Of a stretch of 64,000 nt of DNA, positions 1 through 64,000 are shown piece after piece. The notes under the pieces were generated by a model. The model saw only the letters and a list, made by a program, of their open reading frames with translations. It searched no databases and was not told the origin of the DNA. The position numbers were made by a program, and so were the translations under genes. The DNA is from Clostridiales bacterium (GTDB lineage Bacteria; Bacillota; Clostridia; Saccharofermentanales; Saccharofermentanaceae). Positions within the stretch are counted from its first letter, which is position 1, and each line of letters opens with the position of its first letter. Location of the stretch: the NCBI GenBank assembly GCA_017554745.1, contig JAFZHS010000019.1:1-64000 (forward strand), written 5' to 3'.

Positions 1-411
1 GTTGAAATGTTCCGTAAGTCAATGGATCAGGCTGAGGCTGGTGACAACATCGGCTGCCTCCTCCGTGGTATCGACCGTAAGGAAGTTGAAAGAGGTCAGG
101 TTATCGCTAAGCCCGGCACAACAACTCCTCACACAAAGTTCACAGGCCAAGTTTACGTTCTTACTAAGGAAGAGGGTGGACGTCATAAGCCTTTCGTAAC
201 AGGTTATCGTCCTCAGTTCTACTTCAGAACAACAGACGTTACAGGCGTTATCAAGCTTCCTGACGGCACAGACATGTGCATGCCTGGTGACCACGTAACA
301 ATCGAAGCTGACCTCATCACTCCTATCGCTATGGAGCAGGGTCTTAAGTTCGCTATCCGTGAGGGTGGCCACACAGTAGGCGCTGGTACAGTTTCTACAA
401 TCATCGAGTAA
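1..411 (+). CDS. tuf: Elongation factor Tu, C-terminal part (5' end outside window)
   Basis: This is the last ~136 residues of the GTPase that delivers aminoacyl-tRNA to the ribosome. The reading frame is open from base 1, so the start and the GTP-binding domain lie upstream of the window. What is visible is domains II-III. It includes [11 protein letters not shown], the [11 protein letters not shown] segment, the [13 protein letters not shown] strand and the terminal [17 protein letters not shown], which are near-invariant in bacterial EF-Tu. A strong intrinsic terminator follows 30 bases downstream, so tuf ends its transcription unit here. Identification is close to certain. Confidence 0.98.
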
Positions 412-440
412 TCTTTATAGATTAATCAAGCTGATTCAAA

Positions 441-472
441 AGAGCTTCGGGATCTTTCCCGGAGCTCTTTTT
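441..472 (+). terminator. Intrinsic terminator after tuf
   Basis: An 11-bp stem (AGAGCTTCGGG with CCCGGAGCTCT, one wobble pair) with a 6-nt loop runs into TTTTT. Confidence 0.9.
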
Positions 473-500
473 CACGGCTTATTTCCCTTGTAATATGTCT

Positions 501-566
501 TTAATCTGTTTACCTAACTTTTGCCATAAATTTGATGCAGATTGGATATTCCGGGAATTTACAATC
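501..566 (+). promoter_or_regulatory. Upstream element shared with the next paralogous gene (copy 1)
   Basis: These 66 bases align without gaps to 3154-3219, with about 46 of 66 positions identical by eye. Conserved cores are TGTTTACCT, TTTTGCC, TTTGATGC and TTTACAATC. Each copy lies about 40 bases upstream of one of the two tandem large lipoprotein genes, so the element was probably duplicated with the gene. It probably carries the promoter or an operator. No clean -35/-10 pair was assignable. Confidence 0.6.
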
Positions 567-609
567 ATGCTATCGAAGTGTGTCTAAAGCTTTTAAGGAG
601 TGAGTGTTT

Positions 610-3051
610 ATGAATAAATTGGCAATAAGGCTTATCGCTTCGGCGCTCGCGGTATCAATGATCATGCCGCTTGCAGCCTGCAAGAAGAAAGCCAAGAACG
701 GCAGCCGCAGCGGCACAAAGATCACATCTGATTCGCCCTGGTACGACACCAGGGTAATCGAAGTCGATGTTGAGCTCGATACGAGCAGAACGATCGAGTA
801 TACATATAAACGTCTGGCCGGTGCTGACGATGACTATATGGTAATCCTTACAACGGGTAATTACAGGATCCCCGATAATCTCGACTGGGACGCGTACAAT
901 TACAAGGATTACGAGATCGCCAAGCTCACCGTGCTCGACAGGGAGACGAACGAGACTATCAGCAACATCGATCTGTGCTCGACCATGTCCGACAGCGATT
1001 ATGTCGAGAATGCCACATATGCGAACGGTACTATATCGGCAATCTTCGATTCATACGATGAAATAACGTATGAAATGGTGCGCAAAGAAGTCGACTACGA
1101 TGTAGAGACCGGAAAAATAACAGATACCCGCAAGCTTGAGGAGGACGATTTTACCAATATCGAGAGATCTTTTACTCTCGGTGATTACAGAGTTGACACG
1201 GAGCTCCATTGGGAAGATGAAGCCTGGTATTCCCTGTATATCTATTCCAAGGACGGAAGCAAACAGACCGTTGACCTTAAGGGAACTAACGGTGAGGAGT
1301 ATTACGACATTCCGGTAATCTTCCTTATCTCTGAATCAACGGCGCTTGTTCCGGTGACTTCACAGAAATCTGACAAGTACTTTTTCGAGCTGGATCTTGA
1401 GACCGGCAAGACAACCAAAGTAGATAAAAAGGAATACGAGTGGCTGGAACTGGACGCAATGTATTCGGCATTCTCCGGCACGGACGGCAATGTCTATTAC
1501 TCAAATTCCACGGGAATCTACAAGCTCGATTTCAAGGCAAAGGCCGCGGAAGAAGTATTCAATTACGGCTGGTGCGGAATCAGCAGGAGCAAGATCTCTT
1601 ATCTTGATATTGCCAGGTTTGAAGGGGATTCCTTCATCCTTTGCGGTGAGGACTACCAGAGCGAGGCTTTCTCTGATAACTACTCATCTGAATTTACCCT
1701 GATCGAGTTTACCAAGGCAGCGAAAAATCCTCACGCGGGCAAGACGGTCCTGGAGCTCTATTCCTCTTACGGCTATACAGAGGGCAGGATAAGTGATGCT
1801 ATCTTAAAGTTCAATGAGACAAACGGCGATTACTTTATCGAGGTCACTGACCGCTACAGCAACAATGATTACTCGCTTTATGACGACGCAAACAGCGAAG
1901 ATGATTATGAGACCATACAGCTCGGCCTTGATGCCGACATGAGCAACCAGCTCTCGATGGACATCTTAAACGGCGAAGGCCCGGATATCCTGATGAACGT
2001 CAGCTCATACGGCCAGCTGAACAACCCGAATTATCTTGTTGATCTTACGAAATACGTGGGAGACCTGGATCCTGACAAGTATTTTACCAACGTTATCGAT
2101 GCAGCCAAGGTGGACGGCAAGCTTTATAACCTGCCGGTCTGCTTCTCGATAGAAGGAATCCAGACGGATGCGAAGTATGCAGGAAAATCAGGTGTAGGCT
2201 TTACCACGGAAGAATATAAGAAGTTCCTTAACGAGACCCTGAACGGCTCGGATGTCCTTACATACGGTCAGGCCGTTTACTTTACCAAGCTGTTCGGCAA
2301 CATGTCTGACGAGTTTATAGTTAACGGCAAGGCTGATTTTACAAGCAGTGATTTTGAGGCTCTTGCAGAGTTTGTAAAAGACAACGTTCCGGAGAACGCA
2401 AGGTCATGGGATGACATGATGTATGATGACGAATATTATGAAGTGTCTTACGCTGTCGGCGCATCGATCTTTAAGGGTGACAGATATGATTCCGGCGTAG
2501 CAAGCTATGCTTATTGTTACGGATTCTCATCCTATTTCACTGAAATGACGAATCTGAACGGAGCTGCGACCATTCTCGGCATCCCGTCTTCAGACGGACG
2601 CGGCCCTACGGTATCGCCTTATATCTCGATTGCGATCTCTGCCCAGGCTTACAACGAGAATGCCTGCGGTGAGTTCGTAAAGATGCTTATGACAGATGAG
2701 ATCCAGATGGATCTCGGCATGAACGACAACTTCGTTTTAAACCGCGATGCTTTCAGGGCAGTCGGTGAAAAGGCCGTTGAGTATTACAACGGCGACGGAA
2801 AATACTATCTTGTGACATATGACTGGACCAACGATACTCCTTCCGAGAATTTCAAAAAGCTTACCGAGCAGAATATCGATGACCTTGAGGAGATTATCCT
2901 GAGCTGCTCGCAGATGAATTCGGCAGATGCCGCCATCAATCTCATCCTGATAGAAGAGATGCCGGCTTATTTCTCCGGCCAGAAGGAATTGTCTGACGTT
3001 GTTGCCATCGCCCAGGACAGAGCCCAGAAGGTTCTCGACGAGCGCGGATAA
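610..3051 (+). CDS. Large substrate-binding-type lipoprotein, paralog 1 (813 aa)
   Basis: This is a predicted surface lipoprotein with a lipobox LAAC (Cys24). About 380 N-terminal residues are rich in short beta-strand-like repeats, suggesting a propeller-like or WD-like domain. A C-terminal half resembles family 1 extracellular solute-binding proteins: ILKFNETNGDYFIEV, the DILNGEGPDILMN segment, and terminal YFSGQKELSDVVAIAQDRA. The ATG at 610 has AAGGAG nine bases upstream; an in-frame GTG at 604 is too close to that site. No permease or ATPase gene is adjacent, so it may be an orphan binder or a sensor. It is about 60-65% similar by eye to the next gene. The ligand cannot be read from sequence. 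Confidence 0.85.
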   Translation: MNKLAIRLIASALAVSMIMPLAACKKKAKNGSRSGTKITSDSPWYDTRVIEVDVELDTSRTIEYTYKRLAGADDDYMVILTTGNYRIPDNLDWDAYNYKDYEIAKLTVLDRETNETISNIDLCSTMSDSDYVENATYANGTISAIFDSYDEITYEMVRKEVDYDVETGKITDTRKLEEDDFTNIERSFTLGDYRVDTELHWEDEAWYSLYIYSKDGSKQTVDLKGTNGEEYYDIPVIFLISESTALVPVTSQKSDKYFFELDLETGKTTKVDKKEYEWLELDAMYSAFSGTDGNVYYSNSTGIYKLDFKAKAAEEVFNYGWCGISRSKISYLDIARFEGDSFILCGEDYQSEAFSDNYSSEFTLIEFTKAAKNPHAGKTVLELYSSYGYTEGRISDAILKFNETNGDYFIEVTDRYSNNDYSLYDDANSEDDYETIQLGLDADMSNQLSMDILNGEGPDILMNVSSYGQLNNPNYLVDLTKYVGDLDPDKYFTNVIDAAKVDGKLYNLPVCFSIEGIQTDAKYAGKSGVGFTTEEYKKFLNETLNGSDVLTYGQAVYFTKLFGNMSDEFIVNGKADFTSSDFEALAEFVKDNVPENARSWDDMMYDDEYYEVSYAVGASIFKGDRYDSGVASYAYCYGFSSYFTEMTNLNGAATILGIPSSDGRGPTVSPYISIAISAQAYNENACGEFVKMLMTDEIQMDLGMNDNFVLNRDAFRAVGEKAVEYYNGDGKYYLVTYDWTNDTPSENFKKLTEQNIDDLEEIILSCSQMNSADAAINLILIEEMPAYFSGQKELSDVVAIAQDRAQKVLDERG

Positions 3052-3080
3052 CACTTAAGATATGTAGGAATAGACACTTA

Positions 3081-3107
3081 GGGCTGTCCATGAGGGCAGC
3101 CCTTTTT
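3081..3107 (+). terminator. Intrinsic terminator between the two lipoprotein genes
   Basis: A 9-bp stem (GGGCTGTCC with GGGCAGCCC, one wobble) and an ATGA loop are followed by TTTTT. The two paralogs are therefore separate transcription units. Confidence 0.88.
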
Positions 3108-3153
3108 CGCGCCGTAATAAGGTCTCGAAAAGAGAAATGCATGAAATCTGTCC

Positions 3154-3219
3154 TTAACGTGTTTACCTGAGTTTTGCCTACATTTTGATGCTGAATGTTT
3201 TCAGTGCGGTTTTACAATC
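3154..3219 (+). promoter_or_regulatory. Upstream element shared with the previous paralogous gene (copy 2)
   Basis: This is the second copy of the 66-base element described at 501-566, ending 42 bases before the start of the second lipoprotein gene. It starts after the first gene's terminator, so it should drive the second gene independently. Confidence 0.6.
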
Positions 3220-3261
3220 GGCACTGTTAATACTTAATGGGGCTATAAAAGGAGATTTTAA

Positions 3262-5694
3262 ATGAAGAAGTTATCCGTTAAAGTGATTTCTTTATTACTT
3301 GCTGCTTCGATGTTGGGATCGCTTGCCGCATGTAAGAAGAAAGAAAAAGACATCAACAATAATGATACCAGCCACAGCGGCCAGAAGATCACGGAAGACA
3401 CGCCGTGGTACAACAGCAGGACGTTTGACGTAAAGATCGACTTGGACAAGAGCAGAGAGCTCGATTATTCTTATCAGAGAGTCGGCGGCGCTGACGAGAA
3501 TAATATTCTCGTTCTTACCAGCGGTTACTATAAGATGCCTGATGATCCCAATATCGATTGGGAAACATTTGATTACTCCGGATATACCATCAACCTGGTC
3601 TCCATAATCGACAGAAAAACAGGCGAGACCTCTAAGACCATCGATCTTACTGACCTGATCAATTATGACGATTATGTAGATGATATCAGTTTTGAGAACG
3701 GACAGATCAAGTTAAGGGTCGAATCTTATGACAGGAATACATATGAGCAGACCACTAATGATTTGATCATCGATCCTTCTACTGAAAAGATCGTTGATAC
3801 AAAGCCGGTCATCGGCGATGGAAACATCGAGCGTTCATTTGTGCTCGGCGATTACAAGGTCGATACCGAAATGCTCTGGGACGAGAGGAACTCCGCATAC
3901 AACCTTTACATTACTTATCCTAACGGCGAGACCAAAACTGTCGAGCTTAAGGATGACAACACAGAGTATTACGATATTCCTTTGATAATTGCAAAAGACA
4001 AGACCAAGGCGCTGGTTCCCGTTAACTCGGAAGGCAAATACCTCTTTTTCGAGCTGGACCTCGAGACCGGCAAGCTCACACAGGAAGATGCCAAGGATTA
4101 CGAATGGTTAGATCTCGACAACTGCTATTCTCCGGTCACAGGATCTGACGGAAGTGTTTACTTTAATACGTCAACGGGAATCTCAAAGATCGACTTCGAG
4201 AACAAGAGCTGCAACATCGTCTTCAATTACAGCTGGTGCGCTGTAAACAGAAGCGACCTGACTTATCTCACACTCGCTGAGGCTGCGGATAATTCGTTCC
4301 TTCTCTGCGGCGAAAAATATGAAGGCTATTACAGTTCGAGAGACAACAGCAACGGGTCCTTTATGGTAATCGAGTTTACCAAGGCCGACAAGAACCCTAA
4401 CGCAGGCAAGTCTATCCTTGAGCTTTATTCGCTTTACGGATATACGGATGACAAGATCTCTGACGCTATCCTTAAGTTCAACGAGACCAACAGCGAGTAC
4501 TTCATCGAAGTATCTGACCGTTATTCAAAATTTGACGATGCCGATTATTCCGACATCCATAGCGATGACGATTACCAGGGCGTCCAGCTTGAAGCTGATG
4601 CCAACATGAGCAGCCAGCTTGCCATGGACATCCTTAACGGAGAAGGCCCTGACATCCTCATGAACTGCTGTTCATACGGTCAGCTCAACAACGACAACTA
4701 TCTTGTAGACCTGTCGTCTTACATCGGCACTCTTGATTCTGAGAAGTACTTTACCAATATCGTTGATTCTGCAAAGGTAGACGGCAAGCTCTACAACTTA
4801 CCGATCTGTTTCGAGGTGGAAGGCATCCAGACAGACGCCAGATATGCAGGTAAGTCCGGAGTAGGTTTTACTACTGAAGAGTATGAGAACTTCCTTAATA
4901 ACACGCTTAACGGCAATGACGTCATTCCTTCAGGCCAGGCATACTATTTTGCAAAGCTCTATAACGCAATGAGCGACAAGTTCATCGCAAACGGCAAGGT
5001 CGATTTCTCAGGCTCTGACTTTGAGGCAATCGCAAAGTTCGTCAAGGACAATGTTCCTGAGAAGGCAAGATCATGGGATGATCCTTCTGCTGATTATTCC
5101 ATGGGCGTAGGCGCGACCATCATGAAGGGAGACATGCCGATCGATACGACACAGCCTGCAGGCTATACATACTGCTACGGAATGTCCAGCTATTTCATGA
5201 ACATATACCAGTTCAGCGGAGCTACAGCCATCTTAGGCCTTCCTTCTTCTGACGGACGCGGACCTTTGGTAGCACCCTATCTCTCAGTAGCGGTTTCCGC
5301 ACAGGCATACAACGTCGATGCATGCGCCGAGTTCGTAAAGATGCTCCTTTCAGATGAAGTCCAGCTCGACCTGGCCATGAAGGATAACTTCGTAATAAGC
5401 CGCGAAGCTTTCAGAGAAGGCGGAAAAGCAGCTGTCGAATACTACAACAGCAAGGGCTATGAGGACTACTTCGGATATCTCGATAATGTCCCGAAGATCA
5501 CTCTTTCCGATAAGAACATCGATGATATGGAAAACATCGTCTTGAGCTGCTCCAACTGTAATGCCGCAGACGCTGCGATCAACATCATTCTCATCGAAGA
5601 GATGCCGGCTTACTTCTCAGGCCAGAAGCCTTTGTCGGAAGTAACCGCGGTCGCTCAGGACAGAGCACAGAAAGTATTGGCCGAACGCGGATAA
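3262..5694 (+). CDS. Large substrate-binding-type lipoprotein, paralog 2 (810 aa)
   Basis: This is a tandem duplicate of the previous gene with the same architecture. It has a signal peptide with lipobox LAAC (Cys24), a lysine-rich linker, a ~370-residue strand-rich N-terminal region and a C-terminal solute-binding-protein-like half. It keeps ILKFNETNSEYFIEV, DILNGEGPDILMN and the terminal YFSGQKPLSEVTAVAQDRA. The ATG has AAAAGGAG seven bases upstream. Differences are scattered along the whole length rather than clustered, pointing to an old duplication with both copies kept under selection. There is no transporter partner nearby. Function beyond cell-surface ligand binding is unknown. Confidence 0.85.
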   Translation: MKKLSVKVISLLLAASMLGSLAACKKKEKDINNNDTSHSGQKITEDTPWYNSRTFDVKIDLDKSRELDYSYQRVGGADENNILVLTSGYYKMPDDPNIDWETFDYSGYTINLVSIIDRKTGETSKTIDLTDLINYDDYVDDISFENGQIKLRVESYDRNTYEQTTNDLIIDPSTEKIVDTKPVIGDGNIERSFVLGDYKVDTEMLWDERNSAYNLYITYPNGETKTVELKDDNTEYYDIPLIIAKDKTKALVPVNSEGKYLFFELDLETGKLTQEDAKDYEWLDLDNCYSPVTGSDGSVYFNTSTGISKIDFENKSCNIVFNYSWCAVNRSDLTYLTLAEAADNSFLLCGEKYEGYYSSRDNSNGSFMVIEFTKADKNPNAGKSILELYSLYGYTDDKISDAILKFNETNSEYFIEVSDRYSKFDDADYSDIHSDDDYQGVQLEADANMSSQLAMDILNGEGPDILMNCCSYGQLNNDNYLVDLSSYIGTLDSEKYFTNIVDSAKVDGKLYNLPICFEVEGIQTDARYAGKSGVGFTTEEYENFLNNTLNGNDVIPSGQAYYFAKLYNAMSDKFIANGKVDFSGSDFEAIAKFVKDNVPEKARSWDDPSADYSMGVGATIMKGDMPIDTTQPAGYTYCYGMSSYFMNIYQFSGATAILGLPSSDGRGPLVAPYLSVAVSAQAYNVDACAEFVKMLLSDEVQLDLAMKDNFVISREAFREGGKAAVEYYNSKGYEDYFGYLDNVPKITLSDKNIDDMENIVLSCSNCNAADAAINIILIEEMPAYFSGQKPLSEVTAVAQDRAQKVLAERG

Positions 5695-5724
5695 TCCCCG
5701 CTTCGAAAATAAATTACAGAAAGA

Positions 5725-5753
5725 GGGCATCTCCTGAGGAGATGTCCTTTTTC
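5725..5753 (+). terminator. Intrinsic terminator after paralog 2
   Basis: A 10-bp stem (GGGCATCTCC with GGAGATGTCC, one wobble) and a TGA loop are followed by TTTTT. Confidence 0.88.
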
Positions 5754-5765
5754 TTGGAAACCATC

Positions 5766-5797
5766 AAAAAAGGATTATCCCTGCTTGGGACAACCCT
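5766..5797 (-). terminator. Intrinsic terminator for the alanine-rich gene
   Basis: Read on the minus strand, AGGGTTGTCCC pairs with GGGATAATCCT (11 bp with wobbles) around a 5-nt loop and is followed by six T. It lies 28 bases beyond the stop of the minus-strand gene. Confidence 0.82.
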
Positions 5798-5824
5798 CTT
5801 TGAATTGAGTTAAAAATGTTGTGA

Positions 5825-7171
5825 TTATGCGGTCTCTGTCTTCTCGACCTGGGCTCCGGGTCTTCCGGCAGGTCTGGTAGCTGCAGGTCTCATGGGAGCT
5901 GCCTCAGCTGCAGGCTCTTCAGCCTTTTCTTCAGCGGGCTTTTCCTTTGCAGTCTCCTTGGCGGGCTCTACGATGCCTGCTGCAGCTCTGAGCTTGGCGA
6001 TCTCTTCAGCCTTTGCCTGAGCGATGCGTGCTTCTTCCTCAGCCTTTGCAGCTGCGGCTCTTGCCTTCTCTTCTGCGAGCAATGCTGCCTGTCTTGCTTC
6101 CTCAGCCTTTGCGGCAGCGATGCGTGCTTCTTCGATAGCCTTCTCGGCAGCGATGCGTGCTTCCTTCTCAGCCTTCTCGGCAGCGGCTCTTGCATCTTCT
6201 TCGGCCTTCATCTGGTTAGCGATGTCGAGCTCATTCTGGGCCTTGGCGAGAGCTTCCTTGGCAGCCTCGAGCTCCTGAGAAGCAGCTTCTTCTTCCTTGG
6301 TTGCGGCGATAACTGCAGCCTTGGTCTCCTGCTCGACCTTCTCGGCTTCGATCCTTGCCTTCTCGTCAGCCTTTCTGCGCTCTGTGAGCTTTGCTTCTTC
6401 AGCAGTAAGAGCGGCAGCAGCCTTTTCTTCTTCTTCAGCCTTGGCGATAGCAGCCTTTGCAAGCTCTTCAGCCTTTGTAGCTGCAGCGCGTGCTTCCTCT
6501 GCGCGGGCAACGGCCTTGAGGGTAGCTTCCTTAGCGGCAGCTTCCTTGGCGATCGTGGATTCTTCTGTCTTGCGTGCAGCGATGAGAGCTTCTTCTGCAG
6601 CTGTTACGGCGCTTCTTGCTTCGACTACCTTAGCGGCAGCGCCCTTAGCCTTCTGGTTAGCTCTGCGCTCTTCGTTCTGGGCTCTTAATGCAACAGACTG
6701 GGCAACGGCAAGTGCTGACTGTGCAGCGCTTCTTCCGGGCTGGGACACGCGTTCAACTGCGGGCCTGCCTTCTTCTTCAGCTGCATTCTGCTGCTCTGCA
6801 ATGTACTGTGCGTGGTTAACTGATGCGGACTTGGGACGCTTGATCGGCGGCTTGAGTCCTACAGGTGTGATGTCTTTCTTATCAGAGGCATCGATACCCT
6901 TTTCCTTGAGCTGTTCTTCCTTACGTGCAGCCTCTGCAGCCTTACGCATTTCGATCTGGGCCTTAGCGGCCTCGGCACGCTCTCTTGCGAGCTGAGCAGC
7001 CGTAGAATTGGACGGTGTACGGGTGGTCTGTCCGCCCGGACGTCCTGATGTCTGAATGTTGGAGATGTTGGCATTAGCCGGTCTTACGTTCGGCGTGCCG
7101 GAGCCAGCGCCCTGTGCAGCGACGTTCACACCATCTTTTCCCTTAATAAAGTTTCCCAAAATGTTTGCCAT
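5825..7171 (-). CDS. Alanine/glutamate-rich coiled-coil protein (448 aa)
   Basis: This is a cytoplasmic protein by appearance: no signal peptide and no membrane segment. A short N-terminal domain (about residues 1-60, Gly/Asn/Thr-rich) and a basic linker containing PIKRPKSASVNHAQYI precede about 260 residues of near-continuous heptad-like helix. That helix is built from repeats such as AEEARIAAAKAEEA. A Pro/Ala-rich tail ends in EKTETA. Such sequences resemble TolA-type or cytoskeletal spacer helices only in composition, so homology-based naming would be unsafe. The ATG has an AGGGGG site seven bases upstream, a good promoter, and its own terminator, so it is a single-gene unit. A scaffold role is a guess. 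Confidence 0.8.
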   Translation of the reverse strand: MANILGNFIKGKDGVNVAAQGAGSGTPNVRPANANISNIQTSGRPGGQTTRTPSNSTAAQLARERAEAAKAQIEMRKAAEAARKEEQLKEKGIDASDKKDITPVGLKPPIKRPKSASVNHAQYIAEQQNAAEEEGRPAVERVSQPGRSAAQSALAVAQSVALRAQNEERRANQKAKGAAAKVVEARSAVTAAEEALIAARKTEESTIAKEAAAKEATLKAVARAEEARAAATKAEELAKAAIAKAEEEEKAAAALTAEEAKLTERRKADEKARIEAEKVEQETKAAVIAATKEEEAASQELEAAKEALAKAQNELDIANQMKAEEDARAAAEKAEKEARIAAEKAIEEARIAAAKAEEARQAALLAEEKARAAAAKAEEEARIAQAKAEEIAKLRAAAGIVEPAKETAKEKPAEEKAEEPAAEAAPMRPAATRPAGRPGAQVEKTETA

Positions 7172-7232
7172 CCCTTTGCCCCCTGAATGTCAAGCTTTTG
7201 TAAAGATTTTGTTAATTATCTTCAATAAATTT

Positions 7233-7260
7233 ATTATACTTTGCACAAATTATTTTTCAA
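7233..7260 (-). promoter_or_regulatory. Promoter of the alanine-rich coiled-coil gene
   Basis: On the minus strand TTGAAA (7255-7260) and TATAAT (7233-7238) are separated by 16 bases, about 60 bases upstream of the start codon, in AT-rich DNA. Confidence 0.75.
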
Positions 7261-7352
7261 TACTCTTTGACCTTCTAAGCATATTGTTTTTTCGAAGTTT
7301 TTCGCTCCCGTCCTTATCTTCGAAAAAAAGTAATTAAATATACAGGATATTT

Positions 7353-7434
7353 GTTTAGAAATACTTTACAACGAGTTTAGCAGGTTGTATAATCGCACAC
7401 ATTGAAGTTTAGTACCAGTAAACTCTTGGTTTAG
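7353..7434 (+). promoter_or_regulatory. Four GTTTAG repeats spanning the pot promoter (putative operators)
   Basis: GTTTAG occurs at 7353, 7375, 7407 and 7429, spaced 22, 32 and 22 bases apart. The third copy is the left arm of an inverted repeat GTTTA-N7-TAAAC (7407-7423). They surround the -35/-10 of the pot operon, directly in front of the gene for its XRE-cupin regulator, which fits autoregulation. Confidence 0.6.
7365..7393 (+). promoter_or_regulatory. Promoter of the polyamine transport operon
   Basis: TTTACA (7365-7370) and a perfect TATAAT (7388-7393) are separated by 17 bases. Transcription should start near 7400, giving a ~48-base leader. Confidence 0.85.
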
Positions 7435-7447
7435 AACAGGAAAGATT

Positions 7448-7987
7448 ATGGAAATCGGATCAAAGATCAAAAATCTCAGGCTTCAAAACGGTCTTACCCA
7501 GGAGGAACTGGGTGACAGATGTGAACTTTCCAAAGGATTTATTTCTCTTCTCGAGAGCGACAAGACATCGCCTTCCATGGCTACTCTTGAGGATATCCTG
7601 AATGCGCTCGGCACTGATTTCGCGCACTTTTTCAGGGAAGAATCAAGCGAGAGGGTCGTTTACGGCAAAGCGGACTTCTCCGTAAAGCAGGACCTCGATC
7701 TCAAGAACGAGATCTGCTGGCTTATCCCGAATGCGCAGAAGAATGAGATGGAGCCCATCCTTGTTACCATACAGCCGGGCGGATCCACCTATCCCGACAA
7801 CCCTCACGAGGGCGAAGAGTTCGGATATGTACTTGAAGGCACCATCACCATCGTTATAGATAACGAGAAACACCAGGCTAAAAAGGGCGAGAGCTTCTAT
7901 CTCGCATGCGACAAGCCGCACTATCTTGAGAACAACACAGCTCATCAGGCCAAGGCGATATGGATCTCATCGCCGCCGAGCTTCTGA
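7448..7987 (+). CDS. XRE-family regulator with C-terminal cupin domain, likely polyamine-responsive
   Basis: This 179-residue regulator has an N-terminal helix-turn-helix of the XRE type (about residues 5-60, with LTQEELGDRCELSKGFISLL) and a C-terminal cupin barrel (about 105-175, with HEGEEFGYVLEGTI and KKGESFYLACDKPHYL). This is the PuuR-like layout used by regulators of polyamine uptake and catabolism. It is the first gene of the potABCD operon, 38 bases before potA, so it very probably senses putrescine or spermidine and controls this operon. The GTTTAG repeats upstream are the obvious binding sites. The ligand is inferred from context. Confidence 0.88.
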   Translation: MEIGSKIKNLRLQNGLTQEELGDRCELSKGFISLLESDKTSPSMATLEDILNALGTDFAHFFREESSERVVYGKADFSVKQDLDLKNEICWLIPNAQKNEMEPILVTIQPGGSTYPDNPHEGEEFGYVLEGTITIVIDNEKHQAKKGESFYLACDKPHYLENNTAHQAKAIWISSPPSF

Positions 7988-8025
7988 TATCGATACGGGA
8001 AATTACTTAGGGGGGCGCGAAGATA

Positions 8026-9267
8026 ATGGCATACAACCAGATCCTTGAAGACAGCACAGGAAGCGAGCACATCATTGAGATCAAAGATCTGTGCAAGAGC
8101 TTCGACGGTACGCAGGTACTGAAGAATATTACGTTCTATATAAGGAACAATGAGTTTATCACGCTTCTGGGACCTTCCGGCTGCGGCAAGTCAACGACGC
8201 TCCGTATCATCGCGGGTTTTGAGACAGCTGATTCCGGCATCGTCAACTTCGAGGGCAAGGACTTAAAGAGCGTTCCGGCCAACAAGCGCAACATCAACAC
8301 GGTATTCCAGAGATATGCTCTTTTCCCGCACCTCAACGTTTTCAACAACGTTGCGTTCGGCCTTAAGATCAAGAAGGTCAATAAGCAGGAGATCGAGCAG
8401 AGAGTCAACAAGGCACTTGAGACAGTAGGCCTTGCCGACTACGGCGAGAGATATATCGACCAGCTCTCAGGCGGACAGATGCAGAGAGTTGCCATCGCGA
8501 GAGCTATCGTCAACCGCCCGAGGATCCTCCTTTTGGACGAGCCTCTGGGTGCTTTGGATCTCAAGATGCGAAAAGAGATGCAGATCGAGCTCAAGGAAAT
8601 GCAGAAGGAGCTCGGCATCACGTTCGTCTATGTTACGCACGATCAGGAAGAAGCGCTCACGATGTCCGACACGATCATCGTCATGAAGGACGGCGTCATC
8701 CAGCAGATCGGCACCCCCATCGATATCTATAACGAACCCAAGAACGCTTACGTCGCGGACTTCATCGGCGAATCCAATATCGTTGCGGGAACTATGAAAA
8801 AGGATAAGGAAGTTACGCTCTCGAGCGGAATTACTTTCGAGTGCGTTGACCCGCTGTTCCCTGAGTTTACAGAAGGCATCGCAAACCTCGTCGACGTCGT
8901 TATCAGACCTGAGGATTTCTACGTTGCTGAAGAAGCAGAGGGAAGGATCAACGGCACAGTCGAATCCCTCATTTTCAAGGGCGTTCACTACGAGATGATC
9001 GTTAAGTCAGACGACGGGATCGAGTGGCTCGTCCAGAACGTTGACCCTTCAAAGGTCGGCAGCCGCGTAGGCCTTTATGTCGATCCTGACGATATCCAGA
9101 TAATGAGAAGATCAGAGCTCTCTCCCGACTTTGGAAGCTTCGGCATCAAGCAGACCGGCGCTGCCCCGGAGAAGAAAGAGACCAACGAAAACAGCATCGG
9201 CGAGAATGTCGTGGAAGAAGCTGACATCAAAAAGGATGAGGATGCGGAGGTTGAGACAGCAGAATAA
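8026..9267 (+). CDS. potA: Spermidine/putrescine ABC transporter ATP-binding protein
   Basis: This is the ATPase subunit of the polyamine importer, acting at the cytoplasmic face of the membrane. The Walker A motif GPSGCGKST is at residues 49-57, followed by the Q-loop, the LSGGQMQRV signature and Walker B LLLDEPLGALD. A C-terminal TOBE-type beta domain contains VVIRPEDFYV. At 413 residues it is about 40 longer than usual PotA. The excess is an acidic, low-complexity tail (EKKETNENS through the terminal EDAEVETAE). The stop codon shares one base with the potB start, indicating translational coupling. Confidence 0.95.
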   Translation: MAYNQILEDSTGSEHIIEIKDLCKSFDGTQVLKNITFYIRNNEFITLLGPSGCGKSTTLRIIAGFETADSGIVNFEGKDLKSVPANKRNINTVFQRYALFPHLNVFNNVAFGLKIKKVNKQEIEQRVNKALETVGLADYGERYIDQLSGGQMQRVAIARAIVNRPRILLLDEPLGALDLKMRKEMQIELKEMQKELGITFVYVTHDQEEALTMSDTIIVMKDGVIQQIGTPIDIYNEPKNAYVADFIGESNIVAGTMKKDKEVTLSSGITFECVDPLFPEFTEGIANLVDVVIRPEDFYVAEEAEGRINGTVESLIFKGVHYEMIVKSDDGIEWLVQNVDPSKVGSRVGLYVDPDDIQIMRRSELSPDFGSFGIKQTGAAPEKKETNENSIGENVVEEADIKKDEDAEVETAE

Positions 9268-10703
9268 TGACTGAACTCAAAGCCAGATTAAAGGTGATGC
9301 CGGTCCATGCATTTGTCATGATCTTCGCGGCTCTTTACTCCTTCATCAGTATCTTCATACCGATGTTCGAGCTGTTCGTGCAGTATGTGCCTTTCCGCAC
9401 ATATTCGCTGTTCTCGCTCCTTTTAAATCCGAGGGTCTTTACCAGGATCAGGAGCGGTTCGGTCAATCTTAATTTCCAGTCATTTGCCGCATGGGCTTTT
9501 GTTATCACGATCGTTATAGCGGTTGCGGCACTTACTTTGGCGCTCTGCTATCCTTTCTATTACAATTCCGGCAAGAAGAGAAAGTTCGGCTATTTAAGCG
9601 TTCTTGTGCTCTTTGTTTTGCGCGCGGCAGCTCACATCATCACATTGTCCAAGATGGTCTCCGAGGAGATGATCAACGACAACGGCATGACTCCCCAGAG
9701 GCTTTATGTTGCCCAGTCTTTTGCAGGCAACCTCATGGTGATCGTGCTCTTCATCGGAGCAGCCGCATGCCTTTACGGCGCATTGAATCTTAAGATGAAC
9801 TACAAGATATTTTCTTATCCGTATCTTGCATGGATCGTCATCTTCACGATACTTCCTTTGATCCTTATCCTCTTTCGCGCTTTCTTCAAGAAGGCTGCAG
9901 GCGGCGGATATGAGTTTACGACGGCAGGCTTCGCGGTACTTTTCCAGAACAAGACGGTAGTCACGAGATTCTACGGCTGTGACGTCCGTCTGCAGGAGTA
10001 TTTCTCGATCTTCTTAAGAAGTTTGGACTACGCTCTGTGGACTACGATCGGATGCCTCTTACTCGGTTACCCGGTAAGCTACATCCTTGCGAAAAGATCC
10101 AAGGCAAAGCGCCAGAACGGCTCAAGACTTCTCATGCTCTTCGTTCTCCCGATGTGGATGAACACGATGCTCAGGACATACGCATGGCGCGCATTCTTCA
10201 GCGAGACCGGCGTCCTCAACACGATCCTGCAGCAGTGGGGACTGACTGATGCCCCCATCCTTTTCCTCAAGAATGAAGTGCTGGCAGATATAATCACAAA
10301 GCTCGTCATGACGAACGACTTCCTGCCGTTCATGATCCTGCCTTTGTTCTCGGTGCTCATCAAGCTTGACCCGAGCCTTTCGGAGGCTGCATACGATCTC
10401 GGCGCGACCAAGTTCCAGACATTCCGCAAGGTCATTTTCCCGCTCTCATTGCCGGGCGTCATCTCCGGAATCCAGATGGTATTCATGCCGTCCCTGACGT
10501 TCTACATGATCCCCGATATCCTCAACGAGGGCTCGAAAACAACCATCGGCAACACCGTCCAGAATTTCATCTTAAATGAGAGTACGACATATAATCAGGC
10601 GGGCAACGTTTTATCGCTCCTGCTTCTTATTTTCGTGCTCATCACAATGGGCATATTACGCGGCCAGGATAAAGAGGCCGGAAGCGGAGGTATGGCATTA
10701 TGA
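9267..10703 (+). CDS. potB: Spermidine/putrescine ABC transporter permease with extra N-terminal membrane module
   Basis: The C-terminal ~300 residues are a standard PotB permease: TM helices, the EAA loop EAAYDLGATKFQTF, then FPLSLPGVISGIQMVF. The protein has 478 residues against about 280-300 for the family. The first ~175 residues add four hydrophobic segments (about residues 10-35, 70-97, 104-122, 148-171) that do not resemble permease helices. The extension is in frame with no sign of a frameshift, and its start is coupled to potA. The 3' end overlaps potC by four bases (ATGA). Permease identity is firm; the role of the extension is unknown. Confidence 0.92.
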   Translation: MTELKARLKVMPVHAFVMIFAALYSFISIFIPMFELFVQYVPFRTYSLFSLLLNPRVFTRIRSGSVNLNFQSFAAWAFVITIVIAVAALTLALCYPFYYNSGKKRKFGYLSVLVLFVLRAAAHIITLSKMVSEEMINDNGMTPQRLYVAQSFAGNLMVIVLFIGAAACLYGALNLKMNYKIFSYPYLAWIVIFTILPLILILFRAFFKKAAGGGYEFTTAGFAVLFQNKTVVTRFYGCDVRLQEYFSIFLRSLDYALWTTIGCLLLGYPVSYILAKRSKAKRQNGSRLLMLFVLPMWMNTMLRTYAWRAFFSETGVLNTILQQWGLTDAPILFLKNEVLADIITKLVMTNDFLPFMILPLFSVLIKLDPSLSEAAYDLGATKFQTFRKVIFPLSLPGVISGIQMVFMPSLTFYMIPDILNEGSKTTIGNTVQNFILNESTTYNQAGNVLSLLLLIFVLITMGILRGQDKEAGSGGMAL

Positions 10704-11509
10704 GATTCCTTAAAAAGCTCGTACCTAACGCATACCTCGCGCTTATTCTGGTATTCATCTATCTGCCCATCGCAGTGCTTATCATCTATTCGTTCAACAG
10801 TCTGCCGAAGTCTTTCATCTGGGGCGGATTTACGTTCGATAACTATAAGAGCCTGTTCAAAGGCTCTGACGGCAGCGGCATTCTCGAGTCGCTTCTTGAG
10901 ACCCTCAAGGTCGCAGCCATCGCGTCCGTAGCTTCCACTGCTTTCGGCGTACTGAGTTCATTAGGTCTTGCATACCTCGGCAAGAAACTTCAGAACTTCG
11001 CCATGACGATGACCTACGTGCCGAATGTCATGCCCGATCTCGTAACGGGCATCTCGTTCATGCTGTTGTTCTCATTCCTTGGCGTACAGAAGAGCGAGTT
11101 CACGCTTATCATGGCGCACATCGCGCTCTGCGTGCCTTTCGCGATTTTGTCGATAAGCCCCAAGATCAAGCAGCTCGACAAGAGCCTTACGGAAGCTGCC
11201 ATGGACCTCGGAGCCACGAGATTCCAGACGTTAAGACTCGTGATAATTCCCGAGATAATGCCCGGCATCCTGTCATCGCTCCTGCTCACGTTCACGCTCT
11301 CGATCGACGATTATCTCATCAGTAACTTCAACGTAGACAGCTCCATCCAGACGCTGCCGATGATGATCTACTCAATGGCTAAGCTTGGCGTTAACCCGAA
11401 GATGAACGCGCTCACCACACTGATGTTCGGCGCAGTCCTGATCCTCATGGTATTGTCCAATCTGTCGTCGTTCAAGAAAGCGAAGCCTGCCGGCGCGAAA
11501 AAGAAATAA
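10700..11509 (+). CDS. potC: Spermidine/putrescine ABC transporter permease
   Basis: This is the second permease subunit of the polyamine importer, 269 residues with about six membrane helices, the normal length for PotC. The EAA coupling loop is visible as LTEAAMDLGATRFQTL followed by VIIPEIMPGILS. The later FTLSIDDYLISNF segment is typical of PotC. It starts within the last codons of potB (ATGA overlap) and is followed 51 bases later by the binding-protein gene, so all subunits are produced from one message. The lysine-rich C-terminus is ordinary. Confidence 0.95.
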   Translation: MRFLKKLVPNAYLALILVFIYLPIAVLIIYSFNSLPKSFIWGGFTFDNYKSLFKGSDGSGILESLLETLKVAAIASVASTAFGVLSSLGLAYLGKKLQNFAMTMTYVPNVMPDLVTGISFMLLFSFLGVQKSEFTLIMAHIALCVPFAILSISPKIKQLDKSLTEAAMDLGATRFQTLRLVIIPEIMPGILSSLLLTFTLSIDDYLISNFNVDSSIQTLPMMIYSMAKLGVNPKMNALTTLMFGAVLILMVLSNLSSFKKAKPAGAKKK

Positions 11510-11560
11510 GGCAGGACATAAACCGGTTAAATGCAATTGCATATAAAGGAGAGTAAAGAA

Positions 11561-12667
11561 ATGAAAAATGTAAGGAAAGTGATCTCTGCAGTAACAGCAC
11601 TTTTGATGGCCGGAGCAGCCATCCTGCCCTGCGGTTGTTCAAAGAAGCAGCAGCTCATCATCTACAACTGGGGTGAGTACATCGCTGAAGAGACGATCGC
11701 AAAATTTGAGGCTAAGTTCCCCCAGTATGAAGTAGTCTACAGGACTTTCGAGACCAACGAATCCATGTACCCCAACCTCGGAAACGGCTACGATGTAATC
11801 ATCCCTTCCGAATACATGGTCTGCCGTCTCATCGAAGAAGACTGGATCCAGCCTCTCGACTGGAACAAGCTCCCCGCTGTCCAGCAGTATATGGACCCCA
11901 TGTTCCGCGATGTAACTTACACTGATGACGCTACCGTCTCAGGCCAGGTCCTCGATTATGCAGTACCTTATCTCTACTGCACGGTAGGCCTCGTTTACGA
12001 CGCGAACAAGATCACTCTCCCTGAAGATACGACAGATCCTGCCGTTATCTGGGACGTTCTTTTCAATACAGAGAATACGCAGAGCATCGGCATGTACGAT
12101 TCCATGCGTGAATCCATCGGCGCAGCTCTCAACTATCTCGGCTACTCCATCAACTCCACCGACGAAACTGAGCTGAAGGAAGCTTTAGAGCTCCTCATCG
12201 CCCAGAAGAGCGCCATGCACCCCGCTTACGGCGTAGACAACCTCAAGGACAAGATGGCAGCCGGCGAGCTCGCAGCATCCATCGCATGGTCCGGCGACCA
12301 CATCGTAATGCTCGACAGGATCGAAGAACTCGGCAACGACAACATCGATCTCCGCTTTGTTCTCCCCGAGGGCTCCAACTGGTCAGTTGACATGATGTGC
12401 GTTCCCACAAACTGCAAGAACTACGACGGCGCGATGGACTTCATCAACTTCATGTACGACCCCGAGATCGCCCTCGAGAACTGCGAATACGTAGGTTATT
12501 CCACACCTAACACTGCAGCCAAGGACATGCTCGATCCCGAGGTCTCCGGCAACATCTACTACTATCCTACGGCAGATATCTTCGCTTCTTTGGAGGTCTA
12601 CTACACTTCCGACGTGATCGAAGAGAAGTACACCGAGATCTGGAATACGGTTAAGGCGAGCGCGTAA
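11561..12667 (+). CDS. potD: Spermidine/putrescine-binding lipoprotein
   Basis: This 368-residue extracellular binding protein hands polyamines to PotBC. It has an N-terminal signal peptide ending in an unusual ILPCGCSKK, with Cys26 the likely lipidated residue. The mature start IIYNWGEYIAEETIAKFE is the classic PotD/PotF opening, and SIAWSGDHIVM and GSNWSVDMMCVP are further family segments. I chose the ATG at 11561 because AAAGGAGA lies eight bases upstream; an in-frame ATG at 11531 precedes that site. It is the last gene of the operon and is followed by a strong terminator. Confidence 0.94.
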   Translation: MKNVRKVISAVTALLMAGAAILPCGCSKKQQLIIYNWGEYIAEETIAKFEAKFPQYEVVYRTFETNESMYPNLGNGYDVIIPSEYMVCRLIEEDWIQPLDWNKLPAVQQYMDPMFRDVTYTDDATVSGQVLDYAVPYLYCTVGLVYDANKITLPEDTTDPAVIWDVLFNTENTQSIGMYDSMRESIGAALNYLGYSINSTDETELKEALELLIAQKSAMHPAYGVDNLKDKMAAGELAASIAWSGDHIVMLDRIEELGNDNIDLRFVLPEGSNWSVDMMCVPTNCKNYDGAMDFINFMYDPEIALENCEYVGYSTPNTAAKDMLDPEVSGNIYYYPTADIFASLEVYYTSDVIEEKYTEIWNTVKASA

Positions 12668-12693
12668 AAATTCACATTAAAATGTGCTTTCAG

Positions 12694-12724
12694 CGGGCTG
12701 CGGATCATCGCAGCCCGTTTTTTT
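12694..12724 (+). terminator. Intrinsic terminator of the pot operon
   Basis: A perfect 9-bp stem (CGGGCTGCG with CGCAGCCCG) around GATCAT is followed by seven T. Confidence 0.93.
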
Positions 12725-12781
12725 GTCAATTTTTCGGCTGGCCGCCCATGACTTCCGTGTGCCCCCCCTATGGATGCCAGA

Positions 12782-12821
12782 TGTGCAATTGTCCACTCGA
12801 AAAACGGCCGACAATTGCACA
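12782..12821. repeat. Perfect 12-bp inverted repeat with 16-base spacer
   Basis: TGTGCAATTGTC (12782-12793) faces GACAATTGCACA (12810-12821). The motif CAATTGC recurs at 12865-12871, just before a TATAAT box. There is no T-run, so it is unlikely to be a terminator. It could be an operator for the nuclease gene downstream or the remnant of an insertion boundary. Confidence 0.6.
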
Positions 12822-12855
12822 AAAATGAACTTTTATGCAATGGTTGAGGCTTTTT

Positions 12856-12881
12856 TTGCGCAACAATTGCAAAGGTATAAT
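12856..12881 (+). promoter_or_regulatory. Probable promoter of the nuclease-like gene
   Basis: A perfect TATAAT at 12876-12881 is present; the -35 region is weak (TTTGCG/TTGCGC around 12855-12861). TTGCGCAA at 12856-12863 is palindromic. Transcription from here would give a ~130-base leader with no clear structure. The rest of the 350-base gap between potD and this gene holds the inverted repeat and nothing else recognised. Confidence 0.5.
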
Positions 12882-13016
12882 AGAGAGACCAGTCTCAATT
12901 TTCCTCAAATAGTCTCATTTTCGAGCCCTTATTTTCAATTTGCTGCAATTTGCCCCCACAAGTATGATCTGACGCTTTACACTGCAGTTATCACTTGAAT
13001 GGCGGGGTAATTGTTT

Positions 13017-13805
13017 ATGGCTGTTGATTTTATAAAAGAATTGAATGCGCGATATGAGCTGCTCACAAAAAGCATTGAGGATATAGAGAAGAAAAGTCAG
13101 ATATTCCCTGAAGGCTGGATTATTACCAGATCCCGCAAGGGAAGGACATATTATTATTCAGCAAAGTACAAATCCAAAGAACAGTATCTTTCCCTGGAAG
13201 ACGCTGCCCTCATCGAACAGCTGATCCAGAAAGACTATCTGAATAAAGTCCTGAAGGACGCGAAAAAAGAACAGAAAGCGATCTCAAAAATGCTCAGGCT
13301 CTATCCGGAAACGGTAGTTGAAGATGTCTACGACAGCCTTCCTGAAGGGCGGAAGCGGTACGCAACGCCCATAAACATCTGCGATGATGAATTTGCGGCC
13401 AAGTGGATGGCCACCCCGTACAAGAAAAAACCATTCAAGAAGGATACTACAGAATTCTACACGTTAAAGCACGAGCGTGTGAGATCAAAGTCCGAAGTTA
13501 TCATTGCTGACAGGCTGAGGGCGAAGGGGATACCGTACAGGTACGAGTGTCCTCTGAAGGTGGGCAATAAGATAATCCACCCGGATTTTTCTATCTTGAG
13601 GATGAGCGACAGGAGAGTTCTTTATCATGAGCATTGCGGAAAAATGGGCGACCCCAAGTACGTTGAAGACATGTTGATCAGGGCAAAAGATTACAACAAC
13701 GCCGGGATCATATTGGGGGACAGGCTGTTTTATACGTTTGAATCTGAAACGACGCCACTGGATATAACGTTGCTGGATAATATTATTGAGCAGCACTACA
13801 GATAG
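13017..13805 (+). CDS. Predicted PD-(D/E)XK-type nuclease-like protein (262 aa)
   Basis: The N-terminal ~95 residues look like a helical/coiled region (KELNARYELLTKSIEDIEKK) with a small basic beta patch, RSRKGRTYYYS. The C-terminal half carries a nuclease-like core. It has an acidic residue in RSKSEVIIADRL, then IIHPDFSIL, then VLYHEHCGKMGDPKYVEDM. This pattern (E...PD...ExH) matches the restriction-endonuclease-like fold, with E/H in place of the usual ExK. I chose ATG 13017 because GGGG lies nine bases upstream; the TTG at 13011 is too close. No methyltransferase or helicase partner is nearby. Fold assignment is moderately sure, biological role unknown. Confidence 0.65.
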   Translation: MAVDFIKELNARYELLTKSIEDIEKKSQIFPEGWIITRSRKGRTYYYSAKYKSKEQYLSLEDAALIEQLIQKDYLNKVLKDAKKEQKAISKMLRLYPETVVEDVYDSLPEGRKRYATPINICDDEFAAKWMATPYKKKPFKKDTTEFYTLKHERVRSKSEVIIADRLRAKGIPYRYECPLKVGNKIIHPDFSILRMSDRRVLYHEHCGKMGDPKYVEDMLIRAKDYNNAGIILGDRLFYTFESETTPLDITLLDNIIEQHYR

Positions 13806-13836
13806 GCTAAATAAGCAACTGATTACCGAACAACAA

Positions 13837-13862
13837 AAAACCCGCTCAATGGAGCGGGTTTA
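13837..13862. terminator. Bidirectional terminator between the nuclease gene and proB
   Basis: A perfect stem AAACCCGCTC/GAGCGGGTTT with loop AATG is present. On the minus strand it is followed by a T-run, making it strong for proB; on the plus strand the T-run is only TTT. Confidence 0.88.
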
Positions 13863-13891
13863 ACATTGTTAAAGCAATGAACGGCGGGGAA

Positions 13892-14710
13892 TTACTGTGC
13901 TGCGAAGAAGGTGCCGACGTCGTCCTGGTCGATGATCTTCTCGAGGACCTGGATGCCGGCGCCGTCTGCGATGACGCCCATGATGCCGTTCTCGGTGACC
14001 TTGCTCATGGCGGTGATCTTGGTGGACATGCCGCCGGTGCCGAGCCAGGAGCCCTTGCCTGCGGTGAAGTCGAGCATCTCGGGTGTGACCTTGTCAACGT
14101 AGGAGATGCGCTCAGCGTCAGGATTCTCGCGGGGGTTGGAATCGTAGAGGCCGTCAACGTCGGAGAGGATAACGAGCAGATCGGCATTGGCGAGGACTGC
14201 AACGTCTGCGGACAGAGTGTCGTTGTCGCCGAAGGTGCCGTTGTGCATGATCTCTGTTGTTGATACGGAGTCGTTCTCGTTGATGACGGGGATTATTCTC
14301 ATTTCGAGCAAAGTCTCGATGGTGTTTGTAACGTTAGCTCTTGTGAGCTTGTCTGTGATGCCGTCCTTGGTGAGGAGGATCTGGCCGCAGCGGTAGGAAT
14401 ACTCGGAAAAGCTTCTTGCGTAAGCGTTCATGAGCTCGCACTGGCCGACGGAAGCGATGGCCTGCTTCTCACGGGTTGTGGTGGGGCGCTCCTTGAGGTC
14501 AAGGTAGCCGATGCCGACACCGATGGCGCCTGAGCTTACGAGGAGAACCTCTTTGCCGCGGTTCATAAGGTCGGAGATGGAGCGGCAGAGCCTGTCGATG
14601 TTGCCCAGGTTCATTTTGCCGTTGTCGTAAGTGAGGGTCGATGTGCCGACCTTGACGACGATTCTTTTCGCAAAATTAACAGGATTGCGTGATCCGCTGT
14701 ATTTGCCCAA
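13892..14710 (-). CDS. proB: Glutamate 5-kinase, short form without PUA domain
   Basis: It phosphorylates glutamate in the first step of proline synthesis. The amino-acid-kinase fold is evident from IVVKVGTSTLTYDNG, the VSSGAIGVGIGYL loop, PVINENDSVST and ILSDVDGLYDSNP. At 272 residues it lacks the ~100-residue C-terminal PUA domain of the long form; short forms are common. The start is TTG at 14710 with AAGGAG seven bases upstream. proA, the usual partner, is not in this window. Downstream is a strong terminator; upstream, a ~95-base gap separates it from the penicillin-binding protein gene on the same strand. Confidence 0.94.
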   Translation of the reverse strand: MGKYSGSRNPVNFAKRIVVKVGTSTLTYDNGKMNLGNIDRLCRSISDLMNRGKEVLLVSSGAIGVGIGYLDLKERPTTTREKQAIASVGQCELMNAYARSFSEYSYRCGQILLTKDGITDKLTRANVTNTIETLLEMRIIPVINENDSVSTTEIMHNGTFGDNDTLSADVAVLANADLLVILSDVDGLYDSNPRENPDAERISYVDKVTPEMLDFTAGKGSWLGTGGMSTKITAMSKVTENGIMGVIADGAGIQVLEKIIDQDDVGTFFAAQ

Positions 14711-14804
14711 AGTAGATCTCCTTATTCTTTAGATAATCAACCCAACAAGAATATACGCTTGTGTATAAAAAAGCAAGAAAATACTTAATTTATGCGGAAT
14801 TCCC

Positions 14805-17174
14805 TTATACCGGGCCGCCGTTATTCGGGTTGTTCGGGTCGGGTCCGCCGCCCTGACCGCCGCCACCGCCGCCGGGACCGCCGTTATTAGGATTGTTGGG
14901 ATCGGGCGGTAATGTCGGAGTAGGTGTCGGAGTTGCGACGTGTACCGGACACGGCTTGTTGTCTGTAGGGCAGAGGTAGCTGCCGGCAACGAAATAATCC
15001 GTGTAGATGGTGGCTTTTGCCTCGCGGCAGGCATCTGTCGGATAGTAACCGGAGCTGCAGATGGAAGCCGTTACGATGGTATCGGGCTTTGTAAATGTAG
15101 CGCCCGGAAGATCCTCGTGGATCTTGTTCATGCAGTAGCACCAGATCTTTACCGCCGAGTTGAAGTCGGCCTTGGGAATGGTGGTCTGCCTGAGCCTGTT
15201 GTCGTAGCCGTACCAGACCGCCGCGGTATAGTACGGGGTCCATCCGCAGAACCATTTGTCGTTGTTGTCTGATGTTGTACCTGTCTTGCCTGCCGTATCG
15301 ATGTGCTCGTCGTCGGCGTTCTCAATCTGGCCGCCGTAGTAGATAGGTGTACCGTTTGTAACGACGCCCTTGAGGATATCGCCGATGAAGAAGCATGTCT
15401 CGGCGGAATATACGCGGTAGCTGATGGGATCTGCCTGGCAGATCACGTTGCCGTCGGAATCAAGCACCTGGGTGTAGGCGTACGGCTCGACATATGTGCC
15501 GCCCGTCGCGAAAGTATGGTAAGCGGCAGCCATTTCGAGCGTGGACATACCGTTGGTAAAACCGCCGACGGACTGTGAAGGATAAGCTCCTTCGGAGGTC
15601 CTGTCGATGCCTACCTGCTTTAAGTACCAGAGAGCAGTCTCACCGCCGACGTTCGTCCAGAGCTCGGCAGCGATCGTGTTGAGCGAGTTAACGAGAGCGG
15701 TCCTGATGGTTACGGGGCCGGCATATGAACGGCTGTAGTTAACGGGCCAGTCGGCGTTGGGCCTGGAAGGATCCAGATGCTTGGGCTCGTCGATATAGAC
15801 GGTAGCCGGAGCGATGATTCCGAGCTCGAAGGCAGGAGCGTATTCGAGCAGAGGCTTGATGGAAGATCCCGGGTTACGCTTGGTGCCGACCGCGCGGTTG
15901 AGCGAGAGGTTCATGGTCTTCTCACCGTAGCCGCCCGCCATTGCAGCGATCGCGCCCGTGCTGTTATTGATTACGACCATTGAACCGTTTGGTTTTTCCG
16001 GATAATCGGCCAGAAGGTCAGGATCGCTTTGGAAAAGATCACGGTTGGTGAATGCCTCGTCAAGTATGGCCTGTGTCTCGGGCTCGAGAGTCGTGTAGAT
16101 ATGGTATCCCCTGTTGTATACGAGCGACGAAGCGAGCTGGCGCGAGATTCCTCGTGCTTCCGCGATGTCGCCGATTACCTCAGAGATCGCATATTCGGTG
16201 AAATAAGAATTGATAGTGGTGTTCTTGTCAGTATTTCTCTGACGGAACTCGAGCTCGGTATTGAGAGCATCCTCGTACTCTTCATCGGTGATCATCTCGA
16301 GATCATGCATCTTCCCGAGGATCATACGCTGTCTTCTCTGGGCGTTTCTTCTGCCGGATTCTCTTAACGGATTGTAGTAAGAAGGGCTCTTCGGGAGGCC
16401 TGCGATAAGGGCGCTCTCCGCGAGATTGAGCTCGGATGCGTTCTTGCCGAAATAGTTCATTGCGGCAGCCTGGACGCCGACATAGTTGTTGCCCATCGGC
16501 GCGAGGTTGATGTAGAGCTCTAAGATCTCGTCTTTGGTGAGATTCTGCTCGAGCTGCATTGCGGCGAACCACTCCTGGACTTTACGTGAAGTGGAGTGTT
16601 CGTCCTGTCCGCTGATGAGCTTTACGGTCTGCTGTGTGATCGTGGAACCGCCGTGTGTGGCAGAACCGCCGTTTGCTACTGCGGAAAGGAGCGCGCTGCC
16701 GATACGCTTGATGTCGATTCCAGAATGCTCGTAAAAACGCTCGTCCTCGATAGCGATGATCGCATCGTCAATATAAGTGTTCTTGATGTCACTGTAGGAG
16801 ACGTAGATCCTGTCGACATTCTCAGCGCCGGTAAGCTTGGCGATAACGTTGCCCTTGCCGTCGTAAACGAAGGATGTCTGGGATTCTTCGGCTGAAGTAA
16901 GGTCGCCGATGGAAAGCGGCTTGGTCGTAGAAGCGTAGCCTAAGAGCATTCCGGCGCCGAATCCGCCGAAGACGAAGAAAAGACACAGGACGGCAACGAC
17001 GAAGACACGTACGATGTCGCCGATAAAGCTGAATATCTCATGCTTCCAGCTGCGGTTGAATCCGCACCTTGTAGGTTTACCCTTGAGCTGGCTTCTGAGC
17101 TCGTCAGCAAGAGCGCTGTTCTCAGGCGCTACGGGTTTGGTCGTTCTCTGTTTTTTGTCACTGCTCGAAGGCAA
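14805..17174 (-). CDS. Class A penicillin-binding protein (PBP1A-type)
   Basis: This bifunctional peptidoglycan synthase has a cytoplasmic N-terminus and one TM helix (FVVAVLCLFFVFGGF). The GT51 transglycosylase domain carries EDERFYEHSGID, HGGSTITQQ and RKVQEWFAAM. The transpeptidase carries GSSIKP (SxxK), NSLN and GKTGTT. A C-terminal Gly/Pro/Asn-rich tail contains two copies of PDPNNPNNGGP. I place the start at TTG 17174 (789 aa) because AAAGGAG sits eight bases before it. An upstream ATG at 17234 has no ribosome binding site and lies next to a possible -10. The longer form (809 aa) remains possible. Confidence 0.94.
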   Translation of the reverse strand: MPSSSDKKQRTTKPVAPENSALADELRSQLKGKPTRCGFNRSWKHEIFSFIGDIVRVFVVAVLCLFFVFGGFGAGMLLGYASTTKPLSIGDLTSAEESQTSFVYDGKGNVIAKLTGAENVDRIYVSYSDIKNTYIDDAIIAIEDERFYEHSGIDIKRIGSALLSAVANGGSATHGGSTITQQTVKLISGQDEHSTSRKVQEWFAAMQLEQNLTKDEILELYINLAPMGNNYVGVQAAAMNYFGKNASELNLAESALIAGLPKSPSYYNPLRESGRRNAQRRQRMILGKMHDLEMITDEEYEDALNTELEFRQRNTDKNTTINSYFTEYAISEVIGDIAEARGISRQLASSLVYNRGYHIYTTLEPETQAILDEAFTNRDLFQSDPDLLADYPEKPNGSMVVINNSTGAIAAMAGGYGEKTMNLSLNRAVGTKRNPGSSIKPLLEYAPAFELGIIAPATVYIDEPKHLDPSRPNADWPVNYSRSYAGPVTIRTALVNSLNTIAAELWTNVGGETALWYLKQVGIDRTSEGAYPSQSVGGFTNGMSTLEMAAAYHTFATGGTYVEPYAYTQVLDSDGNVICQADPISYRVYSAETCFFIGDILKGVVTNGTPIYYGGQIENADDEHIDTAGKTGTTSDNNDKWFCGWTPYYTAAVWYGYDNRLRQTTIPKADFNSAVKIWCYCMNKIHEDLPGATFTKPDTIVTASICSSGYYPTDACREAKATIYTDYFVAGSYLCPTDNKPCPVHVATPTPTPTLPPDPNNPNNGGPGGGGGGQGGGPDPNNPNNGGPV

Positions 17175-17233
17175 GATAACATCTCCTTTGGCTGCTTTTA
17201 ATTTTTCAACGACAATTTTACCACGTTTTTTCA

Positions 17234-17239
17234 TATAAT
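17234..17239 (+). promoter_or_regulatory. -10 element TATAAT in the divergent PBP/RNA methyltransferase gap
   Basis: TATAAT at 17234-17239 reads toward the methyltransferase gene; its -35 is poor (GACAAT, 17 bases upstream). On the opposite strand TTGCCT and TATATG with a 17-base spacer read toward the PBP gene. Both would start transcription at or within the first in-frame ATG of each gene, which supports the downstream TTG starts. Confidence 0.5.
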
Positions 17240-17281
17240 TAGATTACTAATATGAGGCAAAGCGAAGGAGCCGCGGATCCG

Positions 17282-18706
17282 TTGGACGCTATTGAGATAA
17301 CTATTACGGCTTTAGGAAGCGAAGGACAGGGCATAGGAAGCCTGCCCTCCGGCAAGAAATGCTTTGTCCCGGGCGTGTTCCCGGGCGAGGTCTGTCTGGC
17401 TTTAGTCGAATCTGAGACGCCTAAGTATGCCGTTGCCGAAGCAAAGAAACTAATCAGGAGTTCTCCTGACAGGACTTCCGCCTTTAAGCCTTCGGACGAA
17501 GTCAGCGGAGGCCTGCCTTTCGCGTGCCTGTCCTATGAAGCCCAGCTTAAGTTTAAGCAGGGGCGCGTCCTTGAGTGTTTATCGAGGATTGGAGGCTTTG
17601 ACCAGGCGCTTCTCGAAAAGATCATGAAGCCGATAATGGCTGCAGATAATCCTTTCAGATACAGAAATCACATGCAGTATGCGGTAAGGGACGGCAAAAT
17701 CGGCCTTCTCTGCGCCAAGTCCGATGAGCTTGGGAGTTACGACGGAAAGCTTATCGAATATGAGATCTTCGGGAAGATAAAAAATGCGGTCGAAGAGACT
17801 TTCGAGCGCGCGCCGACAAGACTTTTCGACGGGTTGGTATTAAGGGGATCTTTGAGGACAAAAGAAGTTCTGGCTGAGCTCGTAAGCCCTTCTGATGCGC
17901 CGCACGAAGTCGTCATAAGGGATGCGAAGAACTACATTGATTCGACGGGTCTTTTGGGCGCGATTAAAGACACCTGCGAAAGTGACGGATATAAGCTCAA
18001 AGGAGTGCTCTTCAGGATCAGCCCCGGCAAGACATCGAAGCGGACCAGATCAGGCTTCAGGGCGGTTATTGATGGCGTTGATTATTACGATGAAGAATTC
18101 TGCGGAAGGACCTTCAGGATCAAGGCCGGATCGTTCTTCCAGGTGAACACAGAACAGGCTGAAAAGCTTGCTAATAAAGCATCTGAAGCCTGCAGCGGAG
18201 CAGGCGTGATCTACGACCTTTACTGCGGCTGCGGAACTCTCGGCCTGGCAGTCAAGCAGAAGGGCCAAAAGCTCCTTGGTATAGAAGTCGTTCCGGAGGC
18301 CATAGCTTCTGCAAAGATAAACCGTTCTTTGTCGCTTGATGAGGCGGAATCAGATGAATGCGAATTCATCTGCAAGGATGTGCTCAAGGCCGATTTCGCG
18401 CAGCTCATAAAGAGCGGGAAGATCCTGCCTCCTGACTGCATTATCGTTGACCCTCCGAGAAAGGGCCTTGATATCGGTGTGGTAAAGAAGCTCGAAGAGC
18501 TCGGCGCGCCAAAGATCTGCTACATATCGTGCGATCCTGCGACCCTTGCAAGAGACCTTAAGATCCTCACAAGGGATTATGAGATCGAAGAAGTCACGCC
18601 GGCCGATCTGTTCCCGAACGCGAGCCATGTAGAGACTGTATGCCGCTTGTACCACCAAAAGAAGGATTTCATCTCGGTGTCGTATGAGCCAAGAATTGTG
18701 GAGTAA
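17282..18706 (+). CDS. rlmD: 23S rRNA (uracil-5-)-methyltransferase, RlmD/TrmA family
   Basis: An SAM-dependent 5-methyluridine methyltransferase. It has an N-terminal TRAM domain (EITITALGSEGQGIG) and a C-terminal methyltransferase with SFFQVNTEQAE, DLYCGCGTLGL, DPPRKGLD, the catalytic-loop YISCDPATLARDL and FPNASHVETV. The usual iron-sulfur motif before LSYEAQL is changed to GGLPFACLSYEAQL, so the cluster ligands appear lost. TTG 17282 has GAAGGAG 11 bases upstream and leaves the TRAM domain at the very N-terminus, as in relatives. The in-frame ATG at 17252 lacks a binding site. RlmD versus a paralogous target cannot be settled here. Confidence 0.9.
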   Translation: MDAIEITITALGSEGQGIGSLPSGKKCFVPGVFPGEVCLALVESETPKYAVAEAKKLIRSSPDRTSAFKPSDEVSGGLPFACLSYEAQLKFKQGRVLECLSRIGGFDQALLEKIMKPIMAADNPFRYRNHMQYAVRDGKIGLLCAKSDELGSYDGKLIEYEIFGKIKNAVEETFERAPTRLFDGLVLRGSLRTKEVLAELVSPSDAPHEVVIRDAKNYIDSTGLLGAIKDTCESDGYKLKGVLFRISPGKTSKRTRSGFRAVIDGVDYYDEEFCGRTFRIKAGSFFQVNTEQAEKLANKASEACSGAGVIYDLYCGCGTLGLAVKQKGQKLLGIEVVPEAIASAKINRSLSLDEAESDECEFICKDVLKADFAQLIKSGKILPPDCIIVDPPRKGLDIGVVKKLEELGAPKICYISCDPATLARDLKILTRDYEIEEVTPADLFPNASHVETVCRLYHQKKDFISVSYEPRIVE

Positions 18707-18709
18707 GAC

Positions 18710-19342
18710 ATGAGATTTGACAACGCGTATTTTATTACTGGTACGGCCTATGCAGGCAAATCAACCATGGTAAAACTGCTTGCAGAGAAATATAACGGTA
18801 TCCTGTGTGAAGAGAACTATCATGACCAGCTGTTGCCAGCGCTTGACAGCACAGAGTTTCCTTTTCTGACTTATACCCGTGATCTAGAGGACTGGCATGA
18901 CTTCATCAGAAGGACCCCAGAGGAATACAAGGCATGGATGGACGGCGTGTCTCACGAGTGCGAGATACTGGAGCTCAGGCTTCTGGATGAGCTTAAGGAA
19001 CAGAGGAAACCAGTGTTTGTAGATACGAATATTTCGATAGAGACGCTGAAGGATATTACTCCAGCAGATCATGTGCTGGTCATGCTGGCGGATCCTCAAA
19101 TCTCTGTACGGCGTTTTTTTGAAAGGCCAGATCGTGAAAAACAGTTCTTATATCGGCTGATAATGGATGAACCTGATCCTGAGAAGGCGATGGATAATTA
19201 TCGGAAAGGGCTCATGCTGATCAATTCACAGGAAAACTATGACCGCTATTTACACTCTGGATTCCAAGTGATAATCAGGGATGAAAGCCGAAGCATTGAG
19301 CATACCCTAGAAATGGTAGAAGAGGCATTCAGACTGGGTTAA
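18710..19342 (+). CDS. P-loop NTPase/kinase-like protein (210 aa)
   Basis: Walker A is clear as ITGTAYAGKSTMVK (about residues 9-22). The later FVDTNISIETLK and ADHVLVMLADP segments fit the strands of a small nucleoside- or shikimate-kinase-like fold, and RRFFERPDREK could be a lid. It starts four bases after the methyltransferase stop with GGAG inside that gene's end, so the two are probably co-transcribed. I do not recognise a specific substrate. Family naming beyond AAA-type or kinase-like P-loop protein would be guesswork. Confidence 0.75.
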   Translation: MRFDNAYFITGTAYAGKSTMVKLLAEKYNGILCEENYHDQLLPALDSTEFPFLTYTRDLEDWHDFIRRTPEEYKAWMDGVSHECEILELRLLDELKEQRKPVFVDTNISIETLKDITPADHVLVMLADPQISVRRFFERPDREKQFLYRLIMDEPDPEKAMDNYRKGLMLINSQENYDRYLHSGFQVIIRDESRSIEHTLEMVEEAFRLG

Positions 19343-19419
19343 AGAATCATGCTCCTGGTGGTAGTACAATCAAAATCCAGTTGAGACGGTAGTAATTCTG
19401 ACAAAAAGGAGCATCTGAT

Positions 19420-19938
19420 ATGGCAGAGAAATTTCTGGCCCTGATGGCAGATCTTGATGACAATACCCAGGAGATAATGTCCGGGTGGTATAAGACCTTA
19501 ACGGGCGCGGGATTTAAAGGTGTGCAGACACCTGATCTTCCGTATCACATCACTATGGCTATCCTGCCTCTCGAGATGGAAGATGAGGCAGTCGCCAGGA
19601 TGCAGAAGGTGGCATCTGACTTTACTGAGTTCCCCGTGCATTTGAGTCATATTGGAATGTTTGCGGGAGGAAGGGTATTATTCGCAGGCCCCGAGAGAGA
19701 CGGTAAGCTCAATGCTTTCCACGAGGCTTTGGAATTCGACGTGCCCCAGCCCCATCCGTGGACGCCGCACTCGACGATAATCATCGATGAGCCTGAGACC
19801 ATTCAGGCTGCTCTACCCTTGGTGGTAAAGTCTTTTAAGCCCATCATGGGAAAGATCACGAAGTTTCATCTCTGCGCCTTCCAGCCCAAGAGGGAGATAG
19901 CGGCGGTAGAGCTTAAAAAGGACAATAAGCACAACTGA
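19420..19938 (+). CDS. 2H phosphoesterase superfamily protein (2'-5' RNA ligase-like)
   Basis: A 172-residue protein with the two HxT/S catalytic motifs of the 2H superfamily, YHITMAI (about residue 42) and PHSTIII (about 124). Strands in between include VHLSHIGMF. Members act as RNA ligases or cyclic phosphodiesterases on 2'-5' or 2',3'-cyclic bonds; which applies here is not visible. AAAAAGGAG lies upstream of the ATG. An ATGCTCCT stretch (19349-19356) is complementary to the AGGAGCAT (19407-19414) that contains this site. The protein ends in a basic KKDNKHN tail. Confidence 0.82.
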   Translation: MAEKFLALMADLDDNTQEIMSGWYKTLTGAGFKGVQTPDLPYHITMAILPLEMEDEAVARMQKVASDFTEFPVHLSHIGMFAGGRVLFAGPERDGKLNAFHEALEFDVPQPHPWTPHSTIIIDEPETIQAALPLVVKSFKPIMGKITKFHLCAFQPKREIAAVELKKDNKHN

Positions 19939-19977
19939 AATCAGGGTTGTTTATGATTGTTTTCTGTTGAGAATGTA

Positions 19978-20006
19978 TTGCGTTTGTACGCACAAGCGTG
20001 CATACT
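19978..20006 (+). promoter_or_regulatory. Promoter and operator of the toxin-antitoxin operon
   Basis: TTGCGT (19978-19983) and CATACT (20001-20006) are 17 bases apart. The spacer is filled by an inverted repeat TGTACGC-ACAA-GCGTGCA (19985-20002, one mismatch). An operator inside the spacer fits autorepression by the antitoxin complex. Confidence 0.7.
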
Positions 20007-20056
20007 ATTCTTGTAGTTATTTGGTTTTCGCTGGTTAAATTAGGAGAAAGATTAAT

Positions 20057-20362
20057 ATGGCTAAGACAGCAAATTTATATGCACGAATAGAACCTGATGT
20101 TAAGGAACAGGCAGAGAGCATTCTCGCTGCTTTAGGTATTCCTGCCTCGAATGCTATCACCATGTTTTATAAGCAGATTATTCTTCAAAAGGGCATTCCT
20201 TTTGATGTGAAGATACCTGTTGCAACTCAAGTTGATGCTAGTGTTCTTTCTGATGATGAGTTGAATGTTGAATTGGAAAAGGGATACAGCGACATGAAAA
20301 AGGGCAGAACAAAATCTGCCAAAAAAGCATTTTCCGACATCCGAAAGGACTACAAGATATGA
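20057..20362 (+). CDS. RelB/DinJ-family antitoxin
   Basis: A 101-residue antitoxin. Its N-terminal ribbon-helix-helix (TANLYARIEPDVKEQAESIL, then LGIPASNAITMFYKQIIL) is characteristic of RelB/DinJ and would bind the operator in the promoter. The C-terminal half, with the lysine-rich MKKGRTKSAKKAF, should wrap the toxin. AGGAGAAAG precedes the ATG. It overlaps the toxin start by four bases. Codon use here is more AT-rich than in neighbouring housekeeping genes, consistent with a mobile module. Confidence 0.9.
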   Translation: MAKTANLYARIEPDVKEQAESILAALGIPASNAITMFYKQIILQKGIPFDVKIPVATQVDASVLSDDELNVELEKGYSDMKKGRTKSAKKAFSDIRKDYKI

Positions 20363-20688
20363 TGTATGATGTTCAGTTATCTGAACAGGCTGAAAAGGAT
20401 ATCAGAGGTATCTACGAATATATTGCGTTTGACCTTCAATCTCCTATAGCTGCATCCGGACAGTTGGACCGGTTGGAAGAAGCAATATACAAACTTGATC
20501 ATATGCCGAATAGGTTTCGCAGATATGATAAAGAACCCTGGCGAAGCAGGGGACTCAGATTATTTGCGGTAGATAATTACGCAGTGTTTTATATTCCTGA
20601 TGTGGTCAAAAAACAAGTTACGGTTATACGTGTAATGTATGGCGGCAGGGACATTGATTCAGAATTAAGACGATATACCGGAGCCTGA
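20359..20688 (+). CDS. RelE/ParE-superfamily toxin
   Basis: A 109-residue toxin partner. The opening YDVQLSEQAEKDIRGIYEYI, the central RLEEAIYKLDHMPNRFRRY and the terminal VTVIRVMYGGRD are the standard RelE/ParE fold landmarks. Its length and YDVQLSEQAEKDI start lean toward the ParE-type subgroup, so it could be either an mRNA interferase or a gyrase poison. Two consecutive ATG codons (20359 and 20362) are possible starts. It overlaps the antitoxin, as usual for translational coupling. Confidence 0.88.
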   Translation: MMYDVQLSEQAEKDIRGIYEYIAFDLQSPIAASGQLDRLEEAIYKLDHMPNRFRRYDKEPWRSRGLRLFAVDNYAVFYIPDVVKKQVTVIRVMYGGRDIDSELRRYTGA

Positions 20689-20719
20689 TTATTCTTTCTA
20701 ATCAAAAAGGTGAAACATC

Positions 20720-20768
20720 TTGACAGGCTAATTTGGATTAGCTAAAATACGGCTAATTTGAATTAGCC
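20720..20768 (+). promoter_or_regulatory. TetR operon promoter with two palindromic operators
   Basis: TTGACA (20720-20725) and TAAAAT (20743-20748) are separated by exactly 17 bases. That spacer is itself an imperfect palindrome, GGCTAATTTGGATTAGC. A second palindrome, GGCTAATTTGAATTAGCC (20751-20768), covers the start-site region. The operators are 25 bases apart and precede the TetR gene by 20 bases. Confidence 0.85.
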
Positions 20769-20788
20769 TGATTTTTGCGAGGTCATTT

Positions 20789-21406
20789 ATGAATACCAAA
20801 GAAAAGATCCTAGATGAAGCGCTTACGCTGTTCTCCGAGAAGGGATACGCGAATGTTTTCGTAGGCGATATAGCAGACAGAGTCGGCATCAAGGCGCCGT
20901 CGCTTTATAAGCACTACAAGAACAAGCAGGCTATCTTTGACGCGATCATAGACGAGATGAACAGAAGGTTCGAAGAGCAGGCGAAGGCCATGCAGATCAA
21001 CGGAAACGACGCGGCAAAAGATGCAGGGATCTACGAGACCCTGTCAGAGGACAAGCTCTTGAAGCTCGGAAGAGAATTCTTTCTTTATTACCTTCACGAT
21101 GACTACAACAGGAAGTTCCGCAAGATGCTTACTATCGAGCAGTTCCACGAAAAGGACCTTGCCAAAGTTTATTCGAAGCTCTATGTGGATGACCCGCTCT
21201 CATATCAGGGGATGCTTTTCGGATTCATGGTAACGGCAGGCGTGCTTAAGACAGAGAATGTGCAGGTCATGACGCTGCACTTTTACGCGCCGATCTACTT
21301 CATGCTCACGGTATGCGACAGGGAGCCCGAGAGGGAGCCTGAGATGCTGAAGCTTTTGGATGAGCACATCAAACAGTTTGACAGACTCTACGGGAGGAAT
21401 AATTGA
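20789..21406 (+). CDS. TetR/AcrR-family transcriptional regulator
   Basis: A 205-residue repressor. The N-terminal helix-turn-helix reads ILDEALTLFSEKGYANVFV, then IADRVGIKAPSLYKHYKNKQ. The C-terminal helical ligand-binding domain has no strong family identity. The two GGCTAAT palindromes covering its promoter are its likely operators, giving autorepression. Its stop codon shares one base with the start of the flavoprotein gene, so the regulated function is very probably that enzyme. The inducer is unknown; electrophiles or quinone-like compounds are plausible from the partner. Confidence 0.92.
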   Translation: MNTKEKILDEALTLFSEKGYANVFVGDIADRVGIKAPSLYKHYKNKQAIFDAIIDEMNRRFEEQAKAMQINGNDAAKDAGIYETLSEDKLLKLGREFFLYYLHDDYNRKFRKMLTIEQFHEKDLAKVYSKLYVDDPLSYQGMLFGFMVTAGVLKTENVQVMTLHFYAPIYFMLTVCDREPEREPEMLKLLDEHIKQFDRLYGRNN

Positions 21407-22128
21407 TGAAGATCACGGTAATAAACGGAACCGAAAAACACGGTATTACATACAGGCTCAAAGAGATGTTCTTAGAGCCGTTTAAGGACAAGGCAGAGAT
21501 CACGGAATTCTATCTGCCCAAAGACGGCCCCGGTTTTTGCATCGGATGCACACAGTGCTTTCTGACGTACCAGGATCGTTGCAAGGATGCGGCTTGTGTC
21601 CAGAAGATCGAGAAAGCAATGATTGAAGCAGATCTGCTGGTCTTTACTTCACCTTCTTATGTAAAGCACACCACAGGTGCGATGAAAGCATTGCTCGATC
21701 ACTTCGGTTACAGATGGATGCCGCACCGCCCTGCAAAAGAGATGTTCGGCAAGCGTGCCCTGATAATCACCCAGAGCCTTGGCGCAGGCGAGAAATCCGC
21801 TGCAAAAGATATTAAAGACAGCCTCTCCTGGTGGGGCATCAGCTATATCAAGAATACTCACTTCAAGCTCATGAGCGAGATTCATTGGGATAAGCTTCCT
21901 GAGAAAAAGAAGGGGCAGATGACACGCGGAATGGCTAAGGCTGCCAGGCGGTTCGGTGCTATCGATTACAGCAGAAGAGCACACACTAACCTTGTGACCA
22001 AAGCAAAATTCTATGCCGTCAGAATGCTGCAGACGGGCCTCGGAAAAGACAATCCGGAGTATACTGATTTCAAATACTGGAAAGCGAACGGATGGCTCGA
22101 TAAGGTCAGACCGTGGAAGGCCGCATAA
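21406..22128 (+). CDS. Flavodoxin-fold NAD(P)H-dependent oxidoreductase
   Basis: A 240-residue flavoprotein of the NADPH-dependent FMN reductase / multimeric flavodoxin type. It has ITVINGTEKHGITYRL (phosphate-binding loop), a CIGCTQCF cysteine pair often seen in iron-sulfur flavoprotein relatives, and VFTSPSYVKHTTGAMKALLDH around the flavin. I prefer ATG 21406 (GGGAGG nine bases upstream) to the in-frame TTG at 21403. Coupled to a TetR regulator, it is likely an inducible detoxification reductase. The substrate is not evident. Confidence 0.85.
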   Translation: MKITVINGTEKHGITYRLKEMFLEPFKDKAEITEFYLPKDGPGFCIGCTQCFLTYQDRCKDAACVQKIEKAMIEADLLVFTSPSYVKHTTGAMKALLDHFGYRWMPHRPAKEMFGKRALIITQSLGAGEKSAAKDIKDSLSWWGISYIKNTHFKLMSEIHWDKLPEKKKGQMTRGMAKAARRFGAIDYSRRAHTNLVTKAKFYAVRMLQTGLGKDNPEYTDFKYWKANGWLDKVRPWKAA

Positions 22129-22169
22129 CTTTTCGGGTAGAATTAGAAAAACGTTTGAAGGAGTAATTC

Positions 22170-22484
22170 ATGGCATCAAGCAAAGAATACTTGGAGTTCG
22201 TCTTAGAGCAGTTATCACTTTTGGACGACATAACATATAAGGCGATGATGGGCGAATTCATCATCTATTACAGAGGCAAGATCGCAGGTGGCATATACGA
22301 TGACCGCTTCCTCGTAAAGCCCACCAAATCAGCCGTTGCCATGATGCCTGAAGCCGATCTGGAGCTACCTTACGAGGGCGCGAAAGAGATGCTCCTTGTA
22401 GATGACATCGACAACAAAGAGTTCTTAAGAGATCTTTTCGACGCGATGTATGACGAGCTCCCCGCTCCGAAGAAAAAGAAGTGA
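22170..22484 (+). CDS. TfoX N-terminal-domain protein
   Basis: A 104-residue stand-alone TfoX_N-like domain: ITYKAMMGEFIIYYRGKIAGGIYDD, split here by convention, is followed by FLVKPTKSAVAM. It lacks the TfoX C-terminal domain used in competence regulation. Short proteins of this kind are common in Clostridia with no established function. GAAGGAG precedes the ATG. It is six bases ahead of a GNAT gene, so the two share a transcript. Confidence 0.82.
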   Translation: MASSKEYLEFVLEQLSLLDDITYKAMMGEFIIYYRGKIAGGIYDDRFLVKPTKSAVAMMPEADLELPYEGAKEMLLVDDIDNKEFLRDLFDAMYDELPAPKKKK

Positions 22485-22490
22485 ATCACC

Positions 22491-22958
22491 ATGAGCATAA
22501 AGTTAGTTGAAGTTACAAGAGATGATATAGAGACTGTCTGGAAGATGCAGCTCGATGCGTTTTCGGGCCTGCTCGAAAAGTATCAGGATTACGATTTAAG
22601 TCCCGGAGCCGAGCCCATGGAAAAGATCGTCGCGAGATTTGAGCAGTCCTGGACGAAGTATTACTTCATTACCGCAGAAGGTAAGAACGTCGGCGTTATC
22701 CGCATTGTCGACAAGAAGGACGGCACAAGGAAAAGGATATCGCCTCTGTGGATCATGGCAGAATACCGTGGCAAGGGTTACGCGCAGCAGGCGATCCTCG
22801 CTGCAGAAGAGCTCTACGGCCCTGACAACTGGAGTCTTGATACGATCCTGCAGGAGAAGGGCAACTGTTATCTCTATGAGAAGATGGGATATCATCGGAC
22901 AGGCAAGACCGAACACATAAACGATAAGATGGACATTGTTTTCTACGAGAAAAACTGA
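22491..22958 (+). CDS. GNAT-family N-acetyltransferase
   Basis: A 155-residue acetyltransferase with the acetyl-CoA loop visible as RGKGYAQQAI, preceded by strand ISPLWIMAEY and followed by NCYLYEKMGYHRTGKTEHI, the usual C-terminal signature. It starts six bases after the TfoX-like gene and precedes a small cysteine-rich protein by nine bases. The acceptor substrate is unknown; position in a run of small accessory enzymes suggests a metabolite or drug-type acceptor rather than a ribosomal protein. Confidence 0.88.
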   Translation: MSIKLVEVTRDDIETVWKMQLDAFSGLLEKYQDYDLSPGAEPMEKIVARFEQSWTKYYFITAEGKNVGVIRIVDKKDGTRKRISPLWIMAEYRGKGYAQQAILAAEELYGPDNWSLDTILQEKGNCYLYEKMGYHRTGKTEHINDKMDIVFYEKN

Positions 22959-22967
22959 GGTGGATCT

Positions 22968-23333
22968 ATGCATAAGTGGTACGACGAAGAATACGAATTT
23001 ACAGTAGAAGTAACGGGCTTCCTGCACAGCGATAAGACCGAGAATTACTGCCGCAACGGCGAAGAGATCGGCGACAAATACACATGCACTTACGGGTGCC
23101 CAGTTAACCAGGACGGATGCGGCATCTGCTCTAAGACCATGATGATGCTCTACCCTCTTATGGAAGCAGTAAGAAGCGGCGGAGACCTGGAAAATCTCGG
23201 CGGCAACAGCAAGTATGAGAAGACCATCGTATGCCCTGACGGCTGCGTGATCTTTAAGCTCACGGCAAAGCCTCTTGGCAATGAGAACTTCCACAAGGGC
23301 GGCTTTTACAACTATCCGGATCAGACGGTATAA
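22968..23333 (+). CDS. Small cysteine-rich protein, TIGR04076-like
   Basis: A 121-residue soluble protein with seven cysteines. They include YTCTYGCPVNQDGCGIC and the late KTIVCPDGCVIFKL. The arrangement (G-x-CP segment, then a C-terminal V-x-CPDG-x-VIFKL strand) resembles the TIGR04076 family as I recall it, whose function is not established. The cysteine pairs could bind metal. GAGGTGG precedes the ATG. It lies in a tight row of same-strand genes. Confidence 0.6.
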   Translation: MHKWYDEEYEFTVEVTGFLHSDKTENYCRNGEEIGDKYTCTYGCPVNQDGCGICSKTMMMLYPLMEAVRSGGDLENLGGNSKYEKTIVCPDGCVIFKLTAKPLGNENFHKGGFYNYPDQTV

Positions 23334-23347
23334 CCGGTTTTGCAGGC

Positions 23348-23875
23348 ATGAATGACAACGAAGAACTCTATCTGGAGCTTAAAGATGAAGAGTGGCCCTT
23401 TGAATACACGGACCACGACAGGCAGATCGTAAGAGCGGTCGTTTTTGATGATGACAAAAACTTCTATTTCGTAAGAGCAAACCGCGACGATGATTTCGGA
23501 GCGGCTACACTTATTGAGACTTCGGGCGGCGGAGTTGAAGATGGCGAAGATCTTTTGGAAGCCATACACAGAGAGCTCAAAGAAGAGCTCGGGATCGAGT
23601 CGGAGATCATCTGCAAGATCGGTGTAGTAAGCGATTACTATAATCTGATCCACCGCCACAACATTAATAACTATTACCTGTGCAAGGCAGTCTCATTCGG
23701 AGATAAGAATCTCACACCGGAGGAGATAAAGGGTTTTCACCTCTCCACGTTGAAGATGACCTACGATGAGGCAGTAGCAGAATACGGGAAAAGAAGAGAG
23801 AGCAGACTCGGAAGACTGGTCTGTAACAGAGAGCTTCCGGTGCTGAAAAAAGCAAAAGAGATATTGGGTTTGTGA
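23348..23875 (+). CDS. Nudix hydrolase
   Basis: A 175-residue Nudix-fold pyrophosphohydrolase. The Nudix box is complete: GGGVEDGED, then AIHRELKEELGI, giving the G-x5-E-x7-RE-x2-EE-x-G pattern at about residues 58-81. An N-terminal IVRAVVFDDDKNFYFVRA strand leads into it. The substrate cannot be assigned. The ribosome binding site is weak, and the start lies 14 bases after the previous stop, suggesting translational coupling. Confidence 0.9.
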   Translation: MNDNEELYLELKDEEWPFEYTDHDRQIVRAVVFDDDKNFYFVRANRDDDFGAATLIETSGGGVEDGEDLLEAIHRELKEELGIESEIICKIGVVSDYYNLIHRHNINNYYLCKAVSFGDKNLTPEEIKGFHLSTLKMTYDEAVAEYGKRRESRLGRLVCNRELPVLKKAKEILGL

Positions 23876-23885
23876 GGTCTGAGGT

Positions 23886-24539
23886 ATGAACAAAGAGTGG
23901 TCCGAACTAAATAAAACCATGCAGATTCAGCTTAAAAAGAAGGATACTTTTGATGAAGGTATCACGACTCTTTTTGAGCTCCGCGATAAGCTTTGGGACA
24001 CTATAAGCTCATACAAGAAAGACCTTAAAAGGGAAGACTTCGATGCGATCCCTTACATTAACGCTGACGGCTATCACAGCAAGACTATCGCGTATTCTCT
24101 CTGGCACATTTTCCGCATCGAAGACATCGTCGCGCACACCCTGATAAAAGGTGATGAGCAGGTCTTCTTCAGGAAGGGATATCAGGAGAAGATCAAATCT
24201 CCGGTAATCACGACAGGCAATGAACTCGTTAAGCAGGAGATAGCGGACTTTTCAAAGCAGCTCGACCTGAAGGAACTCTATTCTTATATTCTCGATGTAA
24301 AGAAGAGCACGGAAAAGATCCTTAAGGAAATGACCTTTGAGGATACGAAGTTAAAGATATCAGGCGACAGAAGGAAGGCATTGGAAGACCTTCATGTCGT
24401 AAGCGAAGATGAGAGCGCGATATGGCTCATTGATTACTGGTGCAAAAAGGATGTCAGAGGCCTTATCCAGATGCCGTTTTCCAGGCACTGGATAATGCAC
24501 ATAGAAGCATGCGAGAGGATAAAGAACAAATGCAGCTGA
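23886..24539 (+). CDS. DinB-like four-helix protein
   Basis: A 217-residue, mostly helical protein. Histidines in SLWHIFRIEDIVAHTLI and RHWIMHIEACE are placed as in DinB/YfiT-type four-helix bundles that bind a divalent metal. Such proteins include thiol transferases and many uncharacterised members. It begins 11 bases after the Nudix gene. Its last ten bases overlap the next gene's start. The fold call is moderate; the activity is unknown. Confidence 0.65.
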   Translation: MNKEWSELNKTMQIQLKKKDTFDEGITTLFELRDKLWDTISSYKKDLKREDFDAIPYINADGYHSKTIAYSLWHIFRIEDIVAHTLIKGDEQVFFRKGYQEKIKSPVITTGNELVKQEIADFSKQLDLKELYSYILDVKKSTEKILKEMTFEDTKLKISGDRRKALEDLHVVSEDESAIWLIDYWCKKDVRGLIQMPFSRHWIMHIEACERIKNKCS

Positions 24540-24895
24540 AAAAACTGGAATGCGACCTGACCGTCTGTAAACTTGAGGCCACAACAAGCATAGACCTTAG
24601 TAAAGATTTTTACTTCATCGGCAGGACCGACGAAGAGATATCTCTGGTCTGCAAAACAGAGGATACTCCCGGCAATACCACAGACCGCGATGACGGCTGG
24701 AAGGGCTTCAGGATAGAGGGTGTGCTGGACTTTTCGCTGATCGGGATCCTCTCGAAGATATCGGGGATCTTAGCCGAAAATAAGATCGGGATTTTCGCGG
24801 TGTCGACATATAACACGGACTACATTCTCGTAAAGAAAGAAAACTTCGAGAAGGCACTTCGCGTGCTGGGAGAAGCAGGATACGAGATCGTCTGA
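24530..24895 (+). CDS. ACT-domain protein
   Basis: A 121-residue protein of two ACT-like halves. The second reads FRIEGVLDFSLIGILSKIS, then NKIGIFAVSTYNTDYILVK, ending in ALRVLGEAGYEIV, a pattern typical of small stand-alone ACT proteins. These usually bind amino acids and modulate a partner. The ATG at 24530 has GAGAGGAT upstream and overlaps the preceding gene by ten bases. Nothing nearby names the ligand. Confidence 0.8.
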   Translation: MQLKKLECDLTVCKLEATTSIDLSKDFYFIGRTDEEISLVCKTEDTPGNTTDRDDGWKGFRIEGVLDFSLIGILSKISGILAENKIGIFAVSTYNTDYILVKKENFEKALRVLGEAGYEIV

Positions 24896-24920
24896 ACTCT
24901 ACTAAGCGTAGGTGGTTTTG

Positions 24921-24935
24921 CTGCCTGACAGGCAG
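24921..24935. promoter_or_regulatory. Palindrome upstream of the XRE-superoxide-reductase-like gene
   Basis: CTGCCTGACAGGCAG is a perfect palindrome with a single-base centre, 30 bases before the start codon and 13 before the GAAGGAGG site. It is a plausible operator for the XRE protein encoded just downstream. Confidence 0.5.
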
Positions 24936-24965
24936 TACTATCTCACGTGAAGGAGGCAGATCACC

Positions 24966-25571
24966 ATGGATCAATATGTAACAGGAAATACCATTAAATC
25001 ACTTCGTGAGAAGAACAAGATGACGCAGATACAGCTCGCCGACAAGCTCGGTGTGAGCGATAAGACGGTCTCGAAATGGGAGACCGGCAAAGGCTATCCC
25101 GACATTACTTTGTTAGAGCCCATAGCAGAGGCTTTGCAGGTATCGGTGACAGAACTCATATCAGGCAATACGATTCAGAACGCAAACGTTTCTGCCAACA
25201 TGCTGCGCTCAAAATTCTATGTCTGCCCAGTGTGCGGCAACTTTATCCACAGCATGGGTGAGGCGGTCATACAGTGCCACGGCATCGTGCTCAACGCATT
25301 GGAGGCAGAGCCCGCAGATGAGCATCACAAGATAACTGTCGAGCGTGTTGAAGATGAGTACTACGTGACGGTCGGCCACCCGATGACCAAGGATCATTAC
25401 ATCTCATTCCTTGCTGCGGCTGCGTCTGATTCGATGCAGACTGTAAAGCTCTATCCGGAGTGGAATGCGGAAGCGAGATTTAAGATCAGCTGCGTGAAGA
25501 AGATATTCTTCTACTGCAACCGCGACGGCCTGTATTTTGCAGATGTCTTAGGGCGCAGCACAAGGAATTGA
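24966..25571 (+). CDS. XRE regulator fused to a superoxide-reductase-like iron domain
   Basis: The first ~65 residues form an XRE helix-turn-helix (MTQIQLADKLGVSDKTVSKW). Residues about 85-195 resemble the desulfoferrodoxin/superoxide reductase fold. A CPVCGNF pair is followed by HHKITVERVEDEYYVTVG, then HPMTKDHYISFLAAA, and finally FYCNRDGLY. In active enzymes the last motif is CNxHGLW, so the Cys ligand is kept but the last His appears replaced by Asp. This suggests an iron or redox sensor rather than an enzyme. Such fusions occur in Clostridia. GAAGGAGG precedes the ATG. Confidence 0.8.
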   Translation: MDQYVTGNTIKSLREKNKMTQIQLADKLGVSDKTVSKWETGKGYPDITLLEPIAEALQVSVTELISGNTIQNANVSANMLRSKFYVCPVCGNFIHSMGEAVIQCHGIVLNALEAEPADEHHKITVERVEDEYYVTVGHPMTKDHYISFLAAAASDSMQTVKLYPEWNAEARFKISCVKKIFFYCNRDGLYFADVLGRSTRN

Positions 25572-25661
25572 TAAGAAAATCCGCATTGCCACAGATACGG
25601 TCGATTTGAGATCAAACTCTTGCGGTATAATGGTGATAATCAGACCTACAGGAGACAGATC

Positions 25662-26615
25662 ATGATCAGAAAGACAGCATGTCTGGTGGCAGCAGCGTTA
25701 ATTCTCTGCGCGCTCGCATCTTGCAACAAGGACGGAGACAACAAGCCTACTGTCGAGACGGGCGATATAGTTGAGACAGGCGATCCGGATGCTACAGAGC
25801 CGGACCATATCTCAGCGAGCGATCCGAATGTAACAGAGACATCAGCTGATGAATCAGTTGATACCAGGATCATGGATGCTTTCTGTGAGTACGCGGAGAC
25901 GAATTATTCCGGCGATGTTGAGATGCTCTTCAAGGGCATCGATTACAGCGACAAGGGAGAGCTCTATTTCGGCGAGGACCTGATCCTCACACCTCCTGAG
26001 AGAGTCGCTATCTACAATTATTCGGTTGATACTGATACGAGAAAGACGGTGTTTGAAGCGCAGATCTTCGAATATAAGAGCATTTACGAGGCATGCGGTG
26101 TTTTCGGAGGTCTGGAAGAAGCTCTTACCGATAAGATCATCCAGAAGACCGGCAATGCTGACTTTGAGATGTCTTTGCTCGGCGAAGATTCATACTACTT
26201 CAACGGCAGGAATGACGGCTTTATCTGCTCTGCCGTTAAGGGTCAGGAGATGGCTTCCGAGTTCATCTTAGAAAAGCTCGACGGCTTTGATCTCGATAAG
26301 TACTCTGATATTCTGGGCTATGACCTGTCGCAGATCGACTATACCGATGTGACCGGGTGCTATCTCAAGGAGAACTGCATCATCCTGATCTACGCGCAGG
26401 ACTTGGTCCTCGGACAGCAGTCAACATTTGAACCCGATGCAGGCACGCTTTTGAAGGTCTGCGATGCGCTCGGCATCAAGAACCCCCTGACCGCCAAGAC
26501 TGACTTTGACACAGGCTATGCCCTCTGCGACAAATACGGCAAGCTGACGGTCTTTTTCCACGATCTCGCGGTTGCAGCAGTCAATTCCGAGATCGATTCG
26601 CTGCTGAATAACTGA
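25662..26615 (+). CDS. Putative lipoprotein of unknown function (317 aa)
   Basis: It has a signal peptide with a lipobox ALASC (Cys about residue 20) and an acidic/Thr-rich linker (TVETGDIVETGDPDATEPD) that should hold the domain off the membrane. A ~230-residue globular part follows, containing FCEYAETNYSGDVEMLF and FDLDKYSDILGYDLSQIDY. No family was recognised. CAGGAG lies seven bases before ATG 25662. A TATAAT at 25626-25631 could be the -10, but no good -35 is visible. A strong terminator ends the unit. Confidence 0.8.
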   Translation: MIRKTACLVAAALILCALASCNKDGDNKPTVETGDIVETGDPDATEPDHISASDPNVTETSADESVDTRIMDAFCEYAETNYSGDVEMLFKGIDYSDKGELYFGEDLILTPPERVAIYNYSVDTDTRKTVFEAQIFEYKSIYEACGVFGGLEEALTDKIIQKTGNADFEMSLLGEDSYYFNGRNDGFICSAVKGQEMASEFILEKLDGFDLDKYSDILGYDLSQIDYTDVTGCYLKENCIILIYAQDLVLGQQSTFEPDAGTLLKVCDALGIKNPLTAKTDFDTGYALCDKYGKLTVFFHDLAVAAVNSEIDSLLNN

Positions 26616-26641
26616 TAAAGCGCGAAAATATGTATTTTGCG

Positions 26642-26668
26642 GGCCGCTTCGGAAGAGGCGGCCTTTTT
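26642..26668 (+). terminator. Intrinsic terminator before mgtA
   Basis: A 9-bp stem (GGCCGCTTC with GAGGCGGCC, one wobble) and a GGAA loop are followed by TTTTT. Confidence 0.92.
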
Positions 26669-26669
26669 A

Positions 26670-26698
26670 CTGACACTCTTTTTTAATTCTTGTATAAT
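26670..26698 (+). promoter_or_regulatory. Promoter of mgtA
   Basis: CTGACA (26670-26675) and TATAAT (26693-26698) have a 17-base spacer, placed immediately after the upstream terminator. Transcription should begin near 26705, leaving only a ~25-base leader. Confidence 0.85.
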
Positions 26699-26730
26699 AA
26701 GGCGTGATATTTTTGGAGGCAGAGTGGGAA

Positions 26731-29355
26731 ATGAAGAGAAAAGAAGATGACGGCCGCCGCCAGGAAGTGGAGAGCAAGCTCATTGAGCTCAGTGCTTTAG
26801 ACCAGAAGGAGCTTTTCGCAAAGTACGAGGTTGACGAGTACGGACTTGACCCGGTGCAGGCTTCTGACAGGCTTGAAGAGTACGGCAGGAACATAATCGA
26901 TTTCGGCAAGGAGAAATCACTTGCCGTCCGCATCAAGGACGCGGTCATCAATCCGTTCAATATCGTGCTGCTCGTAGTCGCGATGATCACTTTCGCGACC
27001 GATGTAGTCATGGCCGAAGAGCCGTCGTTTGCGACATTCATAATGCTCGTTGCGGTCATCATAATATCCGCGACGATATCTTTCGTTCAGGAAGAGAAAT
27101 CAAACAGCGCGGCAAAGAAGCTGCAGAACATGATCACCAACAAGCTCGATGTCATCCGTAATGACGTTGAGACTGAGGTGGAGATAGAAGAGCTCGTTCC
27201 GGGCGATATCGTTAAGCTCGCGTCAGGCGACATGATCCCCGGCGACGTGAGATTCATCGAGACGAAGGACCTGTTCATCGACCAGTCGCAGCTCACGGGC
27301 GAGAGCAATCCTGTGGAGAAATTTACCACATCCGAGACGGGCGTCGGCGTCACCGACCTCGCAAATATCGGCTTCATGGGCTCAAACATCGTATCGGGAA
27401 GCGCCAAGGCGTTAATCCTTACGACGGGTGAAGATACATATTTCGGAAGCATGGCAAAGAGCCTTAACTCCTATGAGGAGAAGAGCGCATTCGAGAAGAA
27501 TCTCGACTCGGTCAGCAAGCTCCTTATCCGCTTCATGCTTATCACGGTACCGGTCATCTTTATCGCGAACTTCTTTACAAAGGGCCTCAATAACTGGCTC
27601 GAGTCCCTCATGTTCGGCATCACGATCGCAGTCGGCATCATGCCCGAGATGCTCCCGGTCATCATGAACTCCTCGCTTGCCAGGGGCGCTATCAACATGT
27701 CCCGCAAGAAGACGATCGTTAAGCGTCTGGGCGCCATCCAGACATTCGGCGAGATGGACGTTTTCTGTACCGACAAGACAGGTACGCTCACGCAGGATGA
27801 GATCATCTTGGAGAAATATATGGACGTGCTCGGCCGCGAGGACAAGCGCGTATTAAGACATGCATTCCTTAACAGTTATTTCCAGACTGGCCTTAAGAAC
27901 CTCATGGACGTGGCCATCATCAGCCGCGGCGAGAAGGAAGAGCTGTCATACCTTAAGGAAGCTTACACAAGAGAAGACGAGATCCCGTTTGACTTCTCGC
28001 GCCGCCGCATGAGCGTCGTGCTCAAGGACAAGAACGGCAAGCGCCAGCTCATCACAAAGGGCGCGGTAGAAGAGATCTTATCGATCTGCTCCTTCATCGA
28101 GATCGACGGCGAAGTCAAGGATATCAGCGATGAGCTTAAGGCCAACGCGAAAAAGATCGCCGAAGAGAATAACCTCGAGGGCATCCGTGTCATCGCGGTA
28201 GCACAGAAGAATAACGTCCACGGCGTCGATGTTTTCGGCGTGCAGGACGAGAGCGACATGGTGCTCATCGGATTCGTAGGTTTCCTCGATCCTCCGAAGG
28301 AATCCGCAGGCACCGCCATCGCAGCCTTGAAGAAGAACGGCGTACGTACTGTCGTACTTACCGGTGACTCCGAAGGCGTTGCGATCAACATCTGCGGCAG
28401 GCTCGGCATCAGCACCGAGATGACGTTAACCGGCGCGAAGATCGAGCAGATGACTGACGAAGAGCTTCAGGAAGCATGCAAGAAGTGTGATATCTTCTCC
28501 AAGCTCTCTCCTTACCAGAAGCAGCGCGTGGTCAAGATGTTCCAGGCCAACGGCCACACTATAGGTTACATGGGTGACGGCATCAACGACAGCTTGCCCT
28601 TAAAGCAGGCAGATATCGGTATCTCCGTTGATAACGCTGTCGATATCGCGAAAGAAGTCGCTGACATCATCCTTCTTGAGAAGGACCTCATGGTCCTTGA
28701 CGAGGGCGTTGTCGAAGGCAGAAGCACATTCGCCAACATGTCCAAGTACCTCAAGATGTCCGTATCAGGCAACTTCGGTAATATGTTCTCGGTATTGATC
28801 GCGAGCATCTTCTTACCGTTCCTGCCGATGCTCCCTCTGCACATCCTCGTGCAGAACCTCTTAAACGACTTCGCACAGCTCGGCATGCCTTTCGACCATG
28901 TCGAATCCAAGTATATCGAGAAGCCGAAGAAGTGGGATCTTAGCGGCATCAAGAGCTTCATGATCATCTTCGGATTGCTCAGTACTGTCTTAGACGTCCT
29001 CTGCTTCCTCGTGCTGTGGTTCGTATTCGGATACAACAATCCCGACATGGCAGGATACTTCCAGTGCGGCTGGTTTATGTTCGGCGTTATCTCGCAGACG
29101 ATGGTTATCCACACGATCCGCACGCCGAAGTTCCCGTTCGTCAAGGACAGGGCTTCCATCCAGCTTACGATCTCAACGATCGCAGTCATCGCAGTCACGC
29201 TCCTTATCGGATTTACCGGTATCGCTACACTGTTTGCACTGCCTGTTATGCCCATCGGATACATGGCATGGCTCGCAGGCCTGATGGTCGTCTACACGCT
29301 TTTCGCGCAGATCCTGAAGACCCTTTACATCAAGAAGCACAAGGACTGGCTCTGA
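26731..29355 (+). CDS. mgtA: Magnesium-translocating P-type ATPase
   Basis: An 874-residue P3-type ATPase for Mg2+ uptake. It has the N-terminal cation-ATPase domain, the DQSQLTGESNPVE actuator loop, phosphorylation site VFCTDKTGTLTQDE, the nucleotide-domain segment ITKGAVEEIL and the GYMGDGINDSLPLKQADIG hinge. About ten TM helices are visible, including GNFGNMFSVLIASIFLPFLP, the usual MgtA stretch. ATG 26731 is preceded by TTGGAGG 11 bases away; GTG 26704 lies upstream of the predicted transcript start. It has no riboswitch, unlike mgtE in this window. Confidence 0.95.
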   Translation: MKRKEDDGRRQEVESKLIELSALDQKELFAKYEVDEYGLDPVQASDRLEEYGRNIIDFGKEKSLAVRIKDAVINPFNIVLLVVAMITFATDVVMAEEPSFATFIMLVAVIIISATISFVQEEKSNSAAKKLQNMITNKLDVIRNDVETEVEIEELVPGDIVKLASGDMIPGDVRFIETKDLFIDQSQLTGESNPVEKFTTSETGVGVTDLANIGFMGSNIVSGSAKALILTTGEDTYFGSMAKSLNSYEEKSAFEKNLDSVSKLLIRFMLITVPVIFIANFFTKGLNNWLESLMFGITIAVGIMPEMLPVIMNSSLARGAINMSRKKTIVKRLGAIQTFGEMDVFCTDKTGTLTQDEIILEKYMDVLGREDKRVLRHAFLNSYFQTGLKNLMDVAIISRGEKEELSYLKEAYTREDEIPFDFSRRRMSVVLKDKNGKRQLITKGAVEEILSICSFIEIDGEVKDISDELKANAKKIAEENNLEGIRVIAVAQKNNVHGVDVFGVQDESDMVLIGFVGFLDPPKESAGTAIAALKKNGVRTVVLTGDSEGVAINICGRLGISTEMTLTGAKIEQMTDEELQEACKKCDIFSKLSPYQKQRVVKMFQANGHTIGYMGDGINDSLPLKQADIGISVDNAVDIAKEVADIILLEKDLMVLDEGVVEGRSTFANMSKYLKMSVSGNFGNMFSVLIASIFLPFLPMLPLHILVQNLLNDFAQLGMPFDHVESKYIEKPKKWDLSGIKSFMIIFGLLSTVLDVLCFLVLWFVFGYNNPDMAGYFQCGWFMFGVISQTMVIHTIRTPKFPFVKDRASIQLTISTIAVIAVTLLIGFTGIATLFALPVMPIGYMAWLAGLMVVYTLFAQILKTLYIKKHKDWL

Positions 29356-29394
29356 TACCTGAGCCCTTCTCGAAAACACCAAGGAGAACAAGTT

Positions 29395-30453
29395 ATGGCT
29401 GAGTACAAATCACGTTCAAAGATAAAGAAGTTCCTCAAGGGATTACTGATCGTTATAGTGGCCCTAGCTGTACTTGTCGTGGTAGGCGCAAGGCTCTACT
29501 TCAGGCTCCCCGTAAGCGATTATTACAAGGCATCCGAGAAGGCTTTTACCATCCCGGGACTTTCACAGAACATGATCCCCCAGGGTCTGGAATATGTTGA
29601 CGGCAGGGATGTATACCTTGTCGGAGGCTATCAGAAGGACGGATCTCCTTCACGTGTTTATAAGGTAAACAGCAGGACCGGAAAGACCGAAGGCTACGTT
29701 CTTTTGGGCGATGAGAACGGCAATGGTATTTCTCCTCACGCTGGCGGCCTTGCAGTACATGACAAATATCTTTTCGTAGCAGGCGACGAGGATTCGAGCA
29801 TCTTTATCTACAACCTCGAAGATGTTTTAACGGCAGGCAAGGGCGAGATGGTTAAGATGGTCGACAAATTTGAGGCCCGTTACCCGGGCGGCAAGATCAA
29901 CGTCGCATGCCTGACCTTTACGGAAGACAAGCTGATCGTTGCAGAGTTCTACAGAGTCCCTAATTATGTAACCGATGAATCTCACTGGATCACGACTCCC
30001 GCAGGCGATGAGAACCATGCGTTTGCAATCGCATATCCTTTAAGCGACAGCGAGGCTTCTATATGCGGTGTTTATCCTACGGCTGTTGAGCTGTATTCCC
30101 TGCCGGGTCTTGTCCAGGGTATAGCTGTCCACGACGGCAAGATTTGGATATCACAGTCCTACGGCACTGCGAAGTCCACGATCTGCTGCTATGACATAAC
30201 CGACGCAGAGCCTGCATCCGGCATTCTTCAGATATCGTCAGGAATTGGCGGTCCCGGCAAGATGACTCCGATCTATGCTCTCGATTCTTCCACGCTGGTC
30301 GCGTCATTCGATGCTCCGCCGATGGCAGAAGAGATCGTGTTCGTTGACGATAAGCTCCTCATCATGAGTGAGTCCGCATCAGCAAAATATATCTTCGGCA
30401 ACTTCACGGGCGGCAGATCCTGTTACGCCACGGATGTCGATAAACTCATCTGA
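29395..30453 (+). CDS. Membrane-anchored propeller-like protein (352 aa)
   Basis: A short basic N-terminus and one TM helix (about residues 12-33, LLIVIVALAVLVVVGARLYF) anchor an extracellular domain. The domain shows repeated strand-turn units: QGLEYVDGRDVYLVGGYQKD, RVYKVNSRTGKTEGYV, GLAVHDKYLFVAGDEDSSIF, QGIAVHDGKIWISQSYG. These are typical of beta-propellers of the NHL/SMP-30 sort. AAGGAG precedes the ATG, 39 bases after mgtA, so it may be co-transcribed. Enzymatic activity cannot be read. Confidence 0.75.
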   Translation: MAEYKSRSKIKKFLKGLLIVIVALAVLVVVGARLYFRLPVSDYYKASEKAFTIPGLSQNMIPQGLEYVDGRDVYLVGGYQKDGSPSRVYKVNSRTGKTEGYVLLGDENGNGISPHAGGLAVHDKYLFVAGDEDSSIFIYNLEDVLTAGKGEMVKMVDKFEARYPGGKINVACLTFTEDKLIVAEFYRVPNYVTDESHWITTPAGDENHAFAIAYPLSDSEASICGVYPTAVELYSLPGLVQGIAVHDGKIWISQSYGTAKSTICCYDITDAEPASGILQISSGIGGPGKMTPIYALDSSTLVASFDAPPMAEEIVFVDDKLLIMSESASAKYIFGNFTGGRSCYATDVDKLI

Positions 30454-30471
30454 TCTTAAGGAGTCAGGAAA

Positions 30472-32037
30472 TTGCATTCTAAAGCTGTTAAAAACATAAA
30501 GCTTTATCTGATATGTATCGTGCTTGCAACGCTATTCGCTGCAATCTATTCGACGACGACCACGCCGCTTTTGAGCGGCCGCTGGGGAACTGATTCCGCG
30601 TTCTTCATCATCGTCGGTCAGGGCATGGCCAAAGGCCTTCTTCCTTACCGGGATTTCTTCGACATGAAGGGCCCATATCTGTTCTTTTTGGAGTTCATCG
30701 GACAGAAAATCTGCATCGGAAGGACGGGCGCCTTCATCATCCAGTGCATCAACTTATCGGTATGCCTTTACATAGCAGCCAAGATCTCCGATCTGTTCGC
30801 CAAAACGTTCATTTGGATACACAGGCTCCTTTGCTTCCTGCCGATGTTCCTTATCGCTGCAGTCACCTTTGAAGGCGGCAATCTGACTGAAGAATTCTGT
30901 CTTCCTACGATCCTTTTGAGCATCTATTTTTGCCTTAAGTATTTCAAGGATTCAGAGGATAAAAAGAGCTATAAGCACCCTGTATTATTCTCGCTCTATA
31001 ACGGTTTTGCGGTCGGTTATCTCTGCTTTATCAGGATCACAAATGCCGCAACGATAGGCGCTGTCCTGCTCACGGTATTCATATTCCTTCTTGCCCGGAA
31101 AGAGATAAAGAACGCACTTATAAATCTCTTAATGGTCGCAGCAGGATTTGTGGCTGCGTGCGGTATCCCGTGCGTCTTCTTTGCAGCGAAAAACATGCTG
31201 GGCGAGATGCTCTCACAGGTATTTGTTTTCGGTGTCACATATTCATCCGAGATCAGCATGGGCGAGAAATTCGTAAATGTATTTACGACGTTCAAGCTCT
31301 TCCTACTGCTCCTGCTCGTACCTGTCATCACATGCTTCATCTACCGCGAGAAGTGGTATATGAAGATGCTCGCTGTATCCTCGGCACTTCTCCTGCTCCT
31401 TGCGGTCACGATGGGCAACGCGTACATGCATTACTTTACGCTCCTCATACCGCACGTCGTTATGGGCTTTGCCATCGCGTATAAGAACAGCGGCAAATTC
31501 CGCGGTGTGCGCAGGAACAAGCTGTTTATCGTATGCATGGCGCTGATATTCCTGCTCAATTCCGTGCAGTTCGTAAAGAGCACCGCGAAGGGAGCATTTA
31601 CATTCTATTCGTGTTCACTCCTGTCTTCGGGCAAGACCATGGCTGATGTGCCTGACGCGATCAGATCGATACCCGGCGCGGAAGATAGTATCTTCACGGG
31701 CGAAGTCAACGCGCAGGCCCTTGAGATCGCTTCGCACATTCCTGAAGCGGAGAAAGACAGCGTTTACTGCTTCGGCGACGAATACTGGTCATGGTGGTAC
31801 GGCGTAACGGGAATAATCCCTTCGTATAAGTACATGGACTGGCATTTGAACTATCTTGGGCTGATGCCTGAGCTGGAGACTGAGATATCAACCTGGATAA
31901 GGAATAACGGCTCCACATGGATCGTTACGACTAATGAGGAAAAGCCTCTTTCAGATGAGGTTTTCGATGCGATAAATGAGAACTATGAGGCAGAGTTCGC
32001 CAACGAGGCGTATACTCTATACCACAGAGTCAGTTAA
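30472..32037 (+). CDS. GT-C-type membrane glycosyltransferase (521 aa)
   Basis: A polytopic protein with about eleven TM segments. The first extracytoplasmic loop WGTDSAFFIIVGQGMAKG, followed by PYRDFFDMKGP, is the acidic catalytic-loop pattern of the ArnT/PMT-like (GT39/GT83-type) superfamily. Such enzymes use polyprenyl-phosphate sugars. The start is TTG 30472 with AAGGAGT about eight bases upstream. It is 18 bases downstream of the propeller-like gene. The acceptor (protein, teichoic acid or polysaccharide) is unknown. It ends in a soluble domain containing STWIVTTNEEKPLSDEVFD. Confidence 0.82.
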   Translation: MHSKAVKNIKLYLICIVLATLFAAIYSTTTTPLLSGRWGTDSAFFIIVGQGMAKGLLPYRDFFDMKGPYLFFLEFIGQKICIGRTGAFIIQCINLSVCLYIAAKISDLFAKTFIWIHRLLCFLPMFLIAAVTFEGGNLTEEFCLPTILLSIYFCLKYFKDSEDKKSYKHPVLFSLYNGFAVGYLCFIRITNAATIGAVLLTVFIFLLARKEIKNALINLLMVAAGFVAACGIPCVFFAAKNMLGEMLSQVFVFGVTYSSEISMGEKFVNVFTTFKLFLLLLLVPVITCFIYREKWYMKMLAVSSALLLLLAVTMGNAYMHYFTLLIPHVVMGFAIAYKNSGKFRGVRRNKLFIVCMALIFLLNSVQFVKSTAKGAFTFYSCSLLSSGKTMADVPDAIRSIPGAEDSIFTGEVNAQALEIASHIPEAEKDSVYCFGDEYWSWWYGVTGIIPSYKYMDWHLNYLGLMPELETEISTWIRNNGSTWIVTTNEEKPLSDEVFDAINENYEAEFANEAYTLYHRVS

Positions 32038-32052
32038 ATAAGAGGTAATGAC

Positions 32053-32910
32053 ATGGCAGGTTTTTCTTTTCCTGATATCGACATAACAAAGCTTTTCGAT
32101 ACTTCGACCAGAACAGGCCGTATCGTCGAGCTTGTGATCTATACGCTGATCGCGGCTTTGGTTACGACCATAGTGCTCCTGATCTATAACAGGTTCGTCA
32201 AAAGAAAGCTCAAGGACAAGAAGAATCTCACGGTCCGTTTCACCCAGAACATCATCAGGACGGTGATAATCCTGATCGCGGTCATCTGGGTCCTCGTAAG
32301 CTCTTCCGCAACGACCGACATTGGTAAAGTGCTCTTCCAGGGAACCGCGATAATAGGTGCTGTTGTCGGTCTTGCCGCACAGTCTGTATTGGGCGACTTC
32401 TTCAGCGGAATATCGATCACGATAAATCAGCCTTTCGAGATCGGTGACAGACTTGAACTGGAGAACGGCATTGTAGGTGTCGTTAAGGACATCACTCCGA
32501 GACACGTGGTCCTTCTTGGAATGGATTCAGTGGAGATAATCATCCCGAACAGCAAGATCAATGCTCTTGTGATCACTAATACGAGCCACGGAAATTACAG
32601 ATCCGTACAGATGAGCTTCAACGTGGCATACGGTACCGATATCGATAAAGCCATTGAGATCGTAAGAAACGCCATCATCGAATCCGAATATACGGAACCT
32701 AACTGGAAGGATAAGGAATACGGCCAGGTCTATTTCACTTCTTTTGCCGATAGCAGCCTTGTCCTTAAGACAACGGTCTACTACAAGCAGAACACGTCCA
32801 TCGCGCTCGGCACGACCGACATCAACAAGCGCGTCCAGAAGGCGTTCGACGAGGCCGGAATCGAGATCCCGTTCAACTACGTCAATGTTGTTATGAAGGA
32901 TAAGGATTAA
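32053..32910 (+). CDS. Small-conductance mechanosensitive channel (MscS family)
   Basis: A 285-residue MscS-type channel protecting against osmotic downshock. Three N-terminal TM segments are followed by the pore helix GAVVGLAAQSVLGDFFSGIS. The beta domain then reads FEIGDRLELENGIVGVVKDI and IIIPNSKINALVITNTS, and a cytoplasmic alpha/beta domain ends the protein. AGAGGTAATGAC precedes the ATG. Its stop codon overlaps the stop of the convergent DUF3737 gene (TTAA), with no terminator between. Confidence 0.93.
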   Translation: MAGFSFPDIDITKLFDTSTRTGRIVELVIYTLIAALVTTIVLLIYNRFVKRKLKDKKNLTVRFTQNIIRTVIILIAVIWVLVSSSATTDIGKVLFQGTAIIGAVVGLAAQSVLGDFFSGISITINQPFEIGDRLELENGIVGVVKDITPRHVVLLGMDSVEIIIPNSKINALVITNTSHGNYRSVQMSFNVAYGTDIDKAIEIVRNAIIESEYTEPNWKDKEYGQVYFTSFADSSLVLKTTVYYKQNTSIALGTTDINKRVQKAFDEAGIEIPFNYVNVVMKDKD

Positions 32911-33743
32911 TTCCTGATAATTACTTCGCCAAGAGCTTCCGGAATATCCCTGATTATCTCACCTGCAGCGGGCACTGTTATATGTCCTGCATAAGGATTC
33001 TTAATGCTGATCACAGGTGTGGTTATCTCAGCTTCTACGACGGATCTCTCGAAAGCAAGATCGCAGTCTTCCATCCTGCAGTTAATGAGCTTTAAGTCTT
33101 TGCAGTAGCAGAGCGGCTGTGTGCCCCTGATCGTGCAGTTAATGAAGGTCAGGTTTTCCGAATACCACCCCAGGTATTCTCCGTTTACGACTGAGTCTTT
33201 TACCGTGACATTTTTGGCGTGCCAGAAAGCGTCTTTGGTATTAAGTTCGGAGTCTTTGACCTCACTGTTTTCAACATACTGGAAAGAGTACTTGCCCGTG
33301 AGCGTGACATTATCGAGCGTGATGTCTGAAGACCTCATGAGAAAATATTCTGACTCAGCCGTAACGTCCTTAAGCTTAAGACCCGTGACAGACCAGCCGA
33401 ATTCAGGTGATATGATGCTCGAAGATACGATCGATGCATCGCGGCATTCCCTTAACGCCTTGATGCCGTGAAGCTTCGTACCGGTGATCTTTATATCATC
33501 CGAATACCACAGCGCGGCGCGGCATTTGCCGGTCATTTCGCACGCGTCAATGCTTAGCCCGTGTACGTGCCAGAAGGGGTATCTCAGATTGAAATAGGAA
33601 TCTTTTACGGTGACATTGCGGCTCTCTTTAAGAGCGCTCTCGCCGTCGGCAGGACCGTCGAAACGGCAATTGGTGACCAGAATATCAGAGCTGCCGTATA
33701 AGGCGCGCTCTTCATCCATAACCTGATTATCGATGTGCTTCAT
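32907..33743 (-). CDS. DUF3737-family right-handed beta-helix protein
   Basis: A 278-residue cytoplasmic protein of repeated short rungs (LKESRNVTVKDSYFNLRYPF, ECRDASIVSSSIISPEFGW, HAKNVTVKDSVVNGEYLGWY), typical of DUF3737 parallel beta-helices. The opening DEERALYGSSDILVTNCRFD is characteristic of the family. No catalytic residues are assigned for it. It is transcribed toward mscS and the two stops overlap. The ribosome binding site is weak (AAAGAAG). Confidence 0.88.
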   Translation of the reverse strand: MKHIDNQVMDEERALYGSSDILVTNCRFDGPADGESALKESRNVTVKDSYFNLRYPFWHVHGLSIDACEMTGKCRAALWYSDDIKITGTKLHGIKALRECRDASIVSSSIISPEFGWSVTGLKLKDVTAESEYFLMRSSDITLDNVTLTGKYSFQYVENSEVKDSELNTKDAFWHAKNVTVKDSVVNGEYLGWYSENLTFINCTIRGTQPLCYCKDLKLINCRMEDCDLAFERSVVEAEITTPVISIKNPYAGHITVPAAGEIIRDIPEALGEVIIRN

Positions 33744-33873
33744 AGGTCTTCTTTTTCCTTACCGCGAATGCCGTTCCTGTCTTTTTTATCATACCAAATC
33801 CCCGGAAACTTAAGTGTCACGGAGTCTTGATTTTTTAAGCAAATCCGCACCTACATGTGATAGAATTACTTTA

Positions 33874-33901
33874 TGTTAATTCAAGTTTGGCTGAATTAAC
33901 A
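33874..33901. promoter_or_regulatory. Inverted repeat upstream of the DtxR-family gene
   Basis: Perfect 10-bp arms TGTTAATTCA and TGAATTAACA are separated by 8 bases. The repeat lies about 30 bases before the start codon and just downstream of a possible -10 (TAGAAT, 33861-33866). Its size suits a dimeric metalloregulator; autoregulation is the simplest reading. Confidence 0.7.
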
Positions 33902-33932
33902 CAGCATCAGATTAACAGCGCGAGGTGACAGT

Positions 33933-34337
33933 ATGCAAAAAGGTAATGATGTCGGCAAATCAGCTGAAGATTATCTTGAGTCGATGGTGATTCTCAAGGA
34001 AAAGAACGGTTACATCCGCTCAGTTGACATTGCTGAATTTCTCGGAGTTACAAAGCCTTCGGTAAGCAACGCCATGAAGCGCCTGCGCGAAGAGAACTAC
34101 ATCGAGATGAACCGCTCCGGCTTCATCACTCTGACGGAGAAGGGCATGGAGATCGCAGACAAGATCTACACGCGCCACAAGAAGCTCACCGATTTCTTCA
34201 TCGCTCTCGGCGTTGATCCCGATGTCGCAGAAGACGATGCATGCAAGATAGAGCATGATATCAGTGACGAGACTTTCGATGCGATCTGCACTCACATCGA
34301 TAAATTCGGAAAAACCAACAAGACAAAAAAGAAGTAA
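33933..34337 (+). CDS. DtxR/MntR-family metalloregulator
   Basis: A 134-residue regulator with an N-terminal winged helix (SAEDYLESMVILKEKNGYIR, then IAEFLGVTKPSVSNAMKRL) and a metal-binding/dimerisation domain. It lacks the SH3-like third domain. Metal ligands can be traced: E/D in SAEDYLE, His in YTRHKKL, and the DDACKIEH helix. In MntR this helix carries Glu at the position where this protein has Cys; DtxR/IdeR have Cys. That favours an Fe2+-type (or Ni2+/Co2+) response over Mn2+. It precedes two small membrane proteins and larEBC on the same strand. Confidence 0.9.
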   Translation: MQKGNDVGKSAEDYLESMVILKEKNGYIRSVDIAEFLGVTKPSVSNAMKRLREENYIEMNRSGFITLTEKGMEIADKIYTRHKKLTDFFIALGVDPDVAEDDACKIEHDISDETFDAICTHIDKFGKTNKTKKK

Positions 34338-34377
34338 ATTTCTGTACTTAACTGATATATACCTATCAATCCACTCT

Positions 34378-34396
34378 GATAAAATTGTTTTATCAA
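34378..34396. promoter_or_regulatory. Perfect palindrome TGATAAAATTGTTTTATCA
   Basis: A 19-bp palindrome (8-bp arms, 3-base centre) 27 bases before the start of the first small membrane protein. It differs from the repeat in front of the DtxR-family gene. It may be an operator controlling the downstream genes separately from the regulator gene. Confidence 0.6.
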
Positions 34397-34423
34397 ATAC
34401 GAAAATAGAAGGAGAATCTCCCT

Positions 34424-34783
34424 ATGGCATGTTTTCTCGTACCCACAACAGAAGCAATCGTTACAACAGTAATCAAGAAAGTTGCAGACAAGAAAGGTTC
34501 TGACAACATCTTCATCAAGAAGATGGGATGGCTCAACAATATGCTCTGGGGCGGTTCCGCACTCCTCGCATTTGAGCACGTCTGGCACGGTGAAGTTACA
34601 CCGTGGTTCCCGTTCCTTACGGCAGCAGCAGATCCGGCTGACGCAGCAGAGATGCTCCACGAGATGTTCACGAGCGGAGTTGCAATGGCGGTCCTCGTAA
34701 CACTGGCGTGGGTAGTCATGGTACTGGTCGCACATGCCGTCACCAAGAAAAAAGAGCCGGCAGCTGCCAAGGCTAAGGCATAA
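34424..34783 (+). CDS. Small membrane protein 1 of the lar cluster (119 aa)
   Basis: I do not recognise a named family. Visible features are a short N-terminal hydrophobic helix (CFLVPTTEAIVTTVIKKVA), a central WLNNMLWGGSALLAFEHVWH with conserved-looking W, E and H residues, an acidic loop DPADAAEMLHEMFTSG, a second TM helix (MAVLVTLAWVVMVLVAHAV) and a Lys/Ala-rich tail. GAAGGAG precedes the ATG. It lies 15 bases before a second small membrane protein, which indicates that the pair acts together. The EHVWH and LHEMF histidines could bind metal, but that is speculation. Confidence 0.75.
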   Translation: MACFLVPTTEAIVTTVIKKVADKKGSDNIFIKKMGWLNNMLWGGSALLAFEHVWHGEVTPWFPFLTAAADPADAAEMLHEMFTSGVAMAVLVTLAWVVMVLVAHAVTKKKEPAAAKAKA

Positions 34784-34798
34784 GGAGGGATACTACGT

Positions 34799-35101
34799 AT
34801 GACATTACTTATCACTGTTTTTGCAGCAGCCATCACCACTATCCTCTGGTATAACGGCAAGACCGACAGAAAGCTCGGGACACTTGCCCTTATGTACTGG
34901 GGCGCAAGCCTTATGTGGCTCGTTGACGCAGTAGTCGAATACATCGAGCTCGGTGCTGAATTTTTCGAGCAGGCACCTGCCGACATGATCAACGATGCAT
35001 TCCTCGGACTCTCCGTAGTAGCTTTGGGCATCGTCATCTGGCTCGTTGTCCTTCTGGTCAAGGATCCCGAAGGCAAGGTCAAGGCAATGTTTGCCAAGTG
35101 A
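34799..35101 (+). CDS. Small membrane protein 2 of the lar cluster (100 aa)
   Basis: Three predicted TM helices (about residues 1-18, 27-48, 66-90) are present. An acidic stretch, DAVVEYIELGAEFFEQ, lies between the second and third, and the tail VKDPEGKVKAMFAK is basic. AAGGAGGG precedes the ATG. larE starts three bases after its stop, so this gene and larE are almost certainly co-transcribed and co-translated. No family was recognised. With its partner it could form a small membrane complex linked to nickel or to the cofactor; this is inference from position only. Confidence 0.75.
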   Translation: MTLLITVFAAAITTILWYNGKTDRKLGTLALMYWGASLMWLVDAVVEYIELGAEFFEQAPADMINDAFLGLSVVALGIVIWLVVLLVKDPEGKVKAMFAK

Positions 35102-35104
35102 TGA

Positions 35105-35917
35105 ATGGACGGCTCATCCTACATCAAAGTTAAAGAATCTGCGCTCGTTGAGCGTATTAAGACCGCCGGGAAACTGGCGGTCGCTTTTTCAGGCGGAGTC
35201 GACTCGACTTATCTTCTGTATAAGGCCCACGAAGTGCTCGGGGATGACTGCATGGCAGTGACGGTAAAATCTCTGGCGCTTACATTTGAAGAGTTCGACC
35301 GCACAGTTTCTTTCTGTGCTAAATACGGCATAAGGCAGACTGTCGTGGACTTTGATCTTTTCTCCGTTCCGGAGTTTTCTCAAAATCCTCCCGACAGATG
35401 TTATTACTGCAAGAGAAAGATCTTCGAAGCAATCAAAGAAGCCGCTCCGGGGTATGTGATAACGGACGGCAGCAATGTCGACGATAAGTTCGATTACAGG
35501 CCCGGCGTGAGGGCTTTGACAGAGCTCGGGATAGCGAGTCTTTTGAAGGATTCCGGCCTTACGAAAAGCGATATCAGGGCGCTCTCCAAAAATGCAGGTC
35601 TTCCCACCTGGAACATGCCTTCCGCGGCATGCCTCGCATCGAGGATCGCATATGGTGAGAAGATCACGGCTGAAGGCCTGATGTGTGTCGCATACGCTGA
35701 GAAGATAATCAAAGATCTCGGCTTTAAGGGTATCCGCGTAAGAGTGCACGGAGACCTCGCAAGGATCGAAGCTGCGCCTGATGATATTCCGCTGTTGACT
35801 TACGAGCATACGCGCAAAGAAATCTCGGAAGAACTGAAGCGCTTGGGCTTCAAATATGTAACAATTGACGCAGACGGATACCGCACCGGCAGCATGAATG
35901 AGGCTATAGGAAAATGA
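35105..35917 (+). CDS. larE: ATP-dependent sacrificial sulfur transferase for nickel-pincer cofactor
   Basis: LarE converts the carboxylates of the nicotinate-derived intermediate to thiocarboxylates, donating its own cysteine sulfur. The PP-loop [12 protein letters not shown] is at about residues 27-38. Cysteines are seen in [11 protein letters not shown] and at the donor site [13 protein letters not shown]. At 270 residues it is of normal length. The start follows three bases after the small membrane gene and has no good ribosome binding site, so translation is probably coupled. It overlaps larB by four bases. Confidence 0.94.
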
Positions 35918-36654
35918 GTGACGCAAGAGAGATTTTAGAAAAGGTCGCTTCAGGAGAGATGTCTCCCGAAGAAGCCGAGCTAGAGCTTAAGATGAAGCCT
36001 TTTGTCGATCTCGGCTTTGCCAAGCCTGACCTTCACAGAGGCTTAAGACAGGGCGTTCCCGAAGTCATCTACGGAGAAGGCAAAACACCTGAACAGATCG
36101 ACGCGATAGCTTCCAGCCTTTTGGAAGGAGGGCAGGGGACTGTCCTTATCACGAGACTGTCTTCAGAAAAAGCTGCTCAGCTTAATATTCCCGTAAAGTA
36201 CTATGACGCTGCGCGTATCGGCGTGGCAGGCGTTATTCCAGAAGTGTCCGCAAAGGGCACGATAGTCGTCGCCTGCGCAGGCACGTCTGATCTTCCTGTT
36301 GCAGAAGAAGCAGCAGTTACTGCTGAGCTTTTGGGCAATAAAGTCACCCGCGTTTACGATGTTGGAGTATCAGGACTGCACCGTCTTTTGGCACACAAGG
36401 AAGAGCTCATGAGCGCAAGCGTCGTAATCGCCGTAGCAGGCATGGAAGGCGCTCTCGCGAGCGTCATCGGAGGGCTTGTAGACTGCCCTGTAATTGCCGT
36501 TCCCACGAGCGTAGGATACGGCGCATCTTTTGAAGGACTGACCGCGCTTCTGGCCATGATGAACTCTTGCGCGAGCGGCGTTACTGTCGTAAATATCGAC
36601 AATGGATTCGGTGCCGGCTACTCTGCGAGCATGATCAATCACATCGGAGGTTAA
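35914..36654 (+). CDS. larB: Pyridinium-3,5-biscarboxylic acid mononucleotide synthase
   Basis: LarB carboxylates and hydrolyses nicotinic acid adenine dinucleotide in the first step of nickel-pincer cofactor synthesis. At 246 residues it shows the AIR-carboxylase-like core: [66 protein letters not shown] and [12 protein letters not shown]. It is between larE (4-base overlap) and larC (3-base gap) in one operon. Confidence 0.95.
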
Positions 36655-36657
36655 TCC

Positions 36658-37881
36658 ATGAAGACTCTCTATATCGAATGCAATATGGGCGCAGCAGGAG
36701 ACATGCTCCTGGCTTCTCTGGCCGAACTTACCGGCGATGTAAAAGCTTGCGAAGACAAGCTCAATTCATTGGGCATTCCTGATGTTACATACAGCTTCGA
36801 AAAGAGCGTCAAATGCGGCATCGAAGGCACACACGCACACGTTATCGTAAACGGCGTGGAAGAAGACGAGCACATGCATGAACATGGCCACGACCACCAC
36901 CATGAACATTCTCATGAGGATCACCATCACGAGCACAGCCACGATGAGCATGCGCACACTCATGAACACGAGCACCACCATCATCACACTTCGATGGGTG
37001 ATATAGAAAGCATTATTAACGGCCTTAAAGTATCAGATAAAGTAAAGGCTGACGCTCTCGCCGTATACGGCCTCATCGCCGAAGCGGAGAGCAAGGCACA
37101 CGGCAAGCCCGTTACAGATATCCACTTCCACGAAGTAGGCACTATGGATGCGGTCGCAGATATCGTCGGCGTGTGCGTTCTCATGGAAATGCTCGGCGCC
37201 GGCAGGGTAGTGGTATCACCTTTGGCTACAGGCTTCGGTCAGGTAAGATGCGCACACGGGATCCTTCCCGTTCCCGCGCCTGCGACGGCAAGCATAATAG
37301 AAGGCATTCCCACATACAGCGGCAGCGTTGAAGGAGAACTTCTTACACCTACGGGAGCAGCGCTTCTTAAGCACTTCGCGGACAGCTTCGGCTCAAGACC
37401 TGTAATGGCAATCAGCAAGACCGGTTACGGCATGGGAAAGAAAGATTTTGAGAAGGCAAATATGCTCAGGACTTTCATCGGCGAAGAGCAGAGTGATGAC
37501 GGCGATAAGGTTATCGAGATGAGCTGCAACGTCGACGACATGACCGGTGAAGAGATCGGTTACGCGACAGGCGTTCTCTTGAACAGCGGCGCACTGGATG
37601 TTTTCACGACGCCCGTTTATATGAAGAAAAACCGCCCCGGTATCCTCATCACTGTGATCGTTAAGCCTGAGGATAAAGAGAAGTTCGCAAAGCTTATTTT
37701 CGAGCACACCACAACGATCGGGATCAGATACACCGCGATGGACAGGTTCAGGCTTGAAAGGCGCGAAGAGAAGGTCATGACAAAGTACGGTGAAGTCTCC
37801 GTGAAAATCTCGGAGGGCTTCGGCGTGAAAAAAGTAAAACCCGGGTACGATGACGTCGCGGGGATCGTTAATAAAAATTAA
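36658..37881 (+). CDS. larC: Nickel insertase for pincer cofactor, uninterrupted, with His-rich insert
   Basis: LarC uses CTP to insert nickel and form the mature pincer nucleotide. This is a full-length single frame of 407 residues; in some lactobacilli larC is split and needs a programmed frameshift. The N-terminal IECNMGAAGDMLLASL and later DIHFHEVGTMDAVADIVG and EMSCNVDDMTGEEIGYATG are family landmarks. Residues about 75-110 form a run dense in His, Glu and Asp (for example HEHSHEDHHHEHSHDEHAH) suited to holding nickel. larA itself is not in the window. Confidence 0.95.
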   Translation: MKTLYIECNMGAAGDMLLASLAELTGDVKACEDKLNSLGIPDVTYSFEKSVKCGIEGTHAHVIVNGVEEDEHMHEHGHDHHHEHSHEDHHHEHSHDEHAHTHEHEHHHHHTSMGDIESIINGLKVSDKVKADALAVYGLIAEAESKAHGKPVTDIHFHEVGTMDAVADIVGVCVLMEMLGAGRVVVSPLATGFGQVRCAHGILPVPAPATASIIEGIPTYSGSVEGELLTPTGAALLKHFADSFGSRPVMAISKTGYGMGKKDFEKANMLRTFIGEEQSDDGDKVIEMSCNVDDMTGEEIGYATGVLLNSGALDVFTTPVYMKKNRPGILITVIVKPEDKEKFAKLIFEHTTTIGIRYTAMDRFRLERREEKVMTKYGEVSVKISEGFGVKKVKPGYDDVAGIVNKN

Positions 37882-37882
37882 A

Positions 37883-37983
37883 AAGGTTGGGAATTGTGAT
37901 CCTAACCCAAGGAAAACAACGGTTAGATACCGCTGGCAACTCGTGGCAGAGAAAAACATAACAAGTCTGTAATTCCCAAACTT
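37883..37983 (+). ncRNA. Unassigned structured RNA candidate downstream of larC
   Basis: A long-range helix of 13 pairs (one mismatch) joins 37883-37895 (AAGGTTGGGAATT) to 37971-37983 (AATTCCCAAACTT). Two hairpins lie inside. One is CTAACC/GGTTAG (37902-37907 with 37921-37926) with a 13-base purine-rich loop. The other is CTGGCA/TGGCAG (37933-37949) with a G-G mismatch. Purine-rich single strands connect them. It begins two bases after the larC stop and is followed by a terminator. The layout is riboswitch- or sRNA-like but matched no class I know. It could also be a 3'-UTR stability element. Confidence 0.55.
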
Positions 37984-38009
37984 TCCGTGAAGAACCGTAA
38001 AAAATTAGA

Positions 38010-38042
38010 GGGCTGCCTTTCAGATAAAGACAGCCCTTTTTA
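38010..38042 (+). terminator. Intrinsic terminator of the lar operon
   Basis: An 11-bp stem (GGGCTGCCTTT with AAAGACAGCCC, one mismatch) around CAGAT is followed by TTTTT. Confidence 0.9.
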
Positions 38043-38062
38043 TTCCTATCAGCCCTATATTA

Positions 38063-39253
38063 CTACAGTGTGAATTCCATATCGTCGATCGTGATCTTGG
38101 CGATGTTATCGGTGTCGGCGAGGCGGTTGAAATATGCGGTGAGACCATAATCCGAGCCGAAAACGTAGCCAACATTATTAGTATCTTCGGAGTAGACCAG
38201 GTATTCAGAACCATCCTTGTAAACGATCTTTATAGTCGGTGCAGGATATGTGAATTCGCTACGTGAGGATGTCTTCGAACCGCTTCTGGCATCCCACTCC
38301 ATTGCAATGGGCGAGATCTTTATAATGCCGCCCTCGCTGCTTTTAAGCTCAAGTTCATTAAGCTTATCCGCAACAGGAATGGTAAATGTCTTGGATTCCT
38401 TGACCACTTCTGATTCAGGCACGCCTTCAGGGCGATTGTCGTTGTGCTCATCATAATATTTCCATCGCTCGTTTCTGGTCATCTTCAGTTCGGTCATCTC
38501 AAGTGTCAGATGGTCCGTGATCGGCGGATAGAATTCAGGTCCGAAAACATGGTTGTAATCCTGCATATACTCACTGCAGTAGAGCTTGGTCTCTGTTGAA
38601 CGTTCCATATCGACCCAGATCTTTCCGCTGCCTTCTTTGAATCCGAATTCGAAGTTCTGATCGTCATTAAGGAAAGCCCCTTTGGATTCATTCTCGAGCT
38701 GGCTGTAGATAAGACAGTTAACGCCTGCTGCTCTTTCGATCGTGTAGGCGACTACCAGGCCTCTCTCGTCCCGTACAATGCCCTCTACGGTAATTGTGTA
38801 TTCACCAACTGTGCAGACGATCGGTTCAGTTACTATCTTATCCCCTAGCAGGCGTTCAACGTCCTTGGGATCCGATTCGACATACTCGATCTTAGGATAT
38901 GTGATCGTATAAACATTGTCGTTGCCGTCTTTGTCTTTTTTGCCTTCTTCTACAAATGTCTCAACGTGGCTCTCGACATTCTTTTTGTTTTCGTTGCCCC
39001 AGAGCCTGTCGAAAAGTTCGCCGCCCGTTGCGGCATTGACTATAAAAGGTGTAGCGATAATTACTGCAGCAGCTGCCACAGCGACCTTTGCTCCCAGTTT
39101 TGTTATCTTAGCGCTTGTCGCGTTCTTCATTATGGATTCCTTTCTCGCGAGATAACCGTCTGAGAAAACATGATCCTCCACTCCGTCTGTGATGTGGTCG
39201 AATTCCTCGAGGCTGATGTCGCGAATGAAATGTTCATTAGGTTTTCTGTCCAT
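38063..39253 (-). CDS. Probable anti-sigma factor with DUF4179-like ectodomain (396 aa)
   Basis: The N-terminal ~75 residues (FIRDISLEEFDHITDGVEDH) are cytoplasmic and likely bind the sigma factor encoded just upstream. One TM helix (VAVAAAAVIIATPFIVNAAT) follows. A ~290-residue extracellular domain opens with GGELFDRLWGNENKK, as in DUF4179-type proteins. ATG 39253 follows AGGAG by seven bases; the TTG at 39259 is within that spacing and less likely. The gene lies 47 bases after the sigma gene. A membrane sensor that releases the sigma factor on an external signal is the family expectation. Confidence 0.82.
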   Translation of the reverse strand: MDRKPNEHFIRDISLEEFDHITDGVEDHVFSDGYLARKESIMKNATSAKITKLGAKVAVAAAAVIIATPFIVNAATGGELFDRLWGNENKKNVESHVETFVEEGKKDKDGNDNVYTITYPKIEYVESDPKDVERLLGDKIVTEPIVCTVGEYTITVEGIVRDERGLVVAYTIERAAGVNCLIYSQLENESKGAFLNDDQNFEFGFKEGSGKIWVDMERSTETKLYCSEYMQDYNHVFGPEFYPPITDHLTLEMTELKMTRNERWKYYDEHNDNRPEGVPESEVVKESKTFTIPVADKLNELELKSSEGGIIKISPIAMEWDARSGSKTSSRSEFTYPAPTIKIVYKDGSEYLVYSEDTNNVGYVFGSDYGLTAYFNRLADTDNIAKITIDDMEFTL

Positions 39254-39300
39254 AAGCAATCTCCTGTTTCATGGATTTCCCTCTAAAAAGCTTTCCGGTC

Positions 39301-39819
39301 TTACGCCTGGTCCAAGCCCTGGCGCATCATCTTCTTGGCCCGTTCGTATCGTTTTCTGACATTTGCCTCTGTGATGCCCAGCCTGTCGGCTGTCTCCCTG
39401 ACCGAAAAGTCTCTTATGACAAGGCATTCGACGACGTCATAGTATTTCTCAGGAAGAGAATTCATCAGGGGAGTGCACTCTGCCCCTGTATCGTTATTGT
39501 CATCCGTAATGGCGGCTTCATCCGCACAGACTGCTTCAAGATTTTCAGCAAAGCTTACGACCTTGTTCTCATTCTTCCGCTTGTTATAGAGGTTGATCGA
39601 AGTGTTCTTGATCACTGCCAGGATGTACCTTTTGCAATCGTCCGAGTCTGCTTTCTTGAAATAGACCTTATGTCTTATGAGCTTAAGAAAAGCATCCTGC
39701 ACTGCATCTTCAGCGAGCGTCTCATCGCGCAATATGGCAAGCGCCACGCGGAACATTTTCTGTTCGTAGAGCTCATAACATGCTTCTATGAATGCGTGCT
39801 GTTTTGAAGGTAAAGCCAT
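39301..39819 (-). CDS. ECF-type RNA polymerase sigma factor
   Basis: A 172-residue group IV sigma factor. Region 2 reads FIEACYELYEQKMFRVALAI with DAVQDAFLKLIRH, and region 4 reads LPEKYYDVVECLVIRDFSVR with ETADRLGITEANVRKRYERA. Region 4 would contact the -35 element. The linker is long and acidic (EAAITDDNNDTG). AAGGAGACAGG precedes the ATG. It is co-transcribed with the anti-sigma-like gene immediately downstream. The regulon is unknown; the adjacent lipoprotein operon is one candidate target. Confidence 0.92.
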   Translation of the reverse strand: MALPSKQHAFIEACYELYEQKMFRVALAILRDETLAEDAVQDAFLKLIRHKVYFKKADSDDCKRYILAVIKNTSINLYNKRKNENKVVSFAENLEAVCADEAAITDDNNDTGAECTPLMNSLPEKYYDVVECLVIRDFSVRETADRLGITEANVRKRYERAKKMMRQGLDQA

Positions 39820-39964
39820 TTACCTGTCTCCTTGTCCGTTCCTGAAGCGCCGCCCAACTTATAAGATTCGGGATCCCCAGACCGGCCCTTCTACCCCATA
39901 TAACAAAACGGAAATTCATTCTGTGACAAATCTTGCCAATAATTCTTCGCGGCATCTACCGCAA

Positions 39965-39992
39965 AAACGCGGTTTTTGGAAAAACCGCGTTT
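39965..39992 (-). terminator. Terminator of the three-lipoprotein operon
   Basis: A 13-bp palindromic stem AAACGCGGTTTTT/AAAAACCGCGTTT with a two-base centre, followed by T on the minus strand. It lies about 50 bases beyond the last lipoprotein stop. Confidence 0.8.
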
Positions 39993-40044
39993 AAGTAAAC
40001 AACTTTGAAAAAACGAGACCGGCACTTTCGCCGGAACGCATGAC

Positions 40045-40791
40045 TTATTCTTCAAGATTGAATCCGAGAATAGCCATATTGTATTTCTGGCCTTCGCCCC
40101 AGTACATGCAGCTTGCAGTACAAGTTATACCGTTTAAGGGACCATAGGTGGTGTAATTAACGTTCACATCGTCGTTGCTTTCTTCTATGGGGCTGCCGTA
40201 AATACCGGGCAGATCTGCTCTGAAGTAATCATAGTAATTCCTAAGCTGGTTCAAATCGGAACTGTGGTAGCAAAATGAGATCTCTATAACACGATTGTCT
40301 TCGTCACACCAGATGCTTAATTCATCAAAACCAAAACCATAGATTACGACGTCGCAATTGAAATCATATTCGATTAAAGTCTCGGGGTAATCATCTATAT
40401 CCGGACCGTGTACATCGTAAGTTATGGTCGAGAACTTTGTACCAAAAGCGTTTTCAAGAATGGAAACAGACGAATTGTAGTCTTGTCCCATAGCCCGGGA
40501 AATGACATCAGCTGCATCCTGTAAGCTGTGGAGCACACCTTGGGATGCGTATGTTGCTGAAGTAGTCGTTGTCGTAGGCTCTTCTGTAGTCGTCGTTGTG
40601 GGCTCTTCCGTCGTCTCGGTAATAATGACGGGATCGGTCTCCGTCTCATCACCATACTCGTGCTTATAGTCGCCGCCTTCCCTGTCTACGCGGAGGTCGT
40701 CGGAGCGGTCTTTGCCCGATGACATGCTGCACGCAGAGAGCGCGGTAACGGTTAATGCCAAAGCTAATAAGACAGATAATTTTTTATTCAT
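40045..40791 (-). CDS. Putative lipoprotein, array member 3 (248 aa)
   Basis: It has a signal peptide with lipobox LSAC (Cys21) and then the stalk RSDDLRVDREGGDYKHEYGD shared by all three array members. A Thr/Glu-rich spacer (TTEEPTTTTTEEPTTTTT) precedes a ~165-residue head that begins near LHSLQDAADVISRAMGQDYN. The head has six cysteines, more than its two neighbours. Fold and function are not recognised. It is the last gene of a three-gene minus-strand unit ending at a strong hairpin. Confidence 0.8.
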   Translation of the reverse strand: MNKKLSVLLALALTVTALSACSMSSGKDRSDDLRVDREGGDYKHEYGDETETDPVIITETTEEPTTTTTEEPTTTTTSATYASQGVLHSLQDAADVISRAMGQDYNSSVSILENAFGTKFSTITYDVHGPDIDDYPETLIEYDFNCDVVIYGFGFDELSIWCDEDNRVIEISFCYHSSDLNQLRNYYDYFRADLPGIYGSPIEESNDDVNVNYTTYGPLNGITCTASCMYWGEGQKYNMAILGFNLEE

Positions 40792-40817
40792 TGAGTATCT
40801 CCAAAAACAGTGCGGGA

Positions 40818-41537
40818 TCAGTATTTCGAGAAAGTCACATAAATGATCGAAATGCTGTCGGCATAGAAAGCGTTTACCGAGATCGTTACATCATTTTCCA
40901 ATTCAAATAATACTAAATCGTATGAATCTTCATCGTCTGTGCTGTACGGTTCACCATAAACAGCTGTTATCTGCGAGACAAGATAGTCAAAGGTCTTTTT
41001 TGCATCGCCGTCAGTTATAGTGGTTGAAAAACTCAATTCGTAGACTGAATCATTAGTTGTGTAATAAGACACATCGAAAATGTCGAAAACGACATTTCCG
41101 GCTGCTATAGCGCAGTTATACATTACCCACTTTTCATCTTCATAATCGCCCGTGTAATACTCTTCCAACGGGGTGCTTGAATAAGAGTTCAGCGCGCTCG
41201 TTGCTTCGTTATAGTGACTGCCCAGTGTGTTTATCATCAGATAACAAAACTCATCGAAGTCCAGGCTCTTGCCGGGTGTTATGTTAACGGATGAAGTGTT
41301 GTCCGTAGAAGTTGTTGTAGTTGATTCTGTAGTAGTCGTGGGAGGTTCTTCGGACGTCTCTGTCGTAACGATGGGATGAGTCTCGGTCTCGATCTCCAAC
41401 CCGTACTCGTGCTTATAGTCGCCGCCTTCTCTTTCGACGCGGAGATCATCCGAGCGGTCGCCTGATGCTTTATTGCAAGAAGCGAGAGAAGTGACTGTTA
41501 ATGCCAAAGCAATTAAGAGAGATAGTTTTTTATACAT
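40818..41537 (-). CDS. Putative lipoprotein, array member 2 (239 aa)
   Basis: Lipobox LASC (Cys20) and stalk RSDDLRVEREGGDYKHEYGL are followed by a Thr/Ser-rich spacer. The ~150-residue head contains LDFDEFCYLMINTLGSHYNE, VMYNCAIAAGNVVFDIFDVS and ITAVYGEPYSTDDEDSYDLV. The head is clearly related to that of array member 1 (same order of FW/FC-LM-N, YNCDI, EVYGEP motifs) but much diverged. It lies 26 bases upstream of member 3. No known domain was recognised. Confidence 0.8.
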   Translation of the reverse strand: MYKKLSLLIALALTVTSLASCNKASGDRSDDLRVEREGGDYKHEYGLEIETETHPIVTTETSEEPPTTTTESTTTTSTDNTSSVNITPGKSLDFDEFCYLMINTLGSHYNEATSALNSYSSTPLEEYYTGDYEDEKWVMYNCAIAAGNVVFDIFDVSYYTTNDSVYELSFSTTITDGDAKKTFDYLVSQITAVYGEPYSTDDEDSYDLVLFELENDVTISVNAFYADSISIIYVTFSKY

Positions 41538-41569
41538 AGCGCACCTCCGTTAACGTAATAAGTATAGGA

Positions 41570-42265
41570 TCAAATTGCCCAAAAGCAAACATAAAAGCCC
41601 GCTGAGTCGGTGCCGTAATAAGTGCTTACCGAATAATTCTTTTCTGATGATTCAAAGGCCACTATCTCATAGGAACTCTCGGATACAGTCGAGGTCGGCT
41701 CGCCGTAAACTTCTATCAGCTCCGCGATGATCTCATCGTTTAACTTTTTTGCATCGGCTTCATTCGCAGATATTGCAAAATCCAGTTCCAAGACCTGACC
41801 GTCAGTTATGTTATATGTAATGTTGCAAATATCGAAAGAGTAATTTCCAACACGGATGTCGCAATTGTAAAAGATCCACGCAGTGCTTTCGTCGCTGCCG
41901 GAATATGTCTCCGTCATTCCGTTAGCGGAAAAAGAGGCAATCATGCTCTCCACATCGTTATAGTTATCGCCCATCGCGTTTGTCATCTGCAAACAGAATT
42001 CCCAGAATTCCAAGCCACTGACCGGTGTCAGGTCAGTAGATGAAGAGTTATCTGAAGAAGTTGTCGTCGTTGTGGTGGGATCTTCGGTAGTTTCTGTCGT
42101 AAGGATGGGATCAGTCTCCGTCTCATTACCATACTCGTGCTTATAGTCGCCGCCCTCTCTCTCGACGTAAAGATCATCTGAGCGGTCGCTGCCAGCCATA
42201 TTGCAAGACGCGAGCGAAGTAACGGTTAATGCCAAAGCCAATAAACAAGCAATTTTCCTGTGCAT
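41570..42265 (-). CDS. Putative lipoprotein, array member 1 (231 aa)
   Basis: This is the first gene of the array, directly behind the shared promoter. It has lipobox LASC (Cys20), stalk RSDDLYVEREGGDYKHEYGN, a Thr-rich spacer and a head with LEFWEFCLQMTNAMGDNYND, IFYNCDIRVGNYSFDICNIT and ELIEVYGEPTSTVSESSYEI. The head repeats a fold seen in member 2. GGGGGAT precedes the ATG. The function is unknown; a family of surface proteins that keeps its anchor while its head diverges suggests binding of variable external partners. Confidence 0.8.
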   Translation of the reverse strand: MHRKIACLLALALTVTSLASCNMAGSDRSDDLYVEREGGDYKHEYGNETETDPILTTETTEDPTTTTTTSSDNSSSTDLTPVSGLEFWEFCLQMTNAMGDNYNDVESMIASFSANGMTETYSGSDESTAWIFYNCDIRVGNYSFDICNITYNITDGQVLELDFAISANEADAKKLNDEIIAELIEVYGEPTSTVSESSYEIVAFESSEKNYSVSTYYGTDSAGFYVCFWAI

Positions 42266-42295
42266 AAATCTTATCCCCCGAAAAAACCTAAGAAA

Positions 42296-42324
42296 ATAAT
42301 AAACATTGTCGCTGAATGCGTCAA
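42296..42324 (-). promoter_or_regulatory. Promoter of the three-lipoprotein array
   Basis: On the minus strand TTGACG (42319-42324) and TATTAT (42296-42301) are separated by 17 bases, about 30 bases before the first start codon. Confidence 0.8.
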
Positions 42325-42402
42325 ATTGTCGGTATATATATGCGCGTAATTAAGGGCAAATGCCCTGTTTCTAGAGCTTTGAAAAAATTTTTCATAAACC
42401 CA

Positions 42403-42431
42403 TTGACATAGTAGGTATTAGCGTTTATCAT
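42403..42431 (+). promoter_or_regulatory. Promoter of the cysteine leader-metY-cysK unit
   Basis: A perfect TTGACA (42403-42408) and TATCAT (42426-42431) have a 17-base spacer. The transcript should start near 42438, about 29 bases before the leader peptide start. Confidence 0.87.
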
Positions 42432-42457
42432 ATGCGAAAATCAAACGAGAGAGGAGG

Positions 42458-42517
42458 ACGGAAGTTATGTACGACCGTAAGTTCTATTTCCAGTCATTAG
42501 TCCGCAGTAACTTCCGT
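42458..42517 (+). repeat. Inverted repeat around the leader peptide start
   Basis: ACGGAAGTTA (42458-42467) is perfectly complementary to TAACTTCCGT (42508-42517). The first arm sits between the GGAGG site and the leader ATG, including its A; the second ends just before the first Cys codon. Further short alternatives (AACAG-CCG-CTGTT and GCTGTT-CC-AACAGC, 42545-42565) overlap and exclude each other. Confidence 0.65.
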
Positions 42518-42583
42518 TGTGGACGAATGTGTTGTTCTTGTTCAAACAGCCGCTGTTCCAACAGCACAACTATAACTATTTGA
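42467..42583 (+). CDS. Cysteine-rich leader peptide upstream of metY-cysK (38 aa)
   Basis: This small gene has a very strong site (GAGGAGG, ten bases before ATG). It encodes 38 residues with five Cys within thirteen positions (RCGRMCCSCSNSRC, residues 17-30) and ends with TTITI before TGA at 42581-42583. The codons TGT TGT TCT TGT form the core. It lies 29 bases after a good promoter and 23 bases before metY. Cys-codon leaders that sense charged tRNA-Cys are known in other bacteria. Here the setting in front of cysteine and homocysteine synthesis genes makes an attenuator the natural reading, though direct proof is absent. Confidence 0.8.
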   Translation: MYDRKFYFQSLVRSNFRCGRMCCSCSNSRCSNSTTITI

Positions 42584-42606
42584 ATTAAGAAAGGAATAAC
42601 ACAACT

Positions 42607-43887
42607 ATGTCTAACTATAAATTTGAAACTCTCCAGCTCCACGTAGGCCAGGAACAACCCGATCCCGCATCCGATGCACGTGCAGTCCCGATTTACGCAA
42701 CAACATCTTACGTTTTCCGCAATTCAGCTCATGCTGAGGCACGTTTCGGCCTCGCTGACGCAGGCAACATCTACGGCAGACTTACAAACTCCACACAGGG
42801 AGTTTTCGAAGACCGTATCGCAGCACTCGAAGGCGGCGTAGCAGGTCTCGCAGTAGCATCCGGCGCAGCAGCTATCACTTATACCATTCAGGCTCTCGCA
42901 GTTAAGGGCGAGCACATCGTAGCACAGAAGACGATCTACGGCGGCTCTGAGAACCTTTTAGCACACACACTCCCTCTTTATGGTATCGAGACAACATTCG
43001 TCAACATCCATGATCTGGACGAGGTAAAGGCTGCCATCAGACCTAACACAAAGGCTCTCTACATTGAGACATTGGGCAACCCTTCATCTGATATCCCGGA
43101 TATCGAAGCCCTCGCTAAGATCGCTCACGAAGCAGGCATCCCGCTCGTTATCGATAACACATTCGGTACACCTTACCTTATCAGACCTATCGAGTACGGT
43201 GCAGATATCGTAGTTCACTCAGCTACAAAGTTCATCGGCGGCCACGGCACGACATTGGGCGGCGTTATCGTTGATTCAGGCAACTTCGACTGGGCAGCTT
43301 CCGGCAAGTATCCCTGGATCTCAGAGCCCAACCCGAGCTATCACGGCGTTAAGTTCACAGAGGCTGCAGGCAAGGCTGCATTCGCAGTTTATATCAGAGC
43401 TATCCTCTTAAGAGACACAGGTTCATCGATCTCACCTTTCGCAGCATTCCTTTTGCTCCAGGGCACAGAGACATTGTCACTCAGAGTTGAGCGCCACATC
43501 GAGAATACAAATAAGGTATTGGAATACCTCACAAATCATCCGAAGGTTGAGAAGGTCTTCCATCCCGCACTCGCAGATCACCCCGATCACGAAGTCTACA
43601 AGAAGTACTTCCCCAACGGCGGCGGTTCGATCTTCACATTCAATGTTAAGGGCGGCAAGAAGGAAGCATTCGACTTCATCGACCACCTCGAGATCTTCTC
43701 GCTTCTGGCTAACGTTGCTGACGTTAAGAGCCTTGTTATCCACCCGGCAAGCACGACACACTCACAGCTTTCCGAGGAAGAGCTTAATGACGTAGGCATC
43801 TATCAGAACACGATCCGTCTCTCGATCGGCACAGAGCACATTGATGACATTATCGCAGACCTTGAAAAAGGCTTTGCAGCCATCTGA
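42607..43887 (+). CDS. metY: O-acetylhomoserine sulfhydrylase (PLP-dependent)
   Basis: A 426-residue Cys/Met-metabolism PLP enzyme that adds sulfide (or a thiol) to O-acetylhomoserine, giving homocysteine. It opens FETLQLHVGQEQPDPASDAR, as MetY does. The PLP lysine lies in HSATKFIGGHGTTLGG; YIETLGNPSSDIPD and VIDNTFGTPYL are also typical. The long insert (ASGKYPWISEPNPSYHGVKF) separates MetY from cystathionine synthases and lyases. It is the first enzyme gene after the cysteine leader, with AAAGGA before its ATG, and cysK follows 55 bases later. Confidence 0.94.
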   Translation: MSNYKFETLQLHVGQEQPDPASDARAVPIYATTSYVFRNSAHAEARFGLADAGNIYGRLTNSTQGVFEDRIAALEGGVAGLAVASGAAAITYTIQALAVKGEHIVAQKTIYGGSENLLAHTLPLYGIETTFVNIHDLDEVKAAIRPNTKALYIETLGNPSSDIPDIEALAKIAHEAGIPLVIDNTFGTPYLIRPIEYGADIVVHSATKFIGGHGTTLGGVIVDSGNFDWAASGKYPWISEPNPSYHGVKFTEAAGKAAFAVYIRAILLRDTGSSISPFAAFLLLQGTETLSLRVERHIENTNKVLEYLTNHPKVEKVFHPALADHPDHEVYKKYFPNGGGSIFTFNVKGGKKEAFDFIDHLEIFSLLANVADVKSLVIHPASTTHSQLSEEELNDVGIYQNTIRLSIGTEHIDDIIADLEKGFAAI

Positions 43888-43942
43888 TCACGCACAAAAA
43901 TTGATATATAATTAATAGCATCCGCATAGGAGGAGAATCACC

Positions 43943-44875
43943 ATGACTAAGATTTACACATCAGCAGATCAACTTATCGGTAAGACACCGCTTCTTGAAT
44001 TAACACATCTCGAAAAGCAGCTCGGCCTTGAAGCAAAGCTCGTTGCAAAGCTTGAGTACTTCAATCCCGCAGGCAGCGTTAAGGATCGTATCGCTAAGGC
44101 AATCATCGAAGACGCAGAAGCAACCGGCAGACTTAAGGAAGGCAGCGTCATCATCGAGCCTACAAGCGGCAATACCGGTATCGGATTAGCCTCCGTTGCG
44201 GCAGCTAAGGGTTATCGTCTCATCATCACAATGCCTGAGACGATGAGCGTTGAGAGAAGACAGCTCATCAAAGCATACGGTGCAGAGCTCGTTCTCACAG
44301 AAGGCGCTAAGGGCATGAAGGGCGCGATCGCAAAGGCTGAGGAACTCGCAGAGCAGATTCCGAACTCCATCATCGCCGGCCAGTTCATCAACCCTGCAAA
44401 TCCTAAGGCTCACAGAGAAACAACAGGTCCTGAAATCTGGGAAGATACAGACGGCGAAGTAGATATCTTCGTTGCAGGCGTAGGCACAGGCGGAACAGTT
44501 ACAGGTGTCGGCGAATACTTGAAGTCACAGAAGGCATCCGTAAAGGTCGTTGCAGTCGAGCCTGCTGATTCTCCCGTTCTGAGTAAGGGCACTGCCGGTG
44601 CGCACAAGATCCAGGGTATCGGCGCAGGCTTCGTACCTGATGTCCTCAATACAAGCGTCTACGACGAGATCATCCCCGTTACCAACGACGATGCGTTTGC
44701 TACAGGAAAGCTCCTCGGCAAGAACGAAGGCGTCCTCGTAGGAATCTCATCCGGTGCAGCTCTCTGGGCAGCTATCGAACTCGCTAAGCGTCCCGAGAAT
44801 AAGGGCAAGACGATCGTAGCATTGCTCCCTGACACAGGTGACAGATATCTCTCAACACCGTTATTCCAGGAATAA
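43943..44875 (+). CDS. cysK: Cysteine synthase A (O-acetylserine thiol-lyase)
   Basis: A 310-residue PLP enzyme making cysteine from O-acetylserine and sulfide. The lysine lies in [14 protein letters not shown], the substrate loop is [12 protein letters not shown], and the phosphate loop is [15 protein letters not shown]; the end [15 protein letters not shown] is standard for CysK. GGAGGAG precedes the ATG. It is the last gene of the sulfur-assimilation unit and is followed by a long hairpin. Regulation by the upstream leader would cover both enzymes. Confidence 0.96.
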
Positions 44876-44900
44876 TTTAAATAGATCATATGCCTATAAA

Positions 44901-44943
44901 ACCAAAGCATCCGCTCTCTTCTTGAGGGCGGATGTTTTGGTTT
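44901..44943 (+). terminator. Terminator of the metY-cysK unit
   Basis: A long stem ACCAAAGCATCCGC/GCGGATGTTTTGGT extended toward a TTCTT loop, followed by TTT. The T-run is short but the helix is strong. Confidence 0.75.
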
Positions 44944-44998
44944 CGCGTGTTATAATTCTTTTAACGAGAGATGGGGATGGTAAAAAGAGGTGAAGATC

Positions 44999-45322
44999 AT
45001 GGATGCGGAAGAAGAGAAAAAGCAAAGAAGAAAAAAGCTCCATAAAGTTGTATTCAGTCTGGCTCCTTTGTTTACGATCTTTTTTATTATGGCAATGAAC
45101 CCTTTGCCGCACATAATACGACTGATAGGGTTCATAGGAACTTTGGTGTTTGTATTAGGAGCGTTCATTTTTGAGATCGTGCTCATTATCCTTCTCGTCA
45201 AACGCAAGGAAGAGTTTAACAGGAAAACCAAAAAGTTTTTGCTGTTCTCTTCGATAACTTTACCTATAATCATCATCGTATTATTGATCATACTGATATT
45301 CTCTATCTATCCTGAAATATAA
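44999..45322 (+). CDS. Small membrane protein (107 aa)
   Basis: A charged N-terminus (DAEEEKKQRRKKLHK) is followed by three strongly hydrophobic helices separated by a basic loop (LLVKRKEEFNRKTKKFL). ATG 44999 is preceded by AAAGAGGTG; the GTG at 44990 is part of that site. A TATAAT (44951-44956) 43 bases upstream is a likely -10. No family was recognised and neighbours give no hint. Base composition is AT-richer than in the flanking enzyme genes. Confidence 0.7.
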   Translation: MDAEEEKKQRRKKLHKVVFSLAPLFTIFFIMAMNPLPHIIRLIGFIGTLVFVLGAFIFEIVLIILLVKRKEEFNRKTKKFLLFSSITLPIIIIVLLIILIFSIYPEI

Positions 45323-45481
45323 ACTCAGATATATCGGCATAAATGTTAAGGACTATGTTTGAAATTATGATAATTCAGAATTAACGCTTTTTATGTGGAA
45401 AATGAGCCTCTGGATAATACTGCTCCGGAGTTTTTTGATTAGTTTGTTCTATTAACAGAATTCTAAACAGGAGGAAACACA

Positions 45482-45721
45482 ATGAGCAAATACTGCATTG
45501 AGATGTCTGATTCTGAAATGCTGGTGTTTTTCGAGTTTCTGCACAGGATACTCAATGATAAATATGAAGAGTTGGCTGGCAGCCTGTTTGAGGATATTTC
45601 CGAGGAAGAAGTATTGTGCATTATTAAAAGCCAGCTGGATAAGGAAATGACAGAACCGCTCAGTCCGGACTATAAAGAGCTGCTGTTGAAAGCACGGGAA
45701 GATGTAAGAAACAACTACTGA
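45482..45721 (+). CDS. Small acidic helical protein (79 aa)
   Basis: A soluble, Glu/Leu-rich 79-residue protein (ELAGSLFEDISEEEVLCIIK) with no signal peptide, no recognisable domain and one or two cysteines. AGGAGG lies seven bases before the ATG, which supports it as a real gene. The 160 bases upstream and 125 downstream are AT-rich and contain nothing recognised. Function unknown. Confidence 0.65.
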   Translation: MSKYCIEMSDSEMLVFFEFLHRILNDKYEELAGSLFEDISEEEVLCIIKSQLDKEMTEPLSPDYKELLLKAREDVRNNY

Positions 45722-45845
45722 CATGTCTTCTGTTATTTTTTGAGAATCGGATAAATTACATTTTTCGACAGAATCAGACAATACTCGCCAAAAAGGGTCG
45801 TTTATAATGCAGATATAAACCAGTTATTAGTCAGGAGGTGCTGCT

Positions 45846-46973
45846 ATGAGCATTGATTTGAGCAAGATGCCCAAGATCGGTTTTGGCCTTATGAGACTGC
45901 CGGAGACAGACGGAGTTATCGACATCGACAAAGTCTCCCAGATGGTCGACAGTTATCTGGCGGCGGGATTCACTTACTTTGATACCGCATATGTTTATCA
46001 CGGCGGCAACTCCGAGAAAGCCGTCAAGGAAGCGATCGTCAAGCGCCATCCGAGAGATTCTTTCACCATCGCGACAAAGCTCCCCGCGTGGTCCATCCAT
46101 TCGCCCGAAGACCGCGACAAGATCTTCAATGAGCAGCTCGAAAGATGCGGCGTCGACTACTTCGATTTTTATCTTCTTCACAGCGTCGAAGACGGAAACA
46201 ATTACGATACATACGTTAAGTACGACTGCTTCAACTGGGGCATTCAGAAGAGGGAAGAAGGCAAGATAAAGCATTTTGGCTTCTCTTTCCACGGCACGCC
46301 CGAGCTCCTCATCCAGATCGTCGACAATCACCCCGAGATCGAGTTCGTACAGATCCAGCTCAATTACGCAGACTGGGACAACCCGCTCGTTCATTCAGGC
46401 GAGCTCTACAAGATCCTGTCCGAGCGCAATATCCCGATAATCGTCATGGAGCCCTGCAAGGGCGGCAAGCTCGCAAACCACGATGAAGAATGCACTGAGA
46501 TCTTAAAGAGCGTCCGTCCCGACAAGTCGGTCGCTTCGTGGGCATTCCGTTTTGTCGGAAGCCTTCCCGGCGTAACCACCATCTTAAGCGGCATGTCCAC
46601 GCAGGAGCAGATGGAAGACAACATGAATACCTTCAAGAATTTCGAGCCTCTTTCCGACGACGAAAAGGCAGCGATCGACAAGGTGATCGAAGTCATGTTC
46701 CGCGTCGAGCAGATCGGCTGCACCGCCTGCAGATACTGCACCGACGGGTGCCCCATGAGCATCAGCATTCCCGACATCATCAGCGCCATCAACACCAAGA
46801 GAAAGTTCCCCGGTGACATGCGCCCGCAGTTTTTCTATAACGGCCTCGTATCAAGGACCGGCAAAGCTTCAGACTGCATTGAGTGCGGCCAGTGCGAAGG
46901 CGTCTGTCCGCAGCACCTGCCGATAATCGAGATCCTCAAAGAGGGCGTAGAGAAGTTCGAAGCGCATGGGTGA
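45846..46973 (+). CDS. Aldo/keto reductase with two C-terminal [4Fe-4S] motifs
   Basis: A 375-residue protein. The AKR barrel occupies about residues 8-280 with GFGLMRLPE, YFDTAYVYHGG (catalytic Asp/Tyr) and KLPAWSIHSPED. The C-terminal part has CTACRYCTDGCP and CIECGQCEGVCPQ, two ferredoxin-type cluster sites. This architecture is common in anaerobes, where electrons may come from ferredoxin instead of NADPH. AGGAGGTG precedes the ATG. It is a single-gene unit ending in a bidirectional terminator. The substrate is unknown. Confidence 0.92.
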   Translation: MSIDLSKMPKIGFGLMRLPETDGVIDIDKVSQMVDSYLAAGFTYFDTAYVYHGGNSEKAVKEAIVKRHPRDSFTIATKLPAWSIHSPEDRDKIFNEQLERCGVDYFDFYLLHSVEDGNNYDTYVKYDCFNWGIQKREEGKIKHFGFSFHGTPELLIQIVDNHPEIEFVQIQLNYADWDNPLVHSGELYKILSERNIPIIVMEPCKGGKLANHDEECTEILKSVRPDKSVASWAFRFVGSLPGVTTILSGMSTQEQMEDNMNTFKNFEPLSDDEKAAIDKVIEVMFRVEQIGCTACRYCTDGCPMSISIPDIISAINTKRKFPGDMRPQFFYNGLVSRTGKASDCIECGQCEGVCPQHLPIIEILKEGVEKFEAHG

Positions 46974-46993
46974 TGGCACAATCAACACAATAA

Positions 46994-47023
46994 AAAAGGG
47001 CTGTCGTTGAGACAGCCCTTTTA
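46994..47023. terminator. Bidirectional intrinsic terminator
   Basis: A perfect 12-bp stem AAAAGGGCTGTC/GACAGCCCTTTT with loop GTTGA lies between convergent genes, with T-tracts on both strands. Confidence 0.92.
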
Positions 47024-47045
47024 TTTGAATCTGATTCATGGTTTG

Positions 47046-48983
47046 TCATGTGGATTCACATGAATAGTCAGTCAGCAAAGGTTGGATTGCATCTGCGTAA
47101 AGACTGTCAAGATCAGGATAACCCATAATTGTATGATCTTCGACATCAAAGGTCGCACCCATAGGTTCATTGAAATATATTTCCGTGCCGTAAGAACGGT
47201 CATAGCCAAACATGTTTGCGTCATACATCGTTCCGTCATAGTGGCGTATTAAATCATAGAAACATACGTAATAGTACTGTTCCACTTCTACATAAGCCGG
47301 GGAAGTAAATTCTCTCGTTGCTCTAAGAACGACAAAATAAATATTCTTATGCTCAGTACTGCTGTTGCTGTTAAGGAAGTAAGTTCCTACTGCCTCAAGA
47401 GAGTTGTATCTGGCCCAAGTATGGTCGCTTTTGTAGACTTCGAAAGCTCTTTCCTGAATCTGCTCAGCAAACTCATCTGTAATCTCGCTTATGCTCTTCA
47501 CATATTCATCAAGACCGTCAACTGTCACGTCCATTGTTTTTCTGGAAATCTTGTAATGAGCATTCCTTGCCATATCATCTATATCCATTGACAAACCGGT
47601 AACTGTAACTGTTATCACTTCTCCGTTACTCAATCCTTTATCAGAAGAAAGACTGTAAAAAACATCACCGATTGGGGTACTGTTCCGCGTGGTATAGTCA
47701 ATAACATAACCCTCGGAAGATACTCCTTCAAAACTTATGCTAAACGATTCAAAAAGATCTATCTCCGGAAGTTCCTCAAGATCTTTTACGGTCGCTTCGA
47801 TATCTTCACAGACGAAGACAACATTGTATTCTTCTTCAATGTTTTCGAGATCCGTATCCCACTTGAATACTATAGTCTCACCGTTGTTGAGATTGGAGGA
47901 ACGGTCCCATTCACCGCTGATCTTCCTTTCAAGCTTTGACGGTTTCAGTTCGTCGAGACTTTCACAATCGTCAATGATACCTTCATAATCGATAGAATAA
48001 GATACTTCACCTTCTCCGTCATAACCTGAGAACTCGTAAGAAAAGTAGTCATTCAGATCGATCTCGACGGGGCCCTTCTTGGATCTTTTTGTACTGCTGC
48101 CATTTTCATCAACAAGATTTTTGATGGCAAATACAGCAGGCACCGCCAAAATCGCAATTGCCGCCACACCGATGCCGATCTTTGCAAGAGGCGAAGACAG
48201 GAAGCTTCCCTTAGCGCCAGCTGAGGCTGCTTTGCCAGCTGCCTTTGTGGCGACTTTCGTGCCGGCTGCTGCGCCCTTGGAGCCTGCGACCTCAAAAGGC
48301 AGAGCCTTAAGTGCGGGGATCTTGGCAGAGCCGTAGAATTCGGAGAAGAATTTGCCGAGAGACTGTGTGCCGGCAGCGCCGCCCATGAGGCTGATCTTGT
48401 TGGCGGATTCGAATGCCTCGACGCCTGCTTTGATCTTGGCGCGGGCGAGACGGAGCTTTGTCTTTACGGTGTTCTCGGGGCAGTTCATTATTTTCGCGAT
48501 GTCAGCGACGGGCATGTCATCGTAGTAGAAGAGGAGAGTCGTCCGGTACTGGTCATCAGAAAGCGAGTCGCGGATGATCTTGTGGAAGGTGTCGCGCTTA
48601 TCCTTCTCGATGACAAGTGCTTCGGGAAGATTGTCGAGATTGTCATCGTATTCGAGGTTTTCGTCAGCAGAGACGGCGTCTTCGTAGGAGGCCTCATCTT
48701 TTCTGGCCCTGCACTTATCAAGAGCTCTGCTGGCTGCGATCCTCTTGAGCCAGGGGATGAACGATTTCTCGTCGGCAAGAGATGCGATGTTCTCGTAAAC
48801 CTTTAAATAGGTGTCCTGTGTCGCTTCTTCAGCGTCCTGCTCGTTGTTAAGAATGCCCAGGCAGGTCGTATAAACGAGTCTTTGCGACTTCTCGTAGATC
48901 TCGGTGAAGGCGTCACCGTCACCTGATTTCCAGCGCTTTATTAGTTCTGCGTACTGCTCGAAAATATTGTTCTCATTGTCCAT
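47046..48983 (-). CDS. ECF-like sigma factor fused to a transmembrane ectodomain (645 aa)
   Basis: Residues about 1-200 form a sigma-70 family protein. Region 2 includes YTTCLGILNNEQDAEEATQD, and region 4 includes LSDDQYRTTLLFYYDDMPV, then IAKIMNCPENTVKTKLRLAR. An Ala/Gly/Lys-rich linker of ~80 residues (GSKGAAAGTKVATKAAGKAA) leads to one TM helix (IGIGVAAIAILAVPAVFAI) and a ~340-residue extracellular region with repeated strand-rich units. The frame is continuous. ATG 48983 has GAGGTGA six bases before it; the ATG at 49007 lies upstream of that site. It may be a membrane-tethered sigma factor that works alone. Confidence 0.85.
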   Translation of the reverse strand: MDNENNIFEQYAELIKRWKSGDGDAFTEIYEKSQRLVYTTCLGILNNEQDAEEATQDTYLKVYENIASLADEKSFIPWLKRIAASRALDKCRARKDEASYEDAVSADENLEYDDNLDNLPEALVIEKDKRDTFHKIIRDSLSDDQYRTTLLFYYDDMPVADIAKIMNCPENTVKTKLRLARAKIKAGVEAFESANKISLMGGAAGTQSLGKFFSEFYGSAKIPALKALPFEVAGSKGAAAGTKVATKAAGKAASAGAKGSFLSSPLAKIGIGVAAIAILAVPAVFAIKNLVDENGSSTKRSKKGPVEIDLNDYFSYEFSGYDGEGEVSYSIDYEGIIDDCESLDELKPSKLERKISGEWDRSSNLNNGETIVFKWDTDLENIEEEYNVVFVCEDIEATVKDLEELPEIDLFESFSISFEGVSSEGYVIDYTTRNSTPIGDVFYSLSSDKGLSNGEVITVTVTGLSMDIDDMARNAHYKISRKTMDVTVDGLDEYVKSISEITDEFAEQIQERAFEVYKSDHTWARYNSLEAVGTYFLNSNSSTEHKNIYFVVLRATREFTSPAYVEVEQYYYVCFYDLIRHYDGTMYDANMFGYDRSYGTEIYFNEPMGATFDVEDHTIMGYPDLDSLYADAIQPLLTDYSCEST

Positions 48984-49169
48984 CTTGTTCACCTCAACTG
49001 TCTTCATTCTAATTCAAATCGAAGATGAAACAACTCCGTTTTCATCATCTTTTGCCTAAAGGACGCTTGGAAAACGCGGAAGGTTCTCCGGCAAGGCAGG
49101 ATTTTCGGACAGATTTTCGAAGGACTCCAAAAAAGGGCGAAAAAACTTTCAAACACTTGATTTTCGGGG

Positions 49170-49198
49170 TTAACAAATGCTATTTACCGTGCTAAAAT
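49170..49198 (+). promoter_or_regulatory. Promoter of the mgtE riboswitch transcript
   Basis: TTAACA (49170-49175) and TAAAAT (49193-49198) are 17 bases apart, about 35 bases before the aptamer. The remaining ~160 bases toward the sigma-fusion gene hold no recognised element. Confidence 0.78.
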
Positions 49199-49230
49199 TT
49201 CGAACGGGGAGACAAGCCCCGATCCCATTT

Positions 49231-49397
49231 ACAAAGTGAGGTGAATACGGTGGACGCTGGTGACAGTTGCGACAAACGAGGGAAACGTGCGCGAAATATC
49301 CTTTGTTCCTTAATGTACCAGGCGATGACCGTATCGGACCTTAAGGACTAAATGATGTATCGTTGACCTCTGGATGTTCGCATTTCGGAGGTTTTTT
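49231..49397 (+). ncRNA. M-box (ykoK) magnesium riboswitch with terminator platform
   Basis: The aptamer shows GTGAGG, then ATACGGT (49245-49251) pairing with ACCGTAT (49328-49334). ACGCTGGT faces ACCAGGCG, and TTAATG lies before the 3' strand. This order and pairing match the B. subtilis M-box as I recall it. A hairpin with a TTCG loop (49365-49390) and TTTTTT forms the expression platform 40 bases before mgtE. High Mg2+ should favour termination. Confidence 0.8.
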
Positions 49398-49432
49398 GTT
49401 CCCGTCGTTTGTTTACTTTTTAGGAGGAACAA

Positions 49433-50839
49433 ATGGCAGAGAAGGAAATAAGAAGAGATTATCAGGACGAGATAATCTCGCTGATGAGGGGTAACGATTC
49501 CCCGAGGGTAATTCACTACAAACTGGAAGATTATCACGCAAGTGACATCGCACAGATCTTAGAGGAGCTTAATGACCAGGAGAGGAAGAAGCTCTTCAGA
49601 GTCTGCGGCAAGTCTTTGCTTGCTGAGTCATTCGAGTGCCTGGAAGAAGAGCAGGTAGGCGCTTACATTGCCGAGATGGACATCAGGCGCGCTGCGGCAG
49701 TCATATCCGAACTCGAGACGGACACCGCTGCGAACGTATTAAGGGAGCTCGACAAGGAGAGAAGAGGTCTCATCATTGAAGCACTCGACTCCGAGGTCAG
49801 ACAGGAGATCAGCATCATCGCGTCATACGATGAGGACGAGATCGGTTCCAAGATGACCGCGAACTTCATCCATATCGGCTTAGACCTTTCGGTCAAGCAG
49901 GCGATGAGCGCGCTCGTTACGCAGGCAGAAGAGAATGACAACATCTCGACGCTTTTCGTAGAGGACGAAGAGGGCTTATTCTACGGCGCTCTTACGCTCA
50001 AGGATCTCATCACGGCAAGAAGCACGACTGACCTGAACACGCTGATAGTGACGTCGTTCCCTTACGTTTACGCTAACGAGAAGATCGACGATTGTATCGA
50101 GAAGCTCAAGGATTATTCGGAGGACTTGATCCCTGTCCTTGACGAAGACAACAAGATACTGGGAGTTATCACATCCCAGAGCATCGTCGAAGTAGTCGAT
50201 GATGAGCTCGGTGAAGACTACGTCAAGCTTGCCGGCCTCATTGCAGAAGAAGATATCAAGGAGCCTTTGGGACAGAGTATCCGCAAGAGAATGCCCTGGC
50301 TCCTCATCCTGTTGTGTCTCGGCATGGTCGTATCAAGCCTGGTAGGCGTTTTCGAGGGCGTCATCGCGCAGCTCACGATCATCATGGCATTCCAGTCGTT
50401 GATCTTGGACATGGCAGGTAACGTCGGTACGCAGTCGCTCGCTGTCACGATCAGAGTTTTGACGGACGAGAACCTGACCGCCGCGCAAAAGATCAAGCTG
50501 GTCTTCAAGGAAGCCAGAGTCGGTCTGTCGGTAGGTCTCATCCTCGGCGTAGCTTCTATCGTCCTGATCGGTGTATATCTTATGGTCATCAAGAACAAGG
50601 ATGCTACACTGGCCTTTGCGATCAGCGGCTGCATCGGCGTCGCTTTGCTGATCTCCATGATCTTCTCGAGCATCACGGGCACATTGATCCCGCTGTTCTT
50701 TAAGAAGATCAAGGTAGACCCGGCTGTCGCATCAGGCCCCCTGATCACGACGCTCAACGACCTTATCGCCGTCGGCTGCTACTATGGCATGAGCTGGATG
50801 CTGCTGATCAACGTCATGCACCTGGGCGGCGTGGCATAA
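49433..50839 (+). CDS. mgtE: Magnesium transporter MgtE
   Basis: A 468-residue Mg2+ channel. It has an N-terminal superhelical domain (DYHASDIAQILEELNDQERK, then DIRRAAAVISELETDTAANV), a CBS pair (LFVEDEEGLFYGALTLKDLI, DLIPVLDEDNKILGVITSQS) and a C-terminal membrane domain of five helices with the signature ILDMAGNVGTQSLAVTIR. TAGGAGGAAC precedes the ATG. Transcription is predicted to be Mg2+-controlled through the M-box directly upstream. Confidence 0.96.
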   Translation: MAEKEIRRDYQDEIISLMRGNDSPRVIHYKLEDYHASDIAQILEELNDQERKKLFRVCGKSLLAESFECLEEEQVGAYIAEMDIRRAAAVISELETDTAANVLRELDKERRGLIIEALDSEVRQEISIIASYDEDEIGSKMTANFIHIGLDLSVKQAMSALVTQAEENDNISTLFVEDEEGLFYGALTLKDLITARSTTDLNTLIVTSFPYVYANEKIDDCIEKLKDYSEDLIPVLDEDNKILGVITSQSIVEVVDDELGEDYVKLAGLIAEEDIKEPLGQSIRKRMPWLLILLCLGMVVSSLVGVFEGVIAQLTIIMAFQSLILDMAGNVGTQSLAVTIRVLTDENLTAAQKIKLVFKEARVGLSVGLILGVASIVLIGVYLMVIKNKDATLAFAISGCIGVALLISMIFSSITGTLIPLFFKKIKVDPAVASGPLITTLNDLIAVGCYYGMSWMLLINVMHLGGVA

Positions 50840-50864
50840 AAGCGGTCCTGTAACACTGTTAAAT

Positions 50865-50895
50865 AAGCTCTGATCAGGATTGGTCAGAGCTTTTT
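50865..50895 (+). terminator. Intrinsic terminator after mgtE
   Basis: AAGCTCTGA pairs with TCAGAGCTT (9 bp) and is followed by TTTTT. Confidence 0.88.
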
Positions 50896-50928
50896 CTTTG
50901 CTTTGGTATATTGGGGCGTGTCGCGTCT

Positions 50929-51420
50929 TCAGAATTCGATCGCGTAGACGTAATCGTCCATGTAAAAACCGTTGCCGATATCGTTTTTCTCTTCCCACGC
51001 CACCGTAAAGCCGAGCTTCTCGTAGATGAACCTGGTGTCGTTATGGCGGTTAACGTTAAGCTCGATCCTGTTAAGTCCCAGCTCTCTTGCCTGCGTCTTG
51101 AGAAATTCCAGGATCGTTCTTGCGAAGCCCTTGCCGCGCTCATCCTTATAGAGGTAGAGCTTGCTTAAGTAAAGCGCATTCTCTCTGGGATAGAACGCAA
51201 GGAAACCGAGATTTCTTTCGTCTTCTCTCATGAAATAGTAGCGGTAGCCGTGCTCTAACTGCTCCGCGATCGCCTCCGGAGTCTGGAACATCTTGAGCAT
51301 ATAGTCGTTCTGCGCCTTGCCGATAATGGGATCGTAGTAGTCGCGCACGATGGCCGTCGCCATCTCGCTCATCTCGTTGATCTCTTCCTTATCTCCCTTA
51401 AGCAATATCTCGAAAATCAT
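50929..51420 (-). CDS. GNAT-family N-acetyltransferase (163 aa)
   Basis: An acetyltransferase with the strand LYLSKLYLYKDERGKGFART carrying the R-G-x-G-x-A acetyl-CoA loop, then LGLNRIELNVNRHNDTRFIY and EKLGFTV. It starts with MIFEILLKGDKEEI at ATG 51420, preceded by AAAAGGACC; a longer frame reaching 51537 would overlap the divergent promoter region. The acceptor is unknown. Its 3' end lies 33 bases from the mgtE terminator. Confidence 0.86.
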   Translation of the reverse strand: MIFEILLKGDKEEINEMSEMATAIVRDYYDPIIGKAQNDYMLKMFQTPEAIAEQLEHGYRYYFMREDERNLGFLAFYPRENALYLSKLYLYKDERGKGFARTILEFLKTQARELGLNRIELNVNRHNDTRFIYEKLGFTVAWEEKNDIGNGFYMDDYVYAIEF

Positions 51421-51528
51421 AATCTTAGGTCCTTTTTCTGATTCAAACGGACTAATTATATGTGATTTGCTTGACCTGTAACAGACGGGATAAGATAATT
51501 TGTACATTACAGTTTTTCGGAGGCACAT

Positions 51529-51777
51529 ATGGATCACGTATCATTCAGAACAAGCGGCACTTGCGCAGTACAGATAGATTTTGACGTCGAGGACGGCAAG
51601 CTTCATAACGTAAAATTCTTAGGCGGCTGCAACGGCAACCTCAAGGCCATCGGCAAGCTCGTCGAAGGCAAGGATGCGGGAGAGGTCGCTGACATCTTAA
51701 GAGGCAATACCTGCGGCATGAAGGGCACTTCCTGTGCCGACCAGCTCGCCAAGGCGATCGATAAGTATAACGGGTAA
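51529..51777 (+). CDS. TSCPD-domain protein (TIGR03905-like)
   Basis: An 82-residue stand-alone TSCPD domain, with RTSGTCAVQIDFDV, KFLGGCNGNLKAIGKLVEG and NTCGMKGTSCADQLAKAI. The domain also occurs at the C-terminus of B12-dependent ribonucleotide reductases, where conserved cysteines may bind metal. Free-standing copies are common in Clostridia and uncharacterised. GGAGG precedes the ATG. Single-gene unit. Confidence 0.88.
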   Translation: MDHVSFRTSGTCAVQIDFDVEDGKLHNVKFLGGCNGNLKAIGKLVEGKDAGEVADILRGNTCGMKGTSCADQLAKAIDKYNG

Positions 51778-51796
51778 GAGGCTTTCAAAAACGCAA

Positions 51797-51829
51797 CAAA
51801 AAAGGTCCGACATTCGCCGGACCTTTATT
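51797..51829. terminator. Bidirectional intrinsic terminator
   Basis: AAAGGTCCG pairs with CGGACCTTT around an 8-base loop, between convergent genes, with T-tracts on both strands. Confidence 0.88.
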
Positions 51830-51847
51830 ATTTCAGAGATATAAAAC

Positions 51848-52699
51848 TTACTTATATGCCGTATACGTTGTAACGTTCAGCACTGTCTCGCCGTCGATCT
51901 GGAGGGCGACGGGGCGGTCGAATGTGACCGTGATCTTGTGGCCTGTCTTGACCTCAACATTCTTGGTGTGGTCTACGTGCTTGCCCTTGAAGATGGAAGG
52001 GAAGATCATGAGTGTTTTGATCTTGCCGCTGCCGTGGAAGAGGAGCAGTGAGAGGAGACGGTCTTTGCCCAAGCGGTCCTGTGCAGGTGTGGCGATCATG
52101 CCGCCGCCGTAGTAACGGCCGTTCATGGAAGGTGCGAGCCAAACTTTCTTGAGTGAGAACTTCTGGCCGTCAACGTCGATTTCTGCGTTTGTGGGCTTGT
52201 AGTGGAAGAGAAGACCCTTGATGGCGATGCCTGCGTAGTTGATATTCTGGTTGCCTGCTTCTCTTTGCTGGTCGCCGACTTCGCAGCAGTAGCCGTCGAT
52301 GCCGTAGCCGATGCCGTTGATGAAGCGCTTCTTCAGTCCGTTGACCTCAACGAAGGGGAGATCTTTGATGTATTCATTTATCTGGACGGGGGCATCGCCG
52401 ACCTTCTTACCGAGATCGTTCCAGAAGTCATTACCTGTTCCCGTAGGGAAGAAGTAGAGGGGCTGGACGATATCGATGCCTTCGGTGTTGTTGATAAAGC
52501 GGTTGAGAGTACCGTCGCCGCCGCAGAGATAGAGCTCGTCATCAGGATTTAAGCCTGCGAAGAATCCTTTCGCATCAGAGATCTCAACAACATCCTTGTA
52601 GATGAGTTCTTTTCCTTCGAGGAAGGGCTTGATTCCCTCTGCTTTGGTTTTGCCGGTTCCGTTTCCGGAAAGGCTGTTAAACAGTACGTACGTTGACAT
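51848..52699 (-). CDS. Diacylglycerol/lipid kinase family protein
   Basis: A 283-residue lipid kinase of the DAGK-catalytic type. The opening YVLFNSLSGNGTGKTKAEG, nucleotide motif LCGGDGTLNRFIN and YFFPTGTGNDFWNDLGK are diagnostic. The C-terminal beta domain includes KITVTFDRPVALQIDGE. Likely substrates are diacylglycerol or a related membrane lipid. Its first 23 bases overlap the end of the upstream acyltransferase gene, so both are made from one mRNA. The two would link phosphatidic acid formation by acylation and by phosphorylation. Confidence 0.9.
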   Translation of the reverse strand: MSTYVLFNSLSGNGTGKTKAEGIKPFLEGKELIYKDVVEISDAKGFFAGLNPDDELYLCGGDGTLNRFINNTEGIDIVQPLYFFPTGTGNDFWNDLGKKVGDAPVQINEYIKDLPFVEVNGLKKRFINGIGYGIDGYCCEVGDQQREAGNQNINYAGIAIKGLLFHYKPTNAEIDVDGQKFSLKKVWLAPSMNGRYYGGGMIATPAQDRLGKDRLLSLLLFHGSGKIKTLMIFPSIFKGKHVDHTKNVEVKTGHKITVTFDRPVALQIDGETVLNVTTYTAYK

Positions 52700-53438
52700 A
52701 GTCTTTCTCCTTGTCGGTTTTTTCGATAAAGTTCAGCATAAGGTCTCTGGCGTAGTCGCCGATATCGTTGCAGCGCTGGGCCTTGACCTGCTCTGCCGAC
52801 AACACGTCCAGAACTTCAAAGTAGATATCGCTCCTGTGCAAAGGATAGTTCTTCTTCATCTTCTCGGCACCGCTGATGCCGCAGATGACCAGAGGAACGT
52901 TTGCCTTCTGGGCAATCTTGAATACACCGTTATGGAAGGGAAGAAGTCCTTCACCGAAATTTCTTGTGCCTTCGGGATAGACTGCGAAAGATACCTGATC
53001 GTCTTTGATGAGGCTTGCAGCTTTATCGATGGTGGCCATGGCTTTTCTCGGGTTCTCGCGGTCTATCGAGAGGAAGCAGCAGCGTCTGATGATGTTGCCC
53101 CAGAAGGGAACGTGGAAATTAGCTTCCTTGGAGATAAACGCGACATCGTAATCCTTCAGAAGATACCAGGTCGTGATAGGGTCTAACTTGGAGCGGTGGT
53201 TGCATACGAGCATGAATCTCGAATCTGTAGGGATCCTCTCCATGCCCTTGGTGTGGTAATGAACGCGGCCGAAGAAGACGAGGAGCCATGTCGAGCTGTT
53301 AAGGAGCCAGCGGTAGTAGGCGCTGTGCTTATCGTAGATCTTTTTGGTGTCGACCAGGCACGCACTTGCGAAGAGCAGCAGACAATACTGCAGGAATCCG
53401 GATACGATAAACAGTAAGATCCAAATAATAAATTTCAT
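52677..53438 (-). CDS. 1-acylglycerol-3-phosphate O-acyltransferase (PlsC family)
   Basis: A 253-residue membrane-bound acyltransferase. It has an N-terminal TM helix (FIIWILLFIVSGFLQYCLLL), the H-x4-D motif in CNHRSKLDPITTW and the substrate motif FAVYPEGTRNFGEGLLPFH. Its expected product is phosphatidic acid. AGGGGGG precedes the ATG. It overlaps the lipid kinase gene by 23 bases at the 3' end. Confidence 0.9.
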   Translation of the reverse strand: MKFIIWILLFIVSGFLQYCLLLFASACLVDTKKIYDKHSAYYRWLLNSSTWLLVFFGRVHYHTKGMERIPTDSRFMLVCNHRSKLDPITTWYLLKDYDVAFISKEANFHVPFWGNIIRRCCFLSIDRENPRKAMATIDKAASLIKDDQVSFAVYPEGTRNFGEGLLPFHNGVFKIAQKANVPLVICGISGAEKMKKNYPLHRSDIYFEVLDVLSAEQVKAQRCNDIGDYARDLMLNFIEKTDKEKDYVNVRTV

Positions 53439-53575
53439 ATTGGCCCCCCTTCCGCTAATAATACAGCAAAAGTCAGGTGAATTTAAGAAGTCTTCTGTTT
53501 TTTCTCGCTTTTATGGGCAAATCGAAAACAAGATGTCCAAGTAATGCCTGTTTTTGAGGGCTTTGAGCAAAAGAT

Positions 53576-53643
53576 ACAAAACTTGCGAATGAGAAGAAAC
53601 AATAGCAAGAAATGTAAAGTCAAGGCAGAAACACAAAACTTGC
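53576..53643. repeat. Two direct repeats ACAAAACTTGC upstream of the xylanase
   Basis: Identical 11-mers lie at 53576-53586 and 53633-53643, 57 bases apart, within the 317-base AT-rich gap between plsC and the xylanase gene. They precede the xylanase promoter by 40-100 bases and may be activator sites. Nothing else was recognised in the gap. Confidence 0.45.
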
Positions 53644-53681
53644 ACCCTTTTATTTATTGAACATCCCATAAACACCGAGTC

Positions 53682-53711
53682 TTGTCTACTTGTCCATTCT
53701 TGCTGTATCAT
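53682..53711 (+). promoter_or_regulatory. Probable promoter of the xylanase gene
   Basis: TTGTCT (53682-53687) and TATCAT (53706-53711) have an 18-base spacer, 45 bases before the ATG. Confidence 0.6.
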
Positions 53712-53755
53712 TAACCGAGGTAAAGCTGCGAAAATTAAATTTTCGGGGAGGTATT

Positions 53756-55783
53756 ATGAAAGGTAAAATTTTCAAGCTCATTGCCGGTGTATTGGCCGGC
53801 ATGTTCCTTCTCAGTGGCTGCGGCCAGACAACACCTACAACTGTTGCAGGTCCGCACGACGTTCCGCTTAGCATAGCTGCGGACTTCACGAAGAAGGAGA
53901 ACAAGGGTGGCAACTGGGTCACATACGGTGACTGCAAGGTTACTCTTAAGGACGGTACAGCCGTAATCACAAACCGTGCGGCAAGCAACTGCGGTATCGC
54001 AATTCCTTGTCCGGACTACAGAGGCAATACTGTCCAGGCTACAGTCAAGGCAACTACAGAGAACGATTCCTTAACTCTCTCATTGAGATATGAGATCTTC
54101 GGAAACGTTTCTTATGTAAACATCGCTCCCGGCATGCCTAATGAAGCAGGCATCGTAGAGATCACCGGCGCTATCGAGATCCCGGCAAACGCTGAGAACT
54201 CAATGGTATATCTCGAAGCAAATGACGTAAGAGATATCACGGTTACTTCTTTCGAGCTCAGCATCGTCGGTGAACTGAACAACCTCACAGGCGTACCTGT
54301 TGAGTCACTCACAGATCCTACAAGCACACCTTCTCTGGCTGCTGCATATGCAGACTACTTCAAGTTCGGTGTCGCATCTCCTGCTACAGTCATGACGAAC
54401 CCCAACGACGGATTCAGACAGATGATCCTCACACAGTTCAACTCCGTAACACCTGAGAACGAGCTCAAGCCTGAGAACGTACTCGATGCAGCTGCGTGCC
54501 TTAAGGATCCTGCAAAGTACAACGAGAGTCCGGCTGTTCATTTCGATGCTGCAAAGCCGATCTTAGACTTCTGTAAGGAGAACGGAATCTCCATGAGAGG
54601 CCACACACTCGTATGGCACTCACAGACACCTTCCTGGTTCTTCTATGAGAACTACGATGTCAACGGACAGCTCGCAAGCAGAGACCTCATGCTCAAGAGA
54701 ATGGAGAACTACATTGACTCCGTTATCAACTATTGCGAGAAGAATTACCCCGGCGTTATCTATGCCTGGGACGTCTGCAACGAGTGCGTTGACGACGGCG
54801 GCGGAATCAGACAGAGCTACTGGACACAGACGATCGGCGAAGACTTCGTAGAGAAGGCTTTCGAGTTCGCAAGAAAGCACGCTCCTTCCAATGTCCAGCT
54901 CTTCTACAACGATTACAACGAATATCAGGGATCCAAGCAGGATGACATCATCAAGCTTCTCAAGCCTATCGCTGCTGCAGGCAACATCGACGGTATGGGC
55001 ATGCAGAGCCACATCGGTTCCGGCCTTGATCCTGATTACTACATCTCAGCAGCTAAGAGATATGCTGACGAGCTCGGCGTTATCATCCACATCACAGAGC
55101 TCGACGTAACAGCTCCTAAGTCTGCTAACCCTATGTACGACCAGGGCGTTTACATGCAGAAGCTCTTCACAGCCATCATCGAGGCTGACAAGGCAGGCGT
55201 TCCGATCGAGTGCGTTACTGTCTGGGGTCTCACGGATGACATGAGCTGGAAGTCTTCCACAAAGCCGTTGCTCTTCTACGGAAATCTCTCACCCAAGCCC
55301 GCTTACGAAGGCGTTATGTGCGCCGTAAACGGCGGTGAAGTCGCTAAGCCGGCTGACTATGTCGAGCCCGTAGTAGATACAACTCCTTTCATCGAGGACT
55401 ACGAGGACAAGTCCTTCACAGGCGGTCCGAGATACAGCTCCGTCCAGAAGATCGTAGGCGACGCTTATGAGGGCGACTGGTGTCTCGAAAACTCCGAAGG
55501 CTATGATACTTACGACGGCTACGCAGTCGACGTCAGCAACTACGCAGGACACACGATCCATGTATCCTTCGCTATCAAGTCCGCTGCAGACCAGTGCTGC
55601 CTCACGGCTGATATCGACGGCACATGGCCTCACCTCGCAGAGGTTCCTACGGGAACAGGCGAGTGGGTATTCGTCGAGTGCGACTACACGGTAGATCCGG
55701 GCGCAACGCTCCAGATCTATTGGGAGAGCTCCGACATGAGCCCGTTCTATCTTGACAGCCTCAAGATCGAGACGACAGACTGA
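53756..55783 (+). CDS. Lipid-anchored GH10 endo-1,4-beta-xylanase with flanking binding modules
   Basis: A 675-residue surface enzyme. It has signal peptide with lipobox LLSGC and an N-terminal carbohydrate-binding-like module (about residues 40-180). The GH10 catalytic domain spans about 200-530, with NELKPENVLD, MRGHTLVWHSQTPSWFF, the acid/base site WDVCNECVDDGG and nucleophile ITELDVTAP. A C-terminal beta-sandwich binding module (about 560-675) starts at IEDYEDKSFTGGPRYSS. ATG 53756 has GGGGAGG before it; upstream in-frame ATG codons lack a site. It breaks xylan at the cell surface. The binding-module families were not resolved. Confidence 0.93.
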   Translation: MKGKIFKLIAGVLAGMFLLSGCGQTTPTTVAGPHDVPLSIAADFTKKENKGGNWVTYGDCKVTLKDGTAVITNRAASNCGIAIPCPDYRGNTVQATVKATTENDSLTLSLRYEIFGNVSYVNIAPGMPNEAGIVEITGAIEIPANAENSMVYLEANDVRDITVTSFELSIVGELNNLTGVPVESLTDPTSTPSLAAAYADYFKFGVASPATVMTNPNDGFRQMILTQFNSVTPENELKPENVLDAAACLKDPAKYNESPAVHFDAAKPILDFCKENGISMRGHTLVWHSQTPSWFFYENYDVNGQLASRDLMLKRMENYIDSVINYCEKNYPGVIYAWDVCNECVDDGGGIRQSYWTQTIGEDFVEKAFEFARKHAPSNVQLFYNDYNEYQGSKQDDIIKLLKPIAAAGNIDGMGMQSHIGSGLDPDYYISAAKRYADELGVIIHITELDVTAPKSANPMYDQGVYMQKLFTAIIEADKAGVPIECVTVWGLTDDMSWKSSTKPLLFYGNLSPKPAYEGVMCAVNGGEVAKPADYVEPVVDTTPFIEDYEDKSFTGGPRYSSVQKIVGDAYEGDWCLENSEGYDTYDGYAVDVSNYAGHTIHVSFAIKSAADQCCLTADIDGTWPHLAEVPTGTGEWVFVECDYTVDPGATLQIYWESSDMSPFYLDSLKIETTD

Positions 55784-55805
55784 TCAGATAATTGATCGAA
55801 CTTTA

Positions 55806-55837
55806 AGGGCCCGCGCGTTATGTGCGGGCTCTTTTTT
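55806..55837 (+). terminator. Intrinsic terminator after the xylanase gene
   Basis: GGGCCCGC pairs with GCGGGCTC (wobble allowed) and is followed by TTTTTT. Confidence 0.88.
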
Positions 55838-55966
55838 GTGCGGGAGTAGTTTTCGCACTGTTTGAAAGTGCGATTTACGCACTGCCGGATTTTATTCCTG
55901 AATTCTTCACGAAAAACTCCATTTCTGTGAAGGATTTCAGCAATTCAGTTAAGTTTTGCAAATTTC

Positions 55967-55994
55967 CTTCACGAAATGAACCGTTTTCGTGAAG
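55967..55994. repeat. Inverted repeat CTTCACGAAA/TTTCGTGAAG
   Basis: Perfect 10-bp arms around an 8-base loop; a related TTCACGAAAA occurs at 55907-55916. The 334-base gap it sits in (xylanase to glycosyltransferase) also has CGCACT/AGTGCG near 55853-55870. No T-run follows, so a protein-binding site is more likely than a terminator. Confidence 0.5.
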
Positions 55995-56080
55995 ATCTCG
56001 TGAATGGGTTTTCGCGTCGGCCCTCTCGAAAAGCGATGACGGAATCAGAGTGTTTTCCGTGCGCTTCAAGCACCGCGCAT

Positions 56081-56109
56081 TTGCAATTCTCCCGCGCCTA
56101 CTTTATTCT
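56081..56109 (+). promoter_or_regulatory. Possible promoter giving a leaderless transcript
   Basis: TTGCAA (56081-56086) and TATTCT (56104-56109) are 17 bases apart. The predicted start site at 56115-56118 coincides with the ATG at 56118, which lacks a ribosome binding site. Confidence 0.5.
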
Positions 56110-56117
56110 TTTCTAGT

Positions 56118-57575
56118 ATGGGAAAAGGTAATCTTATCAAGACACAAAAACTCGGTATCGATATAGCCGCATGTGCTGTATGGTCTTTGTTTGTGCTCAT
56201 CGTTACCGGATGCAATCTGTCGCTCCTTAACCCCTTAAACATTGCGATCCTGATAATCGGTTTTGCCGGGTTCTCATATGTCATCATTAAAAACGGGGAC
56301 GGCAGCAAGGCAGGCCGCATCATGGCGGTCATCACAATTGCTGCGATCGCCGTCAGGACCTTCTATGTGCTTTATACAGGCGCACAGATGAGGCAGCACG
56401 ACATGGGCGAGTTTGATACCGATCTCGGGCTGAATTATCACGCCGAATATATTGAATACATTCTCGAGAATCACAGGCTCTTAAATGAGGATGTCACGCT
56501 TCACTGGCAGTTCTATCATCCTCCGCTCCAGCACATAATCTGCGCTGTTTTCTTCGGCATCTACAGAAAGCTGGCACCGGGCCTTTCCCACAACTGGGAT
56601 GCGCTCCAGGCACTGTCTTTATTCTATTCGCTCGTCACGCTTGCGGTCGCGAGAAGATTTACCAGGCTCTGGGACTTAACGCCCAAGGGCAGTATCCTTG
56701 CATATCTTACGGTAGCTTTTCATCCGCAGCTGATCGTCTTCTCCGGCGCGCTCAATAATGACCCGCTCTCGGTTATGTTCGCGATCGCAGGACTCTATCT
56801 GGCATGCGTCTGGTACAACGAAAAGAAGAGGTCATTCTTAAAGCTCATTGGCGTAGCGCTCTGCGTGGGCCTTGGCATGATGGCCAAGCTCTCCGCGGGC
56901 ATCATCGCGGTGCCTATCGGATTCATAATGCTCAAGGCATTTTTTGAGTCGAAGAAAAAGCTCAGTTACGTTTTGCAGTACATTGCATTTATGGCAGTCT
57001 GCGCGCCTTTGGGACTCTGGTACCAGGTAAGGAATTATATCCTCTGGAAGGTGCCGGTAACTTACGTCGCAAGGCCCGATGTCGTGCTCAATCCGGGGCA
57101 GATCATCGAGAAGATGCCGTTCTGGAAAAGGTTCTTATCGTTCGGCGACGGCGTTGATTACAACATCATCACGGAGACTCTGGATGCGGCTGTTTTCGAC
57201 GGCGATTACTACCGCGAGCACATGCTCATGGCACTCATCGGATATCTGCTCCTGGCATCATTTACGGTGCTTACGATAACTATTCTTTTCAATCTTATCG
57301 TGGCCTGGAAAAAGGACAGGAACTTCACAAATCTCGTGATGACGATACTGCTTGCAGCAGAGCTCGGATCTTATATTTACTTCTGCTTCAGTTATCCTTA
57401 CACCTGCACGATGTCCTTCAGATATATCGTTCCGACGATCATCGCGGGCGCTTATTACACAGGCAGATCAAAGGAGATCAGCCCCAGACTTCTGTCGAAG
57501 ATCACGTCTGCTGCAACTTATGTTTTCGCAGTGGTATCGATCGTATTCTACTGCCTGGTCTGGATCAAAGATTAA
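56118..57575 (+). CDS. GT-C-type membrane glycosyltransferase (485 aa)
   Basis: A polytopic protein with about eleven TM helices. The first large loop MRQHDMGEFDTDLGLNYHAE, and then HWQFYHPPLQHI, supply the acidic and His/Pro residues expected in a lipid-sugar-dependent GT-C enzyme. SGALNNDPLSVMFAIAGLYL is typical of the PMT/ArnT clan. No ribosome binding site precedes the ATG; a nearby promoter suggests leaderless translation. The acceptor is unknown. It differs in sequence from the GT-C protein at 30472-32037. Confidence 0.82.
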   Translation: MGKGNLIKTQKLGIDIAACAVWSLFVLIVTGCNLSLLNPLNIAILIIGFAGFSYVIIKNGDGSKAGRIMAVITIAAIAVRTFYVLYTGAQMRQHDMGEFDTDLGLNYHAEYIEYILENHRLLNEDVTLHWQFYHPPLQHIICAVFFGIYRKLAPGLSHNWDALQALSLFYSLVTLAVARRFTRLWDLTPKGSILAYLTVAFHPQLIVFSGALNNDPLSVMFAIAGLYLACVWYNEKKRSFLKLIGVALCVGLGMMAKLSAGIIAVPIGFIMLKAFFESKKKLSYVLQYIAFMAVCAPLGLWYQVRNYILWKVPVTYVARPDVVLNPGQIIEKMPFWKRFLSFGDGVDYNIITETLDAAVFDGDYYREHMLMALIGYLLLASFTVLTITILFNLIVAWKKDRNFTNLVMTILLAAELGSYIYFCFSYPYTCTMSFRYIVPTIIAGAYYTGRSKEISPRLLSKITSAATYVFAVVSIVFYCLVWIKD

Positions 57576-57607
57576 AGCCCCCAACTCTTCCGGCATCCTT
57601 TTGGCAT

Positions 57608-57634
57608 AAAACAGGTGACATTTTCCTGTTTTCT
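57608..57634 (+). terminator. Weak terminator-like hairpin
   Basis: AAAACAGG pairs with CCTGTTTT around a 9-base loop and is followed by only a short T/C-rich stretch. Confidence 0.45.
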
Positions 57635-57700
57635 ATTCCCAATTCGCAAAAATAATTTATAGTGGAATCGGGTAATAGGAAACATAACGGAGGTAATGTC

Positions 57701-60085
57701 ATGAAAAAGCTGAAGATGCTGTCTTTGGCTATGGCTGTCGTAATGCTGGCGCCATCGCTTTTCGCGTGCTCGAAAAGCAAAAGCAAAAACACAAAAGTCA
57801 AAGAAAGCGATCCGTGGTTTGAATCGGTAAGGTTCGAGCTTGATGCAGAGCGCCTGCCTACCGAGATGTACGAAGGCAGCGTCATAGGATACAGCAACGG
57901 CAAAGTATTCCACTTATATAATCTTACGAATCTTGCAGATTACGACGATTACAGAAGAGCTTTTCTTGATACTTTTGATGAGCAGGGGACGATGTTAAGC
58001 CGTGTTAGGATCAAGGATCCGGAGGGCTTTGAGATCGACAAGATCCTGGGGCTAAAGCCCGACAGTGAGGGAAAAACGGCTGAAGTCCTGGCCAGGCTTT
58101 TTACGACCGGATCGTTTGAGATCGGCCTGTTCACGCTGGATATGGAGAGCGGCACTGTATCTAAGCCGAGACTTTTTAAGGGCAAGGACGGAGGCACGCT
58201 CCAGATAGAGGGCGGGTTTATGACGTGGGCAGGAGTCTCTGATGTCTACAGCGCAGGAGATTACTATATTCCCGTCATCTATTCCCAGGGTACAGGAACC
58301 GGTCTTAAATCGAATGCTTTTGTCTTCAGAGGTTCCGAATATCTTTCTGCGCTTGATATGACGGGCCTGCCGGAATTTTATGCACTTGATGCATTTTCCT
58401 ATAACGCCTCTGCCAAAACAGTTTTAACCGTCGGACATTCGCATGACGGAATGACGATACTTGAATTTGATCCGGAGACCGGAAAATGCATAAACAGCGC
58501 GAAATACACCATGCAGATAGATGACGATGTCAATCTGGCTGATTACCGTACGATCGCAAGCGGCGGACTTTATAAGATCGATACGCTCGGCAATATTACG
58601 ATGTTTGATCTGCAGTCACAGGAGGCTAAGACCGTCATTGACAACAACTGGTATACGCCTTATTTTTCAGACCTGTCTGAAGACGTGGAGCTTATAGACT
58701 GCACGGAAAATTCAGCTGTCATCTTCTCGAGAAAGGCCACTGCTTATTCGATAAATATCGCGGGCATGGATGAGACGGTTACGATCCTGAAAAAGGCCGA
58801 TAAAAACCCGCATGCCGGTAAGCAGGTCATTGAGATCGCGACACCCATAGATAAAGACATAACAGAGTATCTGTCCAATGCCATTTATGAATTCAACAGG
58901 ACCGACGACGAATATCTCATAAGGGTCTGGAGCAAGTATAAGACAGGCATTAAGGCGGGAAGGGATTTCTCGATCTTAAATGTTGATGACGAGAAGCTTT
59001 ACACGATGATCCAGGAATTAAACGGAGACGAAGCTCCTGATCTCGCGGTTGGCATACAAAATAATTATGCGATGCGTGATGAAGTTTTCGAAGATCTAAA
59101 CGGGTATCTGGACCAGGAGGTAATGGATAAGCAGTTTACCAACATCATTGATGCTTCGAAGATCGGAGGCAAGCAGTACTTCCTCCCCGTAACGCTTGAG
59201 ATAGAGGGCCTTGTAACGGATACGAGCCTCGTTGCACCGGGCGCAGTCGGAATTACTTTTGAAGACTTTGAGAAGATGATAAAAGATGACTTGGATGGCT
59301 TCTCGCCCTACGATTATCCGATGTCGACATACAATTACAAGAAGGATTTCATCTTGTCCTGCATCGATACGAAGGCTGCGATCGAGGGAGATGCCGTTAA
59401 CTTCGGGACGGATCAGTTTTATAAAACGGTTGAGTACGCGGACATCTTATTTACACAGGACGGCTATACAAAACCCGATGATTTCGAGTGGGCTGAAGAG
59501 ACTGCCAGAAACCGCGGCGCATGCCGCTATGAGCATGTGGGAAGCTTCATCGATTTTATCCATGCATGCAAGTCTTCAGAAGGAAGCTACACGATAATAG
59601 GCACTCCGTCCGTCGATGCTTCCGGCCCCAGATTCAGGGCGATAGAGACGGTCTCAGTCACGGCTTCTTCCGACATGAAGGAAGGCTGCAAGAAGTTCAT
59701 CAACTTCCTTTTTGCGGGTGCGGGCTACGGCGGCACTTCAAAAGAATTCTTAAATCTCGTTACCAACAAAGAGATAATGGCCAGGAACATCTCGATGATC
59801 TTAGAGAAGAATAATGCCGGCTATGAAGCGGATGTTGAGTTATCCCAATATATGGACTTCCTTACCGAGGATTCGAAGATATTCGGCTACAAGACCGCCA
59901 CCAAAGACATGGAAGATCAGATGATGGCAAGCCTTTCTTCGATCTCGACATATTACTACGACGATCCGGTCATAACCGCTTTCCTCGTTGAAGAGATCGC
60001 GCCTTATTACGCGGGCGACCGCACCATAGACGACGTGGTTAAGATCTTAAACGACCGCGCCAATAAATACGTTAAAGAAATGTAG
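57701..60085 (+). CDS. Large substrate-binding-type lipoprotein, paralog 3 (794 aa)
   Basis: A distant relative of the two tandem lipoproteins at the window's start, with the same order of parts. A lipobox LFAC (Cys23) and basic linker are followed by a strand-rich ~370-residue N-terminal region and a solute-binding-like half. The half has NAIYEFNRTDDEYLIRVWSK, ELNGDEAPDLAVGIQ and the ending YYAGDRTIDDVVKILNDRA. ATG 57701 has CGGAGG seven bases upstream. It lacks the upstream element of the other two and again has no permease nearby. It is just before a LytTR regulator and ABC exporter, but a terminator-like hairpin separates them. Confidence 0.82.
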   Translation: MKKLKMLSLAMAVVMLAPSLFACSKSKSKNTKVKESDPWFESVRFELDAERLPTEMYEGSVIGYSNGKVFHLYNLTNLADYDDYRRAFLDTFDEQGTMLSRVRIKDPEGFEIDKILGLKPDSEGKTAEVLARLFTTGSFEIGLFTLDMESGTVSKPRLFKGKDGGTLQIEGGFMTWAGVSDVYSAGDYYIPVIYSQGTGTGLKSNAFVFRGSEYLSALDMTGLPEFYALDAFSYNASAKTVLTVGHSHDGMTILEFDPETGKCINSAKYTMQIDDDVNLADYRTIASGGLYKIDTLGNITMFDLQSQEAKTVIDNNWYTPYFSDLSEDVELIDCTENSAVIFSRKATAYSINIAGMDETVTILKKADKNPHAGKQVIEIATPIDKDITEYLSNAIYEFNRTDDEYLIRVWSKYKTGIKAGRDFSILNVDDEKLYTMIQELNGDEAPDLAVGIQNNYAMRDEVFEDLNGYLDQEVMDKQFTNIIDASKIGGKQYFLPVTLEIEGLVTDTSLVAPGAVGITFEDFEKMIKDDLDGFSPYDYPMSTYNYKKDFILSCIDTKAAIEGDAVNFGTDQFYKTVEYADILFTQDGYTKPDDFEWAEETARNRGACRYEHVGSFIDFIHACKSSEGSYTIIGTPSVDASGPRFRAIETVSVTASSDMKEGCKKFINFLFAGAGYGGTSKEFLNLVTNKEIMARNISMILEKNNAGYEADVELSQYMDFLTEDSKIFGYKTATKDMEDQMMASLSSISTYYYDDPVITAFLVEEIAPYYAGDRTIDDVVKILNDRANKYVKEM

Positions 60086-60114
60086 GATACTTATCCTTCA
60101 TAACACTCTCCGAA

Positions 60115-60145
60115 AAGCGCAGGGCCTATATATGACCCTGCGCTT
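60115..60145 (+). terminator. Terminator-like hairpin after paralog 3
   Basis: A perfect 10-bp stem AAGCGCAGGG/CCCTGCGCTT around 11 bases is followed by AATTTAT, a poor T-run. Confidence 0.65.
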
Positions 60146-60203
60146 AATTTATCTGCGATTCGGGATATAATATTTTGTAAAACATCGCGAAAAGGAATCC
60201 TGA

Positions 60204-60638
60204 ATGAAAGTAAGATTCGAACAGGTTGATTCTCCCTCTAAGGAAGAAGCGGTCATCAGGGCCCAGTCCCAGACTGAGGACATCAAGGCCGCGATAGATC
60301 TTCTTGAGGGAAATGAGAGAAAGATCCCGCTCGTCAAGGACGGGAACAATATCTTCGTGGAGACATCAGCTCTTTACTATATGGAATCGGTCGACAAGAA
60401 GACCTTCGTATATTCGCGCTCCGGGTGCTACGAGACAAGGCTCAGACTGTATGAACTCGAAGAGACGCTGGGCGCTTATTTCTTAAGGGTATCCAAGTCC
60501 ATGATCGTCAATCTCAAAAAGATAAAATGCGTCCGTTCAGATATCAGCGGACGAATGGAAGCCACGCTCCTCAATGATGAGAAGATCGTGATATCCAGAG
60601 GCTATGTTAAAGAAATCAAAAGGAGGCTTGATCTATGA
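60204..60638 (+). CDS. LytTR-domain DNA-binding regulator
   Basis: A 144-residue protein with a LytTR domain at about residues 45-142: VETSALYYMESVDKKTFVYS, then FLRVSKSMIVNLKKIKCVRS and VISRGYVKEIKRRL. It has no receiver domain, so it is not a typical response regulator. This compact form is usually found with a DUF3021 membrane protein, which follows here with a four-base overlap. Together they are thought to control a neighbouring ABC transporter. AAAAGGA precedes the ATG. Likely sites are the 21-bp-spaced repeats at 61052-61085. Confidence 0.92.
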   Translation: MKVRFEQVDSPSKEEAVIRAQSQTEDIKAAIDLLEGNERKIPLVKDGNNIFVETSALYYMESVDKKTFVYSRSGCYETRLRLYELEETLGAYFLRVSKSMIVNLKKIKCVRSDISGRMEATLLNDEKIVISRGYVKEIKRRLDL

Positions 60639-61048
60639 ACAAGTTAAAAATGCTTTTTACACAGGCAAGCTTTATCTCCGTGGGAATCTTCCTGGGCGTC
60701 GGTATCGCCCAGCTCATATATCACCTGATGGGCGATGTATACGCTCCTGAATGGTACTTCAGCCTCAGCGTTATTGCCGCAGGCATAATCTGTTCGCTGC
60801 CTTCGCTTCTGCTCTGCGTAGAGAACTTCAAAACTTATCTGCTGGCAGTCCACTTCGGCATCCTTTTTATCGCAGTATCGCTTTTGGGGTTCCTCTTCAA
60901 GTGGTACACGAACATAGTCGGATATGCTATCGTAATGGGCATTTTCGTGTGCGTATATGCCTTCACATGGTTCGCGATGTTGTGGGTCTATAAGAAGGAC
61001 GACAAAGCGATAAACAGCGCACTGGATTCCATTAGAGACGAAGAATAA
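60635..61048 (+). CDS. DUF3021-family membrane protein
   Basis: A 137-residue protein with four TM helices (FISVGIFLGVGIAQLIYHL, YFSLSVIAAGIICSLPSLLL, YLLAVHFGILFIAVSLLGFL, YAIVMGIFVCVYAFTWFAML) and an acidic/basic C-tail. This is the DUF3021 pattern. It is the membrane partner of the LytTR gene, whose stop it overlaps (ATGA), with AAAGGAGG upstream. A role as inhibitor or sensor for the LytTR protein is inferred from the recurrent pairing. Confidence 0.9.
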   Translation: MNKLKMLFTQASFISVGIFLGVGIAQLIYHLMGDVYAPEWYFSLSVIAAGIICSLPSLLLCVENFKTYLLAVHFGILFIAVSLLGFLFKWYTNIVGYAIVMGIFVCVYAFTWFAMLWVYKKDDKAINSALDSIRDEE

Positions 61049-61051
61049 TCT

Positions 61052-61085
61052 GCAACTTGGTAGCCCCTTTTCGCAACTTGGTAGC
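61052..61085 (+). promoter_or_regulatory. Two 13-bp direct repeats with 21-bp period before the ABC operon
   Basis: GCAACTTGGTAGC occurs at 61052-61064 and again at 61073-61085, two helical turns apart. This matches the paired direct-repeat layout of LytTR sites. It lies between the LytTR-DUF3021 genes and the ABC transporter genes. Confidence 0.7.
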
Positions 61086-61161
61086 GTAAATATTCCCTTT
61101 TCTCCCCAAAGACCTAAGAATGTGTTCAAGCAAACAAGAACACATGGAAAGGGAGAAAGAC

Positions 61162-62067
61162 ATGAACATTATCGAAGTAAGGGATCTTACCAAGAAATAC
61201 GGCGAGCACCCCGCAGTAGACGGAATCAGCTTTGATGTCAAAGAGGGCGAGCTTTTCGCATTCTTAGGCGAGAACGGCGCGGGCAAATCCACTACAATCA
61301 ACATCATCTGCACTATCCTGGGGAAGACCTCGGGTGATGTCAGAGTGTGCTCGCACGTGCTCGGCAAAGAGGATGACAAGATCAGAAAAGAGATCGGCAT
61401 CGTTTTCCAGAATTCGGTGCTCGATGACATCCTCACCGTTGAAGAAAATCTCTATTCGCGCGGCAGCTACTACGGCTTTAGCAAGACGCAGGTCAGAGAA
61501 CGCATCATGGAATTTTATGAGAGCTTCGAGCTCGGAGAGATCATGAAGAGGAAATACGGCCAGCTCTCGGGCGGCCAGAGAAGAAGAGTCGATATCGTAA
61601 GGGCGCTTTTAAATAAACCGAAGATCTTATTCCTCGATGAACCCACGACGGGCCTTGATCCGAAGTCAAGAAAGATCGTATGGGATTACATCACATACTT
61701 GAGAAAAGAGCGCGGAATGACGATCTTTTTGACCACGCATTACATGGAAGAGACGAGGGATGCAGATCACGTCGTGATCCTCGATAAGGGCAAGGTCATC
61801 GCGCGCGGAACGCCTTCAGAACTCAAGAGCGAATACACTTCTTCGAAGTTCCTCTGGTATGCGCCAAGGAGTGAAGAGAATGATAAAGAGGCGGCAGCCA
61901 TAAATCCCGGTTTTGTCTATGATGCGGATCACTACAACATTTTCTTCGAAGGGGACATCATCAGCAAGATCAGCGGGAAACGCGAGCATTTCAGAGATTT
62001 TGAGATCATCAAGGGCAGCATGGATGACGTCTTCCTTAAGCTTACGGGAAGAGCTATGGAAGCATGA
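61162..62067 (+). CDS. ABC transporter ATP-binding protein (exporter type)
   Basis: A 301-residue ATPase. Walker A is GENGAGKSTTI (about residues 38-48), the signature is LSGGQRRRVDIVRALL, and Walker B is ILFLDEPTTGLDPKSRK. A C-terminal ~75-residue extension is typical of drug/antibiotic or ABC-2 exporters. ATG 61162 has AAAGGGAG eight bases upstream; an earlier ATG at 61120 lacks a site. It is coupled to the ABC-2 permease 13 bases downstream. It is likely controlled by the LytTR protein via the repeats upstream. Confidence 0.93.
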   Translation: MNIIEVRDLTKKYGEHPAVDGISFDVKEGELFAFLGENGAGKSTTINIICTILGKTSGDVRVCSHVLGKEDDKIRKEIGIVFQNSVLDDILTVEENLYSRGSYYGFSKTQVRERIMEFYESFELGEIMKRKYGQLSGGQRRRVDIVRALLNKPKILFLDEPTTGLDPKSRKIVWDYITYLRKERGMTIFLTTHYMEETRDADHVVILDKGKVIARGTPSELKSEYTSSKFLWYAPRSEENDKEAAAINPGFVYDADHYNIFFEGDIISKISGKREHFRDFEIIKGSMDDVFLKLTGRAMEA

Positions 62068-62080
62068 GAGGAGATTTAAT

Positions 62081-62989
62081 ATGCAGGGTTTTATCGGTTT
62101 AACAAGAAGAAACGTAAAGATATATTTCAAAGACATTTGCGCGGTCTTATTCTCGCTCATGTCTTCCATCATAGTTTTTGTGCTCTACCTTTTATTTCTG
62201 AAAGGCACGTTCGTTGATGCTATCGAGGGCTCGATGAAGGGGCTGGAATCCCTTGTAAATAAGGATGACACAGAGATGTTCGTAAACACGCTCCTTTTGG
62301 TCGGTATCATCGGATCTGCGACCATCATGATCCCCTATAACTGTCTGCAGACGATCGTCAAAGACCGCGAAAGGAAAGTCGACTGCGATATCCTCGCAAC
62401 ACCTGTGAAGAGGAGCCAGGTCATCTTGTCTTACCTTACGGCAGCAGTGCTCTCGTCATTCATCATGACTGCATCTCTTCTGACACTGGGTCTCGTCATT
62501 CTGGGATTCATGGGAAATATGCACATCACGGCAGCAGGCATCGCAGCAGCATACGGAGCAGTATTCTTGGGATGTCTGTCTTCGAGCGCACTCTTCATGA
62601 CGGTACTCATCTTCTTTAAGTCATCATCTGCAGCAGCCGCATTCTTCGGTATCTTAACTGCCGCATCAGGCTTCGTGATCGGTGCTTACATACCGATCTC
62701 ACAGTTCTCGTCAACGGTACAGACGGTATGCAATATCTGTCCCGCGAGCCAGATATGCGCACTCCTGCGAAACGCACTTTTATCAGGCATCGCTGATAAG
62801 ATGAACGACTCCATAGGCGGCCTCGACAACGGCTTATTCATCAGCTCCGTCAAGGAAACGATGACATTCAATTGCTCGGTATTCGGGAATCAGATGTCAG
62901 TAAATTCAATGTACATCTACGTGCTGGTATTTACGCTTGTAAGCCTTACGGCGATGGTATTCCTCTACACGAAGGTCTACAAAAAATAA
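62081..62989 (+). CDS. ABC-2 type transporter permease
   Basis: A 302-residue permease with six hydrophobic segments in the ABC-2 pattern: ICAVLFSLMSSIIVFVLYLL, a large extracellular loop, MIPYNCLQTIVKDRERKVDC, VILSYLTAAVLSSFIMTASL and FFGILTAASGFVIGAYIPIS. It pairs with the ATPase just upstream. AGAGGAG precedes the ATG. The substrate is not apparent; LytTR/DUF3021-linked exporters often handle peptides or lipid-like antimicrobials. It converges with the transglutaminase-like gene with only ten bases between and no terminator. Confidence 0.9.
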   Translation: MQGFIGLTRRNVKIYFKDICAVLFSLMSSIIVFVLYLLFLKGTFVDAIEGSMKGLESLVNKDDTEMFVNTLLLVGIIGSATIMIPYNCLQTIVKDRERKVDCDILATPVKRSQVILSYLTAAVLSSFIMTASLLTLGLVILGFMGNMHITAAGIAAAYGAVFLGCLSSSALFMTVLIFFKSSSAAAAFFGILTAASGFVIGAYIPISQFSSTVQTVCNICPASQICALLRNALLSGIADKMNDSIGGLDNGLFISSVKETMTFNCSVFGNQMSVNSMYIYVLVFTLVSLTAMVFLYTKVYKK

Positions 62990-62999
62990 GGAACAAAGA

Positions 63000-64000
63000 T
63001 CAGCTGCGGACCTTAAAAGAGATCAGCTTAAACAATAATTTCTTGTGAATAGGGAGTCTGGCGGATACTAACGCCAGGCCCTTATTGCCTGCCTTGACAA
63101 ATGTCTTCAGGTCATCAGCCGTTATGTCTTCATGGCTGAAGGACACTTTGTAGACGACCTCCATAGCTTTCGTAGGCAGGCCTTTTTTCAGGTATTTGCT
63201 CATCAGGTTGAAATAGTGATAGCGCTCTATGATCTTTCCGCCCAGATCCTTTTTGGAGAACCTTATCTTCCAGAAGATGAGCCAGAAAAGCTTTAAGAAA
63301 GCGATAACGAGAACGATGACAACAAGCGCAATAAGCAAACCTTTTATGTCACCGGTACTTTCCTCCGGAGCCTCGATGATCTCATCGGAAGTTTCTTCTG
63401 CCGTCTTTTCCTGATTATCGTTAGAAGGAAGTTCTTCAATGACGTCAAATCTGGTGCGCGAGAACTTGACATCTTCTATCTCCGGGTATGCCGCTGCAAC
63501 CGCATTGATGTCATAGTACTTGGCAAATTTATCCATGCCCGGTGTTGAGTCGCCCATGATCCATCCGTAACCGGACACGTAGAATTCGAACCAGCCGTGC
63601 GCCTGTGTAGAGTAGACAGTGCTCGTTGCCCCCGGATACGATCTGGGATCGACATAGCCTCTGACATATCTTGCGGGGATTCCGATCATTCGGAGAAGAA
63701 TAACTGTCGTGGTCGCATAGTGGACGCAGATGCCGGTCTTTCCATTGGTGACGAACCACGGTACAAAATCAACGCCGTTGGGCGGATATTCGGTATTTAC
63801 ATCGTAAGGATGCAGGCTTCTTACATATTCGGTAACGGCTCTGACTTTGTCGCAGTCAGACATTTCGCTCCTTCCGAAATAGATGTCCAGATACCAGTCG
63901 GGCAGGCTCCCGCTCATGATAAGCGCATCCCTGGTCCTTTCCGGAACTGCTGTCGTGATGCCGTAAACATAGGCTTCTTCATAAGTATCGTTGTAAATGC
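63000..64000 (-). CDS. Transglutaminase-like membrane protein, C-terminal part (start outside window)
   Basis: The frame is open to the window's right edge, so the N-terminus is missing. The visible ~333 residues contain a transglutaminase-like domain with catalytic Cys in GKTGICVHYATTTVILLRMI, His in AHGWFEFYV and Asp in WIMGDSTPG. An acidic linker (EKTAEETSDEIIEAPEES), one TM helix (LLIALVVIVLVIAFLKLFWL) and a cytoplasmic DUF4129-like tail follow. This is the TgpA-like arrangement, whose function in Firmicutes is unclear. An ATG at 63917 is internal to the domain and not the start. Confidence 0.88.
   Translation of the reverse strand, partial: IYNDTYEEAYVYGITTAVPERTRDALIMSGSLPDWYLDIYFGRSEMSDCDKVRAVTEYVRSLHPYDVNTEYPPNGVDFVPWFVTNGKTGICVHYATTTVILLRMIGIPARYVRGYVDPRSYPGATSTVYSTQAHGWFEFYVSGYGWIMGDSTPGMDKFAKYYDINAVAAAYPEIEDVKFSRTRFDVIEELPSNDNQEKTAEETSDEIIEAPEESTGDIKGLLIALVVIVLVIAFLKLFWLIFWKIRFSKKDLGGKIIERYHYFNLMSKYLKKGLPTKAMEVVYKVSFSHEDITADDLKTFVKAGNKGLALVSARLPIHKKLLFKLISFKVRS

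Follow-up and report, generated by a model that had tools for sequence, protein, structure and literature searches.

The stretch of Clostridiales DNA that we analyzed, 64,000 nucleotides long and termed the window here, carries a small, cysteine-rich reading frame in front of a sulfur-assimilation gene, and this arrangement raised a question: does the frame control the gene and, if so, what does it sense? A sequence-only reading had proposed that ribosomes stall at the Cys codons, making the frame a cysteine-responsive attenuator of metY-cysK. The physical features named in that reading are real. The frame occupies positions 42467–42583 of the forward strand (38 codons plus TGA) and encodes MYDRKFYFQSLVRSNFRCGRMCCSCSNSRCSNSTTITI. 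The ribosome-binding site, described as excellent, is the Shine-Dalgarno (SD) sequence AGGAGG (42452–42457, forward), 9 nt before the leader ATG; the strong promoter is TTGACA-17-TATCAT (42403–42431, forward), an 11/12 match to consensus. Five Cys codons indeed fall within thirteen positions (residues 18, 22, 23, 25, and 30), including TGT TGT TCT TGT; Cys makes up 1.4% of the codons in the long ORFs of the window. The leader stop lies 23 nt from the ATG of metY (42607–43887, forward), an O-acetylhomoserine/O-acetylserine sulfhydrylase gene (NCBIfam TIGR01326, 617.5 bits, above the cut-off), which is followed by cysK (43943–44875, forward), encoding cysteine synthase A (TIGR01139, 461.6 bits, above the cut-off). 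On the reverse strand, three tandem paralogous lipoprotein-like genes of the SDDLRVEREGGDYKHEYG repeat family (40045–42265) diverge from metY.

Is the frame more than a chance ORF? We surveyed 115 genomes of the window's GTDB family and read the upstream regions of 89 metY genes. The leader peptide was present in approximately 20 close relatives, with 89–97% identity in most of them (about 18); in the cultured isolate Ruminococcaceae bacterium YAD3003, it was 95% identical. The 89 upstream regions presented three leader types, of which the window's (type 1) reads N[FY]RxGRM followed by Cys or by a stop. In the class at large, the pattern AAYTWYMGNNNNGGNCGAATGTG was matched in 23 of 391 genomes from about fifteen families, and the reversed control pattern matched none of the 391. 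Twenty-one of these matches precede metY; the other two precede MetQ-type lipoprotein genes. CGA was part of the pattern that selected these loci; it played no part in the selection of the family upstream regions, in a scan of named genomes, or in a relaxed search. The named-genome scan, in which the final Arg codon was left free, returned at least 80 loci, and about 72 of those listed are real leaders, all from Clostridia except for four rumen spirochaetes, Treponema zioleckii included. Their targets are metY, MetQ/NlpA lipoprotein genes and, in two Treponema, an MtaA/MtbA-like methyltransferase gene (with weak model scores). The four loci from rumen Treponema/Spirochaetaceae (L225, L226, L248, and L265) carry a Clostridia-type leader before metY or the methyltransferase-like gene, which suggests horizontal transfer.

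An unbiased census of the class found the core in 14 of 81 readable metY upstream regions. Another 21 carry CGAATG, mostly inside a short, SD-led ORF (e.g., MKQKWCKLLRHNWRNGRM, MGECYIFRMCLCCCGK, and MKANIQRRYCRM, the first and last of these complete to the stop). Four profile matches in the phylum outside of Clostridia (E ≥ 8e-4) were taken as chance. No NCBIfam or Pfam model matched any of six leaders at E ≤ 10, and the literature searched, mostly excluding subscription papers, held no description of the leader family, of its CGA-AUG signature, or of a Clostridia metY leader. What we found is a short, SD-led ORF that precedes metY and is kept in relatives. Judged by the persistence of the peptide in close relatives and the class-wide recurrence of its core, the ORF is not a product of chance; the same comparisons place it in a family of leader peptides, probably regulatory and hitherto without a name, that spans the Clostridia and has the core LxRxN[FY]RxGRM.

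The features fixed across this family differ from those that first drew attention to the locus. The sequence-only reading had called for a comparison of relatives; this bore out conservation of the peptide, but what is held in common outside the close clade is LxRxN[FY]RxGRM (N-F-R-C-G-R-M at 42509–42529, forward, in the window), and the Cys run is kept only within that clade. Among 118 non-redundant type 1 leaders, the position after GRM is Cys in 83, a stop in 29 (UGA 25, UAA 3, UAG 1), Trp in four, and Gln and Arg in one each. A UGN triplet after AUG was considered as an invariant and discarded when the relaxed pattern returned UAA, UAG, CAA, and CGC. Control codons for the pathway's products are present, Met almost always and Cys in most leaders.

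The Arg codon before the Met is CGA in 116 of the 118 leaders (42524–42529, forward, for the window's CGA-AUG pair, the proposed stall point). Both exceptions are from Treponema, whose leaders have AGG, CGC, or CGG there. The Arg three codons upstream is encoded by CGT (43), AGA (30), CGA (16), CGC (16), AGG (7), and CGG (6), and of the 579 Arg codons in long ORFs of the window, 1.2% are CGA. CGA is overrepresented ahead of Cys as well: 33/59, against 35/311 ahead of other residues. The excess persists beyond the family of the window (10/20 against 25/206, P = 1.4e-4). Could CGAAUG be an RNA motif that acts regardless of frame? Counted by frame relative to SD-led ORFs (in-frame first), the sites split 29:1:4 across the class and 54:0:2 within the family, which rules this out: CGAATG is nearly always aligned with the codons of the leader, so the constraint is on codons. 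In-frame CGA-AUG also occurs in leaders with unrelated peptides, i.e., types 2 and 3 and five others (L341, L358, L365, L367, and L386). The slowness of CGA probably stems from the I-A wobble pair in the P site. Measurements inside the Salmonella his leader show that CGA slows translation (PMC4046918).

How might events in the leader reach metY? All RNA structure values given here are thermodynamic predictions. In the window, the Cys-Cys-Ser codons UGUGUUGUUCUU (42528–42539, forward) form a 12-bp helix with AGGAAUAACACA (42592–42603, forward), the SD and spacer of metY, burying the former in a duplex of −16.0 kcal/mol; predicted accessibility of this SD is 0.30 in the free RNA and 0.53–0.55 once a ribosome occupies CGA-AUG-UGU. 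For the set of 89 leaders, the SD has an accessibility of 0.36, compared to 0.53 for dinucleotide-shuffled (P = 1.2e-9) and 0.44 for synonymous-codon-shuffled sequences (P = 1.7e-5). Parking a ribosome at GRM raises the mean from 0.35 to 0.60; accessibility increases by more than 0.2 in 54 of 97 leaders and decreases by that much in none. In many leaders, the partner of the SD is UUY-CGN-UUY (codons F-R-F) directly before GRM or else the codons directly after it, two stretches that a ribosome halted at GRM would cover.

Relatives show changes on both strands that keep or improve the pairing with the metY SD. In genome G051, AAU replaces the second UGU (C23 to Asn) and the SD side changes to match (GGAAUUAUUAC); in G027 and G082, UCC is paired with AAUAAUAC; and in G082, the third Cys codon of the run has become UUU (C25 to Phe), with a stronger helix (−18.0). 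This covariation was read from pairwise duplexes because MAFFT misregistered the SD in the multiple alignment (A2).

The sister leaders offer a second view of the same control problem. Type 2 leaders (e.g., MSATYRKSMCMCMMPCWYEMEIECFSCHVDDQDTRM; L018, L021, L008, L017, L020, and L014) and type 3 leaders (e.g., MYRIQNMMCCRMLYSRAVLLSGRCCALK; L074, L076, L078, and L032), all upstream of metY, are rich in Met and Cys codons. A search for terminators and antiterminators, which took in types 2 and 3 along with some of type 1, predicted both elements for the two sister types; the window's leader yielded no convincing terminator. In both sister types, leader codons for C-F-S-C (GCUUCUCUUG) or Y-S-R-A (ACUCCCGGGCA) pair with the 5' arm of the terminator (shuffle P of 0.003–0.017 in most cases). 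By prediction, then, alternative RNA structures govern an SD or a terminator in these leaders. Species of one genus with similar or near-identical MetY can have non-homologous terminator/antiterminator leaders, and MetY is up to 98% identical between carriers of types 1 and 2; the control element has evidently been exchanged while the gene stayed.

We consider it somewhat better than an even bet (a probability of about 0.55) that the frame at 42467–42583 serves as leader to a translational attenuator of metY-cysK, one that works through the ribosome and senses the supply of methionine and cysteine. The leader probably switches metY on when either amino acid is short, with the Cys codons as an optional part. 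With both plentiful, the ribosome would cross CGA-AUG-UGU-UGU-UCU-UGU and reach the stop, and the vacated Cys-codon stretch would pair with the metY SD, silencing the gene. With Met-tRNA or Cys-tRNA scarce, the ribosome would pause at AUG or UGU behind the slow, rare CGA, cover the anti-SD arm, and allow translation of metY. The pause at CGA-AUG-Cys, the identity of the signal, and the direction of control are what we infer. Three points lead us to favor codon sensing: CGA-AUG and CGA-Cys turn up repeatedly in leaders whose peptides are unrelated, the sister types abound in Met and Cys codons, and a switch that is on in shortage and off in plenty suits genes of biosynthesis and uptake. Since CGA-AUG (Arg-Met) is the invariant part, cysteine is no likelier a signal than methionine. 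Several points count against this reading, however. Many leaders have a single internal AUG and no Cys codon, whereas classical attenuators repeat their control codons; N[FY]RxG is kept through synonymous change, which points to a role for the nascent chain that starvation at codons does not need; the Treponema leaders lack CGA before Met; initiation of the leader itself requires Met; and the predicted fold of the window's leader is only modestly better than shuffled sequences (z of −1.8).

The chief rival, which we hold to be possible but tentative, is that a small molecule from sulfur metabolism triggers arrest by the nascent chain LxRxN[FY]RxGRM: the ribosome would halt while Met occupies the P site, ahead of transfer of the peptide to Cys or of release at a stop, and thereby free the metY SD. 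It owes this rank to conservation at the amino-acid level: conservation reaches back as far as 10 positions from the C-terminal Met while synonymous codons vary freely, as expected for the stretch ahead of the stall codon in an arrest peptide such as TnaC. Further, the 29 leaders that end exactly at GRM recall the stalling of TnaC-type leaders at their ends, and Treponema retains the peptide but not CGA. A peptide motif leaves the recurrence of CGA-AUG in unrelated peptides unexplained, however, and no obvious ligand signals methionine shortage. If arrest does occur, the family would represent Clostridia-wide regulatory nascent peptides that halt at CGA-AUG on a sulfur metabolite, joining a tunnel-acting peptide to an obligatory rare-codon step; we view this, too, as a conjecture with the odds against it. 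Codon sensing and nascent-chain arrest can coexist.

A sensor of Cys-tRNA pure and simple, with stalling at Cys codons only, is improbable. The proposal draws on the conservation of all five Cys codons in the window's close clade, the prevalence of Cys after GRM, and the Cys-codon leaders documented in actinobacteria (PMC1262725). Yet the invariant codon pair is CGA-AUG, about a quarter of the homologues stop directly after GRM, many of them without any Cys codon, and the losses of C23 in G051 and C25 in G082 left the SD pairing intact or better; a general role of the Cys codons as the only sensor finds no support here, and they are optional in the family. The part of the original proposal that survives is the attenuator leader itself, which class-wide conservation of the peptide, predicted SD sequestration, and the terminator/antiterminator sister versions all favor. 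Sensing of cysteine remains plausible within the window's own clade, where the conserved Cys run doubles as the anti-SD arm.

Other layers of control were also considered. T-boxes, S-boxes, and CymR had been named as the usual regulators of such genes in Clostridia, and the S-box does precede metY at four other loci of the class (L390, L397, L400, and L404). Yet the window contains no Rfam element at gathering or relaxed thresholds, and no S-box, T-box, or other Rfam family was found in 20 family loci scanned, which were mostly leaderless. An operator-like palindrome of the CCTA-N9-TAGG type, CCCATTGACATAGTAGG (42399–42415, forward), overlies the −35 box. The form CC[TC]A-N9-T[AG]GG occurs in 67 of 89 family metY upstream regions, vs. 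2 of 89 base-shuffled ones, and sits at the −35 box in most family members whatever their leader type; this putative operator likely provides a second control layer at transcription initiation. A repressor resembling Rrf2/CymR, acting there to control metY transcription with the leader secondary, would be in keeping with these counts and with the two Rrf2 genes in the genome. As the principal regulator, it is nonetheless a long shot: it accounts for neither the conservation of peptide and codons nor the SD sequestration, and only 13 of 81 class-wide metY upstream regions have the palindrome. Control by the leader and at initiation may coexist.

Leaderless relatives share another palindrome before metY, at most 200 nt from the gene, such as GTTATAGG-N5-CCTATAAC or GGTTATCA..TGATAACC, with conserved sequence after it (L065, L066, L070, L073, L079, L068, L031, L062, L089, L090, and L093). 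This region has no Rfam match; a riboswitch was set aside, as the region more closely resembles an operator plus promoter, and it is probably an activator operator with its promoter. Finally, that the window's frame encodes a functional Cys-rich small protein, such as a metal or redox peptide, is scarcely credible: five Cys in 38 residues would befit one, but the whole part after GRM varies among homologues or is missing from them, and the position beside metY is fixed.

The leader family would constitute a widespread, unnamed regulator of methionine and cysteine genes in Clostridia where a riboswitch was not found. It also shows, in nature, one rare codon (CGA) maintained ahead of a Met or Cys codon throughout a bacterial class, and this constraint makes testable whether slow P-site codons sharpen the sensing of amino-acid starvation. 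Because metY genes that are nearly identical lie, within a single genus, behind either a probable translational attenuator or a terminator-based one, it is possible to trace how one control element replaces another.

How does this leader compare to known systems? Leader attenuators, Cys-codon ones included, are already known; it is the LxRxN[FY]RxGRM family and its CGA-AUG signature that are new to the literature we searched. The cysteine-responsive poly-Cys leaders of mycobacteria (Canestrari et al. 2020, as cited in PMC13236596) and their actinobacterial counterparts are likewise short Cys-codon ORFs before sulfur genes, with translational attenuation proposed and no terminator. The present leader differs in its clostridial host, its SD, its fixed core, its CGA-AUG pair, and its optional Cys; the Cys run is not its conserved element, as the 29 of 118 leaders that stop right after GRM attest. 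The uORFC-8-2 motif before cysS in Rhodobacterales also uses Cys as control codons in an upstream ORF (PMC8632094), but there two tandem Cys codons serve a transcription terminator system, at another gene in another phylum, without the GRM core. TnaC-type arrest peptides share conserved residues before a stall at the last codons; in contrast, the target here is biosynthetic, the codons CGA-AUG are constrained, and there is no known ligand. The S-box (SAM) riboswitch, which controls metY in other Clostridia, is absent from the window and the near relatives scanned. Lastly, types 2 and 3 resemble the classical his/trp-type transcription attenuators in having control codons, an antiterminator, and a terminator, whereas the window's type 1, without a terminator, is predicted to act on the SD of metY.
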